In this document: positions 1 through 64,000 of the stretch, one piece after another
Layout of the letters: every line of letters begins with the position of its first letter
Numbering within the stretch: the stretch's first letter is position 1
Source: Demequina sp. NBRC 110052
Lineage (GTDB): Bacteria > Actinomycetota > Actinomycetes > Actinomycetales > Demequinaceae
Length of the DNA: 64,000 nt
NCBI RefSeq assembly: GCF_002090075.1
Contig: NZ_BBRI01000002.1
Location: 434,001 to 498,000, forward strand
Direction of reading: 5' to 3'
The notes under the pieces: generated by a model
The model's database searches: none
Seen by the model: only the letters and a program-made list of their open reading frames with translations
Told to the model about the DNA's origin: nothing
Made by a program: the position numbers and the translations under genes

Positions 1-537
1 GTCGACCCTGCCGACCGCTCCATCTCGTACCTCCTCGGTGACGCCGCAGGAGCCGTGGTGATCGGAGCATCGGACACGCCCGGCATCGGCCCCACGGTGT
101 GGGGATCCGAGGGCGCAGGCGCCGACCTGATCCGTCAGACTTCCTCGTGGCTCGATGTGCGCGACGTGCCTGGCACCGCGTTCCCGACGCTGCGCCAGGA
201 GGGACCGAGCGTCTTCAAGTGGGCCTCATTCAAGATGCCCAAGATCGCCCTGGAGGCCATCGAGGCGGCGGGCGTGACGCCCGACGACATCGACGTCTTC
301 ATCCCGCACCAGGCGAACATCCGCATCATCGACCAGATGGTCAAGCAGATCGGCCTGCCCAAGCACGTGGTGGTCGCGAAGGACATCGTCGACTCCGGCA
401 ACACCTCGGCGGCGTCGATCCCGCTTGCGACAGAGCGCGTGCTGCGCGACGGCGTCGCGAAGTCCGGCGATCTTGCGCTGCAGATCGGCTTCGGCGCCGG
501 ACTCGTGTACGCCGCGCAGGTCGTGGTCCTGCCCTGA
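1..537 (+). CDS. fabH: 3-oxoacyl-ACP synthase III (KAS III), C-terminal part
   Basis: This gene is cut by the left edge of the window; frame 1 is open from base 1. KAS III condenses acetyl-CoA (or a branched acyl-CoA) with malonyl-ACP to start fatty-acid synthesis in the cytoplasm. The visible part opens with the GDAAGAVVI glycine-rich segment and holds two members of the catalytic triad: His in IPHQANIRI and Asn in DSGNTSAAS. The active-site Cys lies upstream of the window. acpP and fabF follow on the same strand, which is the usual actinobacterial fab order and supports FabH over other thiolase-fold enzymes. The open reading frame starting at base 55 is only an internal GTG. Confidence 0.96.
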   Translation, partial: VDPADRSISYLLGDAAGAVVIGASDTPGIGPTVWGSEGAGADLIRQTSSWLDVRDVPGTAFPTLRQEGPSVFKWASFKMPKIALEAIEAAGVTPDDIDVFIPHQANIRIIDQMVKQIGLPKHVVVAKDIVDSGNTSAASIPLATERVLRDGVAKSGDLALQIGFGAGLVYAAQVVVLP

Positions 538-620
538 CGGGCCCGTCCCCACTAGTTTGAGAGAGTTCACCCCGAACCCCCACGGCCCCGCACCGGGGTC
601 GCGATCACAAGGAGAATGAC

Positions 621-869
621 ATGGCGCTTGCCCAGAACGAGGTCCTTGAGGGCCTGGCCGAGATCGTCGTCGAGGAGACCGGCATCGACGCTGCCGACGT
701 GCAGCTCGACAAGTCCTTCACGGACGACCTCGACATCGACTCGCTGTCGATGATGACCATCGTGACGCTCGCGGAGGAGAAGTTCGACGTGCGCATCCCC
801 GACGAGGAGGTCAAGAACCTCGTGACCGTCGGCGACGCCGTCACCTACATCGTCAACGCGCAGGCCTGA
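621..869 (+). CDS. acpP: acyl carrier protein
   Basis: An 82-residue acidic protein, the normal length for a type II ACP. The motif DIDSLSMM places the 4'-phosphopantetheine attachment site at Ser41. It carries the growing acyl chain between the enzymes of fatty-acid synthesis in the cytoplasm. The AAGGAG ribosome binding site at 609-614 sits 6 nt before the ATG. It lies 83 nt after fabH and 97 nt before fabF on the same strand, so the three are probably one operon. Confidence 0.97.
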   Translation: MALAQNEVLEGLAEIVVEETGIDAADVQLDKSFTDDLDIDSLSMMTIVTLAEEKFDVRIPDEEVKNLVTVGDAVTYIVNAQA

Positions 870-966
870 TCGCGTCGGCGGCGCGGGCTACCGTCCGCGC
901 CGCCCGCAGCCTGCACCACTCGGCGCGAACCGCGCCCGCACCGTCGTCGTCCCCGGAAGGATCACC

Positions 967-2202
967 ATGACTGTCGTCGTCACCGGACTTGGCACCACCT
1001 CACCCCTGGGAGGCGATGTCGCGAGCACCTGGGAGGGCGCCCTCGCGGGCCGCTCGGGCGTGCGTACGCTCGACAACGACTGGCATGAGAAGTGGGGCGT
1101 GCCCGTCACGTTCGCGGGACAGCTCGCGGTGCGCCCCGAGGAAGTCCTGAGCCGCCCCGAGACCAAGCGCATGGACCCGAGCGCGCAGATGGCGATCGTC
1201 GCCGCACGCGAGGCCTGGTCTGACGCTGGCTCGCCCGAGGTCGACCCCGAGCGCCTCGGCTCGATCGTGTCCTCCGGCATCGGCGGCGTCTGGACGCTGC
1301 TGAGCGCGTGGGACACCCTGAAGGAGCGCGGAGCGAACCGCGTCCTGCCCCTCACGGTGCCGATGCTGATGCCGAACTCGCCGACCGCTTACGTGTCGCT
1401 CGAGTTCACGGCGCGCGCAGGCGCCCACTCCCCCGTGTCCGCGTGCGCGTCCGGCGCCGAGGCGATCGGCATGGGCTTCGAGATGATCGAATCCGGCCGC
1501 GCCGACGTCGTGATCGCAGGCGGCACCGAGGCCGCCATCCACCCGCTGCCCATTACGGCCTTCGCGTCGATGCAGGCGCTGTCCAAGCGCAACGACGACC
1601 CCGCGGCGGCCTCCCGCCCCTACGACGTCAAGCGCGACGGCTTCGTGCTCGGCGAGGGCTCCGGCGTGGTCGTCCTCGAGTCCGAGGAGCACGCCAAGGC
1701 GCGCGGCGCACGCATCTACGCCCGCGTCCTGGGCCTCGGCATGACGGCCGACGCCCACCACATCGCAGCCCCCGAGCCCAACGGCGCCGGTCAGACTCGC
1801 GCGATGGAGCTCGCGCTCGAGCGCGCAGGCCTCACCACCGCTGACATCTCGCACGTCAATGCCCACGCGACCTCCACGCCGGTGGGCGACATGATCGAGG
1901 CGCGCGGCATCCGCGCGCTGCTGGGGTCCCACGCCGACCAGGTGCTGCTGTCAGCCACCAAGTCGATGACCGGGCACCTGCTCGGCGGCGCTGGCGCTCT
2001 CGAGTCGGTGTTCACCATCAAGGCGCTCGAGACCCGCACTGCTCCCCCGACGATCAACGTCGACGAGCCGGACCCGGAACTGCAGGTCGACCTGGTGCGA
2101 GACACGCCTCGCGCGCTGCCCGCCGAGGGCCAGCTCGCCGCGATCAACAACTCGTTCGGGTTCGGCGGCCACAACGTCGCGGTGGTGTTCGGCACCGCTT
2201 GA
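967..2202 (+). CDS. fabF: 3-oxoacyl-ACP synthase II (KAS II)
   Basis: 411 residues, full length for KAS II. It elongates acyl-ACP with malonyl-ACP. The Cys-His-His triad is complete: Cys160 in VSACASGAEA, His300 in NAHATSTPVGD and His337 in TKSMTGHLLGG. The C-terminal NNSFGFGGHN motif is also present. The ATG at 967 follows a GGAAGG ribosome binding site at 955-960. It appears to be the last gene of the fab operon, since a strong hairpin follows at 2236-2280. KAS I (FabB) is less likely given the position after acpP. Confidence 0.97.
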   Translation: MTVVVTGLGTTSPLGGDVASTWEGALAGRSGVRTLDNDWHEKWGVPVTFAGQLAVRPEEVLSRPETKRMDPSAQMAIVAAREAWSDAGSPEVDPERLGSIVSSGIGGVWTLLSAWDTLKERGANRVLPLTVPMLMPNSPTAYVSLEFTARAGAHSPVSACASGAEAIGMGFEMIESGRADVVIAGGTEAAIHPLPITAFASMQALSKRNDDPAAASRPYDVKRDGFVLGEGSGVVVLESEEHAKARGARIYARVLGLGMTADAHHIAAPEPNGAGQTRAMELALERAGLTTADISHVNAHATSTPVGDMIEARGIRALLGSHADQVLLSATKSMTGHLLGGAGALESVFTIKALETRTAPPTINVDEPDPELQVDLVRDTPRALPAEGQLAAINNSFGFGGHNVAVVFGTA

Positions 2203-2235
2203 CGCCCTGCCCACAGTACGAACCAATCTCAGCCC

Positions 2236-2280
2236 GACACGCGGGCCGTTCGGCCCCTGCGGGCGTGCGGCCCGCGTGTC
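2236..2280. terminator. hairpin terminator between fabF and the convergent SnoaL-like gene
   Basis: A perfect 13-bp inverted repeat has arms at 2236-2248 and 2268-2280 with a 19-nt loop. It lies between two convergent genes, so it can serve both strands. There is no long T-run, as is common for high-GC actinobacterial terminators. Confidence 0.7.
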
Positions 2281-2354
2281 GCGCTTCACTTGGGTTCGCA
2301 CTGTCGCGCGGTGGTGGTCGGCACCGCTTGACGTGTCGCTAGCCTCAGCCCGAT

Positions 2355-2723
2355 CTAGAGGTCGACCGGGGTGCCCTGGTGGTACGAGAGACGCCAGCGG
2401 TCGGTGAGCGCCCACACCGAGCTGCGGTGGGCCGCGCCACGCGCCGCGCGCTCGGGCACCGATGTGTAGAGCACCAGCGCGCCGTGCTCGCACACGCCCT
2501 GCACCCGGAAGTCGGTCAACGGCAGGGCGACGTCGATCTCCTGGTACGGCGAGTGGACGATCTCGTCGCGGGACCAGATGCGGCCCGACTGGCCCACCTC
2601 CGTGAAGTCGGGCGCGAGGATCGCATCCATGTAGTCGGAGTCGAAGCGCGTCTCGGGGCGCCACATCGCCTCCTCCATCGCCTGGAGAAGCAGCGTCACC
2701 TCGCGCCCGAGCTCCACTGTCAC
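2355..2723 (-). CDS. SnoaL-like / DUF4440 domain protein
   Basis: A 122-residue protein resembling the nuclear-transport-factor-2 fold (DUF4440/SnoaL-like). An N-terminal helix around VTLLLQAMEEAMW is followed by DYMDAILAPDFTEVGQSG and RIWSRDEIV, the usual shape of these small cone-fold proteins, and the C-terminus has WRLSYHQGTPV. The start is the GTG at 2723, whose GTGA overlaps the stop of the upstream DUF3145 gene, so translation is probably coupled. A much longer reading frame runs through the DUF3145 gene in another phase and is not real. The substrate cannot be told from sequence; members may be enzymes or ligand-binding proteins. Confidence 0.75.
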   Translation of the reverse strand: MTVELGREVTLLLQAMEEAMWRPETRFDSDYMDAILAPDFTEVGQSGRIWSRDEIVHSPYQEIDVALPLTDFRVQGVCEHGALVLYTSVPERAARGAAHRSSVWALTDRWRLSYHQGTPVDL

Positions 2724-3217
2724 CCCACGCGGTGAAGCCAGCGCACTGGGGCTCCGTGACCGGCGTAGCGGAACGGCTCCAGCTCCTCGTCCCAGGCTGA
2801 GCCGAGTGCGAGGTTCATAGCGCGCGAGAAGTCCGCGGCCGAACCGCCGGCCTCCATGACGGCGCGGATGCGGTCCTCGGGCACCACGATGTTGCCGTGG
2901 ACGTCGGTGACGGCGTGGAAGATACCGAGGGACGGCGTGTGCATCCAGCGTCCGCCGTCGCAGCCGAACGACGGGTCCTCGGTCACCTCGTACCGGACGT
3001 GCTCCCAACCGCGCAGCGCGGACGCGAGTTGCGCGCCGGTGCCGGGGCGTCCCTGCCAGGCCACTTCGGCGCGGAACATCTGCGCGCCGGCGGGCTGATC
3101 GATCCACTCGAAATGGGCGCGCGAACCGAGCACTCCCTGCGCGGCCCACTCGATGTGCGGGCACATTGCGCGCGTGGCGGAGTGCACGAAAAGAACACCG
3201 CGGGTGATGGCAGCCAT
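2720..3217 (-). CDS. DUF3145 family protein
   Basis: A 165-residue protein that I recognise as the actinobacterial DUF3145 family from its opening (MAAITRGVLFVHSA), the conserved RGWEHVRYEVTEDPS stretch and its position next to fabF, where this family usually lies. Function is unknown. There is no signal peptide or membrane segment, so it is expected in the cytoplasm. An AGGAAGG ribosome binding site precedes the ATG at 3217. It is coupled to the downstream SnoaL-like gene by a 4-nt overlap. Conserved linkage to fab genes suggests a role connected with lipid metabolism; that is inference only. Confidence 0.88.
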   Translation of the reverse strand: MAAITRGVLFVHSATRAMCPHIEWAAQGVLGSRAHFEWIDQPAGAQMFRAEVAWQGRPGTGAQLASALRGWEHVRYEVTEDPSFGCDGGRWMHTPSLGIFHAVTDVHGNIVVPEDRIRAVMEAGGSAADFSRAMNLALGSAWDEELEPFRYAGHGAPVRWLHRVG

Positions 3218-3376
3218 GACCCTTCCTTCCTGTGAGGTGCGTCTTCCCCTACGACCTCGAAGGACGTCCGGCGTGACCGGGTGTGTGTCTATCGTGCCCC
3301 ACGCAGGGCGGAAATGCCAGCACCCCGCACGGAAGCGGGCCGCCGCGTCGGGCTTGCCGAAGCGCGAGGCGAGGTG

Positions 3377-3874
3377 TCAGGCCTTCTCGAGCGACTCGCG
3401 AAGCTCACGCATGGCGCGCTTGCGCACGTCCTTGGCGAGCCGATCGAGGTAGAGGTGCCCGTCGAGGTGGTCGCACTCGTGGTTGATGAGGCGCGCCCAG
3501 ATCTCCTCGCCCTCGATCGTCACCGGGTTGCCGTCCAGGTCGATGCCCTCGGCCTTGGCGTAGGCGGGTCGCTCGCACGGGTACCACAGGCCCGGCACGG
3601 AGAGGCAGCCCTCCTCGCCGAGCTCCTGCAGTTCCTCGGAGTTCTCGGTGATCACGGGGTTGAGGATGTAACCGATGTCTCCGTCGATGTTCCACGAGAA
3701 GGCTCGCAGGCTCACACCGATCTGATTGGCGGCGAGTCCGGCCCTGCCGTCGTAGTCCACGGTCTCGACCAGATCCTCGACGAGCTGACGGACCCGTTCG
3801 TCGATGTCGTTGATGGGCTCGCAGGGCGTGCGGAGCACGGGGTCGCCGGTCACACGGATGTCACGGAATGCCAT
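3377..3874 (-). CDS. def: peptide deformylase
   Basis: A 165-residue metallohydrolase that removes the N-formyl group from new proteins. All three signature motifs are visible: GRAGLAANQ (residues 43-51), EEGCLS (Cys90 is a metal ligand) and NHECDHLDG (His132 and His136 as metal ligands, Glu133 as catalytic base). The ATG at 3874 gives the usual [16 protein letters not shown] start; the reading frame stays open much further upstream but the extra part overlaps the divergent gene and is not def-like. It is divergent from the NAD(P)HX dehydratase gene, with 36 nt between the start codons. Confidence 0.96.
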
Positions 3875-3910
3875 GCGCACATTGTTCCACGCCTGTGCCA
3901 CGCTGGGTTC

Positions 3911-4816
3911 GTGGATGCACACGACCTGGCGCTCGGAGATGACGTCGCGCGCCTGTGGCCGCGACCCTGTCACGATGACGACAAGTACTCGCGTGGCGTG
4001 CTGGGGATCGTCGCAGGATCGGATGCGTATCCGGGGGCGGCCGTCCTGTGCACGAGCGGCGCCGCTGCCGCGGGTACGGGCCTGATTCGATACGTCGGTC
4101 CGGGCCGCGCGCAGGACCTGGTGCTGGCGCGTCGGCCAGAGGTGGTCGTGCACGCGGACTCCGACGCCGTGGAGCGGCTGCCCCGCGCATCGGCCTGGGT
4201 CATCGGACCAGGAGTCGCGGACCACCCAGGCCAGGAGGCCGTCGTCGGTGCAGTGCTCGCGTCAGGGCTCCCCTGCGTCGTCGATGCGGGTGCGCTCGAG
4301 GCGTGCGTTCGGGCGCGCTACGCCGGGGATCGCCGCGCTGGCGCGGAGTCGGTGCTGCTGACGCCTCACGAGGGCGAGCTCGTGCGCGCGCTCGGCGCGG
4401 TGCGTCACGACGTGACTGCCGACGACGTCCGCCGCGACCGCGCGGGCCATGCGCGGCTGCTCGCGGAGACCGCTCGCGCGACCGTCCTGCTCAAGGGCTC
4501 GAATACGCTCGTCGCCACGCCCGGCGGTGGCCTGACGACCCTCGCCACGGCGACGCCATGGCTCGCGACGGCCGGGGCAGGCGACGTGCTCGCGGGCATC
4601 GCGGGTGCGCTGCTGGCCTCGGGTCTCCACGCGCCCGACGCTGGGCGCATCGCCGCGTGGGTTCATGCCCGGGCGGCGGCCCTCGCCTCGGGCGATGACC
4701 CCGACGCGCCGACGGGTGCAGGCGGGCCGATCACGGCGCTGGATGTCGCGCACGCCGTGCCGCGCGTCGTCGCCTCGCTCGTTGCACCGCGAGGCGAGAC
4801 GCCGCAGTCTGGCTAG
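3911..4816 (+). CDS. nnrD: ADP-dependent (S)-NAD(P)H-hydrate dehydratase
   Basis: A 301-residue ribokinase-like protein of the YjeF C-terminal family. It repairs hydrated NADH/NADPH at the expense of ADP. Evidence is the [16 protein letters not shown] start, YPGAAVL, the LLTPHEGEL motif and the nucleotide-binding [17 protein letters not shown] near the C-terminus. The epimerase domain often fused at the N-terminus is absent, so this is a dehydratase-only protein. The GTG at 3911 places the conserved WPRP...KYSRG segment near the N-terminus; the open frame upstream runs antisense through def and is rejected. Its stop shares the CTAG at 4813-4816 with the convergent DUF1905 gene. Confidence 0.9.
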
Positions 4817-5109
4817 ACCAGCGAGATCTCGACGTGGATCTCCTCGCCCAGTTCAAGGCCCTCCGCCTTGATGACCGCGCCCTTGACGGGCATCACGAAC
4901 GTGGCGCGCTCCTTGGAGGGGAAGATCGAGGTCCGCCACGTCGTGGCACCGACGGTGACCTCCACCTTGACCGCGCCGAAGCCCCGGCGCGGACCATGCT
5001 GGAGGTCCTCGATCTCGTCCGCGAGGTCCTCGGGCAGGTCGACGAAGACCCACGAGTCGACGCGAGCCTCCCAGAGGTAGAGGCTGCCCCGGAAGCTGTA
5101 GCGCTGCAT
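4813..5109 (-). CDS. DUF1905 domain protein
   Basis: A 98-residue beta-rich protein matching the DUF1905 pattern: WVFVDLPEDLADEI, then GFGAVKVEVTVGATTWRTSIFP, then FVMPVKGAVIKAEGLELG. DUF1905 proteins are small and presumed cytoplasmic; their function is not established. The ATG at 5109 gives a complete domain. Its last codon and stop overlap the stop of nnrD through a shared palindromic CTAG, so the two genes end against each other with no space for a terminator. Confidence 0.85.
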   Translation of the reverse strand: MQRYSFRGSLYLWEARVDSWVFVDLPEDLADEIEDLQHGPRRGFGAVKVEVTVGATTWRTSIFPSKERATFVMPVKGAVIKAEGLELGEEIHVEISLV

Positions 5110-5224
5110 GGAGGGACGCTAGCACCGGCCGCCGACACTGTCGTGGGCCGACCCGGAGACCCCGCTACCGCTTCAGGTGGAGGAATGTTTCCGCCGAGTA
5201 AAATCGCGACCTCTGTGCTCGCGG

Positions 5225-5240
5225 TGTGACGTAGATCACA
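5225..5240. promoter_or_regulatory. CRP/GlxR-type operator
   Basis: TGTGACGTAGATCACA is a perfect TGTGA-N6-TCACA palindrome with the central TA preferred by actinobacterial CRP-family regulators (GlxR consensus TGTGANNTANNTCACA). It lies 76 nt upstream of the ATG of the membrane protein at 5316, and about 115 nt upstream of the divergent DUF1905 start. Whether it activates or represses cannot be told. Confidence 0.8.
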
Positions 5241-5315
5241 CTAACCTGCTCAGTGGGGGCGCGACGTGGCCACACAGTGTCCCCTTGCCACGGCGCCCCA
5301 CTGAGGGAGGCTGTC

Positions 5316-7319
5316 ATGGCACGGTCGTCGATCGCGCTTGCTCGCGGGTTCGCCCCCATTCCACTTCTGCTCGTACTGCTGGCCACGTGCGCCGCGCTTG
5401 TCGGCGGAGCTGCGTCTGCAGCGGCCGACGCACCCGAGGAGGCGCACGGCAACTCAGCCCCGCGACTCCAGGTCCATGGCGGCGGCGCGCTGCACGTCAC
5501 GACCGCCACACCCACGATCACCGGCGTCGGCACCCCTGGGGGACCGAACGCCGACGGACGACTCTCCGTCGTCGTCTCCGGCACGCCCGATGCAGGCGGC
5601 TCGGTATCCGGCGTCGCGTGCGCAGGCGCCACCGCCACCGGGCAGGGCGGCTGGAGCTGCACCGTCGCCACCCCGCTCGCGACTGGTTCCTACCTCATCA
5701 CGGTCCAGCAGCATGTCGGCAAGGACGGCGAGCGGACCGTGAGCACCACCACGGCACGACTCAGAGTCGACCTGCCGGTGGTGCGGAACGAACCCGAGCC
5801 GCCGCCCGCTCAGGCGAAGCCCCAGCCGCAGCCTCCCGCAGCGCCGGCCCCGCCGCCACAGGCCCCGCAGCCGACTCCCCCGCGCTCCGCACCCGCGCCA
5901 GCGCCCGCACCCGAAATCCTCGACGTTCTCGAGTGGAGCTTCGTGCTCGTAGACGCCGACGGCAAGCCCCTCGCGAACGCTCCCCTGCGAGCCGGTCAGA
6001 CCTTCTCGGCCCTTGCGTCGGGCCTGCCCCAGGGCGCCCAGGTGTCCGTCGAACTCCACTCCGACCCAGTGCCGCTCGTCGACGCCGTCGTGGACGCCAC
6101 CGGCTCGCTCAGCGCGCCGTTCACGCTGCCCGAGACGGCACCGCCAGGCGGACACGAGATCGTCGCCACGCTCACCGCAGAGGGGTTCGAGGCCTCCGTC
6201 GCGTCGGTTGGCGTCACCGTGGTGCCGGCGATCGTCGAAACCCGCGTGCTCGCCGACCTGCCGGACGCGCCAGCTCCCGTCATCGAACCCGCCGTCGAGC
6301 CCGCCGTCGAGGAGGAGACCACCCACCTCGCGGACCGCCTCATCCCGTTCAAGCTGCGCGAAATCACTGCCTGGTCGGTCGCCGCGACGGGAGGTCTCGC
6401 GGTGATCTTCGTACTGCTCGCCGCGCTGCCCGCCGAGCTTCTGCAGTCGACCCTCACCGAGAACTACGGTCGCGCCTTCGCGTGGATGGCGCCTGCACGC
6501 AAGCGCGTGCGACGCGTGCGTAATCTGATCCCGCCCTCGCTGGACAACCCGTGGGTGGGCAGCGCCTTCTCTGTGGGCGCGACGGCACTCATCCTCGGGT
6601 TCTCCGAACCACAGTTCGGGTTCAACGCGTGGTCGATTCGCACGTTCCTCGCGCTCTACCTGTCGCTCTATCTGCTGAACGTCGCCCTCAACTCCGTGAA
6701 GCTGTCCTACGCCCGGCGACGACTCAGCGTCGACGGACGCCTGTCGCCGCTTCCAGGAGGCATGATCATCGCCGCGATCTCTGTGATCGCTTCGCGCGCG
6801 CTCGAACTCTCGCCCAGCCTGCTGTTCGGCCTCGTCGTGGGCGTCACGCTGGCCCGCCAGCAGTCGCGAGAGGCCGAAGGCAGGCTCGCGCTGGTAGGAG
6901 CGGGATCCATGCTCGTGCTCGGCGTTGCCTCGTGGCTCGGTCTGAGCGCGCTGCTCGGCATCACGGGAGGGTCCGACATCTTCATCGTGGGCCTCCTCGA
7001 GGACACGCTCGCGGCCACCTCTCTGGAGGCGCTCACCGTCCTCCTCGTGGGACTGCTGCCATTCGAGTACCTCGAGGGCAAGGCACTCCACGACTGGGAT
7101 CAGCGCATCTGGGCTGCCGCGTACTTCATCGCTGCGGGCGCGTTCGTCTTCATCGCCGTGCCCCTGGGCACCAGTTGGGAGTCCACGGAGCTCTCGGTGC
7201 TGCGCTGGGTGGCGATCTGCGCCGGCTTCGCCGTGATTTCGGTCGCGGCGTGGTTCCTCTTCCGCGTCATGCCCGAACACAGGCGTCGCACCGAGGACCG
7301 CGAGAGCGTCGACGCGTAG
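5316..7319 (+). CDS. secreted-domain multi-spanning membrane protein (FGLLP-motif type)
   Basis: A 667-residue protein. It has an N-terminal signal peptide (residues about 8-38), a beta-rich extracellular part with a repeated-looking GTPDAGGSVSGV...GGWSCTVATPLATGSYLI segment, a Pro/Ala-rich linker (about 165-210), a second beta-rich domain, and then about seven or eight membrane segments from about residue 350 to the end. VGLLPFEYLEGKAL resembles the motif that names the 'FGLLP motif-containing membrane protein' family of actinobacteria; that match is from memory. The start is the ATG at 5316, with a GGGAGG ribosome binding site at 5305-5310, rather than an upstream in-frame ATG at 5253. Function is unknown. 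The Ig-like extracellular modules suggest cell-surface binding. A perfect CRP-type site lies upstream. Confidence 0.75.
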   Translation: MARSSIALARGFAPIPLLLVLLATCAALVGGAASAAADAPEEAHGNSAPRLQVHGGGALHVTTATPTITGVGTPGGPNADGRLSVVVSGTPDAGGSVSGVACAGATATGQGGWSCTVATPLATGSYLITVQQHVGKDGERTVSTTTARLRVDLPVVRNEPEPPPAQAKPQPQPPAAPAPPPQAPQPTPPRSAPAPAPAPEILDVLEWSFVLVDADGKPLANAPLRAGQTFSALASGLPQGAQVSVELHSDPVPLVDAVVDATGSLSAPFTLPETAPPGGHEIVATLTAEGFEASVASVGVTVVPAIVETRVLADLPDAPAPVIEPAVEPAVEEETTHLADRLIPFKLREITAWSVAATGGLAVIFVLLAALPAELLQSTLTENYGRAFAWMAPARKRVRRVRNLIPPSLDNPWVGSAFSVGATALILGFSEPQFGFNAWSIRTFLALYLSLYLLNVALNSVKLSYARRRLSVDGRLSPLPGGMIIAAISVIASRALELSPSLLFGLVVGVTLARQQSREAEGRLALVGAGSMLVLGVASWLGLSALLGITGGSDIFIVGLLEDTLAATSLEALTVLLVGLLPFEYLEGKALHDWDQRIWAAAYFIAAGAFVFIAVPLGTSWESTELSVLRWVAICAGFAVISVAAWFLFRVMPEHRRRTEDRESVDA

Positions 7320-7493
7320 TCGCCGACACAAGCGGAACGTTGGCCGACGCACGAGCATCTTGTCGCGTGCCCCCTACACGAGAACGGCGCTGAGCGGAAG
7401 CGGTCGCCTCCAACAAGCCTGGCGCGTCTGCGCACCAACGCATTGGGGCCATGATTGCGTTGTTGCTTGCATGACGAGTGGGGGCTTGGACGA

Positions 7494-8057
7494 GTGAGCC
7501 AGTGGCGGGGAATGCTGGAGCGGGTGGTGCGCGAGCGGGGTCGCGCGCTCTTCGGTTTCGCGTATGTGCTGACCGGTGACCTTCATGAGGCCGAGGATCT
7601 GCTGCAGGACGCGCTGGTGAGGGCGTTCCGCAGCGGCCGACACGCCACATCGATCGAGGCTGCGCACGCGTACGTGAAGCGTGCGATCTCCACCGCGTTC
7701 ATCGACCGGTCACGCCGGGCCGCAGCGCGGCCGCGCGTCGTGGACACAGGTGGGGACCTCAAGGAGTGGACCACCCGGTTGCCCGCCGCAGCCGACCACG
7801 CGATCGACGTCGGGTCGGCGTTGGATCTGCAGGCCGCGCTCATGACGCTTGCGCCGCAGGTGCGGGCATGCGTGGCCCTGAGGTTCATCGACGACCTCAC
7901 GATCGACGCGATCGCCGACACCCTCGAACTAGCTCCGGGCACAGTCAAGCGATACCTGTCCGACGCCCGCGAACAACTGCGGGCCGTACTGCCCACGTGG
8001 GAAGACGTGGACGGGGAGACCGTACCTGTCCGGGCGCAAAGGAGGGATCAGCGATGA
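7494..8057 (+). CDS. ECF-family RNA polymerase sigma factor
   Basis: A 187-residue sigma-70 family protein of the SigE/SigM-like actinobacterial type. Region 2 is visible at about residues 17-45 (ALFGFAYVLTGDLHEAEDL, LLQDALVRAF) and region 4 at about 115-165 (LAPQVRACVALRFIDDLT, IDAIADTLELAPGTVKRYLS). It redirects RNA polymerase to a specific promoter set. The start is uncertain: GTG at 7494 (MSQWRGMLERVV) is chosen, and ATG at 7512 is possible. Its stop overlaps the next start (ATGA at 8054-8057) with a strong AAAGGAGGG ribosome binding site inside its own end, so the downstream membrane protein is co-translated and is the likely partner. Confidence 0.9.
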   Translation: MSQWRGMLERVVRERGRALFGFAYVLTGDLHEAEDLLQDALVRAFRSGRHATSIEAAHAYVKRAISTAFIDRSRRAAARPRVVDTGGDLKEWTTRLPAAADHAIDVGSALDLQAALMTLAPQVRACVALRFIDDLTIDAIADTLELAPGTVKRYLSDAREQLRAVLPTWEDVDGETVPVRAQRRDQR

Positions 8058-9094
8058 GTGAGCCCTACGACAGCCTCAAGCAGCTCCACTCCCTCGCCGG
8101 TGCAGGATTCGACCACACCATACTGCGCAACGAGATCTCCGCTGTGGAGAAGCGGATCGCCCGGCACCGCTCCAGCCGGGCCGCGCTCGCGTCGGCCGCC
8201 GGGATCGCAATCCTGGGAACCGCCGCCGTCGGCGTGCTGCAGTGGCCAGGCGCGCCTGAGGCGGCACCCGCCGAAGTACCCAGCGCATCTCCGAGCCCGA
8301 CACCTGCTGTCGTGGAAGAGTCCGGCGCGCCTGGATGTGCTCCCGCAACTATCGTCCCAGGCAAACCCGCGGGAGACATCGGAGGGCTTGAAGGCTGGTG
8401 GAACTCCACGCCGGTGAGCCTCCCGTGCGAGCGTTGGGACGAATCCGACCCGCGGATCCTTGATCATCCCGACACGGTGCTAATCAATACGGTCGACTAC
8501 ACCATGGTCGAGGCGGCGTACCGAAGCGACCGTGCGGCGCTCGGTGCCTACGCCACGCTCGATGGCGACTTCGTTGTGCCAGCGCGCGACCCGGAATGGC
8601 CAGCGAACAGCCTCGTCCTGATCGATGCTGCCACCGGCGAAGTGCTCGAGACGTACCTCCTGTCCGGGTTCGCCGCGCCTGACTACAGCCTTCTGAACTG
8701 GCCCGACTGGGTTGGAGAGCGCCTGAATAGCCCCCTCCCAGCAAGCGACGTACCACCGGGCTACGTCGTGATTGCGCCTTCCACACCCGATGCCAGCGAC
8801 GAGGATCTCGTCATTCCGCAGTCGTACGCATCCCGCGAGACGACCGACGTCATCACGGTTCGGCTGGTCGCCGTGCTGTCCGGCGGGGGCAGCGAGACGG
8901 TCGGGACCGGCGACGCATCAGTCGTCGCCACCGACGTCTTCGCCGACGGCTCGATCGCCTCACTCGACGACACGACGGGCGTTTACACGATGAGCATCCC
9001 CGTGCTCGACGAAGCTCACCTCATCCTCACAGGAACCGACCTCGACGCCGTCTTCCGCTTCGTGGACGCCATCACCACCGTCGAGGCGGGCTGA
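8054..9094 (+). CDS. membrane-anchored protein coupled to the ECF sigma factor (possible anti-sigma factor)
   Basis: 346 residues: a cytoplasmic tail of about 40 residues, one membrane segment (about 43-62, AALASAAGIAILGTAAVGVLQW), a Pro/Ser/Thr linker, and a Cys-containing extracellular domain of about 250 residues. The topology and the 4-nt ATGA overlap with the sigma gene fit an anti-sigma factor. However, the cytoplasmic tail lacks the HxxxCxxC zinc motif of the usual anti-sigma domain, so this assignment rests on position. I do not recognise the extracellular domain. It may instead be an envelope protein controlled by the sigma factor. Confidence 0.6.
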   Translation: MSEPYDSLKQLHSLAGAGFDHTILRNEISAVEKRIARHRSSRAALASAAGIAILGTAAVGVLQWPGAPEAAPAEVPSASPSPTPAVVEESGAPGCAPATIVPGKPAGDIGGLEGWWNSTPVSLPCERWDESDPRILDHPDTVLINTVDYTMVEAAYRSDRAALGAYATLDGDFVVPARDPEWPANSLVLIDAATGEVLETYLLSGFAAPDYSLLNWPDWVGERLNSPLPASDVPPGYVVIAPSTPDASDEDLVIPQSYASRETTDVITVRLVAVLSGGGSETVGTGDASVVATDVFADGSIASLDDTTGVYTMSIPVLDEAHLILTGTDLDAVFRFVDAITTVEAG

Positions 9095-9129
9095 CGCGCG
9101 TCACCTGCGCGCTGAGCCGAAAGGGACGC

Positions 9130-9741
9130 ATGTCCGAGAGAAGTCCAACGAGAACCGTCCTGCAAGGTTGCGGCGTCGCGGCCCTCGTCGTTCTCGTAGC
9201 AGGCTGCGTGCTCGTGTTCGCGCTCGTAGCGGCGCTGTCACAACGCGGCTACCCCGAGGCCGAGGAACGTGCCGAACGCGCGATGGCAGAGTCGCACGCC
9301 GAGTCGATCGAATGCCTCCGGGCTCGCCAGGGCGATATCGCGGGCCTGACCGAGCAGACCCGGGTCACAGCGAAGATCGCCCCGTGCTTCGACCGGCCGG
9401 AGGGCTTCCGCCAGAGCTATCCGCTGACCGCCCTGGTCGGGCTGCCGGACGCGGTCGTTGACGGACTGGACAACTCGCTTAGATACGGGTCCTACTTGCT
9501 CGATGTCGACCTCTCCGGTTCCGCGGCATCGGTCCACGCGATGGACGTCGGCACCGGCTCATCCGAAACGGTGCTCATGGCGACCACCGCTACCGAGACG
9601 ACAGCACAGTGCTGGCTTGCCGACCTCGACTTGGCCACAGGAAGCCTCGGAACGCGTCAGCGCGTGGACTGCGGCGACCGCATCCTCACCATGATCTACG
9701 GCAACGCCACCGACCGCGACGGCCGTCTCCTTGGGGACTAG
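9130..9741 (+). CDS. hypothetical membrane-anchored protein
   Basis: A 203-residue protein with one N-terminal membrane segment (about residues 13-38, with a Cys-rich GCGVAALVVLVAGCVLVFAL) and an extracytoplasmic domain holding four further Cys that could form disulphides. The upstream gene ends 35 nt before its ATG at 9130, so it probably belongs to the same transcript as the sigma factor. I do not recognise the family. The sequence gives no catalytic motif. Confidence 0.6.
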   Translation: MSERSPTRTVLQGCGVAALVVLVAGCVLVFALVAALSQRGYPEAEERAERAMAESHAESIECLRARQGDIAGLTEQTRVTAKIAPCFDRPEGFRQSYPLTALVGLPDAVVDGLDNSLRYGSYLLDVDLSGSAASVHAMDVGTGSSETVLMATTATETTAQCWLADLDLATGSLGTRQRVDCGDRILTMIYGNATDRDGRLLGD

Positions 9742-9843
9742 CCGACACCGAGAGTGGCACCGGGGCCCCGGCGGTTCGAGTTGATCGTCTCCCTCGAGCG
9801 GACTTCAACGAGCGACCTCTCCCATGCAGACCCCTCGCCGAGG

Positions 9844-9917
9844 TGGGCCAGGCGGGACTTGAACCCGCGACCGATGGATTATGAGTCCACTGCTCTAACC
9901 GGCTGAGCTACTGGCCC
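9844..9917 (-). tRNA. tRNA-Met (CAU)
   Basis: The minus strand folds into a cloverleaf: acceptor arms 9911-9917 and 9845-9851 pair over 7 bp, the anticodon loop reads CTCATAA (anticodon CAT) on a 5-bp stem, and the T arm carries GGTTCAAGTCC. It has G1:C72, so it is not an initiator; an elongator tRNA-Met is most likely, though a lysidine-modified tRNA-Ile2 has the same anticodon. CCA is not encoded (CCT follows). Confidence 0.92.
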
Positions 9918-10021
9918 GAGCGCGGCACGGCCGCGCGGGAGACCAGCCTAGCGGGGGCATCGGCTCTGCCCGAAAGGTGGTCGTCGCGGCCCCTGAGATC
10001 GTGTAAAGTCGTACAGCGCGA

Positions 10022-10094
10022 TCCCCCGTAGCTCAATTGGCAGAGCATTCGACTGTTAATCGAAGGGTTACTGGTTCGAGTCCAGTCGGGGGAG
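10022..10094 (+). tRNA. tRNA-Asn (GUU)
   Basis: A 73-nt cloverleaf: acceptor 10022-10028 pairs with 10087-10093, the D arm is AGCTCAATTGGCAGAGC, the anticodon loop CTGTTAA gives GTT, and the T arm reads CTGGTTCGAGTCCAG. The discriminator base is G and CCA is not encoded. A hairpin terminator follows directly. Confidence 0.95.
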
Positions 10095-10105
10095 CTTCAC
10101 GAAGG

Positions 10106-10133
10106 AAAGGCCGGTCCGTAAGGACCGGCCTTT
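10106..10133 (+). terminator. terminator of tRNA-Asn
   Basis: A perfect 12-bp stem (10106-10117 with 10122-10133) with a 4-nt loop is followed by CGCGTTT. It sits 12 nt after the tRNA-Asn gene. Confidence 0.85.
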
Positions 10134-10175
10134 CGCGTTTCTCGGTGCCCTTGCCGGGACGTCACGGAGCGGGAC

Positions 10176-10214
10176 GAGGAAGGGGCGGCGCCACGTCGGC
10201 ACCGCCCCTTCCTC
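10176..10214. terminator. terminator between tRNA-Asn and the phn operon
   Basis: A 13-bp perfect inverted repeat has arms at 10176-10188 and 10202-10214 with a 13-nt loop. It lies 33 nt beyond the stop of the convergent permease gene and so most likely ends the phn transcript. Confidence 0.75.
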
Positions 10215-10247
10215 ACTCCCCCGCGTCGTACGCGGAGGTTAGGCGTG

Positions 10248-11132
10248 TCACAGCCCCACGGGCTGCGTGTCGATGTCCTTGTCCTTGATGGCCGTGCCCG
10301 CGATGATGCGGTGGCGCACGGCCCCGGAGATGGAGTCGACGATCACGGTGACCACGATGATGACGAGCAGCAGGATGCCGATGAAGTCCCATTCGCGGTA
10401 CCGGAACGCCTGCGACAGCACCGAGCCGATGCCTCCCGCGCCGATGACGCCCAGGATCGCCGAGGCGCGGATGTTGATCTCGAAGCGGTACAGCCAGAAC
10501 GCCAGCACCTCGGGAAGCACCTGCGACCAGTAGGTCCAGCGCAGGATCGCCGAGCCGGGCGCTCCAGCGGCGCGTGCCGCCTCGACGGGGCCAGGATCGA
10601 TGCCCTCGAGAGCCTCGGCAGTGAGCTTGCCGAGCGTGCCGACGGCGCCGATGCCGAGTGCGAGGGCACCGGCGTTGGGGCCGAAACCGAAGATGGGCAG
10701 CAGCAGGATGATCGCGAAGACCAGCTCCGGGAGCGTGCGGATGATGTTGAGGAACACGCGCGTGACCTGCACCACGACCGGGTGGGAGACGTTGCGCGCC
10801 GCGAGGAATCCCATGGGGATCGAGATCGCGGCTCCGATCATCGTGCCGATCCATGCCATCGAGATGGACTCGAGCATGCCGTTGAACGCCTGGGTCCAGT
10901 ACTCGCTGTACGGCTCGGAGAACGGGTTCTGCACGATGCCCTTGAGCATCAGGTAGAAGTAGCGCCAGCCCTCGGTGAAGACGTCGGGGAACTTGCTCCA
11001 GTCGGCGTTGGAGAAGTACCCGCCGCCGATGACGAGGAGCACCAGGACGATCGCACCGATCGTGGCACGCGCCTTGCCGGGCTCCTGGGGCCGTGGCGTC
11101 TTGGTGGGCGCGGCCTTGGTCTCGGCGCTCAC
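10248..11132 (-). CDS. phnE: phosphonate/phosphite-type ABC transporter permease, second copy
   Basis: 294 residues. After a basic cytoplasmic tail it has about six membrane segments and the binding-protein-dependent permease loop LEGIDPGPVEAARAAGAPG (an EAA motif), followed by FEINIRASAILGVIGAGGIG, which is typical of PhnE. It forms the membrane channel with the neighbouring permease. The start is the GTG at 11132, with an AGAAGGAGG ribosome binding site and a GTGA overlap with the upstream permease gene. The open frame upstream of this point is antisense-phase noise inside the other permease. The substrate (phosphonate, phosphite or phosphate) cannot be told from the permease. Confidence 0.9.
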   Translation of the reverse strand: MSAETKAAPTKTPRPQEPGKARATIGAIVLVLLVIGGGYFSNADWSKFPDVFTEGWRYFYLMLKGIVQNPFSEPYSEYWTQAFNGMLESISMAWIGTMIGAAISIPMGFLAARNVSHPVVVQVTRVFLNIIRTLPELVFAIILLLPIFGFGPNAGALALGIGAVGTLGKLTAEALEGIDPGPVEAARAAGAPGSAILRWTYWSQVLPEVLAFWLYRFEINIRASAILGVIGAGGIGSVLSQAFRYREWDFIGILLLVIIVVTVIVDSISGAVRHRIIAGTAIKDKDIDTQPVGL

Positions 11133-11928
11133 ACGAGCCTCCTTCTGAGGTACTGGGAGACCTGGTCGATGATCAGCACCACCACGAACATGGAGATGAC
11201 GATCGCCGAGACGTTCTCGTAGTTGAAGCGCGCGAACTGCACCTGGATGAGCTGGCCGATGCCGCCACCGCCCGCGTATCCGATGACGACGGACGAGCGG
11301 ATGTTGAGCTCGAAGATGTACAGCGCATACGAGAGGAAGTTGGGCAGGATCTGCGGCTGCACGGCCCACCGGGCACGCGCGAAGGTTCCCGATCCCGATG
11401 CGTCGGCCGCCTCGAGAGGCCCGGGCTCGACCGCGTCGATCGTCTCCGCCGTAAGCTTCGCGGCGATGCCGATGTTGAAGATGAACAGGGCCAGGATTCC
11501 GGCGAGCGAGCCGACGCCCACGAGGGCCACGAAGATCAGCACGTACGCGATGTCCGGCAGGGAGCGCAGCACCGAGAGGAACCACTTGGTGACCCGGTAG
11601 AGCTTCGTGGAGCGGTTGGTGACCTGCGAGGCCATGTACGCGAACACGAGACCCACAGCGACACCGAAGAAGCTGGCGACGATGGCGATGGAGATGGTCT
11701 CCATCCAGGCCGTGCCCGCGTTGCCCAGGTAGGACCAGTTCGGGTGCAGGAACTGCTCGACGACTACCCAGCCGTTGGAGAAGTTCTCGAACAGCGAGGT
11801 CAGCTCGAAGTCGATCTCCCACGCTGCCCATGCGGTGATCGCGGCGACGGCGACCAGGCCGCCGATGAGGACGCGGCTCGGCGCCGGTTTGCGCGGACGC
11901 GCGGGCGCCGGGGCGGCGGACGCGACCG

Positions 11929-11932
<4 letters not shown>
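11129..11932 (-). CDS. phnE: phosphonate/phosphite-type ABC transporter permease, first copy
   Basis: 267 residues with about six membrane segments and the permease EAA loop VEPGPLEAADASGSG, then FELNIRSSVVIGYAGGGGIG. It is clearly paralogous to the next permease, so the transporter probably uses a heterodimeric channel. The ATG at 11932 overlaps the stop of the ATPase gene by ATGA, and its own stop overlaps the next GTG, so the ATPase and both permeases are translationally coupled. Confidence 0.9.
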
Positions 11933-12699
<767 letters not shown>

Positions 12700-12724
12700 G
12701 TTCCTTGCCTACCAGGGGAATGGC

Positions 12725-12755
12725 ACCGGCGGCCAGCCGTGGGCTGACCGCCGGT
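12725..12755 (-). terminator. intercistronic hairpin between phnD and phnC
   Basis: A long imperfect inverted repeat (ACCGGCGGCCAGCC paired with GGCTGACCGCCGGT) sits in the 83-nt gap between the binding-protein and ATPase genes. Such hairpins often protect or partly terminate the message, so that the binding protein is made in excess. That role is inferred. Confidence 0.6.
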
Positions 12756-12782
12756 GCGTGGATCCTTATCGGACGGTGAGAC

Positions 12783-13814
12783 TCACTCGCCGCCGAAGGT
12801 GGCGTAGGTCGGGGCGACGAAGTCCTCGAACGCGGCCTGGTTGGCGGGCTCGAGGCCCTCGATCTCGTAGACCGCGTCGAGGGCGGCGAGGCCGTCCTCG
12901 GTGGCGGCGAGGTCGAGCAGCGCCTGGGTCAGGGTGTCCTGTGCCTCAGCGGAGAGGTCTCCGTTGAGGACGACGCCGTCGTTGGGGATGTTCTTCGTGT
13001 AGGCGAACACGACGACCTTCTCGCCCACGTCGGAGAACTCCTCGGCGAGGTTGCCGCGAGCGTCGTTGTACGACAGGCCGATGGTCGCGGTGCCGTCGTA
13101 GACAGCCTGGACGGTCTGCGAGTGGCCACCGGCGAAGAAGCCGTTCGGGAACGCCGACGCGGCGTCGTCGATGCCGAGGATGCCGGCGAGCTGGATGGCC
13201 GGGAAGTAGTAGCCCGAGGCCGAGGTGGCGTCGGTCCACGCGATCGAGGCGTCCTCGGGGATCAGCGCGAGCGCGTCCTCACCCTGGGGGCCGTCGTAGC
13301 CGGTGGCACCGTTGCAGTACGAGTAGTTGATGCCCTCGTCGTCGGCCTCAGTGGTGACGTCGTCGAGGCAGTAGGTGCCCGGGTCGTTCGTGAACCACTG
13401 ACCCACGTACTCGGACGAGCCGTAGCGGACGGCCTGCAGCACGATCTCGGCGCCCGCCTCCTCGTGGGCCTGCCACATCGCGATCGGGCCGAGGAAGCCG
13501 ATGTCGGCCTGGCCGGTCTGGAGGGCGACGACGACCGCGTTGTAGCTGTCGGGCACGAAGACCTCGACGGGGATGTCGAGCTCGGCGGACAGGGCCTCGG
13601 CGAGAGCCTCACCGTCGGCGGTGATCTGCTCGACGTCGTCCGAGGGCACGAGGGCCAGCGTCAGCGAGTCGGGCAGGTCCGCGCCGGCCTCGGTGGTGGA
13701 CGTCGCGGAGTCGGTCGGCTCTGCGTCGCCCTCGCCGGACGAGCACGCGGCCAGCAGGAGCGCGGAAGCGCCGACGAGGGCCGGCACGGCGAAGCGCTTG
13801 GGGAGCTTGTTCAC
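12783..13814 (-). CDS. phnD: phosphonate/phosphite-type substrate-binding lipoprotein
   Basis: 343 residues. A lipoprotein signal ends in the lipobox LLAAC with Cys24 as the lipidated residue, followed by a Ser/Thr-rich spacer. The mature part is a PhnD-like periplasmic-binding fold: LTLALVPSDDVEQITADGEAL, FVPDSYNAVVVALQTGQADIGFLGP and FFAGGHSQTVQAV are typical. It would capture the ligand outside the membrane and deliver it to the PhnE permeases. It is the first gene of phnD-phnC-phnE-phnE. No C-P lyase or phosphite dehydrogenase gene is near, so the ligand stays open. Confidence 0.9.
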   Translation of the reverse strand: MNKLPKRFAVPALVGASALLLAACSSGEGDAEPTDSATSTTEAGADLPDSLTLALVPSDDVEQITADGEALAEALSAELDIPVEVFVPDSYNAVVVALQTGQADIGFLGPIAMWQAHEEAGAEIVLQAVRYGSSEYVGQWFTNDPGTYCLDDVTTEADDEGINYSYCNGATGYDGPQGEDALALIPEDASIAWTDATSASGYYFPAIQLAGILGIDDAASAFPNGFFAGGHSQTVQAVYDGTATIGLSYNDARGNLAEEFSDVGEKVVVFAYTKNIPNDGVVLNGDLSAEAQDTLTQALLDLAATEDGLAALDAVYEIEGLEPANQAAFEDFVAPTYATFGGE

Positions 13815-13922
13815 GTTTTCTACCTCTGCATTGTTCTCTAGGTCCGCGACCCCCTGGGCGCGGACGTCGCCTCGCGACCCTTTGACGCTAGCCCACGATG
13901 TTGGCCTGGCGAACAGTCCGGC

Positions 13923-13955
13923 CGAGATTTAACGAGACGGTTACCTGGGTGACAC
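13923..13955 (-). promoter_or_regulatory. possible OmpR/PhoP-type direct repeats upstream of phnD
   Basis: On the minus strand, 11-nt units GTGTCACCCAG, GTAACCGTCTC and GTTAAATCTCG follow one another about 110-140 nt upstream of the phnD start. An 11-nt period with GT(n)A(A/C)(C/A) cores resembles response-regulator (PHO-box-like) sites. A phosphate-starvation regulator would make sense for this transporter. The units are degenerate, so this is only a suggestion. Confidence 0.35.
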
Positions 13956-14015
13956 CGAATCGTGTCCAACCCCGCGCCGTGGCGCGGACGCATCGTCCCG
14001 AGCGGTCGGCGAGGG

Positions 14016-15974
14016 CTACTCGTCCCGCATCGCGCGGCGGCGCGTCTCGAGCGCGATGATCGCCGCGAAGTGCTCCTGCGCAGCATCGCTCCCCTGCCCT
14101 GCGCGCTGCATCGCACCACGCAGATCCGCGATCCGGCGCGTGAGCGCCAGGTCCATGAGGCGCGCGAGCACCGACCGCGCGTAGTGCTCGTCGTCGCCGC
14201 CTTCGTGCGGAAGGGGCGTGACGGCGAGCTCCGAGATCGTGGCGGCCAGCGTCGGGCCCGCCTGCTCGACGACGGCGTCCACCCAGTCGGGTGTCGCCCC
14301 TGGTCCGCCTGCGGCGACGATCGCCTCGAACACCGCGCGGTACTGCGGCACGGTGAACGACTCGGGCGCGAGCTCGGCGACGATCGCCGAGGCTCCCGCA
14401 TCCCTGGCGACCGCCGCCGGCAGCTGCAGCAGCACCCCGAGCGAGAGCGCCTCCTGGCGCACCACCGGGTCCCGCCGCTGGGGACGCGCGGTCCCGGCGG
14501 TCGCGGTCATGACCGCGCCGGTCTCCGGATCCATCGGCGGCGGCCCGTCGTCCGGCGCCGACGCCTGTCGCGAGCCCGACGCTGCACGCCCGCGGGCGGG
14601 CGACCCGTGCGTCGGGCCCGTACCCGACCGGGCGGCCTGACTCACCGCGTTCCTCACCTGCTCGGGGTCCATTCCCAGCAAGCCGGCGAGGCGGCGCGCA
14701 TACTCGGGCTGGAGCGCGCGGTCTCGGATGCCTGCGACGACGGGCGCCGCCGCTCTCAGTGCCGCCACCCTGCCCTCGGGCGTCTCGAGGTCGTGGGACG
14801 CAAGAGAGGTGCGGATCACGAACTCGAACAGCGGCACCCGCGCCTCCATCAGCTGCTTCACGGCTTCGTCGCCGCGCTGCTGCCTGATGTCGCACGGGTC
14901 CATGCCCTCGGCATCGACGGCCACGAACGTCTGGGCGAGGAACTGCTGGTCCAAGGAGAAGGACTTCAGCGCCGCGTTCTGCCCCGCCTCGTCGCCGTCG
15001 AACGTGAAGATCACCTTCGCGCCGTGCGAGCCCACCTTGAGCTGCGCGCCGCCCGTGTCGCCCATGAGGCGCCGCACCACCTTCACGTGGTCCTCGCCGA
15101 ACGCGGTGCCGCAGGTGGCGACGGCGTTCGTGACTCCCGCGAGGTGGCAGGCCATGACGTCCGTGTAGCCCTCGACGACCACCGCGGTGCGCTCGGAGCG
15201 GATCGCTCCCTTGGCGAGGTCGAGGCCGTAGAGCACCTGCGCCTTCTTATACAGCGGCGTTTCCGGGGTGTTGAGGTACTTGGGGCCCTGATCGTCCTCG
15301 TACAGCCGCCGCGCGCCGAAGCCGATGACGTCGCCCGTGACATCCCTGATCGGCCACACGAGGCGACCGCGGAAGCGGTCGTAGACGCCGCGAGAGCCCT
15401 CTGACACGAGGCCCGACGTGCGCAGCTCCGCCTCCGTGAAGCCCGCCTTGCGCAGGTGCTCCGTCAGCGTCTGCCACCCCTGAGGCGCATAGCCGACGCC
15501 GAACGTCGCCGCCGCCTCGCGATCGAAGCCGCGCTCTCGCAGGAAGTCACGGCCGATGCGCGCCTCGGGGCTCCCGAGCTGCTCCTCATAGAACTGTGCC
15601 GCGATCCGATGAGCGTCCAGGAGCCGCTTGCGCTGACCCGCCGTCCCCTCCTTGCGGGGGCCGCCACCCGCCTCATACCGCAGCGTGACGCCCGCGCGCT
15701 CCGCGAGGAACTCGACCGCCTCCACGAAAGGAAGCCCGTCCATGCGCATGACGAACTCGATGACGTCGCCGCCTTCGCCGCAGCCGAAGCAGTGCCAGCG
15801 GCCCACGCCTGGCCGCACATGGAAGGAGGGGCTCCGCTCGTCGTGGAACGGGCACAACCCCTTGAGCGATCCCACTCCAGCGGGCTTGAGGGTGACGTGC
15901 TGGCCGACGATGTCCTCGATGGGCGCGCGCTCGCGGACTGCCGCGATGTCGTCCCTGTTGATCGTGCCCGCCAC
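14016..15974 (-). CDS. dnaG: DNA primase
   Basis: 652 residues, full length. It makes RNA primers for replication. The N-terminal zinc-binding domain has Cys41, His44, Cys62 and Cys65 (CPFHDERSPS, HCFGCGEGGD). The TOPRIM core is seen at VVVEGYTDVMACHLAG and FTFDGDEAG, and a variable C-terminal helicase-interaction region ends the protein. The ATG at 15974 gives MAGTINRDDIAAVRERAPIE, the usual start. It lies upstream of the phn operon on the same strand, with about 200 nt between dnaG and phnD. Confidence 0.97.
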   Translation of the reverse strand: MAGTINRDDIAAVRERAPIEDIVGQHVTLKPAGVGSLKGLCPFHDERSPSFHVRPGVGRWHCFGCGEGGDVIEFVMRMDGLPFVEAVEFLAERAGVTLRYEAGGGPRKEGTAGQRKRLLDAHRIAAQFYEEQLGSPEARIGRDFLRERGFDREAAATFGVGYAPQGWQTLTEHLRKAGFTEAELRTSGLVSEGSRGVYDRFRGRLVWPIRDVTGDVIGFGARRLYEDDQGPKYLNTPETPLYKKAQVLYGLDLAKGAIRSERTAVVVEGYTDVMACHLAGVTNAVATCGTAFGEDHVKVVRRLMGDTGGAQLKVGSHGAKVIFTFDGDEAGQNAALKSFSLDQQFLAQTFVAVDAEGMDPCDIRQQRGDEAVKQLMEARVPLFEFVIRTSLASHDLETPEGRVAALRAAAPVVAGIRDRALQPEYARRLAGLLGMDPEQVRNAVSQAARSGTGPTHGSPARGRAASGSRQASAPDDGPPPMDPETGAVMTATAGTARPQRRDPVVRQEALSLGVLLQLPAAVARDAGASAIVAELAPESFTVPQYRAVFEAIVAAGGPGATPDWVDAVVEQAGPTLAATISELAVTPLPHEGGDDEHYARSVLARLMDLALTRRIADLRGAMQRAGQGSDAAQEHFAAIIALETRRRAMRDE

Positions 15975-16090
15975 GGCATCACGATACCGGCGCAGTGGTG
16001 TGCGCGGGTGCGAGCGTCGCCCCCGACCGCGAGAGGCGTCCGCCGCGGTGGGTAGTCTGGGAGCCGGACATCGACGAAAGGACCCCCGAC

Positions 16091-16543
16091 GTGCGCATCA
16101 ACGCCTTCCTGTGCGACACGGCCGAGGTCGTGCAGGGCAAGATCTACGCTCTGGGCGCCGGCTGGAACGTCATCAACGTGCGCAGCTTCCCTGCCGTGCA
16201 CCGCCGCCTCACCCTCGCTGCGACCGTGAGCGTGCCGTTCACCGCGACCAACGAGTCGCACCGCTTCGAGGTGAAGCTGCTCACGGAGGATGGCAAGGAG
16301 TACCCCATCGGCCTTCGCATGGGCGACGACGGCAAGCCGCAGCCCGTCCACGGCGTCGCCGGCGAGTTCACGATGGGCCGTCCCCCGGCCCTCGTCGACG
16401 GCGACGAGCAGATCGCACCGTTCGCGTTCCCGTTCGACGGCCTACAGTTCCGCGAGGCTGGCATGTTCTCGTGGGTCATCTCGATCGACGGCGAGGAGAC
16501 TGCGCGCCTGCCGATGCGGGTGAAGCTCGCGCAGCAGGCCTGA
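16091..16543 (+). CDS. DUF6941-like protein
   Basis: A 150-residue protein that I recognise as the actinobacterial family now called DUF6941: INAFLCDTAEVVQGKIYALG, GAGWNVINVRSFPAVHRRLT and a closing FSWVISIDGEETARLPMRV. It looks like a compact all-beta domain with no signal peptide or membrane segment. Function is unknown. The GTG at 16091 is chosen because an AAAGGA ribosome binding site precedes it and the conserved region starts right there; an upstream ATG at 15995 would add a poorly conserved basic stretch. The stop overlaps the next start (TGATG). Confidence 0.75.
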   Translation: MRINAFLCDTAEVVQGKIYALGAGWNVINVRSFPAVHRRLTLAATVSVPFTATNESHRFEVKLLTEDGKEYPIGLRMGDDGKPQPVHGVAGEFTMGRPPALVDGDEQIAPFAFPFDGLQFREAGMFSWVISIDGEETARLPMRVKLAQQA

Positions 16544-16971
16544 TGGGCCTGTACTTCAGCGTCGTCTATCCGGCGATGCTGGTGCTGAGCGGCGCTCTCT
16601 TCGTGGTGGGCGCCGCCTCGCTCGCGTTCATCCGTCTCCACCCCGTGCTCAAGGGGCTTGTCACGGTCACCTGGATCGCTGTCGCGCTGCACTTCGCCGC
16701 GGTGGTCGTGGTGCTCGTCGGCGGCTCGACGGCAGGCATCGTCATCACCGTCGGCTACCTGCTAGCGTCGATCGCGCTGCTGCCGATCCTCGGCATCGGG
16801 CGACTCGGCGAGCCGCCCGCGCCCGGGGAGAAGGTCGACCCCGACCGTCCGGTGCTGCGGGCCGATCAGATCGCCCGGGTCGATGCCATCGCCGCGATGA
16901 TCGTGAGCATCGCCCTCGCGGTGGTCGCGTGGCGCATCGAGGTCATCCTCGTCGCCGGGGCACCCGCATGA
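16543..16971 (+). CDS. hypothetical four-helix membrane protein
   Basis: A 142-residue protein with four predicted membrane segments (about residues 4-25, 37-60, 65-87 and 112-138) and a short cytoplasmic loop rich in Pro and Asp between the third and fourth. The ATG at 16543 overlaps the upstream stop (TGATG), and its own stop overlaps the next start (ATGA at 16968). I do not recognise the family. The tight coupling says that it works with the DUF6941-like protein and the next membrane protein. Confidence 0.75.
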   Translation: MGLYFSVVYPAMLVLSGALFVVGAASLAFIRLHPVLKGLVTVTWIAVALHFAAVVVVLVGGSTAGIVITVGYLLASIALLPILGIGRLGEPPAPGEKVDPDRPVLRADQIARVDAIAAMIVSIALAVVAWRIEVILVAGAPA

Positions 16972-17441
16972 GCACGCCCGACGAGGCGGTCGGCTCTCGC
17001 AGACACGTCCAGCCGATCGCCCGGATCGCACTGATCGCGACCTACGCGATCCTGTGCCTCGCAGCGACCGGCCGTTCGGCCTATCAGATCTCCACCAAGC
17101 TCTCCGAGGCGCCGGTCCCCTACCTGCTCTCGGCGGTTTCTGCGCTGCTCTACGGCGTGATCGCGTACGCGATGTACAAGGGGATGCGCCGGCTCGCCAT
17201 CGTCGGGTCCGCGATCGAGCTCGTCGGCGTGCTGACCGTGGGCGCGCTCGGCTACCTCGAGTCGTCATGGTGGCCCGACGAGACCGTGTGGACCGGCTTC
17301 GGATCCGCCTACGGCTGGGTGCCGTTGCTACTGCCCATCGCCGCCCTCATCGCGCTCGCCCGCGCGAAGGCGAGCACGACCGCCGCACCGGAACCCGCGT
17401 CGGGTGGGCCCGAGGTCACCCGCGCGGACGACGGGGACTGA
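16968..17441 (+). CDS. hypothetical four-helix membrane protein
   Basis: 157 residues with four predicted membrane segments (about 18-40, 55-75, 82-104 and 117-134), a polar N-terminal tail and a polar C-terminal tail. YAILCLAATGRSAYQIST and LLSAVSALLYGVIAYAMYKG are typical of uncharacterised actinobacterial membrane proteins found next to dgt. The ATG at 16968 overlaps the stop of the previous gene. Its last 26 nt overlap the 3' end of the convergent dgt gene. Confidence 0.75.
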   Translation: MSTPDEAVGSRRHVQPIARIALIATYAILCLAATGRSAYQISTKLSEAPVPYLLSAVSALLYGVIAYAMYKGMRRLAIVGSAIELVGVLTVGALGYLESSWWPDETVWTGFGSAYGWVPLLLPIAALIALARAKASTTAAPEPASGGPEVTRADDGD

Positions 17442-18696
17442 TCACGAAGCGGTGATGCCAGTCGTAGGCCGACTTGTCGGTCAACGACGCCACCTGGTCC
17501 ACCGCCACCCGCAGGCGTGCCGCATCGTCCGACGCCGCACGATAGTCAGCGGCGAACTGAGGCTCCAGCGCGTCAGGCCCGCGCTCGGCGAGAGCCATGA
17601 CCAGCTCCTTCAGGACCCGGCGCTGCTTCGCGTACGCAGGCGAAGCCTCACGCGGCGCCATAAGGAAGTGCACGGCAATCGCCTTCAGCAGCACAATCTC
17701 CGCGAGCGTCTCCTGCGGCACCACCAACTCGGCACGGAAGCGTGTGAGCGGGCCTTCGCCGTGCACCTGACGCGTCGCGGCGATAGTCGCGTTGCACATG
17801 CGGCCGATCAGCTGGCTTGTCATGTCCTTCAGCGCCGCCAACGACGCGCGCGAGCCGTCGAAATCCTCTGCCCACCAGCCCCACGCGCGCAGCCGGTCGA
17901 GCGCGTCGAGCAGCGCGTCCTCGTCCGTCCACCCGTACCACTCGAGCGCCTGCGCGGCGACACCCTTGGCGCGCTCGAGATCCCGCAGAACGCGCAGAGA
18001 GACCCCGTTGTGCACCACCGAGTCCTCGACATCGTGTACCGAGTAGGCGATGTCGTCCGCGAGGTCCATCACCTGCGCCTCGAAGCTTGGGCGCCGCGCG
18101 GGAGCGTCCTCGCGCAGCCAGTCGAAGACGGCGCGATCATCCTCGTACACGTTGAACTTGCGCACCGCAGTGCCGTCCTCACGCGTCGGCAGCTCAGTCT
18201 CGCCCCACGGGTACTTGACGATCGCGTCCAGTGACGCGCGGGTGAGGTTCAGGCCGAGCGGCTCACCCGTGGACGGGTGCACGGTCTTGGGCTCGAGCCG
18301 GGTGACGACGCGCAGCGTCTGGGCGTTGCCCTCGAAGCCGCCGATCTCCCGCGTGACCTCGTCCAGAGCCCGCTCTCCGTTGTGGCCGAACGGCGGGTGC
18401 CCCAAGTCGTGCGCGAGGCACGCGGCGTCCACGACGTCGGGGTCGCAGCCCAGCGCCTTGCCCAGCTCGCGGCCCACCTGCGCGACCTCGAGAGAGTGCG
18501 TGAGCCGCGTGCGCACGAAGTCGCCGGAGCCTGCGCCAAGAATCTGCGTCTTCGCGCCGAGCCGCCGCAAGGCACTCGAGTGAAGGATCCGCGCGCGGTC
18601 ACGCGCAAACGGGGTGCGATTGGCCGTCTTCGGAGACTCGGGGACGTAGCGGTCCTCGTCGCGCTCCTCATAGCCGGGGCTGTTGACGCTCACCAC
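17416..18696 (-). CDS. dgt: deoxyguanosinetriphosphate triphosphohydrolase-like protein
   Basis: 426 residues. This HD-domain enzyme splits dGTP (or other dNTPs) into the nucleoside and triphosphate. The metal site is visible as RTRLTHSLEVAQ followed by AHDLGHPPFGHNGE; DLADDIAYSVHDVED supplies the later Asp. The opening YEERDEDRYVPESPKTANRT is typical of the actinobacterial branch. The start is a GTG at 18696 or the adjacent GTG at 18693. Its 3' end overlaps the convergent membrane protein by 26 nt. Confidence 0.93.
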   Translation of the reverse strand: MVSVNSPGYEERDEDRYVPESPKTANRTPFARDRARILHSSALRRLGAKTQILGAGSGDFVRTRLTHSLEVAQVGRELGKALGCDPDVVDAACLAHDLGHPPFGHNGERALDEVTREIGGFEGNAQTLRVVTRLEPKTVHPSTGEPLGLNLTRASLDAIVKYPWGETELPTREDGTAVRKFNVYEDDRAVFDWLREDAPARRPSFEAQVMDLADDIAYSVHDVEDSVVHNGVSLRVLRDLERAKGVAAQALEWYGWTDEDALLDALDRLRAWGWWAEDFDGSRASLAALKDMTSQLIGRMCNATIAATRQVHGEGPLTRFRAELVVPQETLAEIVLLKAIAVHFLMAPREASPAYAKQRRVLKELVMALAERGPDALEPQFAADYRAASDDAARLRVAVDQVASLTDKSAYDWHHRFVISPRRPRG

Positions 18697-18766
18697 TCGA
18701 TGCTAGCCCGCCTGCCAGGCGGTTCGGCCGAGCGCGGCACTCACACCGCGCGATCGCGCGCCTCGG

Positions 18767-19225
18767 TCACACGTGACCGCGCCAGCCCTCCACCTCGCGC
18801 AGCACCGCAGTGAGCGTGGGCCCGAGCCCCGCACGCACTGCGACGCCGAGTCCCTCGGCGTCATCCGAGGCGCCCGCGAACCCTGGGATGTGTTCCAGGA
18901 AGCCGATCACCATCACCGACCGCAACGCCTCGGGCGCGGCCACATACGCCTCATCGAGCAGCTGCAGCACCTGCATCGTCCTGCCGCTCGGACCACCGCG
19001 GAGCTCACCCAGCAGCCACGCCGTGATGTCCTGCATCAGCAGCGTCGGCAGCATCTCTCCCTCGCACTGCTCGAGATGCGCGGCGAGCACCCCCCGCAAC
19101 GGGGCCACGGTGTAGGCGAGATGCCCAAAGAATGCGACCACGTCGGCGTACTCGGGGTGAGCCTCAGGCTCATGCACCCCGAGATGCGGGTCGACCGGGA
19201 AGCGGCGGTGCGCGTCGGCGTTCAT
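18767..19225 (-). CDS. hypothetical protein, DUF7674-like
   Basis: A 152-residue soluble protein, mostly helical, with EGEMLPTLLMQDITAWLLGEL in the middle and LQLLDEAYVAAPEALRSVMVIGFLE after it. The pattern resembles the DUF7674 group of small proteins, from memory and weakly. Function is unknown. The ATG at 19225 lies 22 nt after the dusB stop on the same strand, so it may be transcribed with dusB. Confidence 0.55.
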   Translation of the reverse strand: MNADAHRRFPVDPHLGVHEPEAHPEYADVVAFFGHLAYTVAPLRGVLAAHLEQCEGEMLPTLLMQDITAWLLGELRGGPSGRTMQVLQLLDEAYVAAPEALRSVMVIGFLEHIPGFAGASDDAEGLGVAVRAGLGPTLTAVLREVEGWRGHV

Positions 19226-19247
19226 GAGCGAGAACCTAGTCGATGCG

Positions 19248-20423
19248 TCAGCCTCCCGAGACGCTCAGCTCGGCCTCGCGCAGGCGCTCCTCCAGGTCCG
19301 GGGTGATGTCCTGCGTGTCCAGCCAGCCCTCGGGGCACGCGGGCTGACGTGGGCTTCCTTGCCGTCCGCGAGCGCCCTCGGCGCCCTCACCCGGGTAGGG
19401 CGTGTCGAGGTCGAGCGAATCGAGGATGCCCCGCAGCTCGGCGAGCGTCTCCACCAGGCCGAGCGCGCGTCGGGCCTCTCCCCCGACGGGATAGCCCTTC
19501 AAGTACCAGGCCATGTGCTTGCGGATCTCCCGCATGGCCTTGTTCTCGTCGCCCCCGAACGTGTCCACCATGAGCTCGCCGTGGCGGTAGATCGTGTCCG
19601 CCACGATGCTGAGCCCCGGGCGCACGCGCTCCGCGCGACCCTCGAACGCGGCCTGCAGATCGGCGAACAGCCACGGTCGGCCCATGCATCCACGGCCCAC
19701 GACCACCCCGTCGCACCCGGTCTGCTCCACCATACGCAGAGCGTCCTCGGCCGCCCAGATGTCTCCGTTGCCGAGCACAGGGACGGTTCGGACCGCGTCC
19801 TTGAGACGCGCGATCGCCTCCCAGTCCGCAGTGCCCGAGTAGTAGTCGGCTGCGGTGCGGGCGTGAAGAGCGACGGCGGCGGCACCCTCCTTCTCCGCCG
19901 TGCGAGCGGCGTCCAGGTACGTGAGGTGGTCCTCGTCGACGCCCTTGCGCATCTTCACGGTGACCGGGATGCCGTGGGGCTCGGCGGCGCGGACCGCGGC
20001 GCGCACGATGTCGCGGAACAGGTCGCGCTTCCACGGCAGTACCGCTCCACCGCCCTTGCGGGTCACCTTCGGCACCGGGCAGCCGAAGTTCATGTCGATG
20101 TGGTCCGCGCGATCCTCCTCGGCGATCATCTTCACCGCAGCACCGATCGTCGCCGGATCCACCCCGTAGACCTGCACCGAGCGAGGCGTCTCGTCGGGAT
20201 CGTGGTGGATGATCCGCATGCTCTCCGGCGTGCGCTCCACCAGCGCGCGCGATGTCACCATCTCGGCCACATACAGGCCCCCGCCGTGCTCGCGGCACAG
20301 GCGCCGGAAGGCGGCATTGGTCACCCCGGCCATCGGCGCCAGCACCACGGGCGTCTCCACCTCGAGCGGACCGATCTGCAGGGGTGGCAGCAGGCGCTGC
20401 GCAGAGTGGGACGACGTGCTCAT
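19248..20423 (-). CDS. dusB: tRNA-dihydrouridine synthase
   Basis: 391 residues. A flavoenzyme that reduces specific uridines in the D loop of tRNA. It has the start LAPMAGVTNAAFRRLCREHG, the catalytic Cys in DMNFGCPVPKV, VTVKMRKG and the FMN-phosphate loop GVVVGRGCMGRPWLF. The ATG at 20423 gives MSTSSHSAQRLLPPLQIGPL; the long open frame upstream runs into a GC-rich hairpin region and is rejected. It stands at the left border of the exopolysaccharide locus. Confidence 0.95.
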   Translation of the reverse strand: MSTSSHSAQRLLPPLQIGPLEVETPVVLAPMAGVTNAAFRRLCREHGGGLYVAEMVTSRALVERTPESMRIIHHDPDETPRSVQVYGVDPATIGAAVKMIAEEDRADHIDMNFGCPVPKVTRKGGGAVLPWKRDLFRDIVRAAVRAAEPHGIPVTVKMRKGVDEDHLTYLDAARTAEKEGAAAVALHARTAADYYSGTADWEAIARLKDAVRTVPVLGNGDIWAAEDALRMVEQTGCDGVVVGRGCMGRPWLFADLQAAFEGRAERVRPGLSIVADTIYRHGELMVDTFGGDENKAMREIRKHMAWYLKGYPVGGEARRALGLVETLAELRGILDSLDLDTPYPGEGAEGARGRQGSPRQPACPEGWLDTQDITPDLEERLREAELSVSGG

Positions 20424-20484
20424 GCGTCTATTGTCGCTGAACGAACGAACCCGCCTGCCCGCAGGGCACGGGCGAAGCCGCACA

Positions 20485-20524
20485 CGGCCCGCCCGGGCTG
20501 CTGAGGGGTGGCCCGGGCGGGCCG
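20485..20524. terminator. GC-rich hairpin before dusB
   Basis: A perfect 14-bp inverted repeat has arms at 20485-20498 and 20511-20524 with a 12-nt loop. It lies after the stop of the small membrane protein gene (20609) and before the dusB start, so it probably ends the upstream transcript. Confidence 0.65.
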
Positions 20525-20542
20525 GCGTGCGGGGCGAACCCT

Positions 20543-20562
20543 CGGACGGCCCGGGCCGTCCG
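20543..20562. terminator. 20-nt perfect palindrome
   Basis: CGGACGGCCC is followed directly by its reverse complement, giving a perfect palindrome 19 nt upstream of the stronger hairpin at 20485-20524. It could be a second terminator arm or a protein-binding site. Confidence 0.45.
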
Positions 20563-20608
20563 ATCCCAGACGCATCAGCGCGGGCGCACGTGTGGGGGCC
20601 AGCGAGCG

Positions 20609-20941
20609 CTACAGCACGGTGGCGCCTGCAGAGTCCGAGCGCAGCGATCCCGCCAGCTCGGACCTGCGCTCCCGCGCCATACCCGTACGCGCCGCTCGCC
20701 GGCGGCGCGAGGCGATCGCCAGAGCGACGCCTCCGCCGAGCAAAGCGAGAATGCCGAGCAGCAACCATGCGACGAGCACGGTCATGTCCGCGCCGCCGAT
20801 GCTCTGGGATGCTGCGTGTCCCACGACCCCCCAGGTCGTGGAGAATGCCGCCGGCACACCGAAGAAGAGTGAGCCGCCAGCGAGGCCGGTACCCGCGAGC
20901 AAGCGGAGTCCGGCCCTCGTGTCTGCTGATGTCATCGCCAT
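20609..20941 (-). CDS. small membrane protein at the edge of the exopolysaccharide locus
   Basis: A 110-residue protein with two hydrophobic stretches (about residues 10-40, Gly-rich, and 50-72, TVLVAWLLLGILALLGGGVAL) and a basic C-terminal tail (RRRRAARTGMARERR). The ATG at 20941 follows a GGGGGAGG ribosome binding site; the second ATG, 6 nt on, is also possible. I do not recognise the family. A perfect CRP-type palindrome lies 130 nt upstream, so it has its own regulated promoter after the sugar-transferase gene. Confidence 0.65.
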   Translation of the reverse strand: MAMTSADTRAGLRLLAGTGLAGGSLFFGVPAAFSTTWGVVGHAASQSIGGADMTVLVAWLLLGILALLGGGVALAIASRRRRAARTGMARERRSELAGSLRSDSAGATVL

Positions 20942-21070
20942 GGAAATCGTGCCTCCCCCTGAGAGGCTGCCCGGGCGACGGTGCAAGGCTGCGATCGGTT
21001 CCGATACGGCACCGCCCCCGGGTTCAGCCTTGATCCCGGCCATGCTCGCCCGAATACGATTCGGACGAAA

Positions 21071-21086
21071 TGTGACATTCTTCACA
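21071..21086. promoter_or_regulatory. CRP/GlxR-type operator
   Basis: TGTGACATTCTTCACA is a perfect TGTGA-N6-TCACA palindrome. It lies in the 245-nt gap between the stop of the sugar-transferase gene and the start of the small membrane protein gene at 20941, on which it most likely acts. Confidence 0.75.
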
Positions 21087-21122
21087 TTAGCCTTGTGCGT
21101 CCGGTCCGTACACCCCAGTGAG

Positions 21123-21144
21123 GTTAACTCTGCGTTAACTCTCC
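21123..21144. promoter_or_regulatory. 11-nt direct repeat, response-regulator-like site
   Basis: Two 11-nt units, GTTAACTCTGC and GTTAACTCTCC, follow each other head to tail and differ at one position. An exact one-turn period is typical of OmpR/PhoB-family binding sites. The repeat lies 37 nt from the CRP-type palindrome in the same gap. Confidence 0.55.
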
Positions 21145-21186
21145 CGTGCTGCGGCGCGCGCGTGCTCGGGCCGACGCAGCGGCTCC

Positions 21187-22710
21187 CTAGTGGGCTGTCT
21201 CGCCCGGCGCCAGCACAGCCTTGAACGTGCGCAGCATGATCGACACGTCGCCCAGCAAGGACCAGTTCTCGACGTAGTAGAGGTCCAGACGCACCGCATC
21301 GTCCCACGTGAGCGCTGAGCGGCCGCTCACCTGCCACAGTCCCGTCACGCCCGGCCGCGTCAGCAGCCGACGCTTCGCCGAGTCCGTGTACATCGCCACC
21401 TCGGCAGCGATCTGCGGACGCGGACCCACGAGGCTCATGCTGCCACCGAGCACGTTGAGCAACTGGGGCAGCTCATCGAGCGAGTACTTGCGCAGAATCC
21501 GCCCGATCGGAGTGATGCGGGGATCGTTCTGCACCTTGAAGAGCGGGGTCTCCGAGGTGCCCTGCTCGCGCAGCAGCGCGGCGAGCTCCCTATCAGCACC
21601 GGGCCGCATCGACCGGAACTTGAGCATCGCGAAGGGCTCACCGCCCAGACCGATGCGCTCGGACCGATACAGAATGGGCCCTGGACTCGTCGCCCTCACC
21701 GCAATCGCGAGCGCGATCAGGATCGGCGACAGGAGAGCGAGCAACACCGCGGAGACGGCCACATCGAACGACCGCTTGAGGAACCTGTTGCCGCGCGAGA
21801 GCTCCGGCGTATCCACATGCAGCAGCGGAAGCCCCGCCACGGGACGGGCATGGAGACGCGGATCTCCGACGCCGACGATGCTCGGCGCAAGCACCAGGTA
21901 CTGCTCGCCGGGCCGCAGCTCCCAGCTGATCTCCTGCACCCTGTGCGCGGTCAGCACGTCCGCGCTCGTGACGACCACGGTGTCTGCGCCCGCCACCGCC
22001 ATGGCTCCCTGGACATCGCTCGGATCTCCCACGATCGGCACAGAGGTCCCTGCGACCATATCGCCGGCGGCGCCTCCCGGGACCGTGGCCCCCACGACGC
22101 GATACCCCGCGTGAGCCGTGCGCCCGAGCTCCTCTGCGATCTCGCGCACCGAGCTCGACGATCCGACGAGCAGCACGGTGGAGCAGTACTCACCGTCCAG
22201 GCGGCGCGCGCGGAGCCACAGTCGCCACAGCCAACGCTCGACGAACAGCGCGAGGAGACCCAAGGGCACCGTGAGGAAGAGGAACGGCTTGATCGACTCG
22301 ACGTCGAACACGTACGCGAGAGTCGCCGTCACGCCGAACACCATGAACGTCGCGTCGAACACGCGCTCGTATTCGCCGGAGCCGAAGCCTGCGACCCGAG
22401 GCGCCCTGGTGTCAGCGAGCGCGAGCGCAGCCTGCCACGACACCAGCAGCAGCACAGGAAAGCCGAACACCAGGCCGACGAGCGGACCGATGGGCGTCTC
22501 CGCCGGGAGCTCCACCCCGCCGTACAGCGCGATCTCCGCTGCCCCCACGACCCACACGAGCGCCGCCAGGTCGGTCACGAACAGGCGCCGCGCATACGTG
22601 CGCCGCCAGTCCGCTCTGCGCGGAGGCGACCCCAGGTTCGCGCCCTCTGCCTTGATCCGGCTCGGCGCGGCGGCGATGGCCGCCACCCCTGCCGTCCTCT
22701 GATCCGTCAT
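21187..22710 (-). CDS. exopolysaccharide polyprenyl-phosphate sugar-1-phosphate transferase
   Basis: 507 residues. It transfers a sugar-1-phosphate from a nucleotide sugar to undecaprenyl phosphate at the cytoplasmic membrane and so starts the polysaccharide unit. The N-terminal half has four membrane segments and a nucleotide-binding-like domain (VLLVGSSSSVREIAEELG). The C-terminal bacterial sugar transferase domain starts with KRSFDVAVSAVLLALLSPIL, then ILYRSERIGLGGEPFAMLKF and the conserved LDELPQLLNVLGGSMSLVGP and PGVTGLWQVSGRS. The ATG at 22710 is chosen because the upstream extension is low in coding character and contains regulatory sequence. A CRP-type site lies about 125 nt upstream. 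Confidence 0.93.
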   Translation of the reverse strand: MTDQRTAGVAAIAAAPSRIKAEGANLGSPPRRADWRRTYARRLFVTDLAALVWVVGAAEIALYGGVELPAETPIGPLVGLVFGFPVLLLVSWQAALALADTRAPRVAGFGSGEYERVFDATFMVFGVTATLAYVFDVESIKPFLFLTVPLGLLALFVERWLWRLWLRARRLDGEYCSTVLLVGSSSSVREIAEELGRTAHAGYRVVGATVPGGAAGDMVAGTSVPIVGDPSDVQGAMAVAGADTVVVTSADVLTAHRVQEISWELRPGEQYLVLAPSIVGVGDPRLHARPVAGLPLLHVDTPELSRGNRFLKRSFDVAVSAVLLALLSPILIALAIAVRATSPGPILYRSERIGLGGEPFAMLKFRSMRPGADRELAALLREQGTSETPLFKVQNDPRITPIGRILRKYSLDELPQLLNVLGGSMSLVGPRPQIAAEVAMYTDSAKRRLLTRPGVTGLWQVSGRSALTWDDAVRLDLYYVENWSLLGDVSIMLRTFKAVLAPGETAH

Positions 22711-22834
22711 TCGTCCGACCCCCCACCTGGTCGTTGCACGTGCCTCGCGGTCCCACTCCCGCATACGGGGCGTCCCCAACCCCGCCGATGACTGCTCGAG
22801 CGCTACCCACGCTAACGGACAAATGTGACGATCA

Positions 22835-22850
22835 TGTGACATCCATCACA
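22835..22850. promoter_or_regulatory. CRP/GlxR-type operator
   Basis: TGTGACATCCATCACA is a perfect TGTGA-N6-TCACA palindrome, with another TGTGA half site 11 nt to its left. It overlaps the stop codon of the glycosyltransferase at 22846 and lies 125 nt upstream of the sugar-transferase ATG, whose promoter it probably controls. Confidence 0.75.
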
Positions 22851-25068
22851 TTTCAGACACTCGTTCAATGTCGCGCTCGGATCCGAGCAGACCGCGAAGG
22901 ATCTCGGCGTGACTGGCCGCCGCCTGAGACGGCAGGTACTCCTTCGCGGCCTCGAGGCGTCGGCTCCGGTCGGCGTCAGTGTCCTGGCGCTGGCGCGCCC
23001 GCACGAGTCCGGCGGCGAGCGCAGACACATCGTCCACCGGGACGACCTCGCCGAGCGCCGGGTCGGTGATGATGTCGGCCGGGCCGAAGTCACAGTCCGT
23101 CGCCAGGACCGGCACCCCGCACTGCAGGGCCTCGACGAGCGCCACCCCGAAGCCTTCCCACCGCGAGGCGAGCACGAAGCAGTCCGACGCCGCGATCTCG
23201 TCCTCGGGAGCGGACACGTAGCCGACGAACTCCACCGTCTCGCCGAGCCCGAGCGAAGCGGCCAGCTCGCGGAGCTCGTCACGCATCGGCCCGTCGCCGA
23301 CGAGTCGCAGGCGTGCGCCGTCGAGGTGTGGAGCCGCGAGCGCGAAGGCCCGCAGCAACTGGTCCTGACCCTTCTGTCGCGCGAGCCGCGCCACGCTGAC
23401 GAACGTGAAAGGCTCGCCGGCCGTCCGCTCGTGCGCCGTCGGGCGGAGGTCGCGCACAGGGTTCTTCGCGAAGTGCACCGGAGCGCGGGACGACAGGTGC
23501 GCCGCCGCATACCGTGCGAGCGAAGGCGACACGGCGAGCACGGCGCTCACGGACCGCGCGACCCACGCACGATAGGCGACGAAGGCGAGCTTCGTCGTGA
23601 CGTTGCCGTCCGCTTCCTCGACCTGGGGATTGCCATGGAGGTGTGGGACGAGCCTGACGGAGCGCGCGCCACGCGTCGCGACCCACGCCACCGTCGACGC
23701 CTCCACCTGCGGAACCACGAGCAGGTCGATCTCTGCGCGCCGCACGAACCGCCTCAATGGTCCCGCGAGCGACATGAGCCGCGGGACACCCAACTCGTGC
23801 TTCGTGTACGGCACATCCGCAAGCTCGGGCTCCTCATAGTGAGAGGCGAACGCCACATGGACGTCGAACTCGTCACCGTGTTCCCGCGCGAGCGTGCTCG
23901 CAAGCTCATGGACCACGCGTTCGATGCCTGCGAACACCGGAGACGGCGGCACCACATAGGCCACCCGCGGGCGGCGCGCTTCCTTGCTCTCGTCGGCAGA
24001 ACCCCCACGGCGTCGGCGTGGGAGCACCTGTCCATACACGTCGTCGTAGTCGCGCTGCATGCGTGCGACGGTGAATCGCTCGGACCCGCGCCGGGCGCGC
24101 TCACGCCAGTCCCCCAGCGCTCCCTCGCCTGACATGAGCTCGCGGAACGCGTCCGCAAGCTGCCCCGGCGCATGCGTGTCCACCAGGTGACCCGCCGCGC
24201 CGTAGCCGAGCACCTCCGGGATGCCACCGACGCGGGTCCCGACTACGGCCGCACCGGCGACGCGCGCCTCCATGACCGTCAGCGGGCACGGATCAGCGAG
24301 CGAGGCGGTCACGACCACGTCCGACTCGGCGAGGTACGGCCACGGCGTCACCGTCGCGCCGAGAAAGTGCACGCGATCCTCGAGCCCGGCGGACTCCACC
24401 TGCCGCTCGAGATCCTGCTGGGAGGGACCCCACCCGAGGATGTTCAAGTGCCACGCGGGGTGCTCCTCGGCGACGCGACGGAAGCCCTCGACGACGTCGT
24501 CGACCGCCTTGCGCGGGTGGAGCCCGGACAACGTGGTGACCGAGGGGCGGCGCAGGGCTCCGATGTCGTCGAACGGCAGGCCCTCGCGCGCCGAGCCGGC
24601 GGTGCCGTTGAGCACTGTGACCACCTGCCAGTCGGGGTAGCGCCGGGAGCGCAGCAGGCGCCTCTCCGCCTCGCTCACCGCGACCACCCTGCGACCCGCA
24701 CGCATGAGCCAGGAGTGGGCGTCGAACGAGTTGTGCATCGTCGTGACGAGCGGCGCGCGGAATGCGAGTGACACGGGAAGGGCGATCACTGCCGACGACA
24801 TCATGTGCGCATGCAGGACGTCCGGCTTGACGCGCCTGACGAGCTTCGCGAGGGCTACGGCGTTGTCGATCGCGTGCCGCTTCGAGTCGGGCTCGGGCAG
24901 GTCGGTGACATGCACGCCGCGCGACGCGAGCACGTTGTCGTAGTCGCCTCGCGCGCTCGCGAACCACACGTCGTGCCCCGCCTCCGCCTGGGCGCAAGCG
25001 AGGTCGACGGCGAGATGCACGCTTCCGTTGCCCCGAACCGCATGCTTGAGCAGGTGGACGATCTTCAT
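22846..25068 (-). CDS. two-domain glycosyltransferase (GT4-GT4 fusion)
   Basis: 740 residues, about twice the length of a GT4 enzyme. The first domain (about residues 1-360) begins KIVHLLKHAVRGNGSVHLAV and contains TTLSGLHPRKAVDDVVEGF and PCPLTVMEARVAGAAVVGTR. After a linker (SADESKEARRP), the second domain (about 380-735) begins PRVAYVVPPSPVFAGIERVV and contains FVSVARLARQKGQDQLLRAF and WEGFGVALVEALQCGVPVLA. Both carry the E-x7-E region of retaining GT-B transferases. It probably adds two successive sugars to the lipid-linked unit. The ATG at 25068 follows a GGAGA ribosome binding site; a longer open frame upstream is rejected. No frameshift or stop separates the halves. Confidence 0.9.
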   Translation of the reverse strand: MKIVHLLKHAVRGNGSVHLAVDLACAQAEAGHDVWFASARGDYDNVLASRGVHVTDLPEPDSKRHAIDNAVALAKLVRRVKPDVLHAHMMSSAVIALPVSLAFRAPLVTTMHNSFDAHSWLMRAGRRVVAVSEAERRLLRSRRYPDWQVVTVLNGTAGSAREGLPFDDIGALRRPSVTTLSGLHPRKAVDDVVEGFRRVAEEHPAWHLNILGWGPSQQDLERQVESAGLEDRVHFLGATVTPWPYLAESDVVVTASLADPCPLTVMEARVAGAAVVGTRVGGIPEVLGYGAAGHLVDTHAPGQLADAFRELMSGEGALGDWRERARRGSERFTVARMQRDYDDVYGQVLPRRRRGGSADESKEARRPRVAYVVPPSPVFAGIERVVHELASTLAREHGDEFDVHVAFASHYEEPELADVPYTKHELGVPRLMSLAGPLRRFVRRAEIDLLVVPQVEASTVAWVATRGARSVRLVPHLHGNPQVEEADGNVTTKLAFVAYRAWVARSVSAVLAVSPSLARYAAAHLSSRAPVHFAKNPVRDLRPTAHERTAGEPFTFVSVARLARQKGQDQLLRAFALAAPHLDGARLRLVGDGPMRDELRELAASLGLGETVEFVGYVSAPEDEIAASDCFVLASRWEGFGVALVEALQCGVPVLATDCDFGPADIITDPALGEVVPVDDVSALAAGLVRARQRQDTDADRSRRLEAAKEYLPSQAAASHAEILRGLLGSERDIERVSEM

Positions 25069-25099
25069 GTGCCGCTCTCCTTCCCCGAGCGTGGTGGCC

Positions 25100-26455
25100 T
25101 CACTTGGGCGACACCTTTCCCCCCAGTGCACGTTCGGCGGTCCGCGTGGAGACGCGAGCCGTCGGCTGGTACTCGAACCCTCCCTGTTTGCCGAGCGACT
25201 GCACCCCATGACTCCTCAATGTGGCGATCTGCTCGGACGCCCGGGTCGCGCTTCCGTGGGTGTACACGGGGTAGACGCTCTCGAGCAGGTGCGTCCCCTC
25301 GATCCTGAGATCTCCGTCGAAGAGTCCGTGCTTGCGCACATGTGTCAGGAAGCCACTCTCCGCGCTGTTCACGTCCGGCGCGCTCTGCGACGCAACGACC
25401 TCGACGCAGAAGTACTCACGACCCTCTGCAGTGCCGTAGAAGTCGGAGTGCATCGTCAGGCGCTTCCAGTCGCCCGAGTGCGAGAAGTTGTACAGGATCG
25501 ATGTCGAGAATCCCCTGTCACCGGCGAAGCTGCACAGCAGCGAGATGATGGTGACCGTCGGGAGCGGCTCGGCGTTCACGCCCACCAGTTCAAGCGCCCG
25601 ATGCACCGGGATGGTCGAGACCACCTGCCGCGCGGCGACCTCGACGCCCTCGGCACGCACCATCGCCACATCGCCGGTCGCCTCGATCGCAGTTGGGCGG
25701 CACCCGAGCACGAAGTCGACGCCGGTGTCGCGCAACCGATCGACCACCGGCCCGTACAGCGCCGCGAAGCCCTCGCGCGGTCGCACGAGCTGGCGGTTCG
25801 GAGTCGCTTCGGCCGCGTCGTCGGACGCCCGACGCGGCGCGATCCTTCTCGCAGCGGCGGAGCCGAACGCGGCGAGCCTGGGGCGCAGTGCCGCGCTCTG
25901 AGCGATCCACATCATCCTCGCGCGCGCGAACTCCAGGTCGATCTCCTCGGCGGGACGTCCGTAGAAGCGCTCGATGTAGTGCTCGAGCCCCGTCCGGTGC
26001 GCGAGCCTCGCGCCGACCCAGAAGCGCGCGAAGTCACGTGCGTTGCGCTGGCGCCGGTGGCGCAGCCTGCAGCCCACGAGCGAGCCGGCCATTCGCGCCC
26101 ACTCCAGCGGACCGGCGGCGATGAGATCGTCCCGCACTGAGATCGGGTACTCGGCGATGCGCCCCTGCGGATTCAGACGCGACCAGCTCGGCTCGACCGG
26201 CACGTACTGCGGCAGCAGTTCGGGGAACCGATGCACCAGCGGAGAGTCATCCTGGAAGATGAGGCTGCCGACATCGAACGTGTACGGGCCGATCGAGAAA
26301 TCGAGGTGGTTGCCGCCGGCCTGCTGGTACTCGTCGAGCACCAGGACGGAGCACGCCCCGCGCTCGACGAGGACCGATGCGGACACGAGACCGCTGATCC
26401 CGGCGCCGAGGACGACGGCGTCGTAGGTGCTGTGGCGTGCCCCCCGGTCCGCCAC
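25100..26455 (-). CDS. FAD-dependent protein, UDP-galactopyranose mutase-like
   Basis: About 451 residues with an N-terminal Rossmann fold (VVLGAGISGLVSASVLVERG), then LDEYQQAGGNHLDFSIGPYT and FDVGSLIFQ. The GGNH..F..FDVG pattern is that of UDP-galactopyranose mutases and related amine-oxidase-like flavoproteins. A mutase making a furanose sugar donor would fit the locus, but the typical C-terminal mutase residues are not clear, so protoporphyrinogen-oxidase-like enzymes remain possible. The start is uncertain: GTG at 26455 puts the FAD motif near the N-terminus; the frame is open to 26704. It lies 31 nt upstream of the double GT4 gene on the same strand. Confidence 0.72.
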   Translation of the reverse strand: MADRGARHSTYDAVVLGAGISGLVSASVLVERGACSVLVLDEYQQAGGNHLDFSIGPYTFDVGSLIFQDDSPLVHRFPELLPQYVPVEPSWSRLNPQGRIAEYPISVRDDLIAAGPLEWARMAGSLVGCRLRHRRQRNARDFARFWVGARLAHRTGLEHYIERFYGRPAEEIDLEFARARMMWIAQSAALRPRLAAFGSAAARRIAPRRASDDAAEATPNRQLVRPREGFAALYGPVVDRLRDTGVDFVLGCRPTAIEATGDVAMVRAEGVEVAARQVVSTIPVHRALELVGVNAEPLPTVTIISLLCSFAGDRGFSTSILYNFSHSGDWKRLTMHSDFYGTAEGREYFCVEVVASQSAPDVNSAESGFLTHVRKHGLFDGDLRIEGTHLLESVYPVYTHGSATRASEQIATLRSHGVQSLGKQGGFEYQPTARVSTRTAERALGGKVSPK

Positions 26456-26747
26456 CTCAGTGCACGACCCTGCCTGGGGGCGCGCCGCTCGTGAGCCGCA
26501 GATACTGCTGGCGATGCCCGAAGCGCGCGCGAGCGAAGGCGTGTAGAGCGTGACGCGAGGAGCTTGGCACTGTCGGCGACCTCCCGTGAGTGTGGGGATG
26601 AGGTACGCACGTCTGCCCGTCGATGTCGGGTGACGCTGGTGATTCGTGGAACCCGGCCGAGAAGATGAATCGCACGCTAGCACAGCGCCCCTCGGCGTCC
26701 GCAAGGGTCCCCGTGCAACTGCTCGTGCGTACTCGGGCAGCGGGGCG
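26456..26747. other. 292-nt gap in the exopolysaccharide locus
   Basis: The gap lies between the stop of the ligase-like gene (26748) and the chosen start of the flavoprotein (26455), both on the minus strand. Most of it is open in the flavoprotein frame but reads as a basic, compositionally random peptide. It presumably holds the flavoprotein promoter; no clear operator or terminator was seen. Confidence 0.4.
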
Positions 26748-28121
26748 TCAGGTCACCGTCGCAGGCGTGGGACCGACGCGGGAAGCCGCCGGGGAATGCC
26801 GCATGGCCTGGCTGCCGCCTTCGTCGGCGCGCGCGGCCTCCTCGCGCCGATGCGCGACCACGATGCCCGCGAGCACCCCGAGGCACATCCACAGGAGCCC
26901 ATCGGTTGGCGACAGATCCGGACCCGAGACGATCTTCGTGGCGAGCACCGCCGCGAGCACCCACACCACGGGACGCGCCCGGCGCACCGCGAGCGCGGGA
27001 CCGACGACGGCGGCGATCGCGCCCACGAACAGGAGCGTGCCGACGAACCCGGTGGTGCTGAGCAGGGTCGCGACGAACGAGGAGGCGCGCCCGCTGCCGA
27101 GCCCGACGCCGAAACCGTACGTGTCGAGGAAGATCTCGAAGGACCGCGCGTCGGTTCCCGACCTCGCATCGAACGAGTCGGACTCCACCTTGTCGCCGAC
27201 CACGCCCGTCACCCACGCGTAGATGGCCGGCGCCGCCGCGACCAGCAGAACCCCTGCTCCCCATAACGTCGCGGCGGAGGACGGCGCCAGCACCGCGCGG
27301 CGCCCGAGGAGAGCGCCGAGAGACACGACGGCGACGAGCCCGAGCATGATCATGCCGACCACGACGAAGGAGGTCGACGTCGAGACGGCGCCCAGCAACG
27401 CGGCCACCGTGCCGACGAGCAGGTGCGCGATCCTGCGCGCACCTCCCACCTGGCGCGCGCGGGCGATCGCGTACGTCATCGTCGCGATGACCACGCCAGC
27501 CAACGCCGCCGGCTCCGAGGTGATGCCTCGGAAGCGTTCGACTCCCCCAGCTGCGGTCTCGATGTACGCGAAGGTGGGAGAGTTGTCGAACACCCCCTCG
27601 GGGAATGGAACGCCCTGGTGAACCGCAAGATAGCGCCACCCAGAGAGCAGGATCGCGGCATACAGCGTGAGGCCGATGGCCTGGGGACCGATATGCGAGG
27701 TGTACGCGAAGATCACGACGACGCACACGCTCAGGCCGAGGTAGACGATCTGGGCGACGTTCGACATGGTCAGGTCTCCCGCGGCGAGCACGGCGCCGGA
27801 CGGAGTCTCCGTGCGCAACCCGCTGAACAGCAGCGGCGCGACGACAGTCACCAGCACCGACCAGCCGAAGAAGCCGAGGAACAGCCCCCACCCGGGCATG
27901 CCCGCGAGCCGCCGCAGGTCTCCGCGGGAGCCAAGGAACCTCGCTCCGAGCACCACCACCAGTCCCGCAGCCACGGCGTAGAACGTCGGCACCGCGACAG
28001 GTCCCAGCACGAGCGCGGCGCCCGCCGAGGTGGCTCCGGCGAGCGCCAGGGCGCGGTCATAGCGTCGCGTCGCCAGGCCGTACAGGACCAGCAACGCGGT
28101 GCTGGCAGTCAGGAGCCCCAT
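26748..28121 (-). CDS. O-antigen ligase / polysaccharide polymerase-like membrane protein
   Basis: About 457 residues with eleven or twelve predicted membrane segments and a larger extracytoplasmic loop in the middle (VFDNSPTFAYIETAAGGVER). The segment FEIFLDTYGFGVGLGSGRAS near the C-terminus is typical of Wzy_C/WaaL-type proteins, which polymerise or transfer polysaccharide at the outer face of the membrane. The start may be ATG at 28121 or ATG at 28178; the latter has a better-spaced purine stretch upstream. It is divergent from the Wzz-like gene. Confidence 0.8.
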   Translation of the reverse strand: MGLLTASTALLVLYGLATRRYDRALALAGATSAGAALVLGPVAVPTFYAVAAGLVVVLGARFLGSRGDLRRLAGMPGWGLFLGFFGWSVLVTVVAPLLFSGLRTETPSGAVLAAGDLTMSNVAQIVYLGLSVCVVVIFAYTSHIGPQAIGLTLYAAILLSGWRYLAVHQGVPFPEGVFDNSPTFAYIETAAGGVERFRGITSEPAALAGVVIATMTYAIARARQVGGARRIAHLLVGTVAALLGAVSTSTSFVVVGMIMLGLVAVVSLGALLGRRAVLAPSSAATLWGAGVLLVAAAPAIYAWVTGVVGDKVESDSFDARSGTDARSFEIFLDTYGFGVGLGSGRASSFVATLLSTTGFVGTLLFVGAIAAVVGPALAVRRARPVVWVLAAVLATKIVSGPDLSPTDGLLWMCLGVLAGIVVAHRREEAARADEGGSQAMRHSPAASRVGPTPATVT

Positions 28122-28214
28122 GCCCGTAAGGTACCTTGCGAGGGGAAACAGCGCCGTGGGTCCAGGTGGTGGATCCATGCGCGTGCGCTCACCGCAGTCA
28201 TCGGGAGGGGACCC

Positions 28215-29510
28215 ATGGAACTGCTGGACTATCTCCGCGCCATCCGCAGAAGCTGGCTGCCGCTGCTCGCCGCCACTGCGATCGGAGCGATCGCCGGCGC
28301 GATGTATCTCTCGTCGGCGCCACAGGTCTACGAGGCCTCGACCCGCATCGTCGTCACCGCCAACGAGCCCGTCGGCATCCAGGATGCGCAAGCAGGCGTC
28401 GACTTCGCATCGAGTATCGCGGCGACCGTCGCGGGGATCATCGACTCGCCCGTCGTGCTCGAGCCTGCGGCGGCAGCGCTGGGAGGTGGGACGTCGACGG
28501 GCGACCTCGAGGCCATGGTCGGTGTGACCACCCAGGTCGCGACGGGCCTGCTGACCGTCACGGTCAGCGCGCACGAGCCCGGCCTCGCGGCCGATGCCGC
28601 TGCCACCGTCGCACGCTTCGCCGTCGAGGTCGTGCCTGACAGCGTCGGAGGCGAGAACCTGGCCGGCGACGACGCCCTCCGCCTAGAGATCCTCAGCCAG
28701 CCTGAACCTCCGTCGCAGGCGAGCTCGCCCGACGCGAAGCGCGTCCTGGTGCTGACGGGACTGATCGGCCTCGGCATCGGCCTGGTCGTAGCAATCGTGC
28801 GGTTCACGCGCGACGATCGCGTGCGTACCCGCGACGATCTCGCCACGCACGGCATCGGCGTGCTCGGCGTCGTCCCGGTGCCCGCACGCCGAGCGACCGC
28901 GCCGGACGCGGACCGCACCGAAGTGCCCGCCTCGTACCAAGAGCTGCGCACGCGGCTCCTTCAGGCGGCTGACACTGCAGGCCACAGCGTGCTGGTCGCT
29001 CCGCTGTCCGCAACCGCGTCGGATGCGGCGGTGCCTCACCAGCTCGCCCTCGCCTTCGCCCGCAGCAATCGCCGCACACTGCTCGTCGATCTCGACGGAC
29101 GCGAGCAGCGGGCGTCTCGCCTGCTCGAACTCGCCGACTCCCCGGGCGCCATGGAGGTCCTCGCCGGTGAGGTCGACCCTGACTCGACCGTCGTCGCGAC
29201 GCACGAGCGGGGGCTCTGGGCGTTGCCAGCCGGCCACGCCGCCGCTGATCCCGCCGACCTGCTCGAGCGGCCCTCGCTCTCGCGGCTGCTCCGATGGGCC
29301 GAATCGCAGTACGACACCGTGCTCGTCTCAGTTCCGCCTCTGCTCGACGTCGCCGACGGCGCCATCGTGGCAGGCGAGGCCTCCCAGGTGACGCTCACAC
29401 TCCGCGCCGGAGCCGACTCTCACGCCTCGCTGCGCGCCGCCACCTCATCGCTTCCCGAGAGGCCCGGCGTCCTCACCGGCGTGGTGCTGATCGGCGCGCC
29501 GCACACGTGA
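28215..29510 (+). CDS. Wzz/BY-kinase-like chain-length protein without Walker A
   Basis: 431 residues. The N-terminal Wzz domain has two membrane segments (about residues 18-36 and 178-197) around an extracytoplasmic part, as in polysaccharide co-polymerases. The C-terminal part lines up with bacterial tyrosine kinases: YQELRTRLL, then LVAPLSATASDAAVPHQLA where Walker A should be, then TLLVDLDGR (like Walker A') and YDTVLVSVPPLLDVADGAIV (like Walker B). The GK[ST]T loop is missing and there is no C-terminal Tyr cluster, so it is probably not an active kinase. It likely sets chain length with the polymerase. The ATG at 28215 follows a GGGAGGGG ribosome binding site. Confidence 0.85.
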   Translation: MELLDYLRAIRRSWLPLLAATAIGAIAGAMYLSSAPQVYEASTRIVVTANEPVGIQDAQAGVDFASSIAATVAGIIDSPVVLEPAAAALGGGTSTGDLEAMVGVTTQVATGLLTVTVSAHEPGLAADAAATVARFAVEVVPDSVGGENLAGDDALRLEILSQPEPPSQASSPDAKRVLVLTGLIGLGIGLVVAIVRFTRDDRVRTRDDLATHGIGVLGVVPVPARRATAPDADRTEVPASYQELRTRLLQAADTAGHSVLVAPLSATASDAAVPHQLALAFARSNRRTLLVDLDGREQRASRLLELADSPGAMEVLAGEVDPDSTVVATHERGLWALPAGHAAADPADLLERPSLSRLLRWAESQYDTVLVSVPPLLDVADGAIVAGEASQVTLTLRAGADSHASLRAATSSLPERPGVLTGVVLIGAPHT

Positions 29511-29561
29511 CGCGCTGGCCCACCACCCCGATCCCGCAGCACAGGCCGCACGAGAAAACCC

Positions 29562-29591
29562 TTGCCAGCATCGGCGGCACATAGGTAACTT
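29562..29591 (+). promoter_or_regulatory. candidate sigma-70-type promoter
   Basis: TTGCCA at 29562-29567 and TAACTT at 29586-29591 are separated by 18 nt, in the 181-nt gap before the glycosyltransferase gene at 29692. It would drive the four coupled genes 29692-34866. It was found by eye only. Confidence 0.4.
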
Positions 29592-29691
29592 AAGGGACGA
29601 ATCGGTGGCGCGCGGGGGCTCTGTCGTGGCGACAGCGCGAAGCCTGTTCGTGAACGACCGAGTCACCGTGCCAAGCGAGGGGCGGGGTGTC

Positions 29692-30786
29692 ATGGGCGGC
29701 GTACTCGTGCACGAATGGCTCGCGCCGGCAGGCGGCAGCGAGAACGTCTTCGAGGCGATGGGACGGATCTTCCCGGACGCCGACATGCTCTGCCTCTGGG
29801 ACGACTCGCAAGGGCGATTCGCATCGGAACGCCTGCGAGAGACCTGGCTCGCACGTACCCCACTGAGACGCAGCAAGGCGCTCGCGCTGCCGTGGATGCC
29901 GCTGGCGTGGCGAATGCAACGTGGGCCCGAGTACGACTGGGCCCTGATCAGCTCTCACGCCTTCGCGCACCATGTCGACTTCGGTCGACCGGATCTCCCT
30001 CGCTTCGTGTACGTGCATACGCCCGCGCGGTACGTCTGGACTCCCGAGCTCGACAAGCGCGGGTCGAGCGCGACCGCCCGGCTGGTCGCCGCGACGCTCA
30101 AGGGTGGCGACAGGCGGCGCGCCCACGCAGGAGCGCAGTTCGCCGCGAACAGTGAGTTCGTCCGCGCACGGATCGCCGCAACCTGGGGCACCGACGCGGC
30201 CGTGATCCACCCGCCCGTGGACGTCGAGCAGATCCAGAGCCGCGACTGGACTGCCGAGCTGTCGGACGACGAGCGGCGGGTCGTCGACGATCTGCCCCAG
30301 ACGTTCATCCTCGGCGCATCCCGATTCATCCCCTACAAGGAGCTCGACGTGGTCATTCGCGTGGGCGAGGCCTGCGATCTGCCGGTGGTGCTCGCCGGGA
30401 GAGGCCCCGAGCTGCCTCGGCTGCGCGAGCTCGCAGCCGAGTCGACGGTACCGGTCACGTTCGTGCTGTCGCCCTCGAACCCCCTGCTCTGGACCCTGTT
30501 CAGCAGGACATCGGTGTACGTCTTTCCCGCCGTGGAGGACTTCGGGATCATGCCCGTCGAGGCGATGGCCGCAGGCGCACCCGTGGTCGCGCGCAACGTC
30601 GGCGGCACCGCCGAGTCCATCGTGGACGGCGCGACAGGCGCCTTGACGGAGTTCGAGTCGGCTCAGGGCATGGCCGCCGCCGTGGATACGGCGCTGGCCA
30701 CCGTGCGAGAGCACCGGCTCGAGCACGCCCGACGCTTCTCGCAGTCGCGATTCGCGACAGAGATCCAGGAGTGGGTCGCCGCATGA
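29692..30786 (+). CDS. GT4-family glycosyltransferase
   Basis: 364 residues. A GT-B fold transferase: VLVHEWLAPAGGSENVFEAM at the N-terminus, RFVYVHTPARYVWTPELD, FILGASRFIPYKELDVVI and the donor-site segment EDFGIMPVEAMAAGAPVVAR with the E-x7-E pattern. It would add a sugar to the lipid-linked unit at the inner face of the membrane. ATG 29692 is preferred over the upstream start at 29605, because GAGGGGCGGGG precedes it and the conserved domain starts there. It is the first of four genes joined by 4-nt overlaps. Confidence 0.9.
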   Translation: MGGVLVHEWLAPAGGSENVFEAMGRIFPDADMLCLWDDSQGRFASERLRETWLARTPLRRSKALALPWMPLAWRMQRGPEYDWALISSHAFAHHVDFGRPDLPRFVYVHTPARYVWTPELDKRGSSATARLVAATLKGGDRRRAHAGAQFAANSEFVRARIAATWGTDAAVIHPPVDVEQIQSRDWTAELSDDERRVVDDLPQTFILGASRFIPYKELDVVIRVGEACDLPVVLAGRGPELPRLRELAAESTVPVTFVLSPSNPLLWTLFSRTSVYVFPAVEDFGIMPVEAMAAGAPVVARNVGGTAESIVDGATGALTEFESAQGMAAAVDTALATVREHRLEHARRFSQSRFATEIQEWVAA

Positions 30787-31805
30787 GCGCCCGGACCGTC
30801 GTCGTCAACGGAGCATTCCGACCTCAGCGAGTCACGGGACAGCAACGGTATGCCCGTGAGATCGCTGACCGGCTCGTCGCGCACCACGGGTTCGCCGAGC
30901 ATGAGCCCACGGGGCACTGGGTCGGATCCTCGCTGCGCGAGTGGGCCTGGGCCGTCCTGCGACTGCCGCGGCTCGCTCCGAGCGCAGTCCTGGTGTCGCT
31001 GACGTCGCGCGCGCCCTTCGCACGCCGTCAGGTGCTCGTCGTGCACGACCTGTTCGTGCTCACCAACCCCGAGTGGTTCTCACGCAAGTACGTCCTCACG
31101 CACGCTCCGATCCTTCGCGCACAGCTCAGGATGGCGGCCGCGGTGGTCGCCGTGAGCGAGCCCACCGCGGCCGAGGTTCGCAAGCGCTACGACGGTGAGG
31201 TGGTCGTCGCCCCCAACGCCCCCAGTGACGTGTTCGCCACGGTGGAGCACGACGGCACACCGACGCTCGACGCGCTTGGACTCACACACGGGCAGTACCT
31301 GCTCACCGTCGGCAGCCGCGATCCTCGCAAGAACCTCGCCATGCTCGCGCAGGCGTACAGCCTTGTGCCCGCACCAGTGCGCGAGCAGCATCCCTTGGTC
31401 ATCGTCGGCGGCGGAGCCTCGATCTACCGGGGGGAGCCGATCGACTGGCCCTCCGGGACCGTCGAGGCCGGCTACGTCTCGGACGAGGACCTCGCAACGC
31501 TGTACGCGGGAGCACGCGCGGTGGTCTTCCCTTCCCGCGCCGAGGGCTTCGGCCTGCCTCTGGTCGAAGCTGCGGCCGCCGGTGCCGCGGCTCTCGTGGT
31601 CTCCGACCTGCCAGTGTTCCGTTGGATCTGCGGGGACGACGCAATCTACGTCGACCCGACTTCGGCGCACGCGATCTCCGCCGGACTCACTGCCGCGATC
31701 GAGGAACGAGCGCCACGCATCGCCATCGACCTCGACCGGTTCTCATGGGACACCTCCGCGAGATCCGTGGCCCAGGCCTGCAACCAGGTGGCGGGACGGT
31801 CATGA
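30783..31805 (+). CDS. GT4-family glycosyltransferase
   Basis: 340 residues with a short N-terminal domain (TVVVNGAFRPQRVTGQQRYA, VLVVHDLFVLTNPEWFSRKY) and the GT4 C-terminal domain: LLTVGSRDPRKNLAMLAQAY and FPSRAEGFGLPLVEAAAAGA with the E-x7-E pattern. It resembles mannosyl- or rhamnosyltransferases of O-antigen loci; the donor cannot be told. The ATG at 30783 overlaps the upstream stop by ATGA, and its stop overlaps the next ATG. Confidence 0.9.
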   Translation: MSARTVVVNGAFRPQRVTGQQRYAREIADRLVAHHGFAEHEPTGHWVGSSLREWAWAVLRLPRLAPSAVLVSLTSRAPFARRQVLVVHDLFVLTNPEWFSRKYVLTHAPILRAQLRMAAAVVAVSEPTAAEVRKRYDGEVVVAPNAPSDVFATVEHDGTPTLDALGLTHGQYLLTVGSRDPRKNLAMLAQAYSLVPAPVREQHPLVIVGGGASIYRGEPIDWPSGTVEAGYVSDEDLATLYAGARAVVFPSRAEGFGLPLVEAAAAGAAALVVSDLPVFRWICGDDAIYVDPTSAHAISAGLTAAIEERAPRIAIDLDRFSWDTSARSVAQACNQVAGRS

Positions 31806-32701
31806 CCACCGCCCACTCGCGCGCGCTGACCGCGGCGATAGTGATCGCTTCAGCGAACCGGCCCGAGCTTCTCGGTGAGCTCACGGCCAGACTCGCGGCG
31901 CAGACCATCACTCCTGTGGCGAAGATCCTGTCAGTGCCGACGGCCGAGAGCCTTCCCGACGAGATCGACCCCTCGTGGGAGGTGGTGACAGGCACAAGAG
32001 GGCTCGCAGCGCAGCGCAACGCAGGCCTCGCCGCCCTCGGCGACCGCGCCGATGTCGTGCTCTTCTTCGACGACGATGCCGTGGTGCGTCGCGACTTCGT
32101 CGAGCGTGCGCTCGAGTTCTTCACCGCCCATCCTGAGTGCGTCGGACTCACCGGGCGTGTGCTGCTCGACGGCGCCGCGAGCAAGAGCTACGGCGAGGTT
32201 CCGCTTGACGAGGCGGATCGGCTCGTCGAGAGGTCCGAACGTGAACCCCTCACGGGTGAGTTCACGAGGGGTCGCACGCTCTTCGGCGCGAACATGGTCT
32301 TCCATCGGACGAAGGCCCCCGGTGTCCTGTTCGACGCACGACTGCCGCTCTACTCATGGCTCGAGGACCACGACTTCGCACGCCGCCTCATGCGCCACGG
32401 GTTCCTCGCCCACGTCGAAGACTGCGTCATCGTTCACCGCGGCGCAGCGTCGGGCGGACGCACCAACCATGTGCGCCTGGGCTACTCGCAACTCATGAAC
32501 CCGATCCACCTGAACCGCACCGGAAGCTTCCCGCTGTGGCTCTCCGCGTGGGAGATCTTCCGTCCGACGGCCAAGAACGTGGTGCGCAGCGTCATCGGGC
32601 CCGAGACGTCGTGGCGCCGGGAGCGCCTCAGAGGCAATGCGCTCGCATTGCGCGACGTGCTGCGCGGTCGCATCACACCCGAACGGATCTCCACGCTGTG
32701 A
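31802..32701 (+). CDS. GT2-family glycosyltransferase
   Basis: 299 residues, GT-A fold. It starts TAAIVIASANRPELLGELTA, has GLAAQRNAGLAALG, the metal-binding VVLFFDDDAVVRRDF, and a closing SWLEDHDFARRLMRHGF that matches the ED catalytic-base region of inverting GT2 enzymes. ATGA overlaps link it to the upstream GT4 gene and GTGA to the downstream GH16 gene. Its sugar specificity is unknown. Confidence 0.88.
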   Translation: MTTAHSRALTAAIVIASANRPELLGELTARLAAQTITPVAKILSVPTAESLPDEIDPSWEVVTGTRGLAAQRNAGLAALGDRADVVLFFDDDAVVRRDFVERALEFFTAHPECVGLTGRVLLDGAASKSYGEVPLDEADRLVERSEREPLTGEFTRGRTLFGANMVFHRTKAPGVLFDARLPLYSWLEDHDFARRLMRHGFLAHVEDCVIVHRGAASGGRTNHVRLGYSQLMNPIHLNRTGSFPLWLSAWEIFRPTAKNVVRSVIGPETSWRRERLRGNALALRDVLRGRITPERISTL

Positions 32702-34866
32702 CCGCTCCATCACGGCTCGAGCGCCGCACGTCTGACGCGGACGAGTCCGGATGGCGGCGCAGAAGCGCGCGAGCCTGGGCGGCGGTCGCGCTGAGCCTGG
32801 CGGCCATCACCGCCGCCGTGGTCGCCGTCGACAGGCTGGGCGGGACAGGCGACGTGATCGTGAGAGCCTCATCGGCCACGGAAGGCACCGACCCGAACGA
32901 CCTCGTCCGTGCCGCGCGCGACCTCGACGAGCCTGCACGCGCTCCCGAGCGCGCGATCGATGAACCCCTCGGTGAGCCGGACTACGCCGCGTGGGCGAAC
33001 GTCGATCCCGTGTGGGTGTCGCGCACTCCCGCCAAGGGTTCGTGGCTCACACTCGAATGGCACGACCCCGCTGCGGTGAGCCACATCCGACTCGACGGCG
33101 CGGGCGGCCCCGCTCACGCCTATTCCGCAGCAGTGGTCACGTTCGACAACGGCGCCTCGGTGTGGGTGACGCCTGACCGGCACGGCAACGTCTCGGTCGA
33201 CATCGAACGGGTGTGGGTGACGAGCGCCGAGATCCGATTCGTCGATGGCGCACCGGGCTCCGAAGCCGTGGCGCTACGCGCTCTCTCACTCGACGACTCC
33301 GGCTCCATCCAGAGCGGAGGGGCGGCGGGGGCACCCGCTCCTCGCGTCTCGAGCGCACAGGCGGGCGACTCTGCAGCGGCCCTGGCCGACGGGAGCATCG
33401 AGGAAGGCGACATCGGCGCGACCTGGTCACCCGACACCGCAGACCAGGCACCGTGGGCCGCGCTGTCGTGGGACGAAGCGACCGCTGTGGCGAGCGTCAG
33501 CATCGCCGGATCCACGGACGGCGGCGATCCGATGCACGGAACGCTCGTGTTCAGCGACGGCAGCACGATCCCTGTGAGCGGCGTGGCCTCCGGGACGCAC
33601 CCCCTGACGACCATCGCTATCACGCCTCGCCGCGTCACGTGGCTGAGATTCGAGATTGCTGGCGACGCCGCACCCGTAGGCGAACTGCGCGCATACCCTG
33701 CGGGTTCGACGCCGCCGCGATGGCCGACGACGCGCGGCGTCGAGGTCGACGCGCCGGACGGGCCCGGGTGCACCGCGTCGTCGGCGGCGGTCGGCACCTC
33801 GAGCGGTGCGGAGCTGGCACTCGTGTGCCCGGCAATAGGTACCGCAGTCTCCGGCGATACGACGGTGGTGGTAAGCGCGGCGCCTGGGTCCTCCGTCACT
33901 GCAGCGGCGTGGGACCCGCGCTTGCAGAGCATCACGGACGTCGCGGAGTCAGTCGCCGACAGCGACGGGCGTGCAGTGCTCATGGTCGAGCTGGACCGAC
34001 TGCAGCATGGGCCGGTGGCTCTCAAGGTCACGGCGCCCTCCGCCGCAGCTCCGCTCTACCCACAGCTGTACAACGTCTCAGGTGTGGCCGTCACGTCCGA
34101 CGGCTTCGCTCCTGCGGGCATGACCCTCCAGTACGAGGACGACTTCTCCGAGCCCCTCTCGCTCACGCAGGAGGGCCACGGCGCCACCTACTCCGCCACT
34201 AAGCCCGACGCTGGCGGCAGGGGTGAGTTCGGCGACGCCGTGTTCGCAGATCCCGCATGGGGCACGGACTCCATCGGCACCTTGAAGGAGGAGTACCTGC
34301 GCATCAAGGTCGAACCGCTCGGTACGCGCGACGATCCATGGGGCTGGGAAAGACAGCACACGGGAGGCATCCTCTCCTCTGCGCGCGTCGGCGGGTCGGG
34401 GTTCTCAGCCCAGTACGGCTACTTCGAAGCCCGCATCCTCGCGCCGGCCGCAGCCGGATCGTGGCCCGCGTTCTGGATGCTGGACACCGAGAGCGCCCGG
34501 GCGCCTGCCGATGCCGCCGGAGAGATCGACGCGGTGGAGCTCTACGGTCACAACCCCACCGGCAGCTGCCACACCGCGCATAACTGGCTCTCCGACTCGG
34601 ACGCGGTGGGGGTTGACTGCTTCCACGACAACGGCATGACTGACTGGGCTCTGACGTGGCACACGTACGGAGTTCACGTCCGCCCCGACGGTGCCGACAT
34701 GTTCATCGATGGCAGGCTCATCACCTCGTGGAGCAACCTCGAGCTGGATGCACTTCCCTACTTCTTCCTCATCGATCTCGCACTGGGCGGCGGGTGGCCG
34801 GTCCACCTCGAACCGCTGGGGGAAGAGATCGAGATGTACGTCGACTGGGTACGCGTCTACACGTGA
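32698..34866 (+). CDS. membrane-anchored GH16 glycanase with discoidin-like modules
   Basis: 722 residues. A basic tail and one membrane segment (about 25-46) act as an anchor or uncleaved signal. Two galactose-binding-like beta modules follow (about 100-205 and 220-340; ASVSIAGSTDGGDPMHGTLV), then an Ig-like part, and a C-terminal GH16 domain from about residue 475. The GH16 catalytic motif EIDAVE is at about 609-614 with both Glu residues and the Asp intact. GH16 enzymes cut beta-glucans, galactans and related polymers; here it probably trims or releases the polymer made by this locus. The GTG at 32698 overlaps the GT2 stop (GTGA), so it is made with the transferases. Confidence 0.85.
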   Translation: MTAPSRLERRTSDADESGWRRRSARAWAAVALSLAAITAAVVAVDRLGGTGDVIVRASSATEGTDPNDLVRAARDLDEPARAPERAIDEPLGEPDYAAWANVDPVWVSRTPAKGSWLTLEWHDPAAVSHIRLDGAGGPAHAYSAAVVTFDNGASVWVTPDRHGNVSVDIERVWVTSAEIRFVDGAPGSEAVALRALSLDDSGSIQSGGAAGAPAPRVSSAQAGDSAAALADGSIEEGDIGATWSPDTADQAPWAALSWDEATAVASVSIAGSTDGGDPMHGTLVFSDGSTIPVSGVASGTHPLTTIAITPRRVTWLRFEIAGDAAPVGELRAYPAGSTPPRWPTTRGVEVDAPDGPGCTASSAAVGTSSGAELALVCPAIGTAVSGDTTVVVSAAPGSSVTAAAWDPRLQSITDVAESVADSDGRAVLMVELDRLQHGPVALKVTAPSAAAPLYPQLYNVSGVAVTSDGFAPAGMTLQYEDDFSEPLSLTQEGHGATYSATKPDAGGRGEFGDAVFADPAWGTDSIGTLKEEYLRIKVEPLGTRDDPWGWERQHTGGILSSARVGGSGFSAQYGYFEARILAPAAAGSWPAFWMLDTESARAPADAAGEIDAVELYGHNPTGSCHTAHNWLSDSDAVGVDCFHDNGMTDWALTWHTYGVHVRPDGADMFIDGRLITSWSNLELDALPYFFLIDLALGGGWPVHLEPLGEEIEMYVDWVRVYT

Positions 34867-34870
34867 GGCG

Positions 34871-35866
34871 TCACGCCGCGGAAGGCTGTCGGAAGCGCAT
34901 CTCCACGAGCCGTGACGCCAGCGCACGCGGAGCGACGAGCGTCGCGATCGACCAGCCTGCGACCATCAGTCTCCGTTTCGCCGAGTCCGGCCCCGGAACG
35001 AACGGAGAGGCCACGGCATCGCCGAGCATCCGCGCTCGAGAGTCACCCGGCAACGGCCGGTCCTGAGGACGCATCCTTCGCGCCGCGACTCTCAACTGGA
35101 GCAAGTGGCGCCCGCGGAACAGCGGAGCGTCCCCATCGGCCTCGTTGCCCGACAGCGCAAGCGCGAACCGATGCCTCTGGAGCGCCCTGGCCACATGGTC
35201 GCTGAAGCGGCGTGGATCAGCGAGGAGGAAGCTGTCGTTCTCTCCATGCTGTCGGTAGCGCGCCTGGGGGCGCTCTACCGTGATGACATCACCGAGGTAG
35301 GGCGCCGCGGCGAGACACGCGGAGTCGGTCCACGCGCCGCACGTGCCGTCAAGAGGGAACAGCTTCTCGAGGAAGGTGCGGGCGTACACGTTGCCCGTGC
35401 CCGGCGGCGTCGGGTACTCGCCCGTGGCCCGCATCCACCGACGGACGTCGTCCGGCGTCGGCACTCGGGCGAACTCGGGGAAGCGCGAGCCCGTGGGGAT
35501 GCCGTCCCGGTCGATGCGGATCATCGGAAACTGCACCTTGCTGACGCGGTCGCTCCAGACGATCGCGACCTCGCGGGCGAGCGTCGGCTCGAGAAGGTCA
35601 TCGGAGTCGAGGAACACGATCGCGTCGCCCGTGGACCTCGCGAACCCGACGTTGGATGCCTCGCGCGCTCCCGCGTTGGCCTGGAACACGGCCGTGATGC
35701 GATCCCCGTACGCGGCGATACGCTCCCGGGAGTCGTCGGTGGATCCATCGTCCACGACGATCACCTCGACGTCCGGCCAGTCGACGGCGAGCGCGCTGTC
35801 GATGGCGGCCTCGATGAAGCGCCCATAGTTGTAGTTGGGGATCACGACGCTGAGCCGCTCCATCAT
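34871..35866 (-). CDS. GT2-family glycosyltransferase
   Basis: 331 residues with a classic GT2 N-terminal domain: LSVVIPNYNYGRFIEAAIDS, VEVIVVDDGSTDDSRERI, GAREASNVGFARSTGDAIVF and FLDSDDLLEP, giving the D and DxD residues. The C-terminal third is basic and may lie on the membrane. The ATG at 35866 follows AGGAGG and overlaps the stop of the upstream gene by ATGA. It converges on the GH16 gene with only 4 nt between the stops. Confidence 0.9.
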   Translation of the reverse strand: MMERLSVVIPNYNYGRFIEAAIDSALAVDWPDVEVIVVDDGSTDDSRERIAAYGDRITAVFQANAGAREASNVGFARSTGDAIVFLDSDDLLEPTLAREVAIVWSDRVSKVQFPMIRIDRDGIPTGSRFPEFARVPTPDDVRRWMRATGEYPTPPGTGNVYARTFLEKLFPLDGTCGAWTDSACLAAAPYLGDVITVERPQARYRQHGENDSFLLADPRRFSDHVARALQRHRFALALSGNEADGDAPLFRGRHLLQLRVAARRMRPQDRPLPGDSRARMLGDAVASPFVPGPDSAKRRLMVAGWSIATLVAPRALASRLVEMRFRQPSAA

Positions 35867-37098
35867 GCGCGACCTCCTGCGATCGCGCGGCGCGCCGTCC
35901 TGTACGTCGTCCTCGCCAGGTAGGCCCCCTCGATGGTCGCGAGCAGCGGCGCGCGCAAAGGCGTTCCCGACCGGGCGATGGTGCCCTCACGCCACATCGT
36001 CGAGCCTCTGAGCGAGGCGAGCGGCCCCTTCCACGGCTCCGTCGTCCACGTCTCCGTCCGCCCGAAGTCGTGCGATCTCGTTCCCACCGCGAGCGCCGTC
36101 GCGTCATCGGCCGTCGGCCAGACGATCGCGCGCCGCAGCCGCTTCCAGGCGCCAGGCGCATCGGCCAGGACCTTGGCCTCGCCGCCGGCGGCAACGTCTT
36201 CCTGCATGTAGCGCAGCACACCATGGAACGCCTCGCCCTCGAGGGGCAGCACCTTCTCAGACCAGCCGTCGACCTGTTCGAGGTTCGAGACCACGGCACC
36301 GTCCCGCTCGTCGAACCGCCTGACGCTCGGGAGCGCAGGCTCGAAGAGCCATTCCACGAAGTGCCAGTAGCGGAGCAATGAGCTGCGGGCCCGCCAGGGC
36401 GCGTAGCCGTCCGAATGCTCGATCAGGCCGTAGGTCGGCACGCGGGAGAGGTCCATGCCCGGCGCCCGCTGGTGCGCGATCAGGGCGGCGGAGACGCGCA
36501 GCTCGGGGAAGCCCTCGGCGAGCAGCAGTCCGGTAGTCCCATAGAGACCCGTGTCGACGAGCAGCGCGTGCTGCGCTCCTCCGAGGGACTCGCGCACGTG
36601 CCGGGTGAACCGCTCTGCCTGGACCAGGAGCTCTTCACGCGCCGGGGCGGCATCGGGGTGCGTCAGAACGGCGAGGACCGACGCAGCGTCGGCGGGCTCC
36701 TCGCCTCTCGGGATGTCTACGTCCATATCGACGCCCGAGAGCGCCTGTGCCGCCTCGCGGGCCGGAAGGTGCGAGAGCTCGCGCTGGATGGCCGTGCTGG
36801 CGGCCGGGCCGAACCGTGCGGACGTTCCCGTCAGGGCGGGCACGAGGGCGGGACGAATGGAGGTCAGCCGCGATGTCATGAACGGTACGGTCGCGGTCGG
36901 GGCGGGCCTCGCGACCGCGTCACCGAACCTCAGATACGCCTCGCGCAACCGCAGGCCCCCTCTGGCGCAGAACAGCATGGCCGTACCCTCAGGCACCTCG
37001 ATCAGGCTCGCCAGGCTCATCAGCCTCAGGCAGAACTCTGCGACCACCGGACCGAGCACCGCTCGACCGAACTCCTCTGGCGTGGCCTCGACCATCAC
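35863..37098 (-). CDS. unknown protein coupled to a HAD hydrolase
   Basis: 411 residues, without signal peptide or membrane segment. It has AMLFCARGGLRLREAYLRFG, HALLVDTGLYGTTGLLLAEG and LLRYWHFVEWLFEPALPSVR. It resembles the C-terminal part of the long HAD-type proteins grouped as COG5610, which occur in polysaccharide loci; here that part and the HAD part are separate, adjacent genes. The match is from memory and the function is unknown. The start may be GTG 37098 or ATG 37095, directly after the HAD stop. Its own stop overlaps the GT2 start. Confidence 0.65.
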   Translation of the reverse strand: MMVEATPEEFGRAVLGPVVAEFCLRLMSLASLIEVPEGTAMLFCARGGLRLREAYLRFGDAVARPAPTATVPFMTSRLTSIRPALVPALTGTSARFGPAASTAIQRELSHLPAREAAQALSGVDMDVDIPRGEEPADAASVLAVLTHPDAAPAREELLVQAERFTRHVRESLGGAQHALLVDTGLYGTTGLLLAEGFPELRVSAALIAHQRAPGMDLSRVPTYGLIEHSDGYAPWRARSSLLRYWHFVEWLFEPALPSVRRFDERDGAVVSNLEQVDGWSEKVLPLEGEAFHGVLRYMQEDVAAGGEAKVLADAPGAWKRLRRAIVWPTADDATALAVGTRSHDFGRTETWTTEPWKGPLASLRGSTMWREGTIARSGTPLRAPLLATIEGAYLARTTYRTARRAIAGGRA

Positions 37099-37099
37099 C

Positions 37100-37828
37100 T
37101 CACCCCCTTGAGTACATCACCAGCGCTTTCAGCCTTCCCACCGCGAGCGCGACCCCAAACGCGTGCCCCCGCGACAGATGGCGCGCGGCCCACCCCGCCG
37201 CAGTCGCTCTGCCGTAGTCCGCTGCCCACGTATCCCCCACGTGCAGGAAGTGCTCCGCCCCATAGCCTTCGAGGTCCGCCACCTTCTCGAAGATCCCGCC
37301 GTGGTGCTTCGTCGCGCCGAGTTCCGAACTGGTGTAGATGCGGTCGAACGGCTGCAGGCCGAGGACCCGCACCAACAGTTCGCCGACGTCGTCCGGCGCG
37401 TACCAGGTGTCGCTCGTCGCGATCACGCGCTGTCCCCGAGCGCGCGCCTCATCGATGATCGCGAGCGCTGGAGCCCCTGGCTTGAGCCGCTCGGCATCGA
37501 CGTCCTTCTCGCACTCGGCAAGCACCGAGGCGGCTTCGCCTCCGAGGCCGACGCTTGCGACGGTCGCGCGGCAGATCGCATCGAACCGGGGATCAGCCCC
37601 GGGCCGTTCCATGCTGATGGCCCGGTACGCGTTCGTGTGCGCAAGGATCCGCGCCGCCGCGAGCGCACCCGGATCCACTCCCAGCCGCGGGGCGGCACGA
37701 CGTCCGGACTTGACGAAGCGCTCAACCTGAGTGCTTCCGTCACGGAGCAGCACCGTGTCGAAGATGTCGAGCGACAGCACCGCCGGAGCCGGGGCGGTGA
37801 CCGAGTCCTGCAGCATGCCGACGCTCAC
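37100..37828 (-). CDS. HAD-superfamily hydrolase-like protein
   Basis: About 242 residues. HAD motif I is LSLDIFDTVLLRD, motif II lies at RVIATSDTWYAPDDV, the motif III Lys is likely in LGATKHHGGIFEKV, and motif IV is FLHVGDTWAADYGRA. The fold is that of a phosphatase or phosphotransferase, and the DIFDT motif keeps both catalytic Asp residues. GTG 37828 is preferred because GGAGG lies 5 nt upstream; ATG 37873 or ATG 37816 are alternatives. It probably works with the coupled 411-residue protein. Confidence 0.75.
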   Translation of the reverse strand: MSVGMLQDSVTAPAPAVLSLDIFDTVLLRDGSTQVERFVKSGRRAAPRLGVDPGALAAARILAHTNAYRAISMERPGADPRFDAICRATVASVGLGGEAASVLAECEKDVDAERLKPGAPALAIIDEARARGQRVIATSDTWYAPDDVGELLVRVLGLQPFDRIYTSSELGATKHHGGIFEKVADLEGYGAEHFLHVGDTWAADYGRATAAGWAARHLSRGHAFGVALAVGRLKALVMYSRG

Positions 37829-37934
37829 GGTGACCTCCGTGGGAGTGGAACAGCTCTGACGATCCGCCGCCATGCTAGCCCGAAGTGGCCGTTCGGCACT
37901 ATCGATTTGTCCCAAGTGCCCCTAATGTTGACCC

Positions 37935-39269
37935 GTGGCCTCCGCCCCCGAGAAGGACCCGAGCTTCAAGCGTGCGGCAGTTCTCATGACGGCGACGAGC
38001 TTCCTCGTCCCCGCCGCAGGACTCGTCACCGCACCCATCCTCGCCCACGGCCTCGGCGCTGAAGGGCGCGGACTCCTTGCGGCTGCCCTCGCGCCGTCGG
38101 CGCTGATGCTCAACCTCGCCACGCTTGGCCTCCCCGACGCGCTGACCTTCCATCTGGCGCGCCGCCCCAGCGTCACGCGCCCGACGGTCTTGTGGGCGTC
38201 GGTCGCGACGCTGGCCGTCGGCATCCTCTCCGTCGCTGTGACGGTGTTGCTGCTGCCGTTCCTCGCGGATGGCGACTCCGAACTCGGCTCCCTGATCTTC
38301 GTGGCGAGCGCGTCGACCGTGCCCGCGCTCATCGTGGGGGTCGTGCGCGGGGCCGCGATCGGCCGCCAGATGTGGAAGCACGTCGCTATCGAGAGGCTCA
38401 TCCTCACGGCGGGCCGTGTCGTCGCGTTCGGCGTGCTGTTCCTCACCGACACACTGACGGTGCTCACCGCCGTGATCGTCAACGTCGCACTGCCGGTCCT
38501 GGCGGGGGTCGTCTACATCGTCGTGGGCGCGAGGCCACCGCTCGATCAGGACAAGAGCGATGGAAGCGACGGCACGCTGAAGCCGCTGTTCGGCTACGGC
38601 GTGCGGGTCTGGTGGGGGTCGGTGGCGTCGATGACGCTGTCGCGCCTCGCCCCACTGCTGATGGTGCCCCTGTCCACCGCCTACGACCTCGGGCTCTATA
38701 CGGTCGCCACCACGGTCTCCGACCTGCCGCTCGTGGTGGCGCTGGCGATTCAAGGGGCCCTGTTCGGCGTGGGAAGCCGCGATCAGCTCGCGTCGCGGGT
38801 CGCCGACACGTCGCGTCTCACCCTGCTGCTCGCGATCGTGGGTTCCTCAGCACTGGCGCTCACCTTGCCGTGGTGGATCGAGCCGCTCTTCGGACCGGAG
38901 TTCGCGCCGGCGCTGTGGCCGACGATCCTGCTCCTGATCTCGGCGTGCGTCTGCGTTCCCGGCCTCATGACCGCGAGCGGCCTGAGCTCGTGGGAGAGGC
39001 CCACGCTCCGGAGCGTGGGCCTGGCGATCACCCTGGTAGCCAACATCGCCGCGTTCGTGATCCTCGTCCCGCCGTTCGGTGTGTGGGGCGCGGCGTGGAC
39101 GAGCCTGATCAGCAATGTCGTCATGACCGTCTTCATGGTCGTGATGGCGGGTCGCGTGCTCGGCCTGTCGCCCTGGGCGTTCGTGCGGATCACACGCGAC
39201 GACGTGGCCCGGGCGTGGACCCTCGGCATGTCTGCGAGGGACCGTGCCTTCGCGATGGCGCGCCGCTAG
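37935..39269 (+). CDS. Wzx-type polysaccharide flippase
   Basis: 444 residues with about twelve predicted membrane segments. FLVPAAGLVTAPILAHGLGA and GAEGRGLLAAALAPSALMLN are typical of the polysaccharide transporter (PST/MVF) family, which flips the lipid-linked unit across the membrane. The GTG at 37935 is 106 nt from the divergent HAD start; a promoter is likely in this gap. It closes the exopolysaccharide locus at its right end. Confidence 0.85.
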   Translation: MASAPEKDPSFKRAAVLMTATSFLVPAAGLVTAPILAHGLGAEGRGLLAAALAPSALMLNLATLGLPDALTFHLARRPSVTRPTVLWASVATLAVGILSVAVTVLLLPFLADGDSELGSLIFVASASTVPALIVGVVRGAAIGRQMWKHVAIERLILTAGRVVAFGVLFLTDTLTVLTAVIVNVALPVLAGVVYIVVGARPPLDQDKSDGSDGTLKPLFGYGVRVWWGSVASMTLSRLAPLLMVPLSTAYDLGLYTVATTVSDLPLVVALAIQGALFGVGSRDQLASRVADTSRLTLLLAIVGSSALALTLPWWIEPLFGPEFAPALWPTILLLISACVCVPGLMTASGLSSWERPTLRSVGLAITLVANIAAFVILVPPFGVWGAAWTSLISNVVMTVFMVVMAGRVLGLSPWAFVRITRDDVARAWTLGMSARDRAFAMARR

Positions 39270-39287
39270 CGTGCCGGTCAGCAGCGC

Positions 39288-40511
39288 CTAGCCCGGCCCC
39301 GCGTCCGACGCGCGGGCCGGGTCAAGCCCTTCGCCGTCGGCTCCCTCGACGGCGGCTTCGGCGACGTCCTCGTCGCGAATCGCGTGGCGTCCGACGACCA
39401 GCGCCCCGATCGCGGTGGTCAGCGGCACGGCGAGCACGAGCCCGATCGACCCGACGAGTGTGCGCACGACCTCCTCGGCGAACTCAGCGGACGTGAGCGT
39501 GACGCCGAGGCTCTGGCTGTAGAGCGAGACCATCATGATCGTGGGCAGTGCGGCCCCGACGTAGGCGAAGGCGATGGTGTAGACGGTGGAGGCGATGTGA
39601 TCGCGGCCCACGCGCATGCCGCGCCTGAAGAGCTCCCAGCGCGACATGTCTGGCCGCACGGCGCGCAGCTCCCACACGGCGGAGGCCTGCGTGATGGTGA
39701 CGTCGTTGAGGACGCCGAGCCCCGCGAGGATGATGCCGCACAGCACGAGGCCCTCGAGCGATACCCCGCGGTACCAGAACTCGAGGTGCACGCCCTCCTC
39801 GTTCCAGATGCCTGTCAGCCTCGAGGCTCCCACGGCCCACCAGGCAAGGGCCGCGGTGATCATCAGGCCCGCGAGCGTGCCGAGGTACGCAGTGGTGGTA
39901 CGAGCGTTCGGGCCGTGCGCAAGGTACAGCAGCACGAAGAGCGCCCCAGAGCCGGTCACGAGGCCCACGATCAGTGGGTCCCCGCCTGCGAACAGCGCGG
40001 GGATCGTGAACAGGATCACCACTCCGAAGGCGGCGACCAGACCGAGCAGCGCACCGAGCCCGCGCCAGCGGGCGACGGCGAGCACGACGAGCACGTAGGC
40101 GATCGCCAGGATCAGCAGCGGCGAGCCGCGCTCGAAGTCGGCGAACACCAGGTACCCGTCGGGCAGTTCGAGCGCGCGGATGACATCGCCCGTGCGGATC
40201 TCGAGGGCGGGGTCCCCGGTGCCGAGCAGGATCACCTCACCCTGATCCTCCTCGCCCCGGATCAGCGCGCCGTACTCTCCCTCGACCCCGCTCGAGGCTG
40301 GCCCGATGATCTCGGCGGTGACCCACCGCGAGCCCTCAGCGGCCGTGGGCCAGGTGCCCAGCTCGTCGGCGTCCTGAGGCCACACGACGGCCGCGCCGAC
40401 CAGGGTCAGGAACAGCACCACCCCCACGATCGACGCAAGGATGATCGACGTGCGCTCGCTCGCCCGGGGAGCGGACTCGAGCGCGGTGCCGTGCGAGTGG
40501 CCCGCGCCCAT
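39288..40511 (-). CDS. YibE/F family membrane protein
   Basis: 407 residues: a short His-containing N-terminal tail, one membrane segment, an extracytoplasmic beta domain (about 60-130), then about seven membrane segments. GVLNDVTITQASAVWELRAV and GRDHIASTVYTIAFAYVGAA are characteristic of YibE/F proteins. Function is not established. The ATG at 40511 lies 4 nt after the glyS stop on the same strand, so the two are probably cotranscribed. Confidence 0.85.
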   Translation of the reverse strand: MGAGHSHGTALESAPRASERTSIILASIVGVVLFLTLVGAAVVWPQDADELGTWPTAAEGSRWVTAEIIGPASSGVEGEYGALIRGEEDQGEVILLGTGDPALEIRTGDVIRALELPDGYLVFADFERGSPLLILAIAYVLVVLAVARWRGLGALLGLVAAFGVVILFTIPALFAGGDPLIVGLVTGSGALFVLLYLAHGPNARTTTAYLGTLAGLMITAALAWWAVGASRLTGIWNEEGVHLEFWYRGVSLEGLVLCGIILAGLGVLNDVTITQASAVWELRAVRPDMSRWELFRRGMRVGRDHIASTVYTIAFAYVGAALPTIMMVSLYSQSLGVTLTSAEFAEEVVRTLVGSIGLVLAVPLTTAIGALVVGRHAIRDEDVAEAAVEGADGEGLDPARASDAGPG

Positions 40512-40515
40512 GGGA

Positions 40516-41901
40516 TCACGCGCCCAGGAGCTTGGGCGCGAGGTACTCCGCGACCTTGCTGAGCGCCACGCGCTCCTGCTGCATCGTGTCGCGATCGCGG
40601 ATGGTGACGGCCTGGTCATCCTTCGTGTCGAAGTCGACGGTGATGCAGAACGGTGTGCCCACCTCGTCCTGGCGGCGGTAGCGCTTGCCGATGGACTGCG
40701 TCACGTCGAGCTCGACATTCCAGTGCGCGCGCAGCTCGGTCGCGAGCGCCTGTGCGGTGGGCACGAGCTCCTCCGACTTGGACAGCGGCAGGACGGCCGC
40801 CTTCACGGGAGCGAGTCGCTTGTCGAGGCGCAGCACGGTGCGGGTCTCGGTGCCGCCCTTCGCGGTGGGCACCTCCTCTTCCTCATACGCCTCGACGAGG
40901 AACGCCATGAGGCTTCGCGAGAGGCCGGCGGCGGGCTCGATCACGTACGGGGTGAAGCGCTCGTTCGTGGTGGGGTCGAGGTAGCTGAGGTCCTTGCCGG
41001 AGTGCTCGGAGTGCGTCTTGAGATCGAAGTCGGTGCGGTTGGCGATTCCCTCGAGCTCGCCCCACTCGCTGCCCTGGAAGCCGAAGCGGTACTCGATGTC
41101 GACGGTGCGCTTGGAGTAGTGCGAGAGCTTCTCCTGCGGGTGCTCGAACAGGCGCAGGTTCTCGGGGTCGATGCCAAGGTCGGTGTACCACGCGTGGCGC
41201 GTGTCGATCCAGGTCTGGTGCCACTCCTCGTCGGTGCCGGGCACCACGAAGAACTCCATCTCCATCTGCTCGAACTCGCGGGTGCGGAAGATGAAGTTTC
41301 CTGGCGTGATCTCGTTGCGGAACGACTTGCCGACCTGGGCGATGCCGAACGGGGGCTTCACGCGCGAGGCACGCATCACGTTCTCGAAGTTCACGAAGAT
41401 GCCCTGCGCGGTCTCGGGACGGAGGTAGTGCAGGCCGGAGTCGTCCGACGCGGCGCCGAGGTAGGTGCGCAGCAGTCCGTTGAACATCTTGGGCTCGGTG
41501 AACTGGCCGCGCGTGCCGCAGTTCGCGCACGCGATCTCGGCGAGGCCGCCCTCGGGCGCGCGGCCCTTCTTCTCCTCGAACTCCTCGAGCAGGTGGTCCT
41601 CGCGGTAGCGCTTGTGGCAGCTGAGGCACTCGACCAGCGGGTCGACGAACGCCTTGATGTGACCCGAGGCCTCCCACACCTGAGGGGCGAGGATCACGGA
41701 CGAGTCGAGACCGACGATGTCGTCGCGGCTCGTGACCATCGCACGCCACCACTGGCGCTTGATGTTCTCCTTGAGCTCGACGCCGAGGGGCCCGTAGTCC
41801 CACGCGGAGCGCGTACCGCCGTAGATCTCACTGCACGGGAACACGAAGCCGCGGCGCTTCGCGAGCGAGATGACGTTGTCGAGACGGCTGGGTGCGGCCA
41901 C
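40516..41901 (-). CDS. glyS: glycyl-tRNA synthetase, alpha2 type
   Basis: 461 residues, full length for the dimeric class II enzyme. It charges tRNA-Gly. Class II motifs are visible ([20 protein letters not shown] for motif 2, [20 protein letters not shown] for motif 3), along with [17 protein letters not shown] and two CxxC pairs ([16 protein letters not shown]) in the insertion. The ATG at 41901 gives [19 protein letters not shown]. It is followed closely by the YibE/F gene. Confidence 0.97.
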
Positions 41902-41983
41902 GGGTTACTCCTTGCGGGCGGTCGTCGGATGCTCGCTCAAGTCTAGTGGTGCGGTGCGCAACCCCGAGCCCGCCGACGAGAGA

Positions 41984-42018
41984 GGGGTCCGGATCCTCCG
42001 CACGAGGACCCGGACCCC
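41984..42018. terminator. terminator downstream of the zinc-free ribosomal operon
   Basis: A 15-bp stem with one G-T pair has arms at 41984-41998 and 42004-42018 and a 5-nt loop. It lies between the HU-like stop and the glyS start. Confidence 0.75.
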
Positions 42019-42024
42019 TGTGGC

Positions 42025-42053
42025 GGTCGGCCGCTTCCCCACAGCGGCCGACC
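42025..42053. terminator. second hairpin directly after the HU-like gene
   Basis: A perfect 11-bp stem (42025-42035 with 42043-42053) with a 7-nt loop lies 5 nt beyond the HU-like stop. Together with the next hairpin it forms a tandem terminator. Confidence 0.75.
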
Positions 42054-42058
42054 ACGAT

Positions 42059-42352
42059 TCAGCTCGCGCGGCTCGCTGCGGCCGCAGCGCGCAAACGACT
42101 CCCTGGCTTCAGACGAGCTACATGTGCGGCCGCGACCGTGAGAGGCTCACCGGAGCGGGGATTGCGCCCCTGACGCTCAGCACGCGCGACGACGTCGAGC
42201 GACAGGATGCCGGGCAATCGCACCGACGCTCCCGCGGACGCGGCTGCGAGCAGGGAGTCTTCGATTGCAGCCAGGGCGCGGCTGGCCGCCCGGTCGCTGA
42301 TGTCAGCCGCACTGGCCATGGCGGCAATGAGGTTCTGTCGTGAGACGGTCAT
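42059..42352 (-). CDS. HU-like DNA-binding protein
   Basis: 97 residues matching the HU/IHF fold: SRQNLIAAMASAADISDRAA helices, then VRLPGILSLDVVARAERQGR and NPRSGEPLTVAAAHVARLKP, where the RNP of the DNA-intercalating arm is intact. HU proteins bend and compact DNA. It is the last gene of the Zur-controlled ribosomal-protein operon; its ATG overlaps the rpmF stop by one base (TGATG). It is therefore probably made when zinc is scarce. It is Ala-rich and lacks Cys. Confidence 0.85.
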   Translation of the reverse strand: MTVSRQNLIAAMASAADISDRAASRALAAIEDSLLAAASAGASVRLPGILSLDVVARAERQGRNPRSGEPLTVAAAHVARLKPGSRLRAAAAASRAS

Positions 42353-42555
42353 CAAGGTCCTTTCGTCGTGACGCGCGAGGCGTCGAGGGTGCTGGAGTCG
42401 AGCAGCCCACGGCGCGCGGCTGCGACGAGTCGGCGCGGGAGCCGGTAGCGGCCGCCGTCGATCGTGGCCTCTGTGAGGGTGACGTGCTCCGCCTTCCACT
42501 GCGCGCGGCGCATGCGCGTCCGGGCGCGGGAGGTCTTGCGCTTCGGTACGGCCAT
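42352..42555 (-). CDS. rpmF: ribosomal protein L32, zinc-free form
   Basis: 67 residues beginning [20 protein letters not shown], which is a clear L32 N-terminus. The four Cys that bind zinc in the usual L32 are absent, so this is the C-minus paralogue. Its ATG overlaps the rpmJ stop by one base, and its stop overlaps the HU-like start. It would replace the zinc form in the large subunit during zinc starvation. Confidence 0.9.
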
Positions 42556-42677
42556 CAGCCCTGCCTGGCCTTGAGGCGGGGGTTGCGCTTGTTGATCACG
42601 AAGGTCTTGCCTCGCCTGCGGACCACGATTGATCCTTCCTTGCGGGCGAGAGAGCGGATGCTTGCGCGCACTTTCAT
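42555..42677 (-). CDS. rpmJ: ribosomal protein L36, zinc-free form
   Basis: A 40-residue protein, translated by hand from the minus strand: it starts [20 protein letters not shown] and continues [20 protein letters not shown]. This is L36 with all zinc ligands missing. The gene overlaps rpmE2 upstream (ATGA at its start) and rpmF downstream (one base). The usual zinc-type L36 should be encoded elsewhere in the genome. Confidence 0.92.
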
Positions 42678-42925
42678 GAAATGTCCTTTCCGTAGCGGCG
42701 GTTGAAGCGCTCGACGCGCCCAGCGGTGTCGATGACCTTGGACTGACCCGTGTAGAACGGATGGCTTGCCGAGGAGATCTCGACGTCGATCACCGGGTAC
42801 TCGTTGCCGTCCTCCCAGATGACCGTCTCCGAGGAACCGCGGGTCGAGCGCGTGAGGATTGCAAAGCCTGTTGATCGGTCGCGGAATACGACGGGTCCAT
42901 ATGCGGGGTGGATTCCCTTGCGCAT
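42674..42925 (-). CDS. rpmE2: ribosomal protein L31 type B
   Basis: 83 residues: [20 protein letters not shown], then [20 protein letters not shown] and ERFNRRYGK, the type B L31 pattern. No CxxC is present. ATG 42925 is chosen, overlapping the rpsN stop by one base as in the rest of the operon; an adjacent GTG at 42928 would add one residue. It replaces the zinc-binding L31 when zinc is short. Confidence 0.95.
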
Positions 42926-43230
42926 CACCAGCTCGCCTTCGTCACGCCGGGGAGCTCGCCACGCAGGGCGGCCTGGCGGAACGACACGCGGGAGAGGCCG
43001 AACGTGTTCAGGTGGCCGCGAGGCCGGCCGTCCGCGGTGTCCCGGTTCCTCAGCCGTGTCGGGGAGGCGTCTCGCGGCAGGGCGTGGAGGGCTGACATGG
43101 CCTGTGCTCGCTCCTGGGGCGTGAGGTGCGGGTTCACCGACGCCTCCTTGAACTCGTGACGGCGCTCCGCGTAGCGGGCTACGGTCTGTTCGCGCTGGTG
43201 CTGCCGCGCGATCTTGCTCTTCTTAGCCAT
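42925..43230 (-). CDS. rpsN: ribosomal protein S14, zinc-free long form
   Basis: 101 residues: [20 protein letters not shown] at the start, [20 protein letters not shown] in the middle and [20 protein letters not shown] at the end. This long form lacks the CxxC...CxxC of the short zinc type. ATG 43230 overlaps the rpmG stop by one base. The open frame further upstream is a shadow of rpmG. Confidence 0.95.
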
Positions 43231-43397
43231 CAGCGGGTCTCCTTGAAGTCGACGTGGCACCGCGCGATCCGGTCGTACTTCCTGAGCACGAGGCGGTCCG
43301 GGGTGTTGCGGCGACTCTTGGTGGTGACGTAGCGAACGCCGGTGCCTACTGTCGACTCGAGAGTCACCTTGTCGCGGATGTCCTTGCGCGCGGCCAT
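43230..43397 (-). CDS. rpmG: ribosomal protein L33, zinc-free form
   Basis: A 55-residue protein, translated by hand: it starts [20 protein letters not shown], then [20 protein letters not shown] and ends [16 protein letters not shown]. This is L33; it has one Cys only and so no zinc knuckle. It overlaps rpmB upstream and rpsN downstream by one base each. Confidence 0.94.
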
Positions 43398-43636
43398 CAG
43401 ATCCGCTCCCCCGTCGCAAGAAGGCGTGCCGCGACTGCTTCGATGCCATCCCGGTCAATCACCTTGAGACCCTTCGCGCTGACGAAGATCGTGACTCTGC
43501 GGCCGAGGCTTGGCACCCAGAAGGTCCGGCGCTGGATGTTGACCTTCCAGCGCCTCGAGCTGCGGCGGTGGGAATGGGAGATGGACTTTCCGAAGCTGGG
43601 CACCGCTCCGGTGACTTGGCATCGCTGTGCTGACAT
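43397..43636 (-). CDS. rpmB: ribosomal protein L28, zinc-free form
   Basis: 79 residues: [40 protein letters not shown] and [20 protein letters not shown]. It has a single Cys, so it is the C-minus paralogue. ATG 43636 is the standard L28 start; 12 extra residues upstream would cross the Zur box. It is the first gene of the seven-gene operon and lies 17 nt from the Zur box. Confidence 0.94.
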
Positions 43637-43653
43637 GTCGAACAAACTAGTAA

Positions 43654-43668
43654 TGAGAATCGTTCTCG
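43654..43668. promoter_or_regulatory. Zur box between the ribosomal operon and the CobW-like gene
   Basis: TGAGAATCGTTCTCG fits the 7-1-7 Zur palindrome of actinobacteria (like TGAAAATGATTTTCA), with GAGAA and TTCTC as perfect arms. It is centred 25 nt from the rpmB start and 30 nt from the start of the divergent gene, so one site can repress both when zinc is present. Confidence 0.85.
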
Positions 43669-43690
43669 TCAAGTGCTACAGTCGGCCGCT

Positions 43691-44752
43691 ATGAGCACCT
43701 TCACCATCTCCATCCTCGCGACGATCGATCCAGTGATCCGCTCGTCGCTGTCCTTCCAACTCGCTACCGACTCGCCGGACACCGTCGTCGTCGCTCACGA
43801 TGTCGACGCCGACTCGGTATCCCACGTCGCCTCAGGGTCCTGCGGCGTCGTGGAGGAGACCAGCCACCCGCTTGCGCACTCATGCCTCTCTTGCGCAGTG
43901 CGGGAGGACGTAATCCCCACGCTCGTACGGATGCGCGAGGAGGGATGCTGGAGCCACGCCGTCGTCGCGCTTCCGGTCACCGCCGACCCCGCGCCCCTGC
44001 TCCGCTCACTCACTGTCGAGCTCGTCCGGGGCGGCGCTCTTGAGGGGAGTCAGTTCGGTGCCACCATCGCGGTGCTCGACGCCGACGCGCTCGTTGACGA
44101 CGCGTTCTCGGACGACTTGCTCGCCGATCGCGGGATCGACCTCGGCGACGATGACGACCGCGTCGTCGCAGAGGCGGTCGGACCAATCGTCGCAGTGGCG
44201 GACGTCGTGCTGCTCACTGCCGACGACGCCCCGAGCCCCGACGCGCGCGCTCTCGCCGACCATCTTCGCGGCGAGGGCTCAGCGGTGGCGGTCGCACAGC
44301 TGGGCGAGATCGACCCGGTCGACCTGTTGCGCAGGACGGGCCGCCCCTCAGACTCCCTTGAACGCGTCTCGCCCACGCACCGATCGCGCCGTTCGGTGAG
44401 CGACTCATGCGGAATCTGGACGCTCACCCTCGACAGTCCGCACCCCTTCCACCCGGGCCGACTCCGCGCAAACATGCGGCGCCTCGCCGACCACCAAGTC
44501 CAGGCGCGCGGCCACTTCTGGGTCGCGTCTCGACCGCACGGCCTCTGCGTCTGGGAGTCCGCCGGCCGTCAGCTGCGCGTCGGCGAGCACGGCCCTTGGC
44601 CCTCCACGAAGCGGCGCACGCACCTGCGGATCACCGGCATGCATGGCGATCGCTCGATGATCGCTCAAGCGTTCGCCGACTCGCTGGTGCGGCCAGGTGA
44701 GGATCTCGGCGAGCAGCTGGACACGCTCGACGACTGGTTCCCGCAAGACTGA
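43691..44752 (+). CDS. CobW-like zinc-starvation protein without P-loop
   Basis: 353 residues. It belongs to the CobW/MRF-like group next to zinc-free ribosomal genes. HSCLSCAVREDVIPTLVRMR is the conserved metal-binding CxxC region, and the C-terminal CobW_C domain is seen at HPFHPGRLRANMRRLADHQV and GHFWVASRPHGLCVWESAGR. The usual N-terminal GxxGxGKT loop is replaced by ISILATIDPVIRSSLSFQLA, so GTP binding by a normal P-loop is not expected. It may help to distribute scarce zinc. ATG 43691 is divergent from rpmB across the Zur box. Confidence 0.85.
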   Translation: MSTFTISILATIDPVIRSSLSFQLATDSPDTVVVAHDVDADSVSHVASGSCGVVEETSHPLAHSCLSCAVREDVIPTLVRMREEGCWSHAVVALPVTADPAPLLRSLTVELVRGGALEGSQFGATIAVLDADALVDDAFSDDLLADRGIDLGDDDDRVVAEAVGPIVAVADVVLLTADDAPSPDARALADHLRGEGSAVAVAQLGEIDPVDLLRRTGRPSDSLERVSPTHRSRRSVSDSCGIWTLTLDSPHPFHPGRLRANMRRLADHQVQARGHFWVASRPHGLCVWESAGRQLRVGEHGPWPSTKRRTHLRITGMHGDRSMIAQAFADSLVRPGEDLGEQLDTLDDWFPQD

Positions 44753-44761
44753 CGACATTTT

Positions 44762-44776
44762 TGACAATGATTATCA
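44762..44776. promoter_or_regulatory. Zur box upstream of znuA
   Basis: TGACAATGATTATCA is a near-perfect 7-1-7 palindrome (one mismatched pair), flanked by a further T and A pair. It is very close to the actinobacterial Zur consensus. It lies in the 44-nt gap between the CobW-like stop and the znuA start. Confidence 0.9.
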
Positions 44777-44796
44777 ATACTTTTAGGATGATGAAC

Positions 44797-45759
44797 ATGA
44801 AGATCACCACTCCCCGCGTCGGCATCGCCGCCGCAGCCTCCGCCGCACTGCTCCTCACGGCCTGCTCGTCATCGACCTCGGATGACGGCGCCATCGGGGA
44901 CCCGGCCCTCACCGTCGCCGCCGCGTTCTACCCGCTCCAGTTCGTCGCCGAGCGCGTCGGCGGCGACGACGTCTCGCTCATCTCCCTCACGCCGCCAGGT
45001 GTCGAAGCCCACGACGTCGAGCTCTCCCCCGCCACCGTGCGCGAGCTCGGCACCGCCGACCTCGCGCTATACCTGTCCGACTTCCAGCCCGCCGTCGACG
45101 ACGCGATCTCCACGACCGGCATCGCCTCGCTCGACGCCGCGAGCGTCATCGCGCTTCACGAGGCCGAGGAGCACGCTGAGGGCGACGAGGACGACCACGA
45201 CCACGACCACGAGGGCGAGGATCACGCAGACGAGCACGACCACGGCGACTCGGACCCGCACTTCTGGCTCGACCCGCACCTGCTGGCCGAGCTCGCGGGG
45301 TCCGTTGCCGAGTCCTTCGGCGAAGCGGACCCTGACAACGCGGCCACCTACTCCGCGAACGCCGACGCCCTCGTGGGCGAACTCGAGGCCCTCGACGAGT
45401 CCTTCGCCACCGGCCTCGCGCAGTGCGAGCGGGACACGATCGTCGTGAGCCACGAAGCGTTCGGCTACCTCACCGAGGCCTACGGACTGCATCAGGAGGG
45501 GCTCGCGGGACTCGACCCGGACACCGAGCCGTCGCCCGCACGACTGCTCGAGATCCAGGACATCATCGCCGAGACCGGCGTGACCACCATCTTCACCGAG
45601 TCGATCGTCTCGACTTCGGTGGCCGAGGCGCTCGCGGCCGACGTGGGCGTCGAGACCGCCGTGCTCGACCCGGTCGAGAACGTCACCGACGGTGACGACT
45701 ACATTGATGTCATGACCAGGAACCTCGCTGCGCTGCAGGCGGCCCTCGGCTGTGCCTGA
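44797..45759 (+). CDS. znuA: zinc ABC transporter substrate-binding lipoprotein
   Basis: 320 residues. A lipoprotein signal with lipobox LLTAC (Cys23) leads into a cluster A-I binding protein. The zinc ligands expected for ZnuA are visible: His72 in PPGVEAHDVELSP, His155 in DPHFWLDPH and a later His in VVSHEAFGYL, with a His/Asp/Glu-rich loop at 121-150. It captures zinc outside the membrane. ATG 44797 follows TTTTAGGA with correct spacing; starts further upstream would place the Zur box in coding sequence. Its 3' end overlaps znuC by 8 nt. Confidence 0.95.
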   Translation: MKITTPRVGIAAAASAALLLTACSSSTSDDGAIGDPALTVAAAFYPLQFVAERVGGDDVSLISLTPPGVEAHDVELSPATVRELGTADLALYLSDFQPAVDDAISTTGIASLDAASVIALHEAEEHAEGDEDDHDHDHEGEDHADEHDHGDSDPHFWLDPHLLAELAGSVAESFGEADPDNAATYSANADALVGELEALDESFATGLAQCERDTIVVSHEAFGYLTEAYGLHQEGLAGLDPDTEPSPARLLEIQDIIAETGVTTIFTESIVSTSVAEALAADVGVETAVLDPVENVTDGDDYIDVMTRNLAALQAALGCA

Positions 45760-46579
45760 TCCCACCGAAGACCGCGCCGTCCCGCCCTCGCTCGTCGAGG
45801 CGCGGGACGTCCGCGTCTCCCTGCAAGGCACCGAGATCCTGCATGGCGTCTCGCTGACCGCGAAGCCGGGCGAGGTCGTGGCGCTCATGGGAGGCAACGG
45901 CTCCGGAAAGTCGACCTTCGTGCGCACGGTCGTGGGCGCACTGCCTCTCTCGAGCGGCAGCATCGCCCTGTTCGGCACGCCGGCATCACCAGAGTCAAGG
46001 GCCCAGCTCGGCTACGTCCCCCAGCGCCTCACCGCGGCGGGCGGCGTCTCCGCGACCGCGCAGGAGGTCGTCGTCTCGGGACTCCTCGGCAGCCGCGGCG
46101 AGCGACGTGGACCGCTGTCGCGTCTCGCGGGAATCCTGCCGCCGCACGACGCGCGCGAGCGCGCCCGAGCCGCGCTCGCCTCGGTGGGCATCGAGGATCT
46201 CGCTGGCCGTGACTGCAGCCGCCTGTCCGGGGGCCAGCAGCAGCGGGTGCTCATCGCGCGCGCCTTGGTGCGCGACCCGCTCCTGCTCGTGCTCGACGAG
46301 CCCATGGCGGGCGTGGACCTCGACTCCCAAGTGCACTTCGCGCACACGCTCGGACACCTCAAGGAGCACGGCGTGGGGATGGTGATCGTGCTGCACGAGC
46401 TCGGGCCCCTCGCCCGGCACATCGACCGCGCCGTCGTGCTCGAGCGCGGCTGCGTCACCTACGACGGCCCGCCCCCGCAGGACCTCGGCGTGCACGCCCT
46501 GCCCGGCCACGACCACGAGCACCCTCATGCCGGACCGCACGACGAGGACGAGCCGACGATCGCATGGGAGGGGCCATGA
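45752..46579 (+). CDS. znuC: zinc ABC transporter ATP-binding protein
   Basis: 275 residues with Walker A (GGNGSGKST), the signature LSGGQQQRVLIARAL and Walker B (LLLVLDEP). The C-terminal tail is His-rich (GHDHEHPHAGPHDEDEP), as often seen in metal transporters. It starts at GTG 45752 inside the end of znuA, and its stop overlaps the znuB ATG. It energises zinc import with ZnuA and ZnuB. Confidence 0.95.
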   Translation: MPDPTEDRAVPPSLVEARDVRVSLQGTEILHGVSLTAKPGEVVALMGGNGSGKSTFVRTVVGALPLSSGSIALFGTPASPESRAQLGYVPQRLTAAGGVSATAQEVVVSGLLGSRGERRGPLSRLAGILPPHDARERARAALASVGIEDLAGRDCSRLSGGQQQRVLIARALVRDPLLLVLDEPMAGVDLDSQVHFAHTLGHLKEHGVGMVIVLHELGPLARHIDRAVVLERGCVTYDGPPPQDLGVHALPGHDHEHPHAGPHDEDEPTIAWEGP

Positions 46580-47415
46580 TCGCACTGCTCTCGGAGCCGT
46601 TGATCCAGCGGATGCTCCTGGTCGGCCTGCTCGTCGGATCGGCCGCGCCCGTCATGGGCACCTACCTCGTCCAGCGGCGCATGGCGCTTCTCGGAGACGG
46701 CATCGGCCACGTGGCTCTCGCGGGAGTCGCCGCCGGCTGGCTGGCGGGCTCAGCTGCGGGGCTGGCCGACCAGGACGCCTGGGCCATTCCCGGCGCCGTC
46801 ATCTTCGCGATCACGGGCGCGATCCTGATCGAGCGCATGCGTTCGCGCGGCACCGGCGCCGACGTCGTGATGGCGATCCTCTTCTACGGCGGCATCGCGA
46901 GCGGCGTCCTGCTCATCGGACTCGCCGGCGGATCCAACGCCAACCTCATGGGCTACCTCTTCGGCTCGATCTCGACCGTCACCTGGGGCGACGTCTGGAT
47001 GAGCGTCGGCCTCGCCGCGCTGATCCTGCTCATCGGCGTGGGCCTGCGCAGCGCGCTGTTCGCCGTGACCCACGACCAGGAGTTCGCACGCTCGACCGGG
47101 CTTCCCGTCGAGGTGCTGAACATGGTCGTCGCGATCCTCGCCGCGATCACCATCACCGTCGCGATGCGTGTCGTGGGCGTCCTGCTCGTGAGCGCACTCA
47201 TGATCGTGCCGGTCGCGATCGCACAGCTGCTCACGCGGTCCTTCTCGCGTGTGATGGCCCTCGCCATGGGCATCGGCGCGACGCTCACCCTGACGGGCAT
47301 CTGGATCACCGTGTTCTACGACATGCAGCCCGGCGCGCTGATCGTCGTGCTCGGCGTGCTCGCCTACGTCCTCGTCGCCGGCGCCACCGCGATGAGTGAG
47401 AGAATCCGACGATGA
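46576..47415 (+). CDS. znuB: zinc ABC transporter permease
   Basis: 279 residues with eight or nine predicted membrane segments of the ABC-3 family: APVMGTYLVQRRMALLGDGI, GHVALAGVAAGWLAG and VVGVLLVSALMIVPVAIAQL. It forms the zinc channel. ATG 46576 is preferred (ATGA overlap with the znuC stop, GGAGGGG just upstream); ATG 46564 would add four residues. Its stop overlaps the zur start. Confidence 0.94.
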   Translation: MIALLSEPLIQRMLLVGLLVGSAAPVMGTYLVQRRMALLGDGIGHVALAGVAAGWLAGSAAGLADQDAWAIPGAVIFAITGAILIERMRSRGTGADVVMAILFYGGIASGVLLIGLAGGSNANLMGYLFGSISTVTWGDVWMSVGLAALILLIGVGLRSALFAVTHDQEFARSTGLPVEVLNMVVAILAAITITVAMRVVGVLLVSALMIVPVAIAQLLTRSFSRVMALAMGIGATLTLTGIWITVFYDMQPGALIVVLGVLAYVLVAGATAMSERIRR

Positions 47416-47825
47416 CCGACGACGTCCAGCCGCGCCCCCGCATGACCAAGCAGCGGACCGCCGTCCTCGAGGCGCTCGCCGCAGGCGACTTCCGCTCGGC
47501 TCAGGACTGGCACGACCACCTCAAGCACGACGGCTCCTCGATCGGCCTCGCGACCGTGTACCGCACCCTGCAGTCCTTGGCCGAGGCAGGCGACGTCGAC
47601 ACCGTCGTCACCGACGCCGGCGAGACGCTCTACCGACGCTGCGAGACGCCCGAGGTCCATCACCACCACCTGCGCTGCCGCGTCTGCGGGAGGGCCGAGG
47701 ACATCGATATCCCGGACTTCGAGGCCTTCGCCGAGAGGGTCGGCGCGCAGCACGGGTACGCGCGCATCGACCACACCGTCGAGCTCACGGGCGTGTGCGC
47801 CGAGTGCGCCGCGAAGGGCCACTGA
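47412..47825 (+). CDS. zur: zinc uptake regulator, Fur family
   Basis: 137 residues. A winged-helix DNA-binding domain (MTKQRTAVLEALAAGDF, IGLATVYRTLQSLAEAGDVD) is followed by a metal domain with EVHHHHLRCRVCG (Cys89, Cys92) and CAECAAKGH (Cys129, Cys132). The two CxxC pairs form the structural zinc site. Fur cannot be excluded from sequence alone, but its place as the fourth gene after znuABC and the Zur boxes argue for Zur. It is cotranscribed with znuB (ATGA overlap) and so is probably autoregulated. Confidence 0.9.
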   Translation: MTDDVQPRPRMTKQRTAVLEALAAGDFRSAQDWHDHLKHDGSSIGLATVYRTLQSLAEAGDVDTVVTDAGETLYRRCETPEVHHHHLRCRVCGRAEDIDIPDFEAFAERVGAQHGYARIDHTVELTGVCAECAAKGH

Positions 47826-48337
47826 TGGCAGGAGTGCCCTCCTTCATCTCGGAGGGGCCGTGGCTGGGACTGTTCGCCTTCCTCTTCTGCGTCGTGCTGC
47901 TGCGAGCACAGGGCACCTATTGGGTGGGGCGCTGGGTGCGCTCGGGAGCCGAGTCCGCGTCCCACGGCGACGAGGAACGTCGCCGCGCGCGCTTCGCTCG
48001 GCGACTCTCGGGTCCGTCGTGGGACCGCGCGCAGGACTTCCTGGACCGTTGGGGCTTCGTCGGGGTCCCCCTGTCGTTCCTGACCATCGGCTTCCAGACG
48101 ATGGTCAACGCCGCCGCTGGTTACACCCGCATGCGATGGGACCTCTACACCGCGGCGATGATCCCTGGGTGCGTCGCCTGGGCGACGATCTACTCGCTGC
48201 TGGGCCTGAGCCTGATCGATGCCTTCGGCCGCTCGCCATGGCTGGGCATCGGCGTCCTCGTGGGAGTGGTCGCCCTCGCGTGGGGCCTCACTAGGCTGCG
48301 CCGAAGCGCCGGTTCCGACGCGCGTACTCCTCGATAG
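47825..48337 (+). CDS. DedA/VTT-like membrane protein
   Basis: 170 residues. It has an N-terminal membrane segment ([20 protein letters not shown]), a basic cytoplasmic stretch, then [20 protein letters not shown] and [20 protein letters not shown], the motif region of VTT/DedA proteins, and two closing membrane segments. It is shorter than a typical DedA protein (about 200). DedA proteins move lipid carriers or support membrane homeostasis; the role here is unknown. ATG 47825 overlaps the zur stop (TGATG). Its last 47 nt overlap uppS on the other strand. Confidence 0.78.
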
Positions 48338-49049
48338 CCGCCCACAGGTGCGTGCGGTCCACATCGGGCCACAGCACATCCGAGAACACGTACTCGGCGT
48401 ACGCGGCCTGCCACGGCAGGAAGTTGCTTGAGCGCTGCTCGCCGCTGCTGCGCCAGAAGAGGTCCACATCAGGCATGTCCGGCTCATCCAGGTGAGCGGC
48501 GAGCGTCGCCTCCGTGATCTTCTCGGGGTTCAGCTCGCCCGACGCGACCTTGCGCGCGATCTCCTTGGCGGCGTCGGCGATCTCCGCCCTGCCCCCGTAG
48601 TTGACGCACATCGTCAAGGTGAGGACGGTGTTGTCCTTCGTGAGCTCCTCGGCCTTCTCGAGCTCGGTGATCACGGACTTCCACAGGCGCGGCCGACGCC
48701 CTGCCCAGCGCACCTTCACTCCCCACGAGTGCATCTCATCCCGGCGGCGGCGTATGACGTCGCGGTTGAATCCCATGAGGAAGCGCACCTCTTCGGGGCT
48801 GCGCTTCCAGTTCTCAGTGCTGAAGGCATAGGCGGAGATGTGCTCGACGCCGATTTCGATCGCGCCGGCCACCACATCCAGCAGGGAGGCCTCTCCCCTG
48901 GCGTGACCCTCGGTGCGCGGCAGCCCGCGCTCTTTGGCCCAGCGGCCGTTGCCGTCCATGACGACGGCGACGTGCCTGGGCACCGCCTCCCGTGGGATGT
49001 CGGGAGGCGTCGCACCACCTGCGTGCGGGAACGGCTTCGCGGGAGTCAC
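48291..49049 (-). CDS. uppS: isoprenyl transferase (polyprenyl diphosphate synthase)
   Basis: 252 residues. The cis-prenyltransferase motifs are intact: [20 protein letters not shown] with the catalytic Asp, [20 protein letters not shown] and the C-terminal [20 protein letters not shown]. It makes the polyprenyl carrier lipid used for peptidoglycan and for exopolysaccharide units. GTG 49049 is the likely start; the frame stays open upstream through recO in another phase. The 3' end overlaps the convergent VTT gene by 47 nt. It lies 11 nt after recO. Confidence 0.93.
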
Positions 49050-49060
49050 GGAGCCCAAGC

Positions 49061-49837
49061 CTACTTGCGCCCGACGCTGGGGCCAGTCTGATCCGGGGCG
49101 TCGGAGCGCGACCGGTCGACCAGCCCGAGCGAACGCACCTTGCGCTCGAGGTGATACTGGGCATACGCCGCGATCAGACCCGCCGCGTCGCGGCGATGCC
49201 GCTCCTCGGACGCATCCGCCACCGCCCAGTCGCCCATCAGAAGCGCGCTCAGGAGCGCGAAGGTCTCCGGAGCGGGAGCCGCAGCCCCCGGAGGCCGGCA
49301 CGCCTCGCAGACGGCGCCACCCTCGGCGATGGCGAAGGCCCGATGCGGCCCCGGCGCACCGCACACCGCGCACTCGTCGAAGCTCGGCGCGTAGCCCGCG
49401 ATCGCCAGCGACCGGAGCAGGAACGAATCGAGCATCAGACCCGCGGCATGCTCGCGTCGGCTGAGCGCCCCGAGTGCGCCATGCAGGAGCCGATACTGCT
49501 GGTACGCCGGTTCCTTCTCGTGATCGACGAGCTTGTCTGCGGTCTCGACCATGGCCGTTGCTGCGGTGTACATCCCGTAGTCCTCGGCGATGCGGCGCGC
49601 ATACGGCTCGCGCGTCTCGACCTGGCTGATGATGTCCAGGTTGCGCCCCTCGTAGAACTGGATGTCCGCGAGCATGAACGGCTCGACGCGCGCACCCAAC
49701 CGGCTCGAGGTGCGCCTCACGCCCTTGGCGACCGCGCGCACCTTGCCGTGGTTCCGGGTCAGCAGCGTGACGATGCGATCGGCTTCACCCAGCTTGTGGG
49801 TGCGGAGCACGATGGCGTCGTCACGGTACAGGGGCAC
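49061..49837 (-). CDS. recO: DNA repair protein RecO
   Basis: 258 residues. An N-terminal OB fold ([36 protein letters not shown]) and a helical C-terminal domain with a four-Cys zinc site ([18 protein letters not shown]). It helps load RecA in gap repair. The ATG at 49837 gives [20 protein letters not shown]. It is probably cotranscribed with uppS. Confidence 0.95.
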
Positions 49838-49881
49838 CCGCCTATTCTCCCCCGCGGGGCCGGCAACTCGGGGACGCGGGC

Positions 49882-50811
49882 CTACGCTTCGAGCGCGTCG
49901 TCCGCGTCCTTCTGCGGAATCCCGGACGCGCGACGGGACATCACCCAGTCCGCGTGCAGGTCGTCACTCTTCTTCTGGAGCAGCTCGACGTTGAGGTCCT
50001 GGTAGAGGTACGCGGGGATCCCCGTGGCGACATCGTGGAGAACTCCCAGCACCGTCTCGAAGTCCTCGCCGTAGACAGGCTCGGCACGCCAGGTCCAGAT
50101 CGCGCCACCGTCGATGACGATGGGCACACCCACTGCATCGGGCCTCTGCAGTCGCTCAAGGGTTCGCGCGTGCAGGATGTCGTGGACTCGCCGTGCATCG
50201 TCGCCACGCACGCGCCACGCCGCATTGAATTCGGCAGACTCGAAGTCGATCCGACTCCCGCCGGCCATCTCGCGGCTCTGCTCCACGGTGTCGCGAGGCA
50301 TAAGGTGCACTCGCGGCATGTCATCGTTGAACGGCAGGCCGATGATCTGATACGTGCCGAGCGACTCGGTCCCCTGAGGCCCGCCGACGTTGTCGACCAT
50401 AAGGACCGTCGCCCAGTGGCCCCGGAAGCCGCCGACGAATGCAATACCGGCGTCCAGTTGCTTGCTTCCGTCGAGCGGGAAGGTACGAGCCTCCCAGACC
50501 CACCGAGGCGCCTGAAAGAGCGTCCACCCATGCCCTTCGGCATAGTCCTCGAAGTTCGCGTCATGCACAGCCTGCGACGCACCCTGCATCACGCCACCGA
50601 CGATCGCGAGGGCCAGCCCCACGGCAATCACCACGAGGAACACCCATACGGGGACGGTCTGCAGATCCTGCGTGAGCGTGGTGTCCTCGACCCCCTCGAC
50701 GGGATCGATGACCGCGCCCAGTCCGCGCCGGAAGAGCGCCATCCCTCCGACGATCATCATCGCAGTGCCGACCCACGTCACAGTGTTGCTCCGGCTGAAC
50801 CTGAACCCCAT
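49882..50811 (-). CDS. DUF3137-like membrane protein
   Basis: 309 residues with two N-terminal membrane segments (about residues 11-30 and 52-76) and a cytoplasmic domain with GKQ-like patches: [40 protein letters not shown] and [20 protein letters not shown]. The last segment is the usual signature of DUF3137-like proteins, from memory. Function is unknown. It stands alone, 44 nt upstream of recO on the same strand. Confidence 0.65.
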
Positions 50812-50934
50812 GGCTTCCCCAGCTCATTTCATGATCGAGTCACGACTCTCGATGCTGAGGAGAATGTAGAGCCAACGAGGCCCACACGACCGCGACGCGC
50901 CGAAAGGAGCCTCGCGGCAAGACCACTGCGCCGG

Positions 50935-51603
50935 CTACTCCGGGGATGGAGCGACAGCGTCTTCGAGCCCGGCGAGGATCATGTCGAGACCCACGTCGAA
51001 CGACGCTCCGAACGAGTAGTCGGGCTGCGCGACATGCTCCATCGCGAGCCGCGTCAGCTGCGGATACTCCCCCGTCATGAAGGCCTGCGCAATGTCGGCA
51101 GCCGCCTCTGAGAGTCCATCGCCTCCAAGATCGGGCAGATTGGCCTCCTCGATCGCGAAGCCGTACACGAAACTGTCCAGGATCGCGTAGCCGTGCGCCA
51201 TGAGGGGCAATGACAGGCCGCCGCGCTCCAGGGTGGCGAGCATCGCCTCATGATGCCGGAGCAGCTCGGGCCCCGGTGACCTCCTCGACTCGAGAAGTGG
51301 CACAGCCCACGGATGACGCACCAGCACCACGCGTGCGGAGCGGCAGCGAGTGCGGATGGCCTCGCGCCACTCGAGGCCCTCCGGAGGCAGATCGATCTCT
51401 GAGAAGACCCGCTCCACCATCAGGTCGAGCAGCGTCTCCTTACCGTCGACGTGGGTGTAGAGAGTCATGGGCTTGCTGCCGAGCTCGGCCGCGAGTGCGC
51501 GGATCGTGAGCGCCTCGACTCCGTGCCGGTCCGCAAGCTCCATCGCCGCATCAACGATGCGCTCCTTGGAGAGCTTCGCGCGGGGGGCGGACGAGGCGGG
51601 CAT
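50935..51603 (-). CDS. TetR-family transcriptional regulator
   Basis: 222 residues. The N-terminal helix-turn-helix is clear: LSKERIVDAAMELADRHGVE, ALTIRALAAELGSKPMTLYT and HVDGKETLLDLMVE. The C-terminal ligand domain resembles the TetR_C type (WAVPLLESRRSPGPELLRHH). ATG 51603 follows GGAG and places the domain correctly. It lies 120 nt downstream of the 52-residue membrane protein gene on the same strand. The four 13-bp palindromes at 51903-52040 are its likely operators; that link is inferred. Confidence 0.9.
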   Translation of the reverse strand: MPASSAPRAKLSKERIVDAAMELADRHGVEALTIRALAAELGSKPMTLYTHVDGKETLLDLMVERVFSEIDLPPEGLEWREAIRTRCRSARVVLVRHPWAVPLLESRRSPGPELLRHHEAMLATLERGGLSLPLMAHGYAILDSFVYGFAIEEANLPDLGGDGLSEAAADIAQAFMTGEYPQLTRLAMEHVAQPDYSFGASFDVGLDMILAGLEDAVAPSPE

Positions 51604-51723
51604 GACGACTCCTTCGATGGATCGTGGGCGGATGGGCCTGCTCAAGTGTCACAGATCGAGGGGGCATGGCCGCCGCCTGGCACATGCGTGTCGAGTGGCG
51701 GCCACTCCCCTGGGACGTACACG

Positions 51724-51882
51724 TCAGTACGCCGCCGACGACATCGCGGCGATGCCATAGCCGAGCAGGAAGACCATCCCACCGGAGCTGAGCATCAGCA
51801 TGGACAGGATCGCGGGGATCGCATACCACGGGTACTCCTTCTTCTGGTCGGTGACGGCGGCCGGGGATGACGTGCCGGACAT
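51724..51882 (-). CDS. small membrane protein (52 aa)
   Basis: A 52-residue protein: a short polar N-terminus (SGTSSPAAVTDQKKEYP) then one hydrophobic segment (about residues 20-46, PAILSMLMLSSGGMVFLLGY). The ATG at 51882 has an AAGGAG ribosome binding site 6 nt upstream. The start codon lies 20 nt from the first of four palindromic operators, so it is probably regulated together with the divergent oxidoreductase. I do not recognise the family. Confidence 0.7.
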   Translation of the reverse strand: MSGTSSPAAVTDQKKEYPWYAIPAILSMLMLSSGGMVFLLGYGIAAMSSAAY

Positions 51883-51902
51883 GATGTTCTCCTTACGAGG
51901 TT

Positions 51903-51915
51903 CGTACTTTGTACG
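51903..51915. promoter_or_regulatory. TetR-type operator, copy 1
   Basis: CGTACTTTGTACG has perfect CGTAC/GTACG arms and a 3-nt centre. It lies in the leader of the 52-residue membrane protein gene and differs at one base from copies 2 and 4. Confidence 0.7.
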
Positions 51916-51930
51916 GCAACTACCGTAGAG

Positions 51931-51943
51931 CGTACTTAGTACG
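51931..51943. promoter_or_regulatory. TetR-type operator, copy 2
   Basis: CGTACTTAGTACG, extended by one more pair to a 15-bp palindrome (51930-51944). Its centre is 28 nt from copy 1. Confidence 0.75.
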
Positions 51944-51993
51944 CTCGCAACAAGGCTGGTAAATACACGACTCCCGCCGACTCGCTTGACGTT

Positions 51994-52006
51994 CGTACTA
52001 AGTACG
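51994..52006. promoter_or_regulatory. TetR-type operator, copy 3
   Basis: CGTACTAAGTACG is the exact reverse complement of copies 2 and 4 (centre TAA for TTA). It is centred 63 nt from copy 2 and 34 nt from copy 4. Confidence 0.75.
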
Positions 52007-52027
52007 TCTAGCGTTCTCGGTGGCAAG

Positions 52028-52040
52028 CGTACTTAGTACG
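52028..52040. promoter_or_regulatory. TetR-type operator, copy 4
   Basis: CGTACTTAGTACG lies 27 nt upstream of the start codon of the oxidoreductase gene (52068), where a bound repressor would block transcription. Confidence 0.75.
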
Positions 52041-52067
52041 AACACACCAGATCCCGGGGAGGGAATC

Positions 52068-53147
52068 ATGAACGCCAGCACCACCGCTGCCGCCTCGGCG
52101 GCCTCCATCGCCGCTGCCGCCTCCGCGACGGACGGCACCTCGGACACTGGGCCGGCCTCCACGATGAGCGCCGCCGTCCAGCGCCGCTACGCCGGACCCG
52201 AGCAGATTCGCGTCGACGCCGTTCCGGTGCCTCAGCCGGCCGACGACGAGGTGCTCGTCGAGGTTCACGCCGCGGGCGTCGACCGCGGCGTGTGGCACCT
52301 CGCGACCGGCCGTCCGCTGGTCATGCGCGCCATCGGCTTCGGACTGCGTCGCCCCAAGCAGCCCGTGCAGGGCACCGACGTGGCCGGCGTCGTCGCAGCC
52401 GTCGGATCCGCAGTCACCCGCCTCGAGGTGGGCGACCAGGTCTTCGGCAGCGCCGACGGCTCGTTCGCGCAGTTCGCAGTCGCCAAGGAGAGCCGACTCG
52501 CCAAGAAGCCGGCCGGCACCTCGATGATCGACGCGAGCGCGATGCCCGTCTCCGCCGTCACCGCCCTGATAGCGGTCGAGAGCTCAGCCCAGGTCAAGGC
52601 CGGTCAGCGTGTGCTCGTGATCGGCGCGTCGGGAGGCGTCGGCTCGTTCGCGGTCCAGATGGCCGTCGCCGCCGGCGCTCACGTCACCGGGGTCGCGTCC
52701 GCCGCAAAGTCCGAGCTCGTGCGCGAGCTGGGTGCTGAGCGCGTGCTCGACTACCGCACGGCGGATGTCACCGCGCTCGACGAGACGTTCGACGTCATCC
52801 TCGACACCGGCGGCCTGACGCCGCTGCGCCGACTGCGTCGCATCCTCTCCCCCACAGGCACACTCGTGATCGTCGGGGGCGAGGGTGGCGACTCCGTGCT
52901 TGGCGGATCCGGCCGTGCGCTCGTCGCCCCGCTCGTGTCGACGTTCACGTCGCAGCGCCTCATGGGGCTCATGTCGGCCACCTCGTCCGACCGCCTGGAG
53001 CGCGTCCGAGAGCTCGTTGAGGCCGGCTCCGTACGCGCCGCGGTCGACCGCACCTACCCGCTCGACCGCGCGTCCTACGCGGTGACCGATCTGGCCGACG
53101 GCCGCATCGCAGGCAAGGCCGTCGTTACCGTCCGCGACGCCAGCTGA
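52068..53147 (+). CDS. NAD(P)-dependent zinc-free alcohol dehydrogenase / quinone oxidoreductase
   Basis: 359 residues. After an Ala/Ser/Thr-rich N-terminal stretch of about 48 residues comes a medium-chain dehydrogenase fold: MSAAVQRRYAGPEQIRVDAV, VQGTDVAGVVAAVGSAVTRL, VLVIGASGGVGSFAVQMAVA (NADPH-binding) and GGLTPLRRLRRILSPTGTLV. The zinc ligands are missing, as in quinone oxidoreductases of the QOR/RTN4IP1 type. ATG 52068 follows GGGGAGGG. A downstream start near MSAAVQRR would give the usual family length. It is probably induced by the TetR ligand and cotranscribed with the DUF4386 gene. Confidence 0.85.
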   Translation: MNASTTAAASAASIAAAASATDGTSDTGPASTMSAAVQRRYAGPEQIRVDAVPVPQPADDEVLVEVHAAGVDRGVWHLATGRPLVMRAIGFGLRRPKQPVQGTDVAGVVAAVGSAVTRLEVGDQVFGSADGSFAQFAVAKESRLAKKPAGTSMIDASAMPVSAVTALIAVESSAQVKAGQRVLVIGASGGVGSFAVQMAVAAGAHVTGVASAAKSELVRELGAERVLDYRTADVTALDETFDVILDTGGLTPLRRLRRILSPTGTLVIVGGEGGDSVLGGSGRALVAPLVSTFTSQRLMGLMSATSSDRLERVRELVEAGSVRAAVDRTYPLDRASYAVTDLADGRIAGKAVVTVRDAS

Positions 53148-53222
53148 GCGCCCCCGCCTCAACTCCCCGACCACCACCACACCCTTGCCTGTCACCACCT
53201 CGAATCCATCGGAGAACCTGTC

Positions 53223-53966
53223 ATGACCACTCGCAATGAACTCACCACCGCCGCCGCCGCGCGACTCGCAGGCATCGGCTACATCGCCATCGTCGTGCTC
53301 GCCATGGGCGCCAACTTCCTGGTGCGCAACCAGCTCGTCATCCCCGACGACCCGGCCGCCACCATGAGCAACATCGCCGAGAACGCCACCACGTTCCGCC
53401 TCGGCATCGCGGGCTTCGCGCTGATCGCCATGCTCGATATCGGGATCGCGTGGGCGCTGCACGTGCTCCTCCGCCACACCGGAGAGCGACGTTCGCTGCT
53501 CGCGGCGTGGCTGCGCCTGGCCTACACGATCGCCTTCATCCCCGCGATCGCGTTCATGTACCTCGCGCTCCAGCTCGCCGTGGGCGGCGACGTGGTCGCC
53601 GGACTCGGAGAGGCCGAGCGCGAGGCGTGGACTGGCCTCGCCATGGAGGCTTTCGACATCACGTGGCTGCTGTCCCTGGTGGCCTTCGGGCTGCACCTGA
53701 TCGCGCTCGGCCGCATCCTCGTCGCCTCCCGCATCGGCCCCCGCGCCCTGGGCTACGGTCTGAGGATCGCGGGCGGCACCTACGTCGCCGACACCTTCGC
53801 CCACCTCCTGATGGCGAACTACGCCGACTTCAGCGGCGCGTTCCTCGCGGTCGTCGCGACCGCGTCGATCGTGACCGAGGTGTGGTTCACGGTCTGGCTC
53901 CTGGTCCGCGCACCGCGGACGGTGGCCACCCTCCCCGGCAAGGAGCCGGAGCTCGTCGCGGTCTGA
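53223..53966 (+). CDS. DUF4386 family membrane protein
   Basis: 247 residues with six or seven predicted membrane segments. The pattern RLAGIGYIAIVVLAMGANFL, ATMSNIAENATTFRLGIAGF and ALGRILVASRIGPRALGYGL is that of DUF4386. Function is unknown. The gene follows the oxidoreductase by 75 nt on the same strand and is ended by a hairpin at 53998. DUF4386 genes often neighbour oxidoreductases in TetR-controlled units, from memory. Confidence 0.85.
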   Translation: MTTRNELTTAAAARLAGIGYIAIVVLAMGANFLVRNQLVIPDDPAATMSNIAENATTFRLGIAGFALIAMLDIGIAWALHVLLRHTGERRSLLAAWLRLAYTIAFIPAIAFMYLALQLAVGGDVVAGLGEAEREAWTGLAMEAFDITWLLSLVAFGLHLIALGRILVASRIGPRALGYGLRIAGGTYVADTFAHLLMANYADFSGAFLAVVATASIVTEVWFTVWLLVRAPRTVATLPGKEPELVAV

Positions 53967-53997
53967 TCCGCTGCAGGCGGCACGCCCGCGACGACAA

Positions 53998-54032
53998 CGC
54001 CCCGTCGGTCCACTTCGAGGACCGGCGGGGCG
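53998..54032 (+). terminator. terminator after the DUF4386 gene
   Basis: A 14-bp stem with one G-T pair (53998-54011 with 54019-54032) and a 7-nt loop lies 31 nt after the stop. The rest of the gap to leuA (54033-54253) holds only a 13-nt direct repeat (54157-54169 and 54208-54220) and nothing else recognised. Confidence 0.75.
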
Positions 54033-54253
54033 TTCGCGCGCGTCCTGGCATCGCATCAGTGCCGGTTCCGGAGACATTCTCAGCACTCATGCGATGCCAC
54101 CGCGCCCCAGCCGCGGGTGCCACACCCGCGGCGAGTGTGCGGACGCGCCGGGTCTGCCGTGGTCGACGGCTCGCCCGGCGCGTCCGGTCCCCGGGGAACG
54201 CACGTGCCCGTGGTCGACGGGAGCGCGCTCAGCGTCCTGGGGACGCCGCGGTG

Positions 54254-56095
<1,842 letters not shown>

Positions 56096-56112
<17 letters not shown>

Positions 56113-56140
56113 AGCTAAGAAGCAGCGAGCGTGCGCGCAT
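56096..56140 (-). CDS. leuL: leu operon leader peptide
   Basis: A 14-codon reading frame, too short for routine calling, read by hand from the minus strand: MRARSLLLSCRDEA and TAG stop. It has three Leu codons in a row (CTG CTT CTT at 56125-56117) and lies 72 nt upstream of the leuA start. With scarce charged tRNA-Leu the ribosome would stall there and change the fold of the following hairpin. Leu leader peptides before leuA are known in actinobacteria. A purine-rich site before the ATG is weak, so the identification rests on the Leu run and its position. Confidence 0.75.
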
Positions 56141-56184
56141 GCGTTCACCATAGCGCACGCGTTCCGCGCGCTGTCCACCCTCGT

Positions 56185-57093
56185 TCAGAAGCCCAGGCGG
56201 CCCAGCTGCTTGGGATCGCGCTGCCACTCCTTGGCGACCTTCACGTGAAGGTCCAGGTAGACACGCCTCCCGAGCAGCCGTTCGATGCCTTGGCGGGCCG
56301 TCGCGCCGACCTCCTTCAGACGCGATCCCGCACGCCCGATGACGATGCCCTTCTGCGAGTCACGCTCGACGAACACGTGCGCCCGGATCTCGAGGATGTC
56401 GCGACGCGCCTCCTCGTCGTCGGGCTCGACCATCTCCTCCACGACCACCGCAAGCGAGTGGGGAAGCTCGTCCCTCACTCCCTCGAGCGCGGCCTCGCGG
56501 ATGAGCTCGGCGACCATGACGTCGATCGGCTCATCGGTCACCTCTCCCGACGGGTACAGCGCAGGGCCTTCGGGCAGACGCGAGACGAGCACGTCTGTGA
56601 GCACGTCCACCTGGATGTCCTTGACCGACGACACGGGCACGACCTCCGCCCAGTCACCGAGCTGCGACACCTCGAGCAGGTGCTCGGCGACCCGGTCGCG
56701 CGAGACCGTGTCCACCTTGGTGACGATCGCCACGACGGGCGCCCTCGCCTCGGACAGCTCGCGCGCGATCCACTTGTCGCCGGGGCCGATCTTCTCGTCG
56801 GCTGGCAGGCAGAAGCCGATGACGTCGACCTCGGCGAACGTCTCCCGCACGAGGTCGTTGAGGCGCTCCCCGAGCAGCGTGCGCGGCCGATGCAGCCCCG
56901 GGGTGTCCACGATCACCAGCTGCGCGTCGTCACGGCTGACGATGCCACGGATCGCACGCCGCGTGGTCTGCGGACGCGACGACATGATCGCGACCTTCTC
57001 CCCCACCAGGGCGTTCATCAACGTGGATTTGCCCGCGTTGGGCCTTCCCACGAAGCACGCGAAGCCCGATCGGAACTGCGCCGTCTCACTCAT
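56185..57093 (-). CDS. era: GTPase Era
   Basis: 302 residues. The GTPase domain has G1 GRPNAGKST, G3 IVDTPGLH and G4 VTKVD; the C-terminal KH domain carries GIVIGRAGSRLKEVGATARQ. Era binds the 3' end of 16S rRNA in small-subunit assembly. ATG 57093 ([11 protein letters not shown]) is chosen; ATG 57102 is possible. Its start overlaps the end of the CBS protein gene by 8 nt. Confidence 0.96.
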   Translation of the reverse strand: MSETAQFRSGFACFVGRPNAGKSTLMNALVGEKVAIMSSRPQTTRRAIRGIVSRDDAQLVIVDTPGLHRPRTLLGERLNDLVRETFAEVDVIGFCLPADEKIGPGDKWIARELSEARAPVVAIVTKVDTVSRDRVAEHLLEVSQLGDWAEVVPVSSVKDIQVDVLTDVLVSRLPEGPALYPSGEVTDEPIDVMVAELIREAALEGVRDELPHSLAVVVEEMVEPDDEEARRDILEIRAHVFVERDSQKGIVIGRAGSRLKEVGATARQGIERLLGRRVYLDLHVKVAKEWQRDPKQLGRLGF

Positions 57094-58408
57094 CGTCCTC
57101 ATCCGCCTTCCTGCGGCCACGCGACCGCGACGTCCGGTGCTCACCGGTCGACGCCTCCGCCTCATCGTCCTCCTGAGCGCGCGTCACCACCAGCGTCGTC
57201 AGCCGTCGACGCCGACCCTCGGCACGCTCGGCGACGAGCACCAGACCGTGGACCTCGGCTCGCGATCCGGGGATCGGGACCTTGCCGAGCGCCTTCGCGA
57301 GCAGACCCGCTGCCGTCTCGACATCCTCGTCGTCGATCTCGACCTCGAAGAGCTCGGCGAGCTCGTCGAGCGCGAGGCGCGCGGGCACCCGGTAGGCGTC
57401 GTCGCCGAGGCGTTCGACCTCCGGCGCAGTCCTGTCGTGCTCGTCGACGACCTCGCCGACGATCTCCTCGAGCGCATCCTCGATCGTGACCAGCCCCGCC
57501 ACGCCGCCGAACTCGTCGACCACGATCGCCATGTGGAAGACCTCGTCCTGCATGCGCCGCAGCAGGTCGTCGGCCGGCACGGACTCGGGGACGAACTCGG
57601 GTTCGCGCATGAGCGCGTCAACCGGCTCGTCCAGCCGCTCCGGGCGGTCCCAGGTGTCGCGCACGCAGTCCTTGAGGTAGACGACGCCACGCACGTCGTC
57701 GGTGCCGTCTCCGATCACTGGCACACGTGAGTAGCCCGAACGAAGGAACAGCACCATGGCCTTGCGCACGGGCACGCCCGCCTGGATCGTGATCATGTCC
57801 GTGCGCGGCACCATCACCTCGCGAGTCAGCGTCTCGCCGAGCGACACGACCGAGCGCAGCAGCTCGGCGTCCTCCTCCTCGAGCGCGTCCTCGGCCTGAT
57901 CCACGAGGTCTGCGGCCTCGCGCAGCTCCGGGTAGCTGAGCGACGGCAGCACCGCGCGCAACGGTGTGGTGAGCCAGATCAGCGCCCACGCGACGGGCGC
58001 GAGCGCGCGGAGCGTGGACTCGGGGTAGGCCTTCGCAATGCCGCGCGGCAGCGCGCGCACGACGAGCAGTGACAGCGCCGCACCGATGCCCGCGGCTGCG
58101 GCGAGCACCGGACCCCAGTCCCAGTCGAGTCCGTCCGCGATCTGCCAGCCCACGAAGGCCCACGCGACCAGCGCGATGGCCTCCATGATCGCGTACACGA
58201 CGGAGGAGGCATTGTCGGCATGGTCCGGTAGGGCTGCGAGCCGCGCGGCGGTGGTCGGCCGACCGTCTGGCCTGGTAGCACCCTCGATCTCGCGCTCGCG
58301 TGCGTACGGCAGCTGCTCGAAGGCCGCGACGACCGCATGCATCACGGCCGCCGCGACGGAGGCGACGACCACGAGCGCGACGACGGCGCCCCACGGGAAC
58401 GGATCCAT
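57086..58408 (-). CDS. CBS-domain membrane protein, CorC/HlyC type
   Basis: 440 residues. The N-terminal membrane part has about four segments (CNNM-like), followed by two CBS domains (about 205-325; [40 protein letters not shown]) and a C-terminal CorC_HlyC domain ([20 protein letters not shown]). Members are linked to magnesium or cobalt transport; the ion cannot be told. The basic tail is RRRRLTTLV and further Arg/Lys. It stands between ybeY and era in the conserved order and overlaps era by 8 nt. Confidence 0.9.
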
Positions 58409-58449
58409 GGCGTCCAGGCTAGTGGGCGAGCCCTGCCGGGCCCTCCGCG

Positions 58450-58905
58450 TCAGGCCTCACGCATCGCCAGGAAGGTCAGCAGGAGGCGGCGCTGCAGCGC
58501 GAACATCTCCTTCTCCTCCTCCGGCTCGACGTGGTCGTAGCCGAGCAGGTGCAGGATGCCGTGGGTGGTGAGCAGCAGCATCTCCTCTTCCGCGGTGTGC
58601 CCCGCCTTCACGGCCTGAGCGGCGGCGACCGACGGGCATACAACGATGTCGCCGAGCAGGCCTGCAGGCGTCGGCTCCTCGGCGGTGCCGGGACGCAGCT
58701 CATCCATGGGGAAGCTCAGCACGTCCGTGGGGCCGGGCTCATCCATCCACTGGATGTGGAGCTGCTCCATGGCGGGCTCGTCGACGAACATGATCGCGAG
58801 CTCGGCGCCCTCGGCGACGTGCATCTCGCCCAGCACGAAGCGCGCGAGCTCGGCGAACTCGACCTCGTCGATGACCGCCTCGGTCTCGTTGTTGACCTCG
58901 ATCAC
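58450..58905 (-). CDS. ybeY: endoribonuclease YbeY
   Basis: 151 residues. The zinc site [17 protein letters not shown] carries the three His residues of the H-x3-H-x5-H motif. YbeY matures the 3' end of 16S rRNA and takes part in ribosome quality control. The start [20 protein letters not shown] is standard. The start overlaps the stop of phoH by 4 nt. Confidence 0.96.
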
Positions 58906-59993
58906 TCGTCGGCCTCCTTGCGGGCTGCGGGCCGGTCGCGCCGTTCGCGACCGTGCGTGTCGTGCCTGTCCCTGCGCTCGAAGCGCCGCTGCTGGCCTTC
59001 ACCCGCGTGCGGGGCCTCGTGCCGCTCGTACGCGGTGATGATGTCGCTCACCAGACGGTGGCGCACCACGTCGTCCGCACCGAGTCTGCAGAACGCGATG
59101 TCGTCGACGCCCGCGAGGATCTCGCTGGCGACCTTGAGACCCGAATGCGTGCCGCCCGGCAGGTCGATCTGCGTGACATCGCCCGTGACGACCATCGTGG
59201 AGCCGAAGCCCAGCCGCGTGAGGAACATCTTCATCTGCTCGCGCGTGGTGTTCTGCGCCTCGTCGAGGATCACGAACGCATCGTTGAGGGTGCGGCCTCG
59301 CATGTAGGCGAGAGGCGCGACCTCGATCGTGCCGGCCTCCATGAGCTTGGGGATCGACTCGGGGTCGACCATGTCGTGCAACGCGTCGTACAGCGGCCGC
59401 AGGTAGGGGTCGATCTTCTCCGAGAGCGACCCTGGCAGGAACCCCAGCCGTTCCCCCGCCTCGACTGCGGGGCGCGTGAGCACGATGCGGTTGACCCGCT
59501 TGGACTGCAACGCGGCCACCGCCTGCGCCATCGCGAGATACGTCTTGCCGGTACCCGCCGGGCCGATGCCGAAGGTGACGGTGTGCTCCTCGATCGCCTT
59601 CACGTAGTCCGCCTGGCCCTGCGTCTTGGGGCGGATCGTGCGTCCACGGGTCGACAGAATCGACCGGGACAGGACCGAGGTGGGCCGCTGCGCACTCGCG
59701 GCTGCCGCAGCGCTCGCCACGCCCTGCGCACCCCGCAGCATGCGCACGGACTCACGCGCCACGTCGGGCGTCAGCGGCACTCCTGCTGCGAGCACCGAGC
59801 GGAGCTCTTCCACTGCCGTGGCCGCAGCAGCGACATCCGCTTCCGCGCCGGTGAGCACGATCCGATTGCCGCGCACGTGGATGTCCACGCTGGGGTAGGC
59901 ACGCTCGACCTCGCGGATCACGCCGTCCCCGGCGCCGAGCAGCTCCGGCATCGATGCCGCATCGTCGACCTGAATCTCACGGCTGGCGGTCAC
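58902..59993 (-). CDS. phoH: PhoH-like ATPase
   Basis: 363 residues. An N-terminal KH-like part ([20 protein letters not shown]) precedes the PhoH domain: Walker [37 protein letters not shown] and Walker [20 protein letters not shown]. It is an RNA-linked ATPase that works with YbeY in the conserved pair. GTG 59993 is chosen for the GTGA overlap with the HIT gene; ATG 60005 is possible. A basic, Arg-rich tail closes the protein. Confidence 0.94.
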
Positions 59994-60328
59994 GCAGGCT
60001 CCCATCCGAGCTCGCCGCCACCCAGCACATGACCGTGCACGTGGAACACGCTCTGCCCCGCGCTCGCGCCCGTGTTGAAGATCCAGCGGAACTCGCCGCC
60101 GCACTCTGCGTCGGCGACCTCCCGCGCGACCTGCGCCATGCGGGCGAGCAGCGCAGGAGACGCATCGGCGAGCTCGGCCACGTTCGCGTGGTGAGCGCGG
60201 GGGACGACGAGCACGTGCACGGGCGCCTTGGGTGCGATGTCGCGGAACGCGATCACGTCGTCTGACTCGACGACGATGTCGGCGGGGATCTCCCCGTCGA
60301 CGATGCGGCAGAACAGGCAGTCGGTCAT
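59990..60328 (-). CDS. HIT-family protein
   Basis: 112 residues. The histidine-triad motif FHVHGHVLGG is present, as are the N-terminal zinc-type Cys pair (CLFCRIVDGEIPADIVVESD) and RDIAPKAPVHVLVVPRAHHA. HIT proteins hydrolyse nucleoside phosphoramidates. ATG 60328 is the standard start; the open frame upstream overlaps rsmE in another phase. It is coupled to phoH by GTGA. Confidence 0.94.
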   Translation of the reverse strand: MTDCLFCRIVDGEIPADIVVESDDVIAFRDIAPKAPVHVLVVPRAHHANVAELADASPALLARMAQVAREVADAECGGEFRWIFNTGASAGQSVFHVHGHVLGGGELGWEPA

Positions 60329-60380
60329 AGGTCCAGCGTACGGGTTCGGTCCGACGCCGCGACCCCGCCCGACGCCGTGG

Positions 60381-61127
60381 TCACCACGTGCGTCGCAGCG
60401 CGGCGAGGGCCGCGATCGCCGCCGGTCCCGCGCTCGAGGCGCGCAGCACGTGCGGCCCGAGGAGCACGGCCTCGGCACCGGCACCGACCAGCGCCTCCAC
60501 CTCGTCGTCAGCAATCCCTCCCTCGGGCCCGACGACAAGCGTGACCGGCTGGGCATGATCTGCCCAGGTGAGAGACGTGAGGGGGGTCGCGGCGACCTCG
60601 TGCAGCACGAGCACGCGCGCGCCCGCAGCCACGGCACCTCGCACCCGGGAGACCAGGTCACGGGTCGTGACGAGCGGCTCGACCTCCGGCAGCACCGCAC
60701 GTCGGCTCTGCTTCATGGCCGCGAGCACCAGGGACGCCCAGCGCGCGCGCCCCTTGTCCGCCTTGGGCCCGCGCCACTGCACGATCGACCGTGCGGCAGC
60801 CCACGGCACCACGGCGGTCACGCCGAGCTCCGTCGCCGACTCGATCGCCTGCTCGTCGCGTGCATTCTTCGCGAGGGCCTGGACCAGCGTGATCGCGGGG
60901 TCCTCGTCACACGCCGTCTCCTCGACCGCGACCGTCAGCGATCCCTCGCCGATCTCGACGATCGGCCCGCCCGCGCGTCGGCCGTGTCCGTCGACGAGGT
61001 CGAGCCGCTCGCCGACGGCGCGACGCTGCACCGTCGTGGCGTGGCGCGCCTCCGCGCCATCGAGCACCACGAGGCTCCCGATCACCGCGTCGGACACGGC
61101 CGGGCACAGGAAGACCGGGGCCGTCAT
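60381..61127 (-). CDS. rsmE: 16S rRNA m3U1498 methyltransferase
   Basis: 248 residues of the SPOUT class. The N-terminal PUA-like part (LDGAEARHATTVQRRAVGER) and the C-terminal knot (VTLVVGPEGGIADDEVEALV, LGPHVLRASSAGPAAIAALA) carry the AdoMet site. It methylates U1498 of 16S rRNA. ATG 61127 lies 5 nt after the dnaJ stop. Confidence 0.95.
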   Translation of the reverse strand: MTAPVFLCPAVSDAVIGSLVVLDGAEARHATTVQRRAVGERLDLVDGHGRRAGGPIVEIGEGSLTVAVEETACDEDPAITLVQALAKNARDEQAIESATELGVTAVVPWAAARSIVQWRGPKADKGRARWASLVLAAMKQSRRAVLPEVEPLVTTRDLVSRVRGAVAAGARVLVLHEVAATPLTSLTWADHAQPVTLVVGPEGGIADDEVEALVGAGAEAVLLGPHVLRASSAGPAAIAALAALRRTW

Positions 61128-61131
61128 GGCG

Positions 61132-62268
61132 TCAGCCGCGGCCCTTGAACGCGTCCTTGAGCCGGGAGAACACACCGCCGCCGATGGGCGCGAGGCGTGC
61201 TTCGGGCATCTCCTCGCCTCGGAGTGTGGCGAGCTGCGTCAGCAGAGCCTCCTGCTCCTCGGTGAGCTCCGTGGGCGTCTGCACATCCACATGGACGTAC
61301 AGGTCGCCGCGGCCCTGGCGCTGAAGCCGGCCCACGCCCAGCCCCTTGAGGCGCACTGTGTGACCCGCGTGGGTGCCGCGCGCGACGTCCACGTCCTGGT
61401 GTCCATCGAAGGTCTCGACCGAGAGCACGGTGCCCAGCGCGGCGGCCGTCATCGGCACCTCGAGTGTGCAGTGGAGGTCGTCGCCGCGGCGCTCGAACAC
61501 GGGGTGCGAACGCTCGCGGATCTCGACGTACAGGTCGCCCTTGGGGCCTCCGGCCACGCCCGCGTCTCCCATCTGCGGAAGGCGGATGCGCGTGCCCGTC
61601 TCCACGCCAGCCGGGATATCCACCTTCACTGTGTGACGCGAGTGCGTGCGCCCGCGACCTGCGCAGTCGGGGCACGGAGACGAGATCACGGTGCCGTAGC
61701 CACCGCACGCGGGGCACGGCGACGTGGTCATGACGTTGCCCAGCAGCGATCGAGCGACGCGCTGCACCTGACCCTGGCCGCGGCACTGCGAGCACGTCGT
61801 GGGCTGGGTGCCCGGCGCGCAGCACGATCCCGAGCACGTGCCGCACACGTCGGCGAGGTCCACCTTCACCTCGCGAGTCACGCCGAACACTGCCTCCTCG
61901 AGTGAGACCTCGGCGGTCACGAGCTGGTCGCCGCCGCGCGCCACGCGCGAGCGCGGACCTCGCTGCTGCTGCCCGAAGGGACCGCCGGATCCTCCGAAGA
62001 ACTGCTCGAAGATGTCCTCGAAGCCGAAGCCCTGAGCCCCGCCCTGCGCCCCGGACGCGGCACGGGGATCCGCACCGCGGTCGAACATCGCGCGCTTCTC
62101 GGGATTCGAGAGCACCTCGTAGGCCGCACCGACCTCCTTGAAGCGCTCCTCGCCCTCGGGGCCCGCGACATCGGGGTGCAACTCGCGCGCGAGCTTGCGG
62201 TACGCCTTCTTGATGTCCGCGTCGGAGGCATCACGGGAGACGCCGAGGATCTCGTAGTAGTCCTTCAC
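61132..62268 (-). CDS. dnaJ: molecular chaperone DnaJ
   Basis: 378 residues. The J domain has [16 protein letters not shown] with the HPD motif, followed by a Gly/Phe-rich region and four zinc repeats ([33 protein letters not shown]), then the C-terminal substrate domain. The first repeat ends CC rather than CxGxG. It stimulates DnaK. The GTG at 62268 touches the hrcA stop with no gap. It is probably the heat-shock-regulated DnaJ2 of the hrcA operon. Confidence 0.96.
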
Positions 62269-63279
62269 TTAAGACTCCACCACCTTGGAGAGGTATCGGG
62301 CCACCGCTCTCACGGCGGCCATGGTCGAGGGGTAGTCCATGCGGGTGGGGCCGAGCGCGCCCAGGAGCGAGCTCGCGTCCCCCGAGCGGCCGTAGCCAGC
62401 CGCGACGATGGAAGTGTGTGCGAGAGCGTCTGTGCGGGTCTCAGCGCCGATGCGCACCGCCACGTCACCGCCGTCGCTCGCCATTTCGTGAAGCAGGCGC
62501 ATGAGCACCACCTGCTCCTCGAGCGCGTCGAGCACCGGGCCGATCGCGTCGGCCTCGAGCCCGGCGCCGCGCGCCAGATTGGACGTGCCGGAGAAGACGA
62601 CGCGCTGCACGACCCCGCCCTGCGCCGCCTGCGAGACGGTGTCGGCGATGTCCTTCGCCCAGGTCGGCTGTCCCGCACGGGCGGCCCACGCCGCGAGCGC
62701 GACCCGCGCCGCATCGGGCATGAGCCCCACTGCGGCGTCATTGAGGGACCTGTTGGCAGCGGCGATCGCGTCGTCCGCAACCTCCTCGCCGAGCATGACC
62801 GTGGACTGCTCGACTCGCGCATCGGCGCTGACGACCACGACGAGGACCCTGTCCGCGCCGAGCCGCACGAGTTCCACGCGCTGCACGGCCGCGCCCTGCG
62901 ATGACGGGTACTGCACGACCGCCACCTGGCGCGTGAGCTGGCTGAGCAGACGCACCGAGCGCTCGATGACGTCGTTGAGGTCGACTGCATCGGCCAGGAA
63001 CGTCGCGATCGCGCGTTTGTGGCTGTCCTGCATCGCAGCCGAGGCCAGATGGTCGACGAACGAGCGGTAGCCCTTGTCTGTCGGGATGCGTCCCGCCGAG
63101 GTGTGCGGCTGAGCGATCAGCCCCTCATCCTCGAGGATCGCCATGTCGTTGCGGATCGTCGCGGGCGAGACGCCAAGCGCCGTGTGTGCCGCCAAGGCCT
63201 TGGAACCGACCGGCTCCGAGGTCGAGACGTAGCCCTCCACGATCGCGGCGAGCACTGCCCGCCGTCGCTCCTCGCTCAT
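62269..63279 (-). CDS. hrcA: heat-inducible transcription repressor HrcA
   Basis: 336 residues. The N-terminal winged helix is clear (RRRAVLAAIVEGYVSTSEPV, ALGVSPATIRNDMAILEDEG, QPHTSAGRIPTDKGYRSFVD), followed by the GAF-like domain. It represses the hrcA-dnaJ operon and groE genes through CIRCE. A CIRCE element lies 13 nt upstream of its ATG, so it is autoregulated. Confidence 0.96.
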   Translation of the reverse strand: MSEERRRAVLAAIVEGYVSTSEPVGSKALAAHTALGVSPATIRNDMAILEDEGLIAQPHTSAGRIPTDKGYRSFVDHLASAAMQDSHKRAIATFLADAVDLNDVIERSVRLLSQLTRQVAVVQYPSSQGAAVQRVELVRLGADRVLVVVVSADARVEQSTVMLGEEVADDAIAAANRSLNDAAVGLMPDAARVALAAWAARAGQPTWAKDIADTVSQAAQGGVVQRVVFSGTSNLARGAGLEADAIGPVLDALEEQVVLMRLLHEMASDGGDVAVRIGAETRTDALAHTSIVAAGYGRSGDASSLLGALGPTRMDYPSTMAAVRAVARYLSKVVES

Positions 63280-63291
63280 GAAACCCTCCCG

Positions 63292-63318
63292 CTGGCACTC
63301 ATCGTGTCAGAGTGCCAA
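63292..63318. promoter_or_regulatory. CIRCE element (HrcA operator)
   Basis: CTGGCACTC-N9-GAGTGCCAA, with arms at 63292-63300 and 63310-63318, matches the CIRCE inverted repeat (TTAGCACTC-N9-GAGTGCTAA), with changes only at the outer bases. It sits right before hrcA. Confidence 0.92.
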
Positions 63319-63562
63319 TCCTAACCGCTCGCGCAAGAGTCACTTGAGGGCCGTCGCGGCCTCCACGTCCAACGACGGGGCCGGCCTTGCGACTCGCGGG
63401 CGACCCCTCAGGCGCGTCGGCGTGGAGAACCTCCCGCAAACGGCCCGTTCTCGCTACATTGGGGGTGTCGGCAACGCGGCTCAGGGGGGCATTCACGGTC
63501 CGCCTCGCCGCGCGGCCGTCGTACGCATGTCCGTATCTCCAACCATAGAAACGGTGTCCCAC

Positions 63563-63937
63563 ATGTCTGAGACCCCTCCTCCCCCGCCCGCTGCACCGCA
63601 GCCCGCGGCCCCGATGTCGCCCAACGACGAGCGCATGTATGTGACGCTCGCGCACGCCGGCATCATCCTGTTCGGCTTCCTCCCGCCGCTGATCGTGTGG
63701 CTGATCGGCAAGGAGCGCTCCGCGTTCGTCGACCGTGAGGCCAAGGAGGCGCTGAACTTCTCCATCCTGATTTCGATCATCTACGTGGTCTGCACGGTGA
63801 CGTCGTTCCTGATCATCCCGCTGCTGATCATGCTCGCCGCCTGGATCGCGAGCATCGTGTTCTGCATCCAGGGCGCGATGGCCGCGAACAAGGGGCAGGA
63901 CTTCCGCTACCCCTTCAACTGGCGCATCATCAAGTAA
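63563..63937 (+). CDS. DUF4870 family membrane protein
   Basis: 124 residues. A Pro-rich N-terminus (TPPPPPAAPQPAAPMSPNDE) precedes a Tic20-like DUF4870 domain: ERMYVTLAHAGIILFGFLPP, LIVWLIGKERSAFVDREAKE, ALNFSILISIIYVVCTVTSF and a third membrane segment. Function is unknown. ATG 63563 is chosen; ATG 63527, 12 residues upstream, and a longer frame to 63278 are possible but add no domain. It is divergent from hrcA. The 283-nt gap between the two holds the CIRCE element and nothing else that I recognise. Confidence 0.82.
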   Translation: MSETPPPPPAAPQPAAPMSPNDERMYVTLAHAGIILFGFLPPLIVWLIGKERSAFVDREAKEALNFSILISIIYVVCTVTSFLIIPLLIMLAAWIASIVFCIQGAMAANKGQDFRYPFNWRIIK

Positions 63938-64000
63938 CGCCAGGCGGCCTCAGGGTCGACCCCGATCTCAGGTTCAGGGCCCCGCTCCTTCCTCGGAGGG

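Follow-up and report, generated by a model that had tools for sequence, protein, structure and literature searches.

The window analyzed here is a 64,000-nt stretch of contig NZ_BBRI01000002.1 of Demequina sp. NBRC 110052, and positions are counted from its first letter. On its minus strand, from 43636 to 42059, seven open reading frames follow one another in the order L28-L33-S14-L31-L36-L32-HU (Table 1). All six joints between them overlap, by 1, 1, 1, 4, 1, and 1 nt in gene order; the initial annotation had described start-stop overlaps of 1 to 4 nt, and those found are of either 1 or 4 nt. Its further claim that the L28, L33, S14, L31, L36, and L32 paralogues all lack Cys pairs is borne out by the Pfam searches, in which six of six ribosomal assignments exceeded the gathering scores, and by the Cys counts, which are 1, 1, 0, 0, 0, 0, and 0 from L28 to HU, with no pair in any of the proteins. 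The locus had also been called a seven-gene ribosomal operon, although only six of the genes were named; there are indeed seven genes, but the last encodes an HU protein and is not ribosomal.

Table 1. Features of the operon, its control region, and the divergent unit (window positions; matching profiles with their scores)
Feature	Position	Strand	Evidence or remark
L28 paralogue without Cys pairs, 79 aa, 1 Cys	43397..43636	-	PF00830 7.6e-23
L33 paralogue without Cys pairs, 55 aa, 1 Cys	43230..43397	-	PF00471 9.4e-16
S14 paralogue, long type, 101 aa, 0 Cys	42925..43230	-	PF00253 4.6e-23; NF006477 above cut-off
L31 type B, 83 aa, 0 Cys	42674..42925	-	NF002462 "type B L31" 128 bits, cut-off 86
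L36 paralogue, type B-like, 40 aa, 0 Cys	42555..42677	-	PF00444 7.8e-16; NF002021 "type B L36" 68.3 bits, slightly below cut-off 70
L32 paralogue, 67 aa, 0 Cys	42352..42555	-	PF01783 3.2e-11
HU/IHF-family DNA-binding protein, 97 aa	42059..42352	-	PF00216 E 1.3e-18; sole PF00216 match found in genome
Two tandem GC-rich hairpins directly 3' of HU stop	41972..42058	-	MFE -64.8 kcal/mol, z -6.5
Promoter-like elements TTGACG (43672-43667), 17 nt, TAGTTT (43649-43644)	43644..43672	-	L28 start codon 7 nt downstream
Zur-type box between divergent transcription units	43652..43669		Sole genome match at <=3 mismatches
MRF-like COG0523-type protein	43691..44752	+	CobW_C domain, CLSC motif, no P-loop
ZnuA	44761..45759	+	PF01297 2.5e-75
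ABC ATPase, ZnuC by position	45752..46579	+	PF00005 7.5e-30
ABC-3 family permease, ZnuB by position	46564..47415	+	PF00950 2.1e-52
Fur-family regulator, Zur by position	47412..47825	+	PF01475 1.3e-25

The initial annotation had suggested looking for zinc-binding counterparts elsewhere in the genome, and candidates were present for all six families. Each of L28, L33, S14, L31, L36, and L32 had exactly two matches in the genome sequence (2.61 Mb in 5 contigs, 99.99% complete), namely, the operon copy and one other, and the other copy carries Cys pairs in every case; in L36 these take the form of a CxxC followed by a Cys and a His. Judged from these residues, the other copies appear to be the zinc-binding forms. 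A reading in which the operon genes are the sole, constitutive forms is ruled out, since a second copy exists for each of the six. S18 gave one match in the genome, with 0 Cys in the translated stretch; taken with the six paired families, this suggests that, for each zinc-ribbon ribosomal protein tested, the operon supplies a zinc-free version; S4 could not be located.

A Zur-type box separates the operon from the divergent genes for an MRF-like protein, ZnuA, an ABC ATPase, ZnuB, and a Fur-family regulator. The reversed pattern, used as a control, gave 0 matches in the genome at the threshold at which ACGAGAAYGATTMTCATT itself matched once. The box is exact in this strain and in eight congeners; a ninth congener (G004) has the same promoter elements and spacing and a variant box. 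In all nine upstream regions of this strain and the eight congeners, a TTGACG element, a spacer of 17 to 18 nt that holds the box, a TAnnnT element, and 7 to 8 nt precede the L28 ATG, so that the box sits between the -35 and -10 elements. This pattern was derived by comparing the same upstream regions, and its conservation is therefore a description and not an independent test; the uniqueness of the box in the genome is the independent part. Recognized by its sequence and its conservation, the box is a putative Zur site. Together with the divergent znu and Fur-family genes, it fits with Zur control of the operon, and we infer that the Fur-family gene encodes Zur and that its product binds the box.

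The distance from the promoter elements to the start codon is so short that the operon mRNA is probably leaderless. A consensus sigma-70 promoter scan found no site, and the promoter elements of the operon itself were not scored by it either. At the other end, the tandem hairpins are a probable transcript end, so that HU falls within the probable transcription unit; a terminator scan that required a T tract found none.

The first product of the divergent unit scored 120 bits against the MRF profile NF047431, below the cut-off of 375, and no match to the P-loop GxxxxGK[ST] was found in 43691-44752; for these reasons, we call it MRF-like only and not MRF. MRF, which recruits Mpy to zinc-free ribosomes, has been described with a CXXC zinc motif (PMC13418864), and this motif is present here as CLSC. 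A protein with this motif and no P-loop may possibly be a non-GTPase zinc sensor or a ribosome factor. A similar N terminus is found opposite the operon in seven congeners, with L011 (first ATG out of frame) and L128 (variant box) left out of the reading.

The product of the last gene of the operon scored 67.5 bits against PF00216 (cut-off, 22.4), and its AlphaFold2 model has a mean pLDDT of 91.5; a Foldseek search with this model returned HU chains at ranks 2 to 7 (rank 2, E of 5.2e-8), after an ACP-DBH1 model at rank 1. The arm motif GRNP, which has a role in DNA binding, is present as G62 R63 N64 P65 and is invariant in 10 of 10 aligned rows. The score against the Escherichia coli-type HU-beta equivalog NF007945 was 52.4 bits, below the cut-off of 157.

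The operon gene was the single PF00216 match in its own genome at an E of <=0.001. HU was found in 28 of the 59 genomes of one sample (own included); in the genus part of that sample, it was found in 9 of 37 genomes (own included), always in the zinc-free ribosomal operon. With a tenth HU-bearing genus genome (G107), all 10 (own included) carry HU in the operon. The remaining 28 of the 37 genus genomes of the 59-genome sample are without detectable HU, and a few of these are incomplete assemblies. In an order-wide sample, HU was matched in 308 of 396 genomes, which indicates that the search does find HU within the order. This sample includes 34 genus genomes, among which, counted by eye, 8 have both HU and a zinc-free (C-) S14 at an E at or below 1e-53 and 26 have neither detected (20 recorded with zero HU and 6 missing from the list of genomes with a match); because the genus genomes are related, the 8 and the 26 are not independent cases. 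In G034, which has no HU, there is a weaker S14 match (3.5e-20) besides the first. In the sensitivity controls, PF00216 and PF00444 were each matched in 9 of 14 genomes, with Corynebacterium glutamicum matched by neither, whether or not the genes are present there, and a divergent HU copy may thus have been missed.

The gene order L28-L33-S14-L31-L36-L32-HU recurs in nine congeners, with exceptions at L32 in L006 and at L33/S14 in L021. In the first of these (G008, 1300-1495), L32 is not recognizable between L36 and HU in a three-frame translation of the gap, and HU is retained; in the second (G020, 462-884), L33 and S14 form one continuous open reading frame in which the C-terminal part of L33 is replaced, which is either real or an assembly error. 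Tight joints are not universal, since in L018 (G004) HU begins 233 nt after L32. Mean identity within the genus is 0.51 for HU, 0.78 for S14, 0.75 for L31, and 0.77 for L28, making HU the most divergent of the four genes; this comparison and that of dN/dS covered these four and left out L33, L36, and L32. The dN/dS of HU is 0.17 to 0.37 in the four closest congener pairs, which points to purifying selection on HU between the closest congeners. The HU studied here is the most divergent by its branch in the HU tree (1.34) and has an identity of <=0.45 to any congener HU.

Alternative ribosomal protein sets under the control of Zur have been described in Streptomyces (PMC6103462) and Mycobacterium (PMC7174638), and the operon is of this known kind. 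Mycobacterium smegmatis MSMEG_6065-6070 likewise combines zinc-free S14, L33, L28, and L31 with an MRF/CobW gene under Zur; unlike the Demequina operon, it includes S18, and L36, L32, and HU are not named in the available text (PMC7174638). The mycobacterial MRF gene sits in the C- operon (PMC13418864), whereas here the MRF-like gene is transcribed divergently from a single overlapping run of six ribosomal types and HU. The Zur regulon of Streptomyces coelicolor also holds six zinc-free ribosomal paralogues, znuABC, and a COG0523 gene (PMC6103462, Table 3); S18 takes the place of L36, HU is not in that table, and the accessible parts of the paper do not state that there is a single operon. The terms "DNA-binding protein HU," "nucleoid," and "histone" have 0 occurrences in the main text of PMC6103462.

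Three loci of Cellulomonas, one of Bifidobacterium vespertilionis, and one of an Actinomycetaceae MAG (L046, L049, L084, L050, and L044) carry L28-L33-S14-L31-L36-L32 on one strand and in the same order. The first four of these loci have a Zur-type box upstream, as seen by eye, and, in contrast to the Demequina operon, none of the five has an HU match. These five runs came from the best 80 of 578 loci, and another six-gene run without HU is that of G310 (L147). The operon of Actinotalea sp. MAG-52 (L043) does have all six ribosomal types, HU, and an upstream Zur-type box, but in the order L28-L33-S14-L36-L32-HU-L31; HU lies at 4931-5221 between L32 and L31, and its end meets the start of L31. 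All six ribosomal types were present in 6 loci among the 80 named loci (the best 80 of 578). The view in the initial annotation that six C-minus paralogues in one coupled operon are an extensive set therefore holds as to extent, but the set is not unique, given these six other loci and the six paralogues of S. coelicolor in the available part of its description. We found no report of HU in a Zur-controlled ribosomal operon in the literature accessible to us, which was mostly without subscription journals and in which "HU" is unsearchable as a term on its own.

Outside the genus, HU is linked to zinc-free ribosomal genes in another way. In many loci of the Microbacteriaceae and Micrococcaceae, HU lies downstream of zinc-free L28-L33-S14 as it does here, but L31, L36, and L32 were not found between S14 and HU. 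In these two families and family f7, 34 distinct HU sequences were located <=1 kb downstream of the C- S14 and 8 were farther off in the same locus; HU was not found in the Microbacteriaceae loci L080, L087, L095, and L112, the last of which ends at a contig end. The S14 match is single in families f6, f7, and f19, which were read from the HU tree as the Microbacteriaceae, the Micrococcaceae, and the f7 group, and the L28-L33-S14 cluster in these families is therefore presumably housekeeping.

This neighborhood is the starting point of the strongest alternative explanation, to which we give a slightly less than even chance, namely, that HU is a passenger: an ancestral neighbor of the L28-L33-S14 cluster that was caught in the operon and has no role in the zinc response. 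Because HU stands near L28-L33-S14 in families where that cluster is apparently housekeeping, the linkage could be an inherited neighborhood, and the 34 closely linked sequences and the greater divergence of HU among the four genes compared are in keeping with this explanation. The phylogenetic evidence points both ways. The HU tree (92 columns, with long branches) was built from one HU per locus and left out identical sequences, the repeat loci L123-L129, and L180 (a short match of 67 aa); with the topology free, the genus HUs fall outside a supported clade (95/95) of S14-linked HUs, which speaks against a passenger. The linkage of HU may go back to one inherited clade or to separate events. 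None of the one-clade tests led to rejection: the p-AU value was 0.451 for the genus HUs and 0.296 for all operon HUs, and at 0.195 for the genus HUs plus the rpsN-linked HUs, a common origin with the S14-linked HUs is compatible with the data. Other observations argue against a passenger, in that the Actinotalea HU is placed ahead of L31, within the conditional operon and not at its end; G008 keeps HU although its L32 is not recognizable; selection maintains HU; and within the genus HU is seen only where the operon is present. On balance, a passenger role of HU is about as likely as a functional role.

If HU does function in the zinc response, its target need not be DNA. Mycobacterial HU (MDP1) has been localized to the nucleoid, the 50S subunits, and the cell surface (PMC2453136). 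It can be envisioned that HU serves the alternative ribosome through rRNA or the 50S subunit instead of acting on DNA, as its position within a ribosomal operon and the MRF-like gene opposite might suggest; we consider this unlikely, since HU retains both its fold and the GRNP motif of the arm. Least probable is a constitutive operon in which HU is an ordinary nucleoid protein, transcribed from its own promoter within L32. HU may have such a promoter, its matches in 308 of 396 genomes show it to be common in the order, and 233 nt separate it from L32 in G004, but the box between the promoter elements, the znu and Fur-family neighbors, the second copy with Cys pairs that exists for each of the six ribosomal proteins, the 1-nt overlap of L32 and HU in this strain, and a consensus scan that found no promoter-like site in L32 (weak evidence, as the scan missed the operon promoter too) all stand against it.

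We consider it probable that the locus is a Zur-controlled zinc-sparing operon of a known kind to which the one HU found in the genome has been added. When zinc is present, Zur would occupy the shared box and both sides would be silent. When zinc is absent, the divergent side would yield the Znu importer, the regulator, and the MRF-like protein, and the operon side would yield an mRNA, probably leaderless, with its 5' end close to the L28 ATG. On this mRNA, the six zinc-free ribosomal proteins would be translationally coupled through the overlapping start and stop codons; they would replace the six zinc-binding ones, and the zinc of the latter would be freed. HU would be translated last from the same mRNA, and we propose from this position that zinc starvation is the only, or the main, condition under which HU is made. 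We infer zinc-dependent expression, translational coupling, and replacement in ribosomes from the arrangement of the locus; HU, in turn, would pack DNA, or bind RNA or ribosomes, in slowed, starved cells.

In the accessible data of a zinc limitation study (PMC8866557), the fold changes of the M. smegmatis HU gene, MSMEG_2389, are negative, and one entry reads "not DE"; the negative values count against a general rule of HU in zinc starvation. According to the available text of another report (PMC10961391), HupB is expressed when iron is very low.

In conclusion, HU is a new element of an otherwise known zinc-sparing ribosomal switch: an extensive zinc-free ribosomal set stands in one overlapping run, which ties the only detectable HU of the genome to the zinc switch. 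A wider proposal, which we advance tentatively and hold to be somewhat less probable than its opposite, is that in this genus HU is a zinc starvation protein. Species would either be without detectable HU or have HU only in the zinc-free ribosome operon; the packing of DNA (or the binding of RNA or ribosomes by HU) would be switched by zinc, via Zur, alongside ribosome remodeling, and HU may act on zinc-free, possibly hibernating ribosomes. If HU is truly absent from zinc-rich cells, these bacteria would show both what life without HU is like and what HU contributes in starvation, and the congeners without detectable HU provide a natural comparison.
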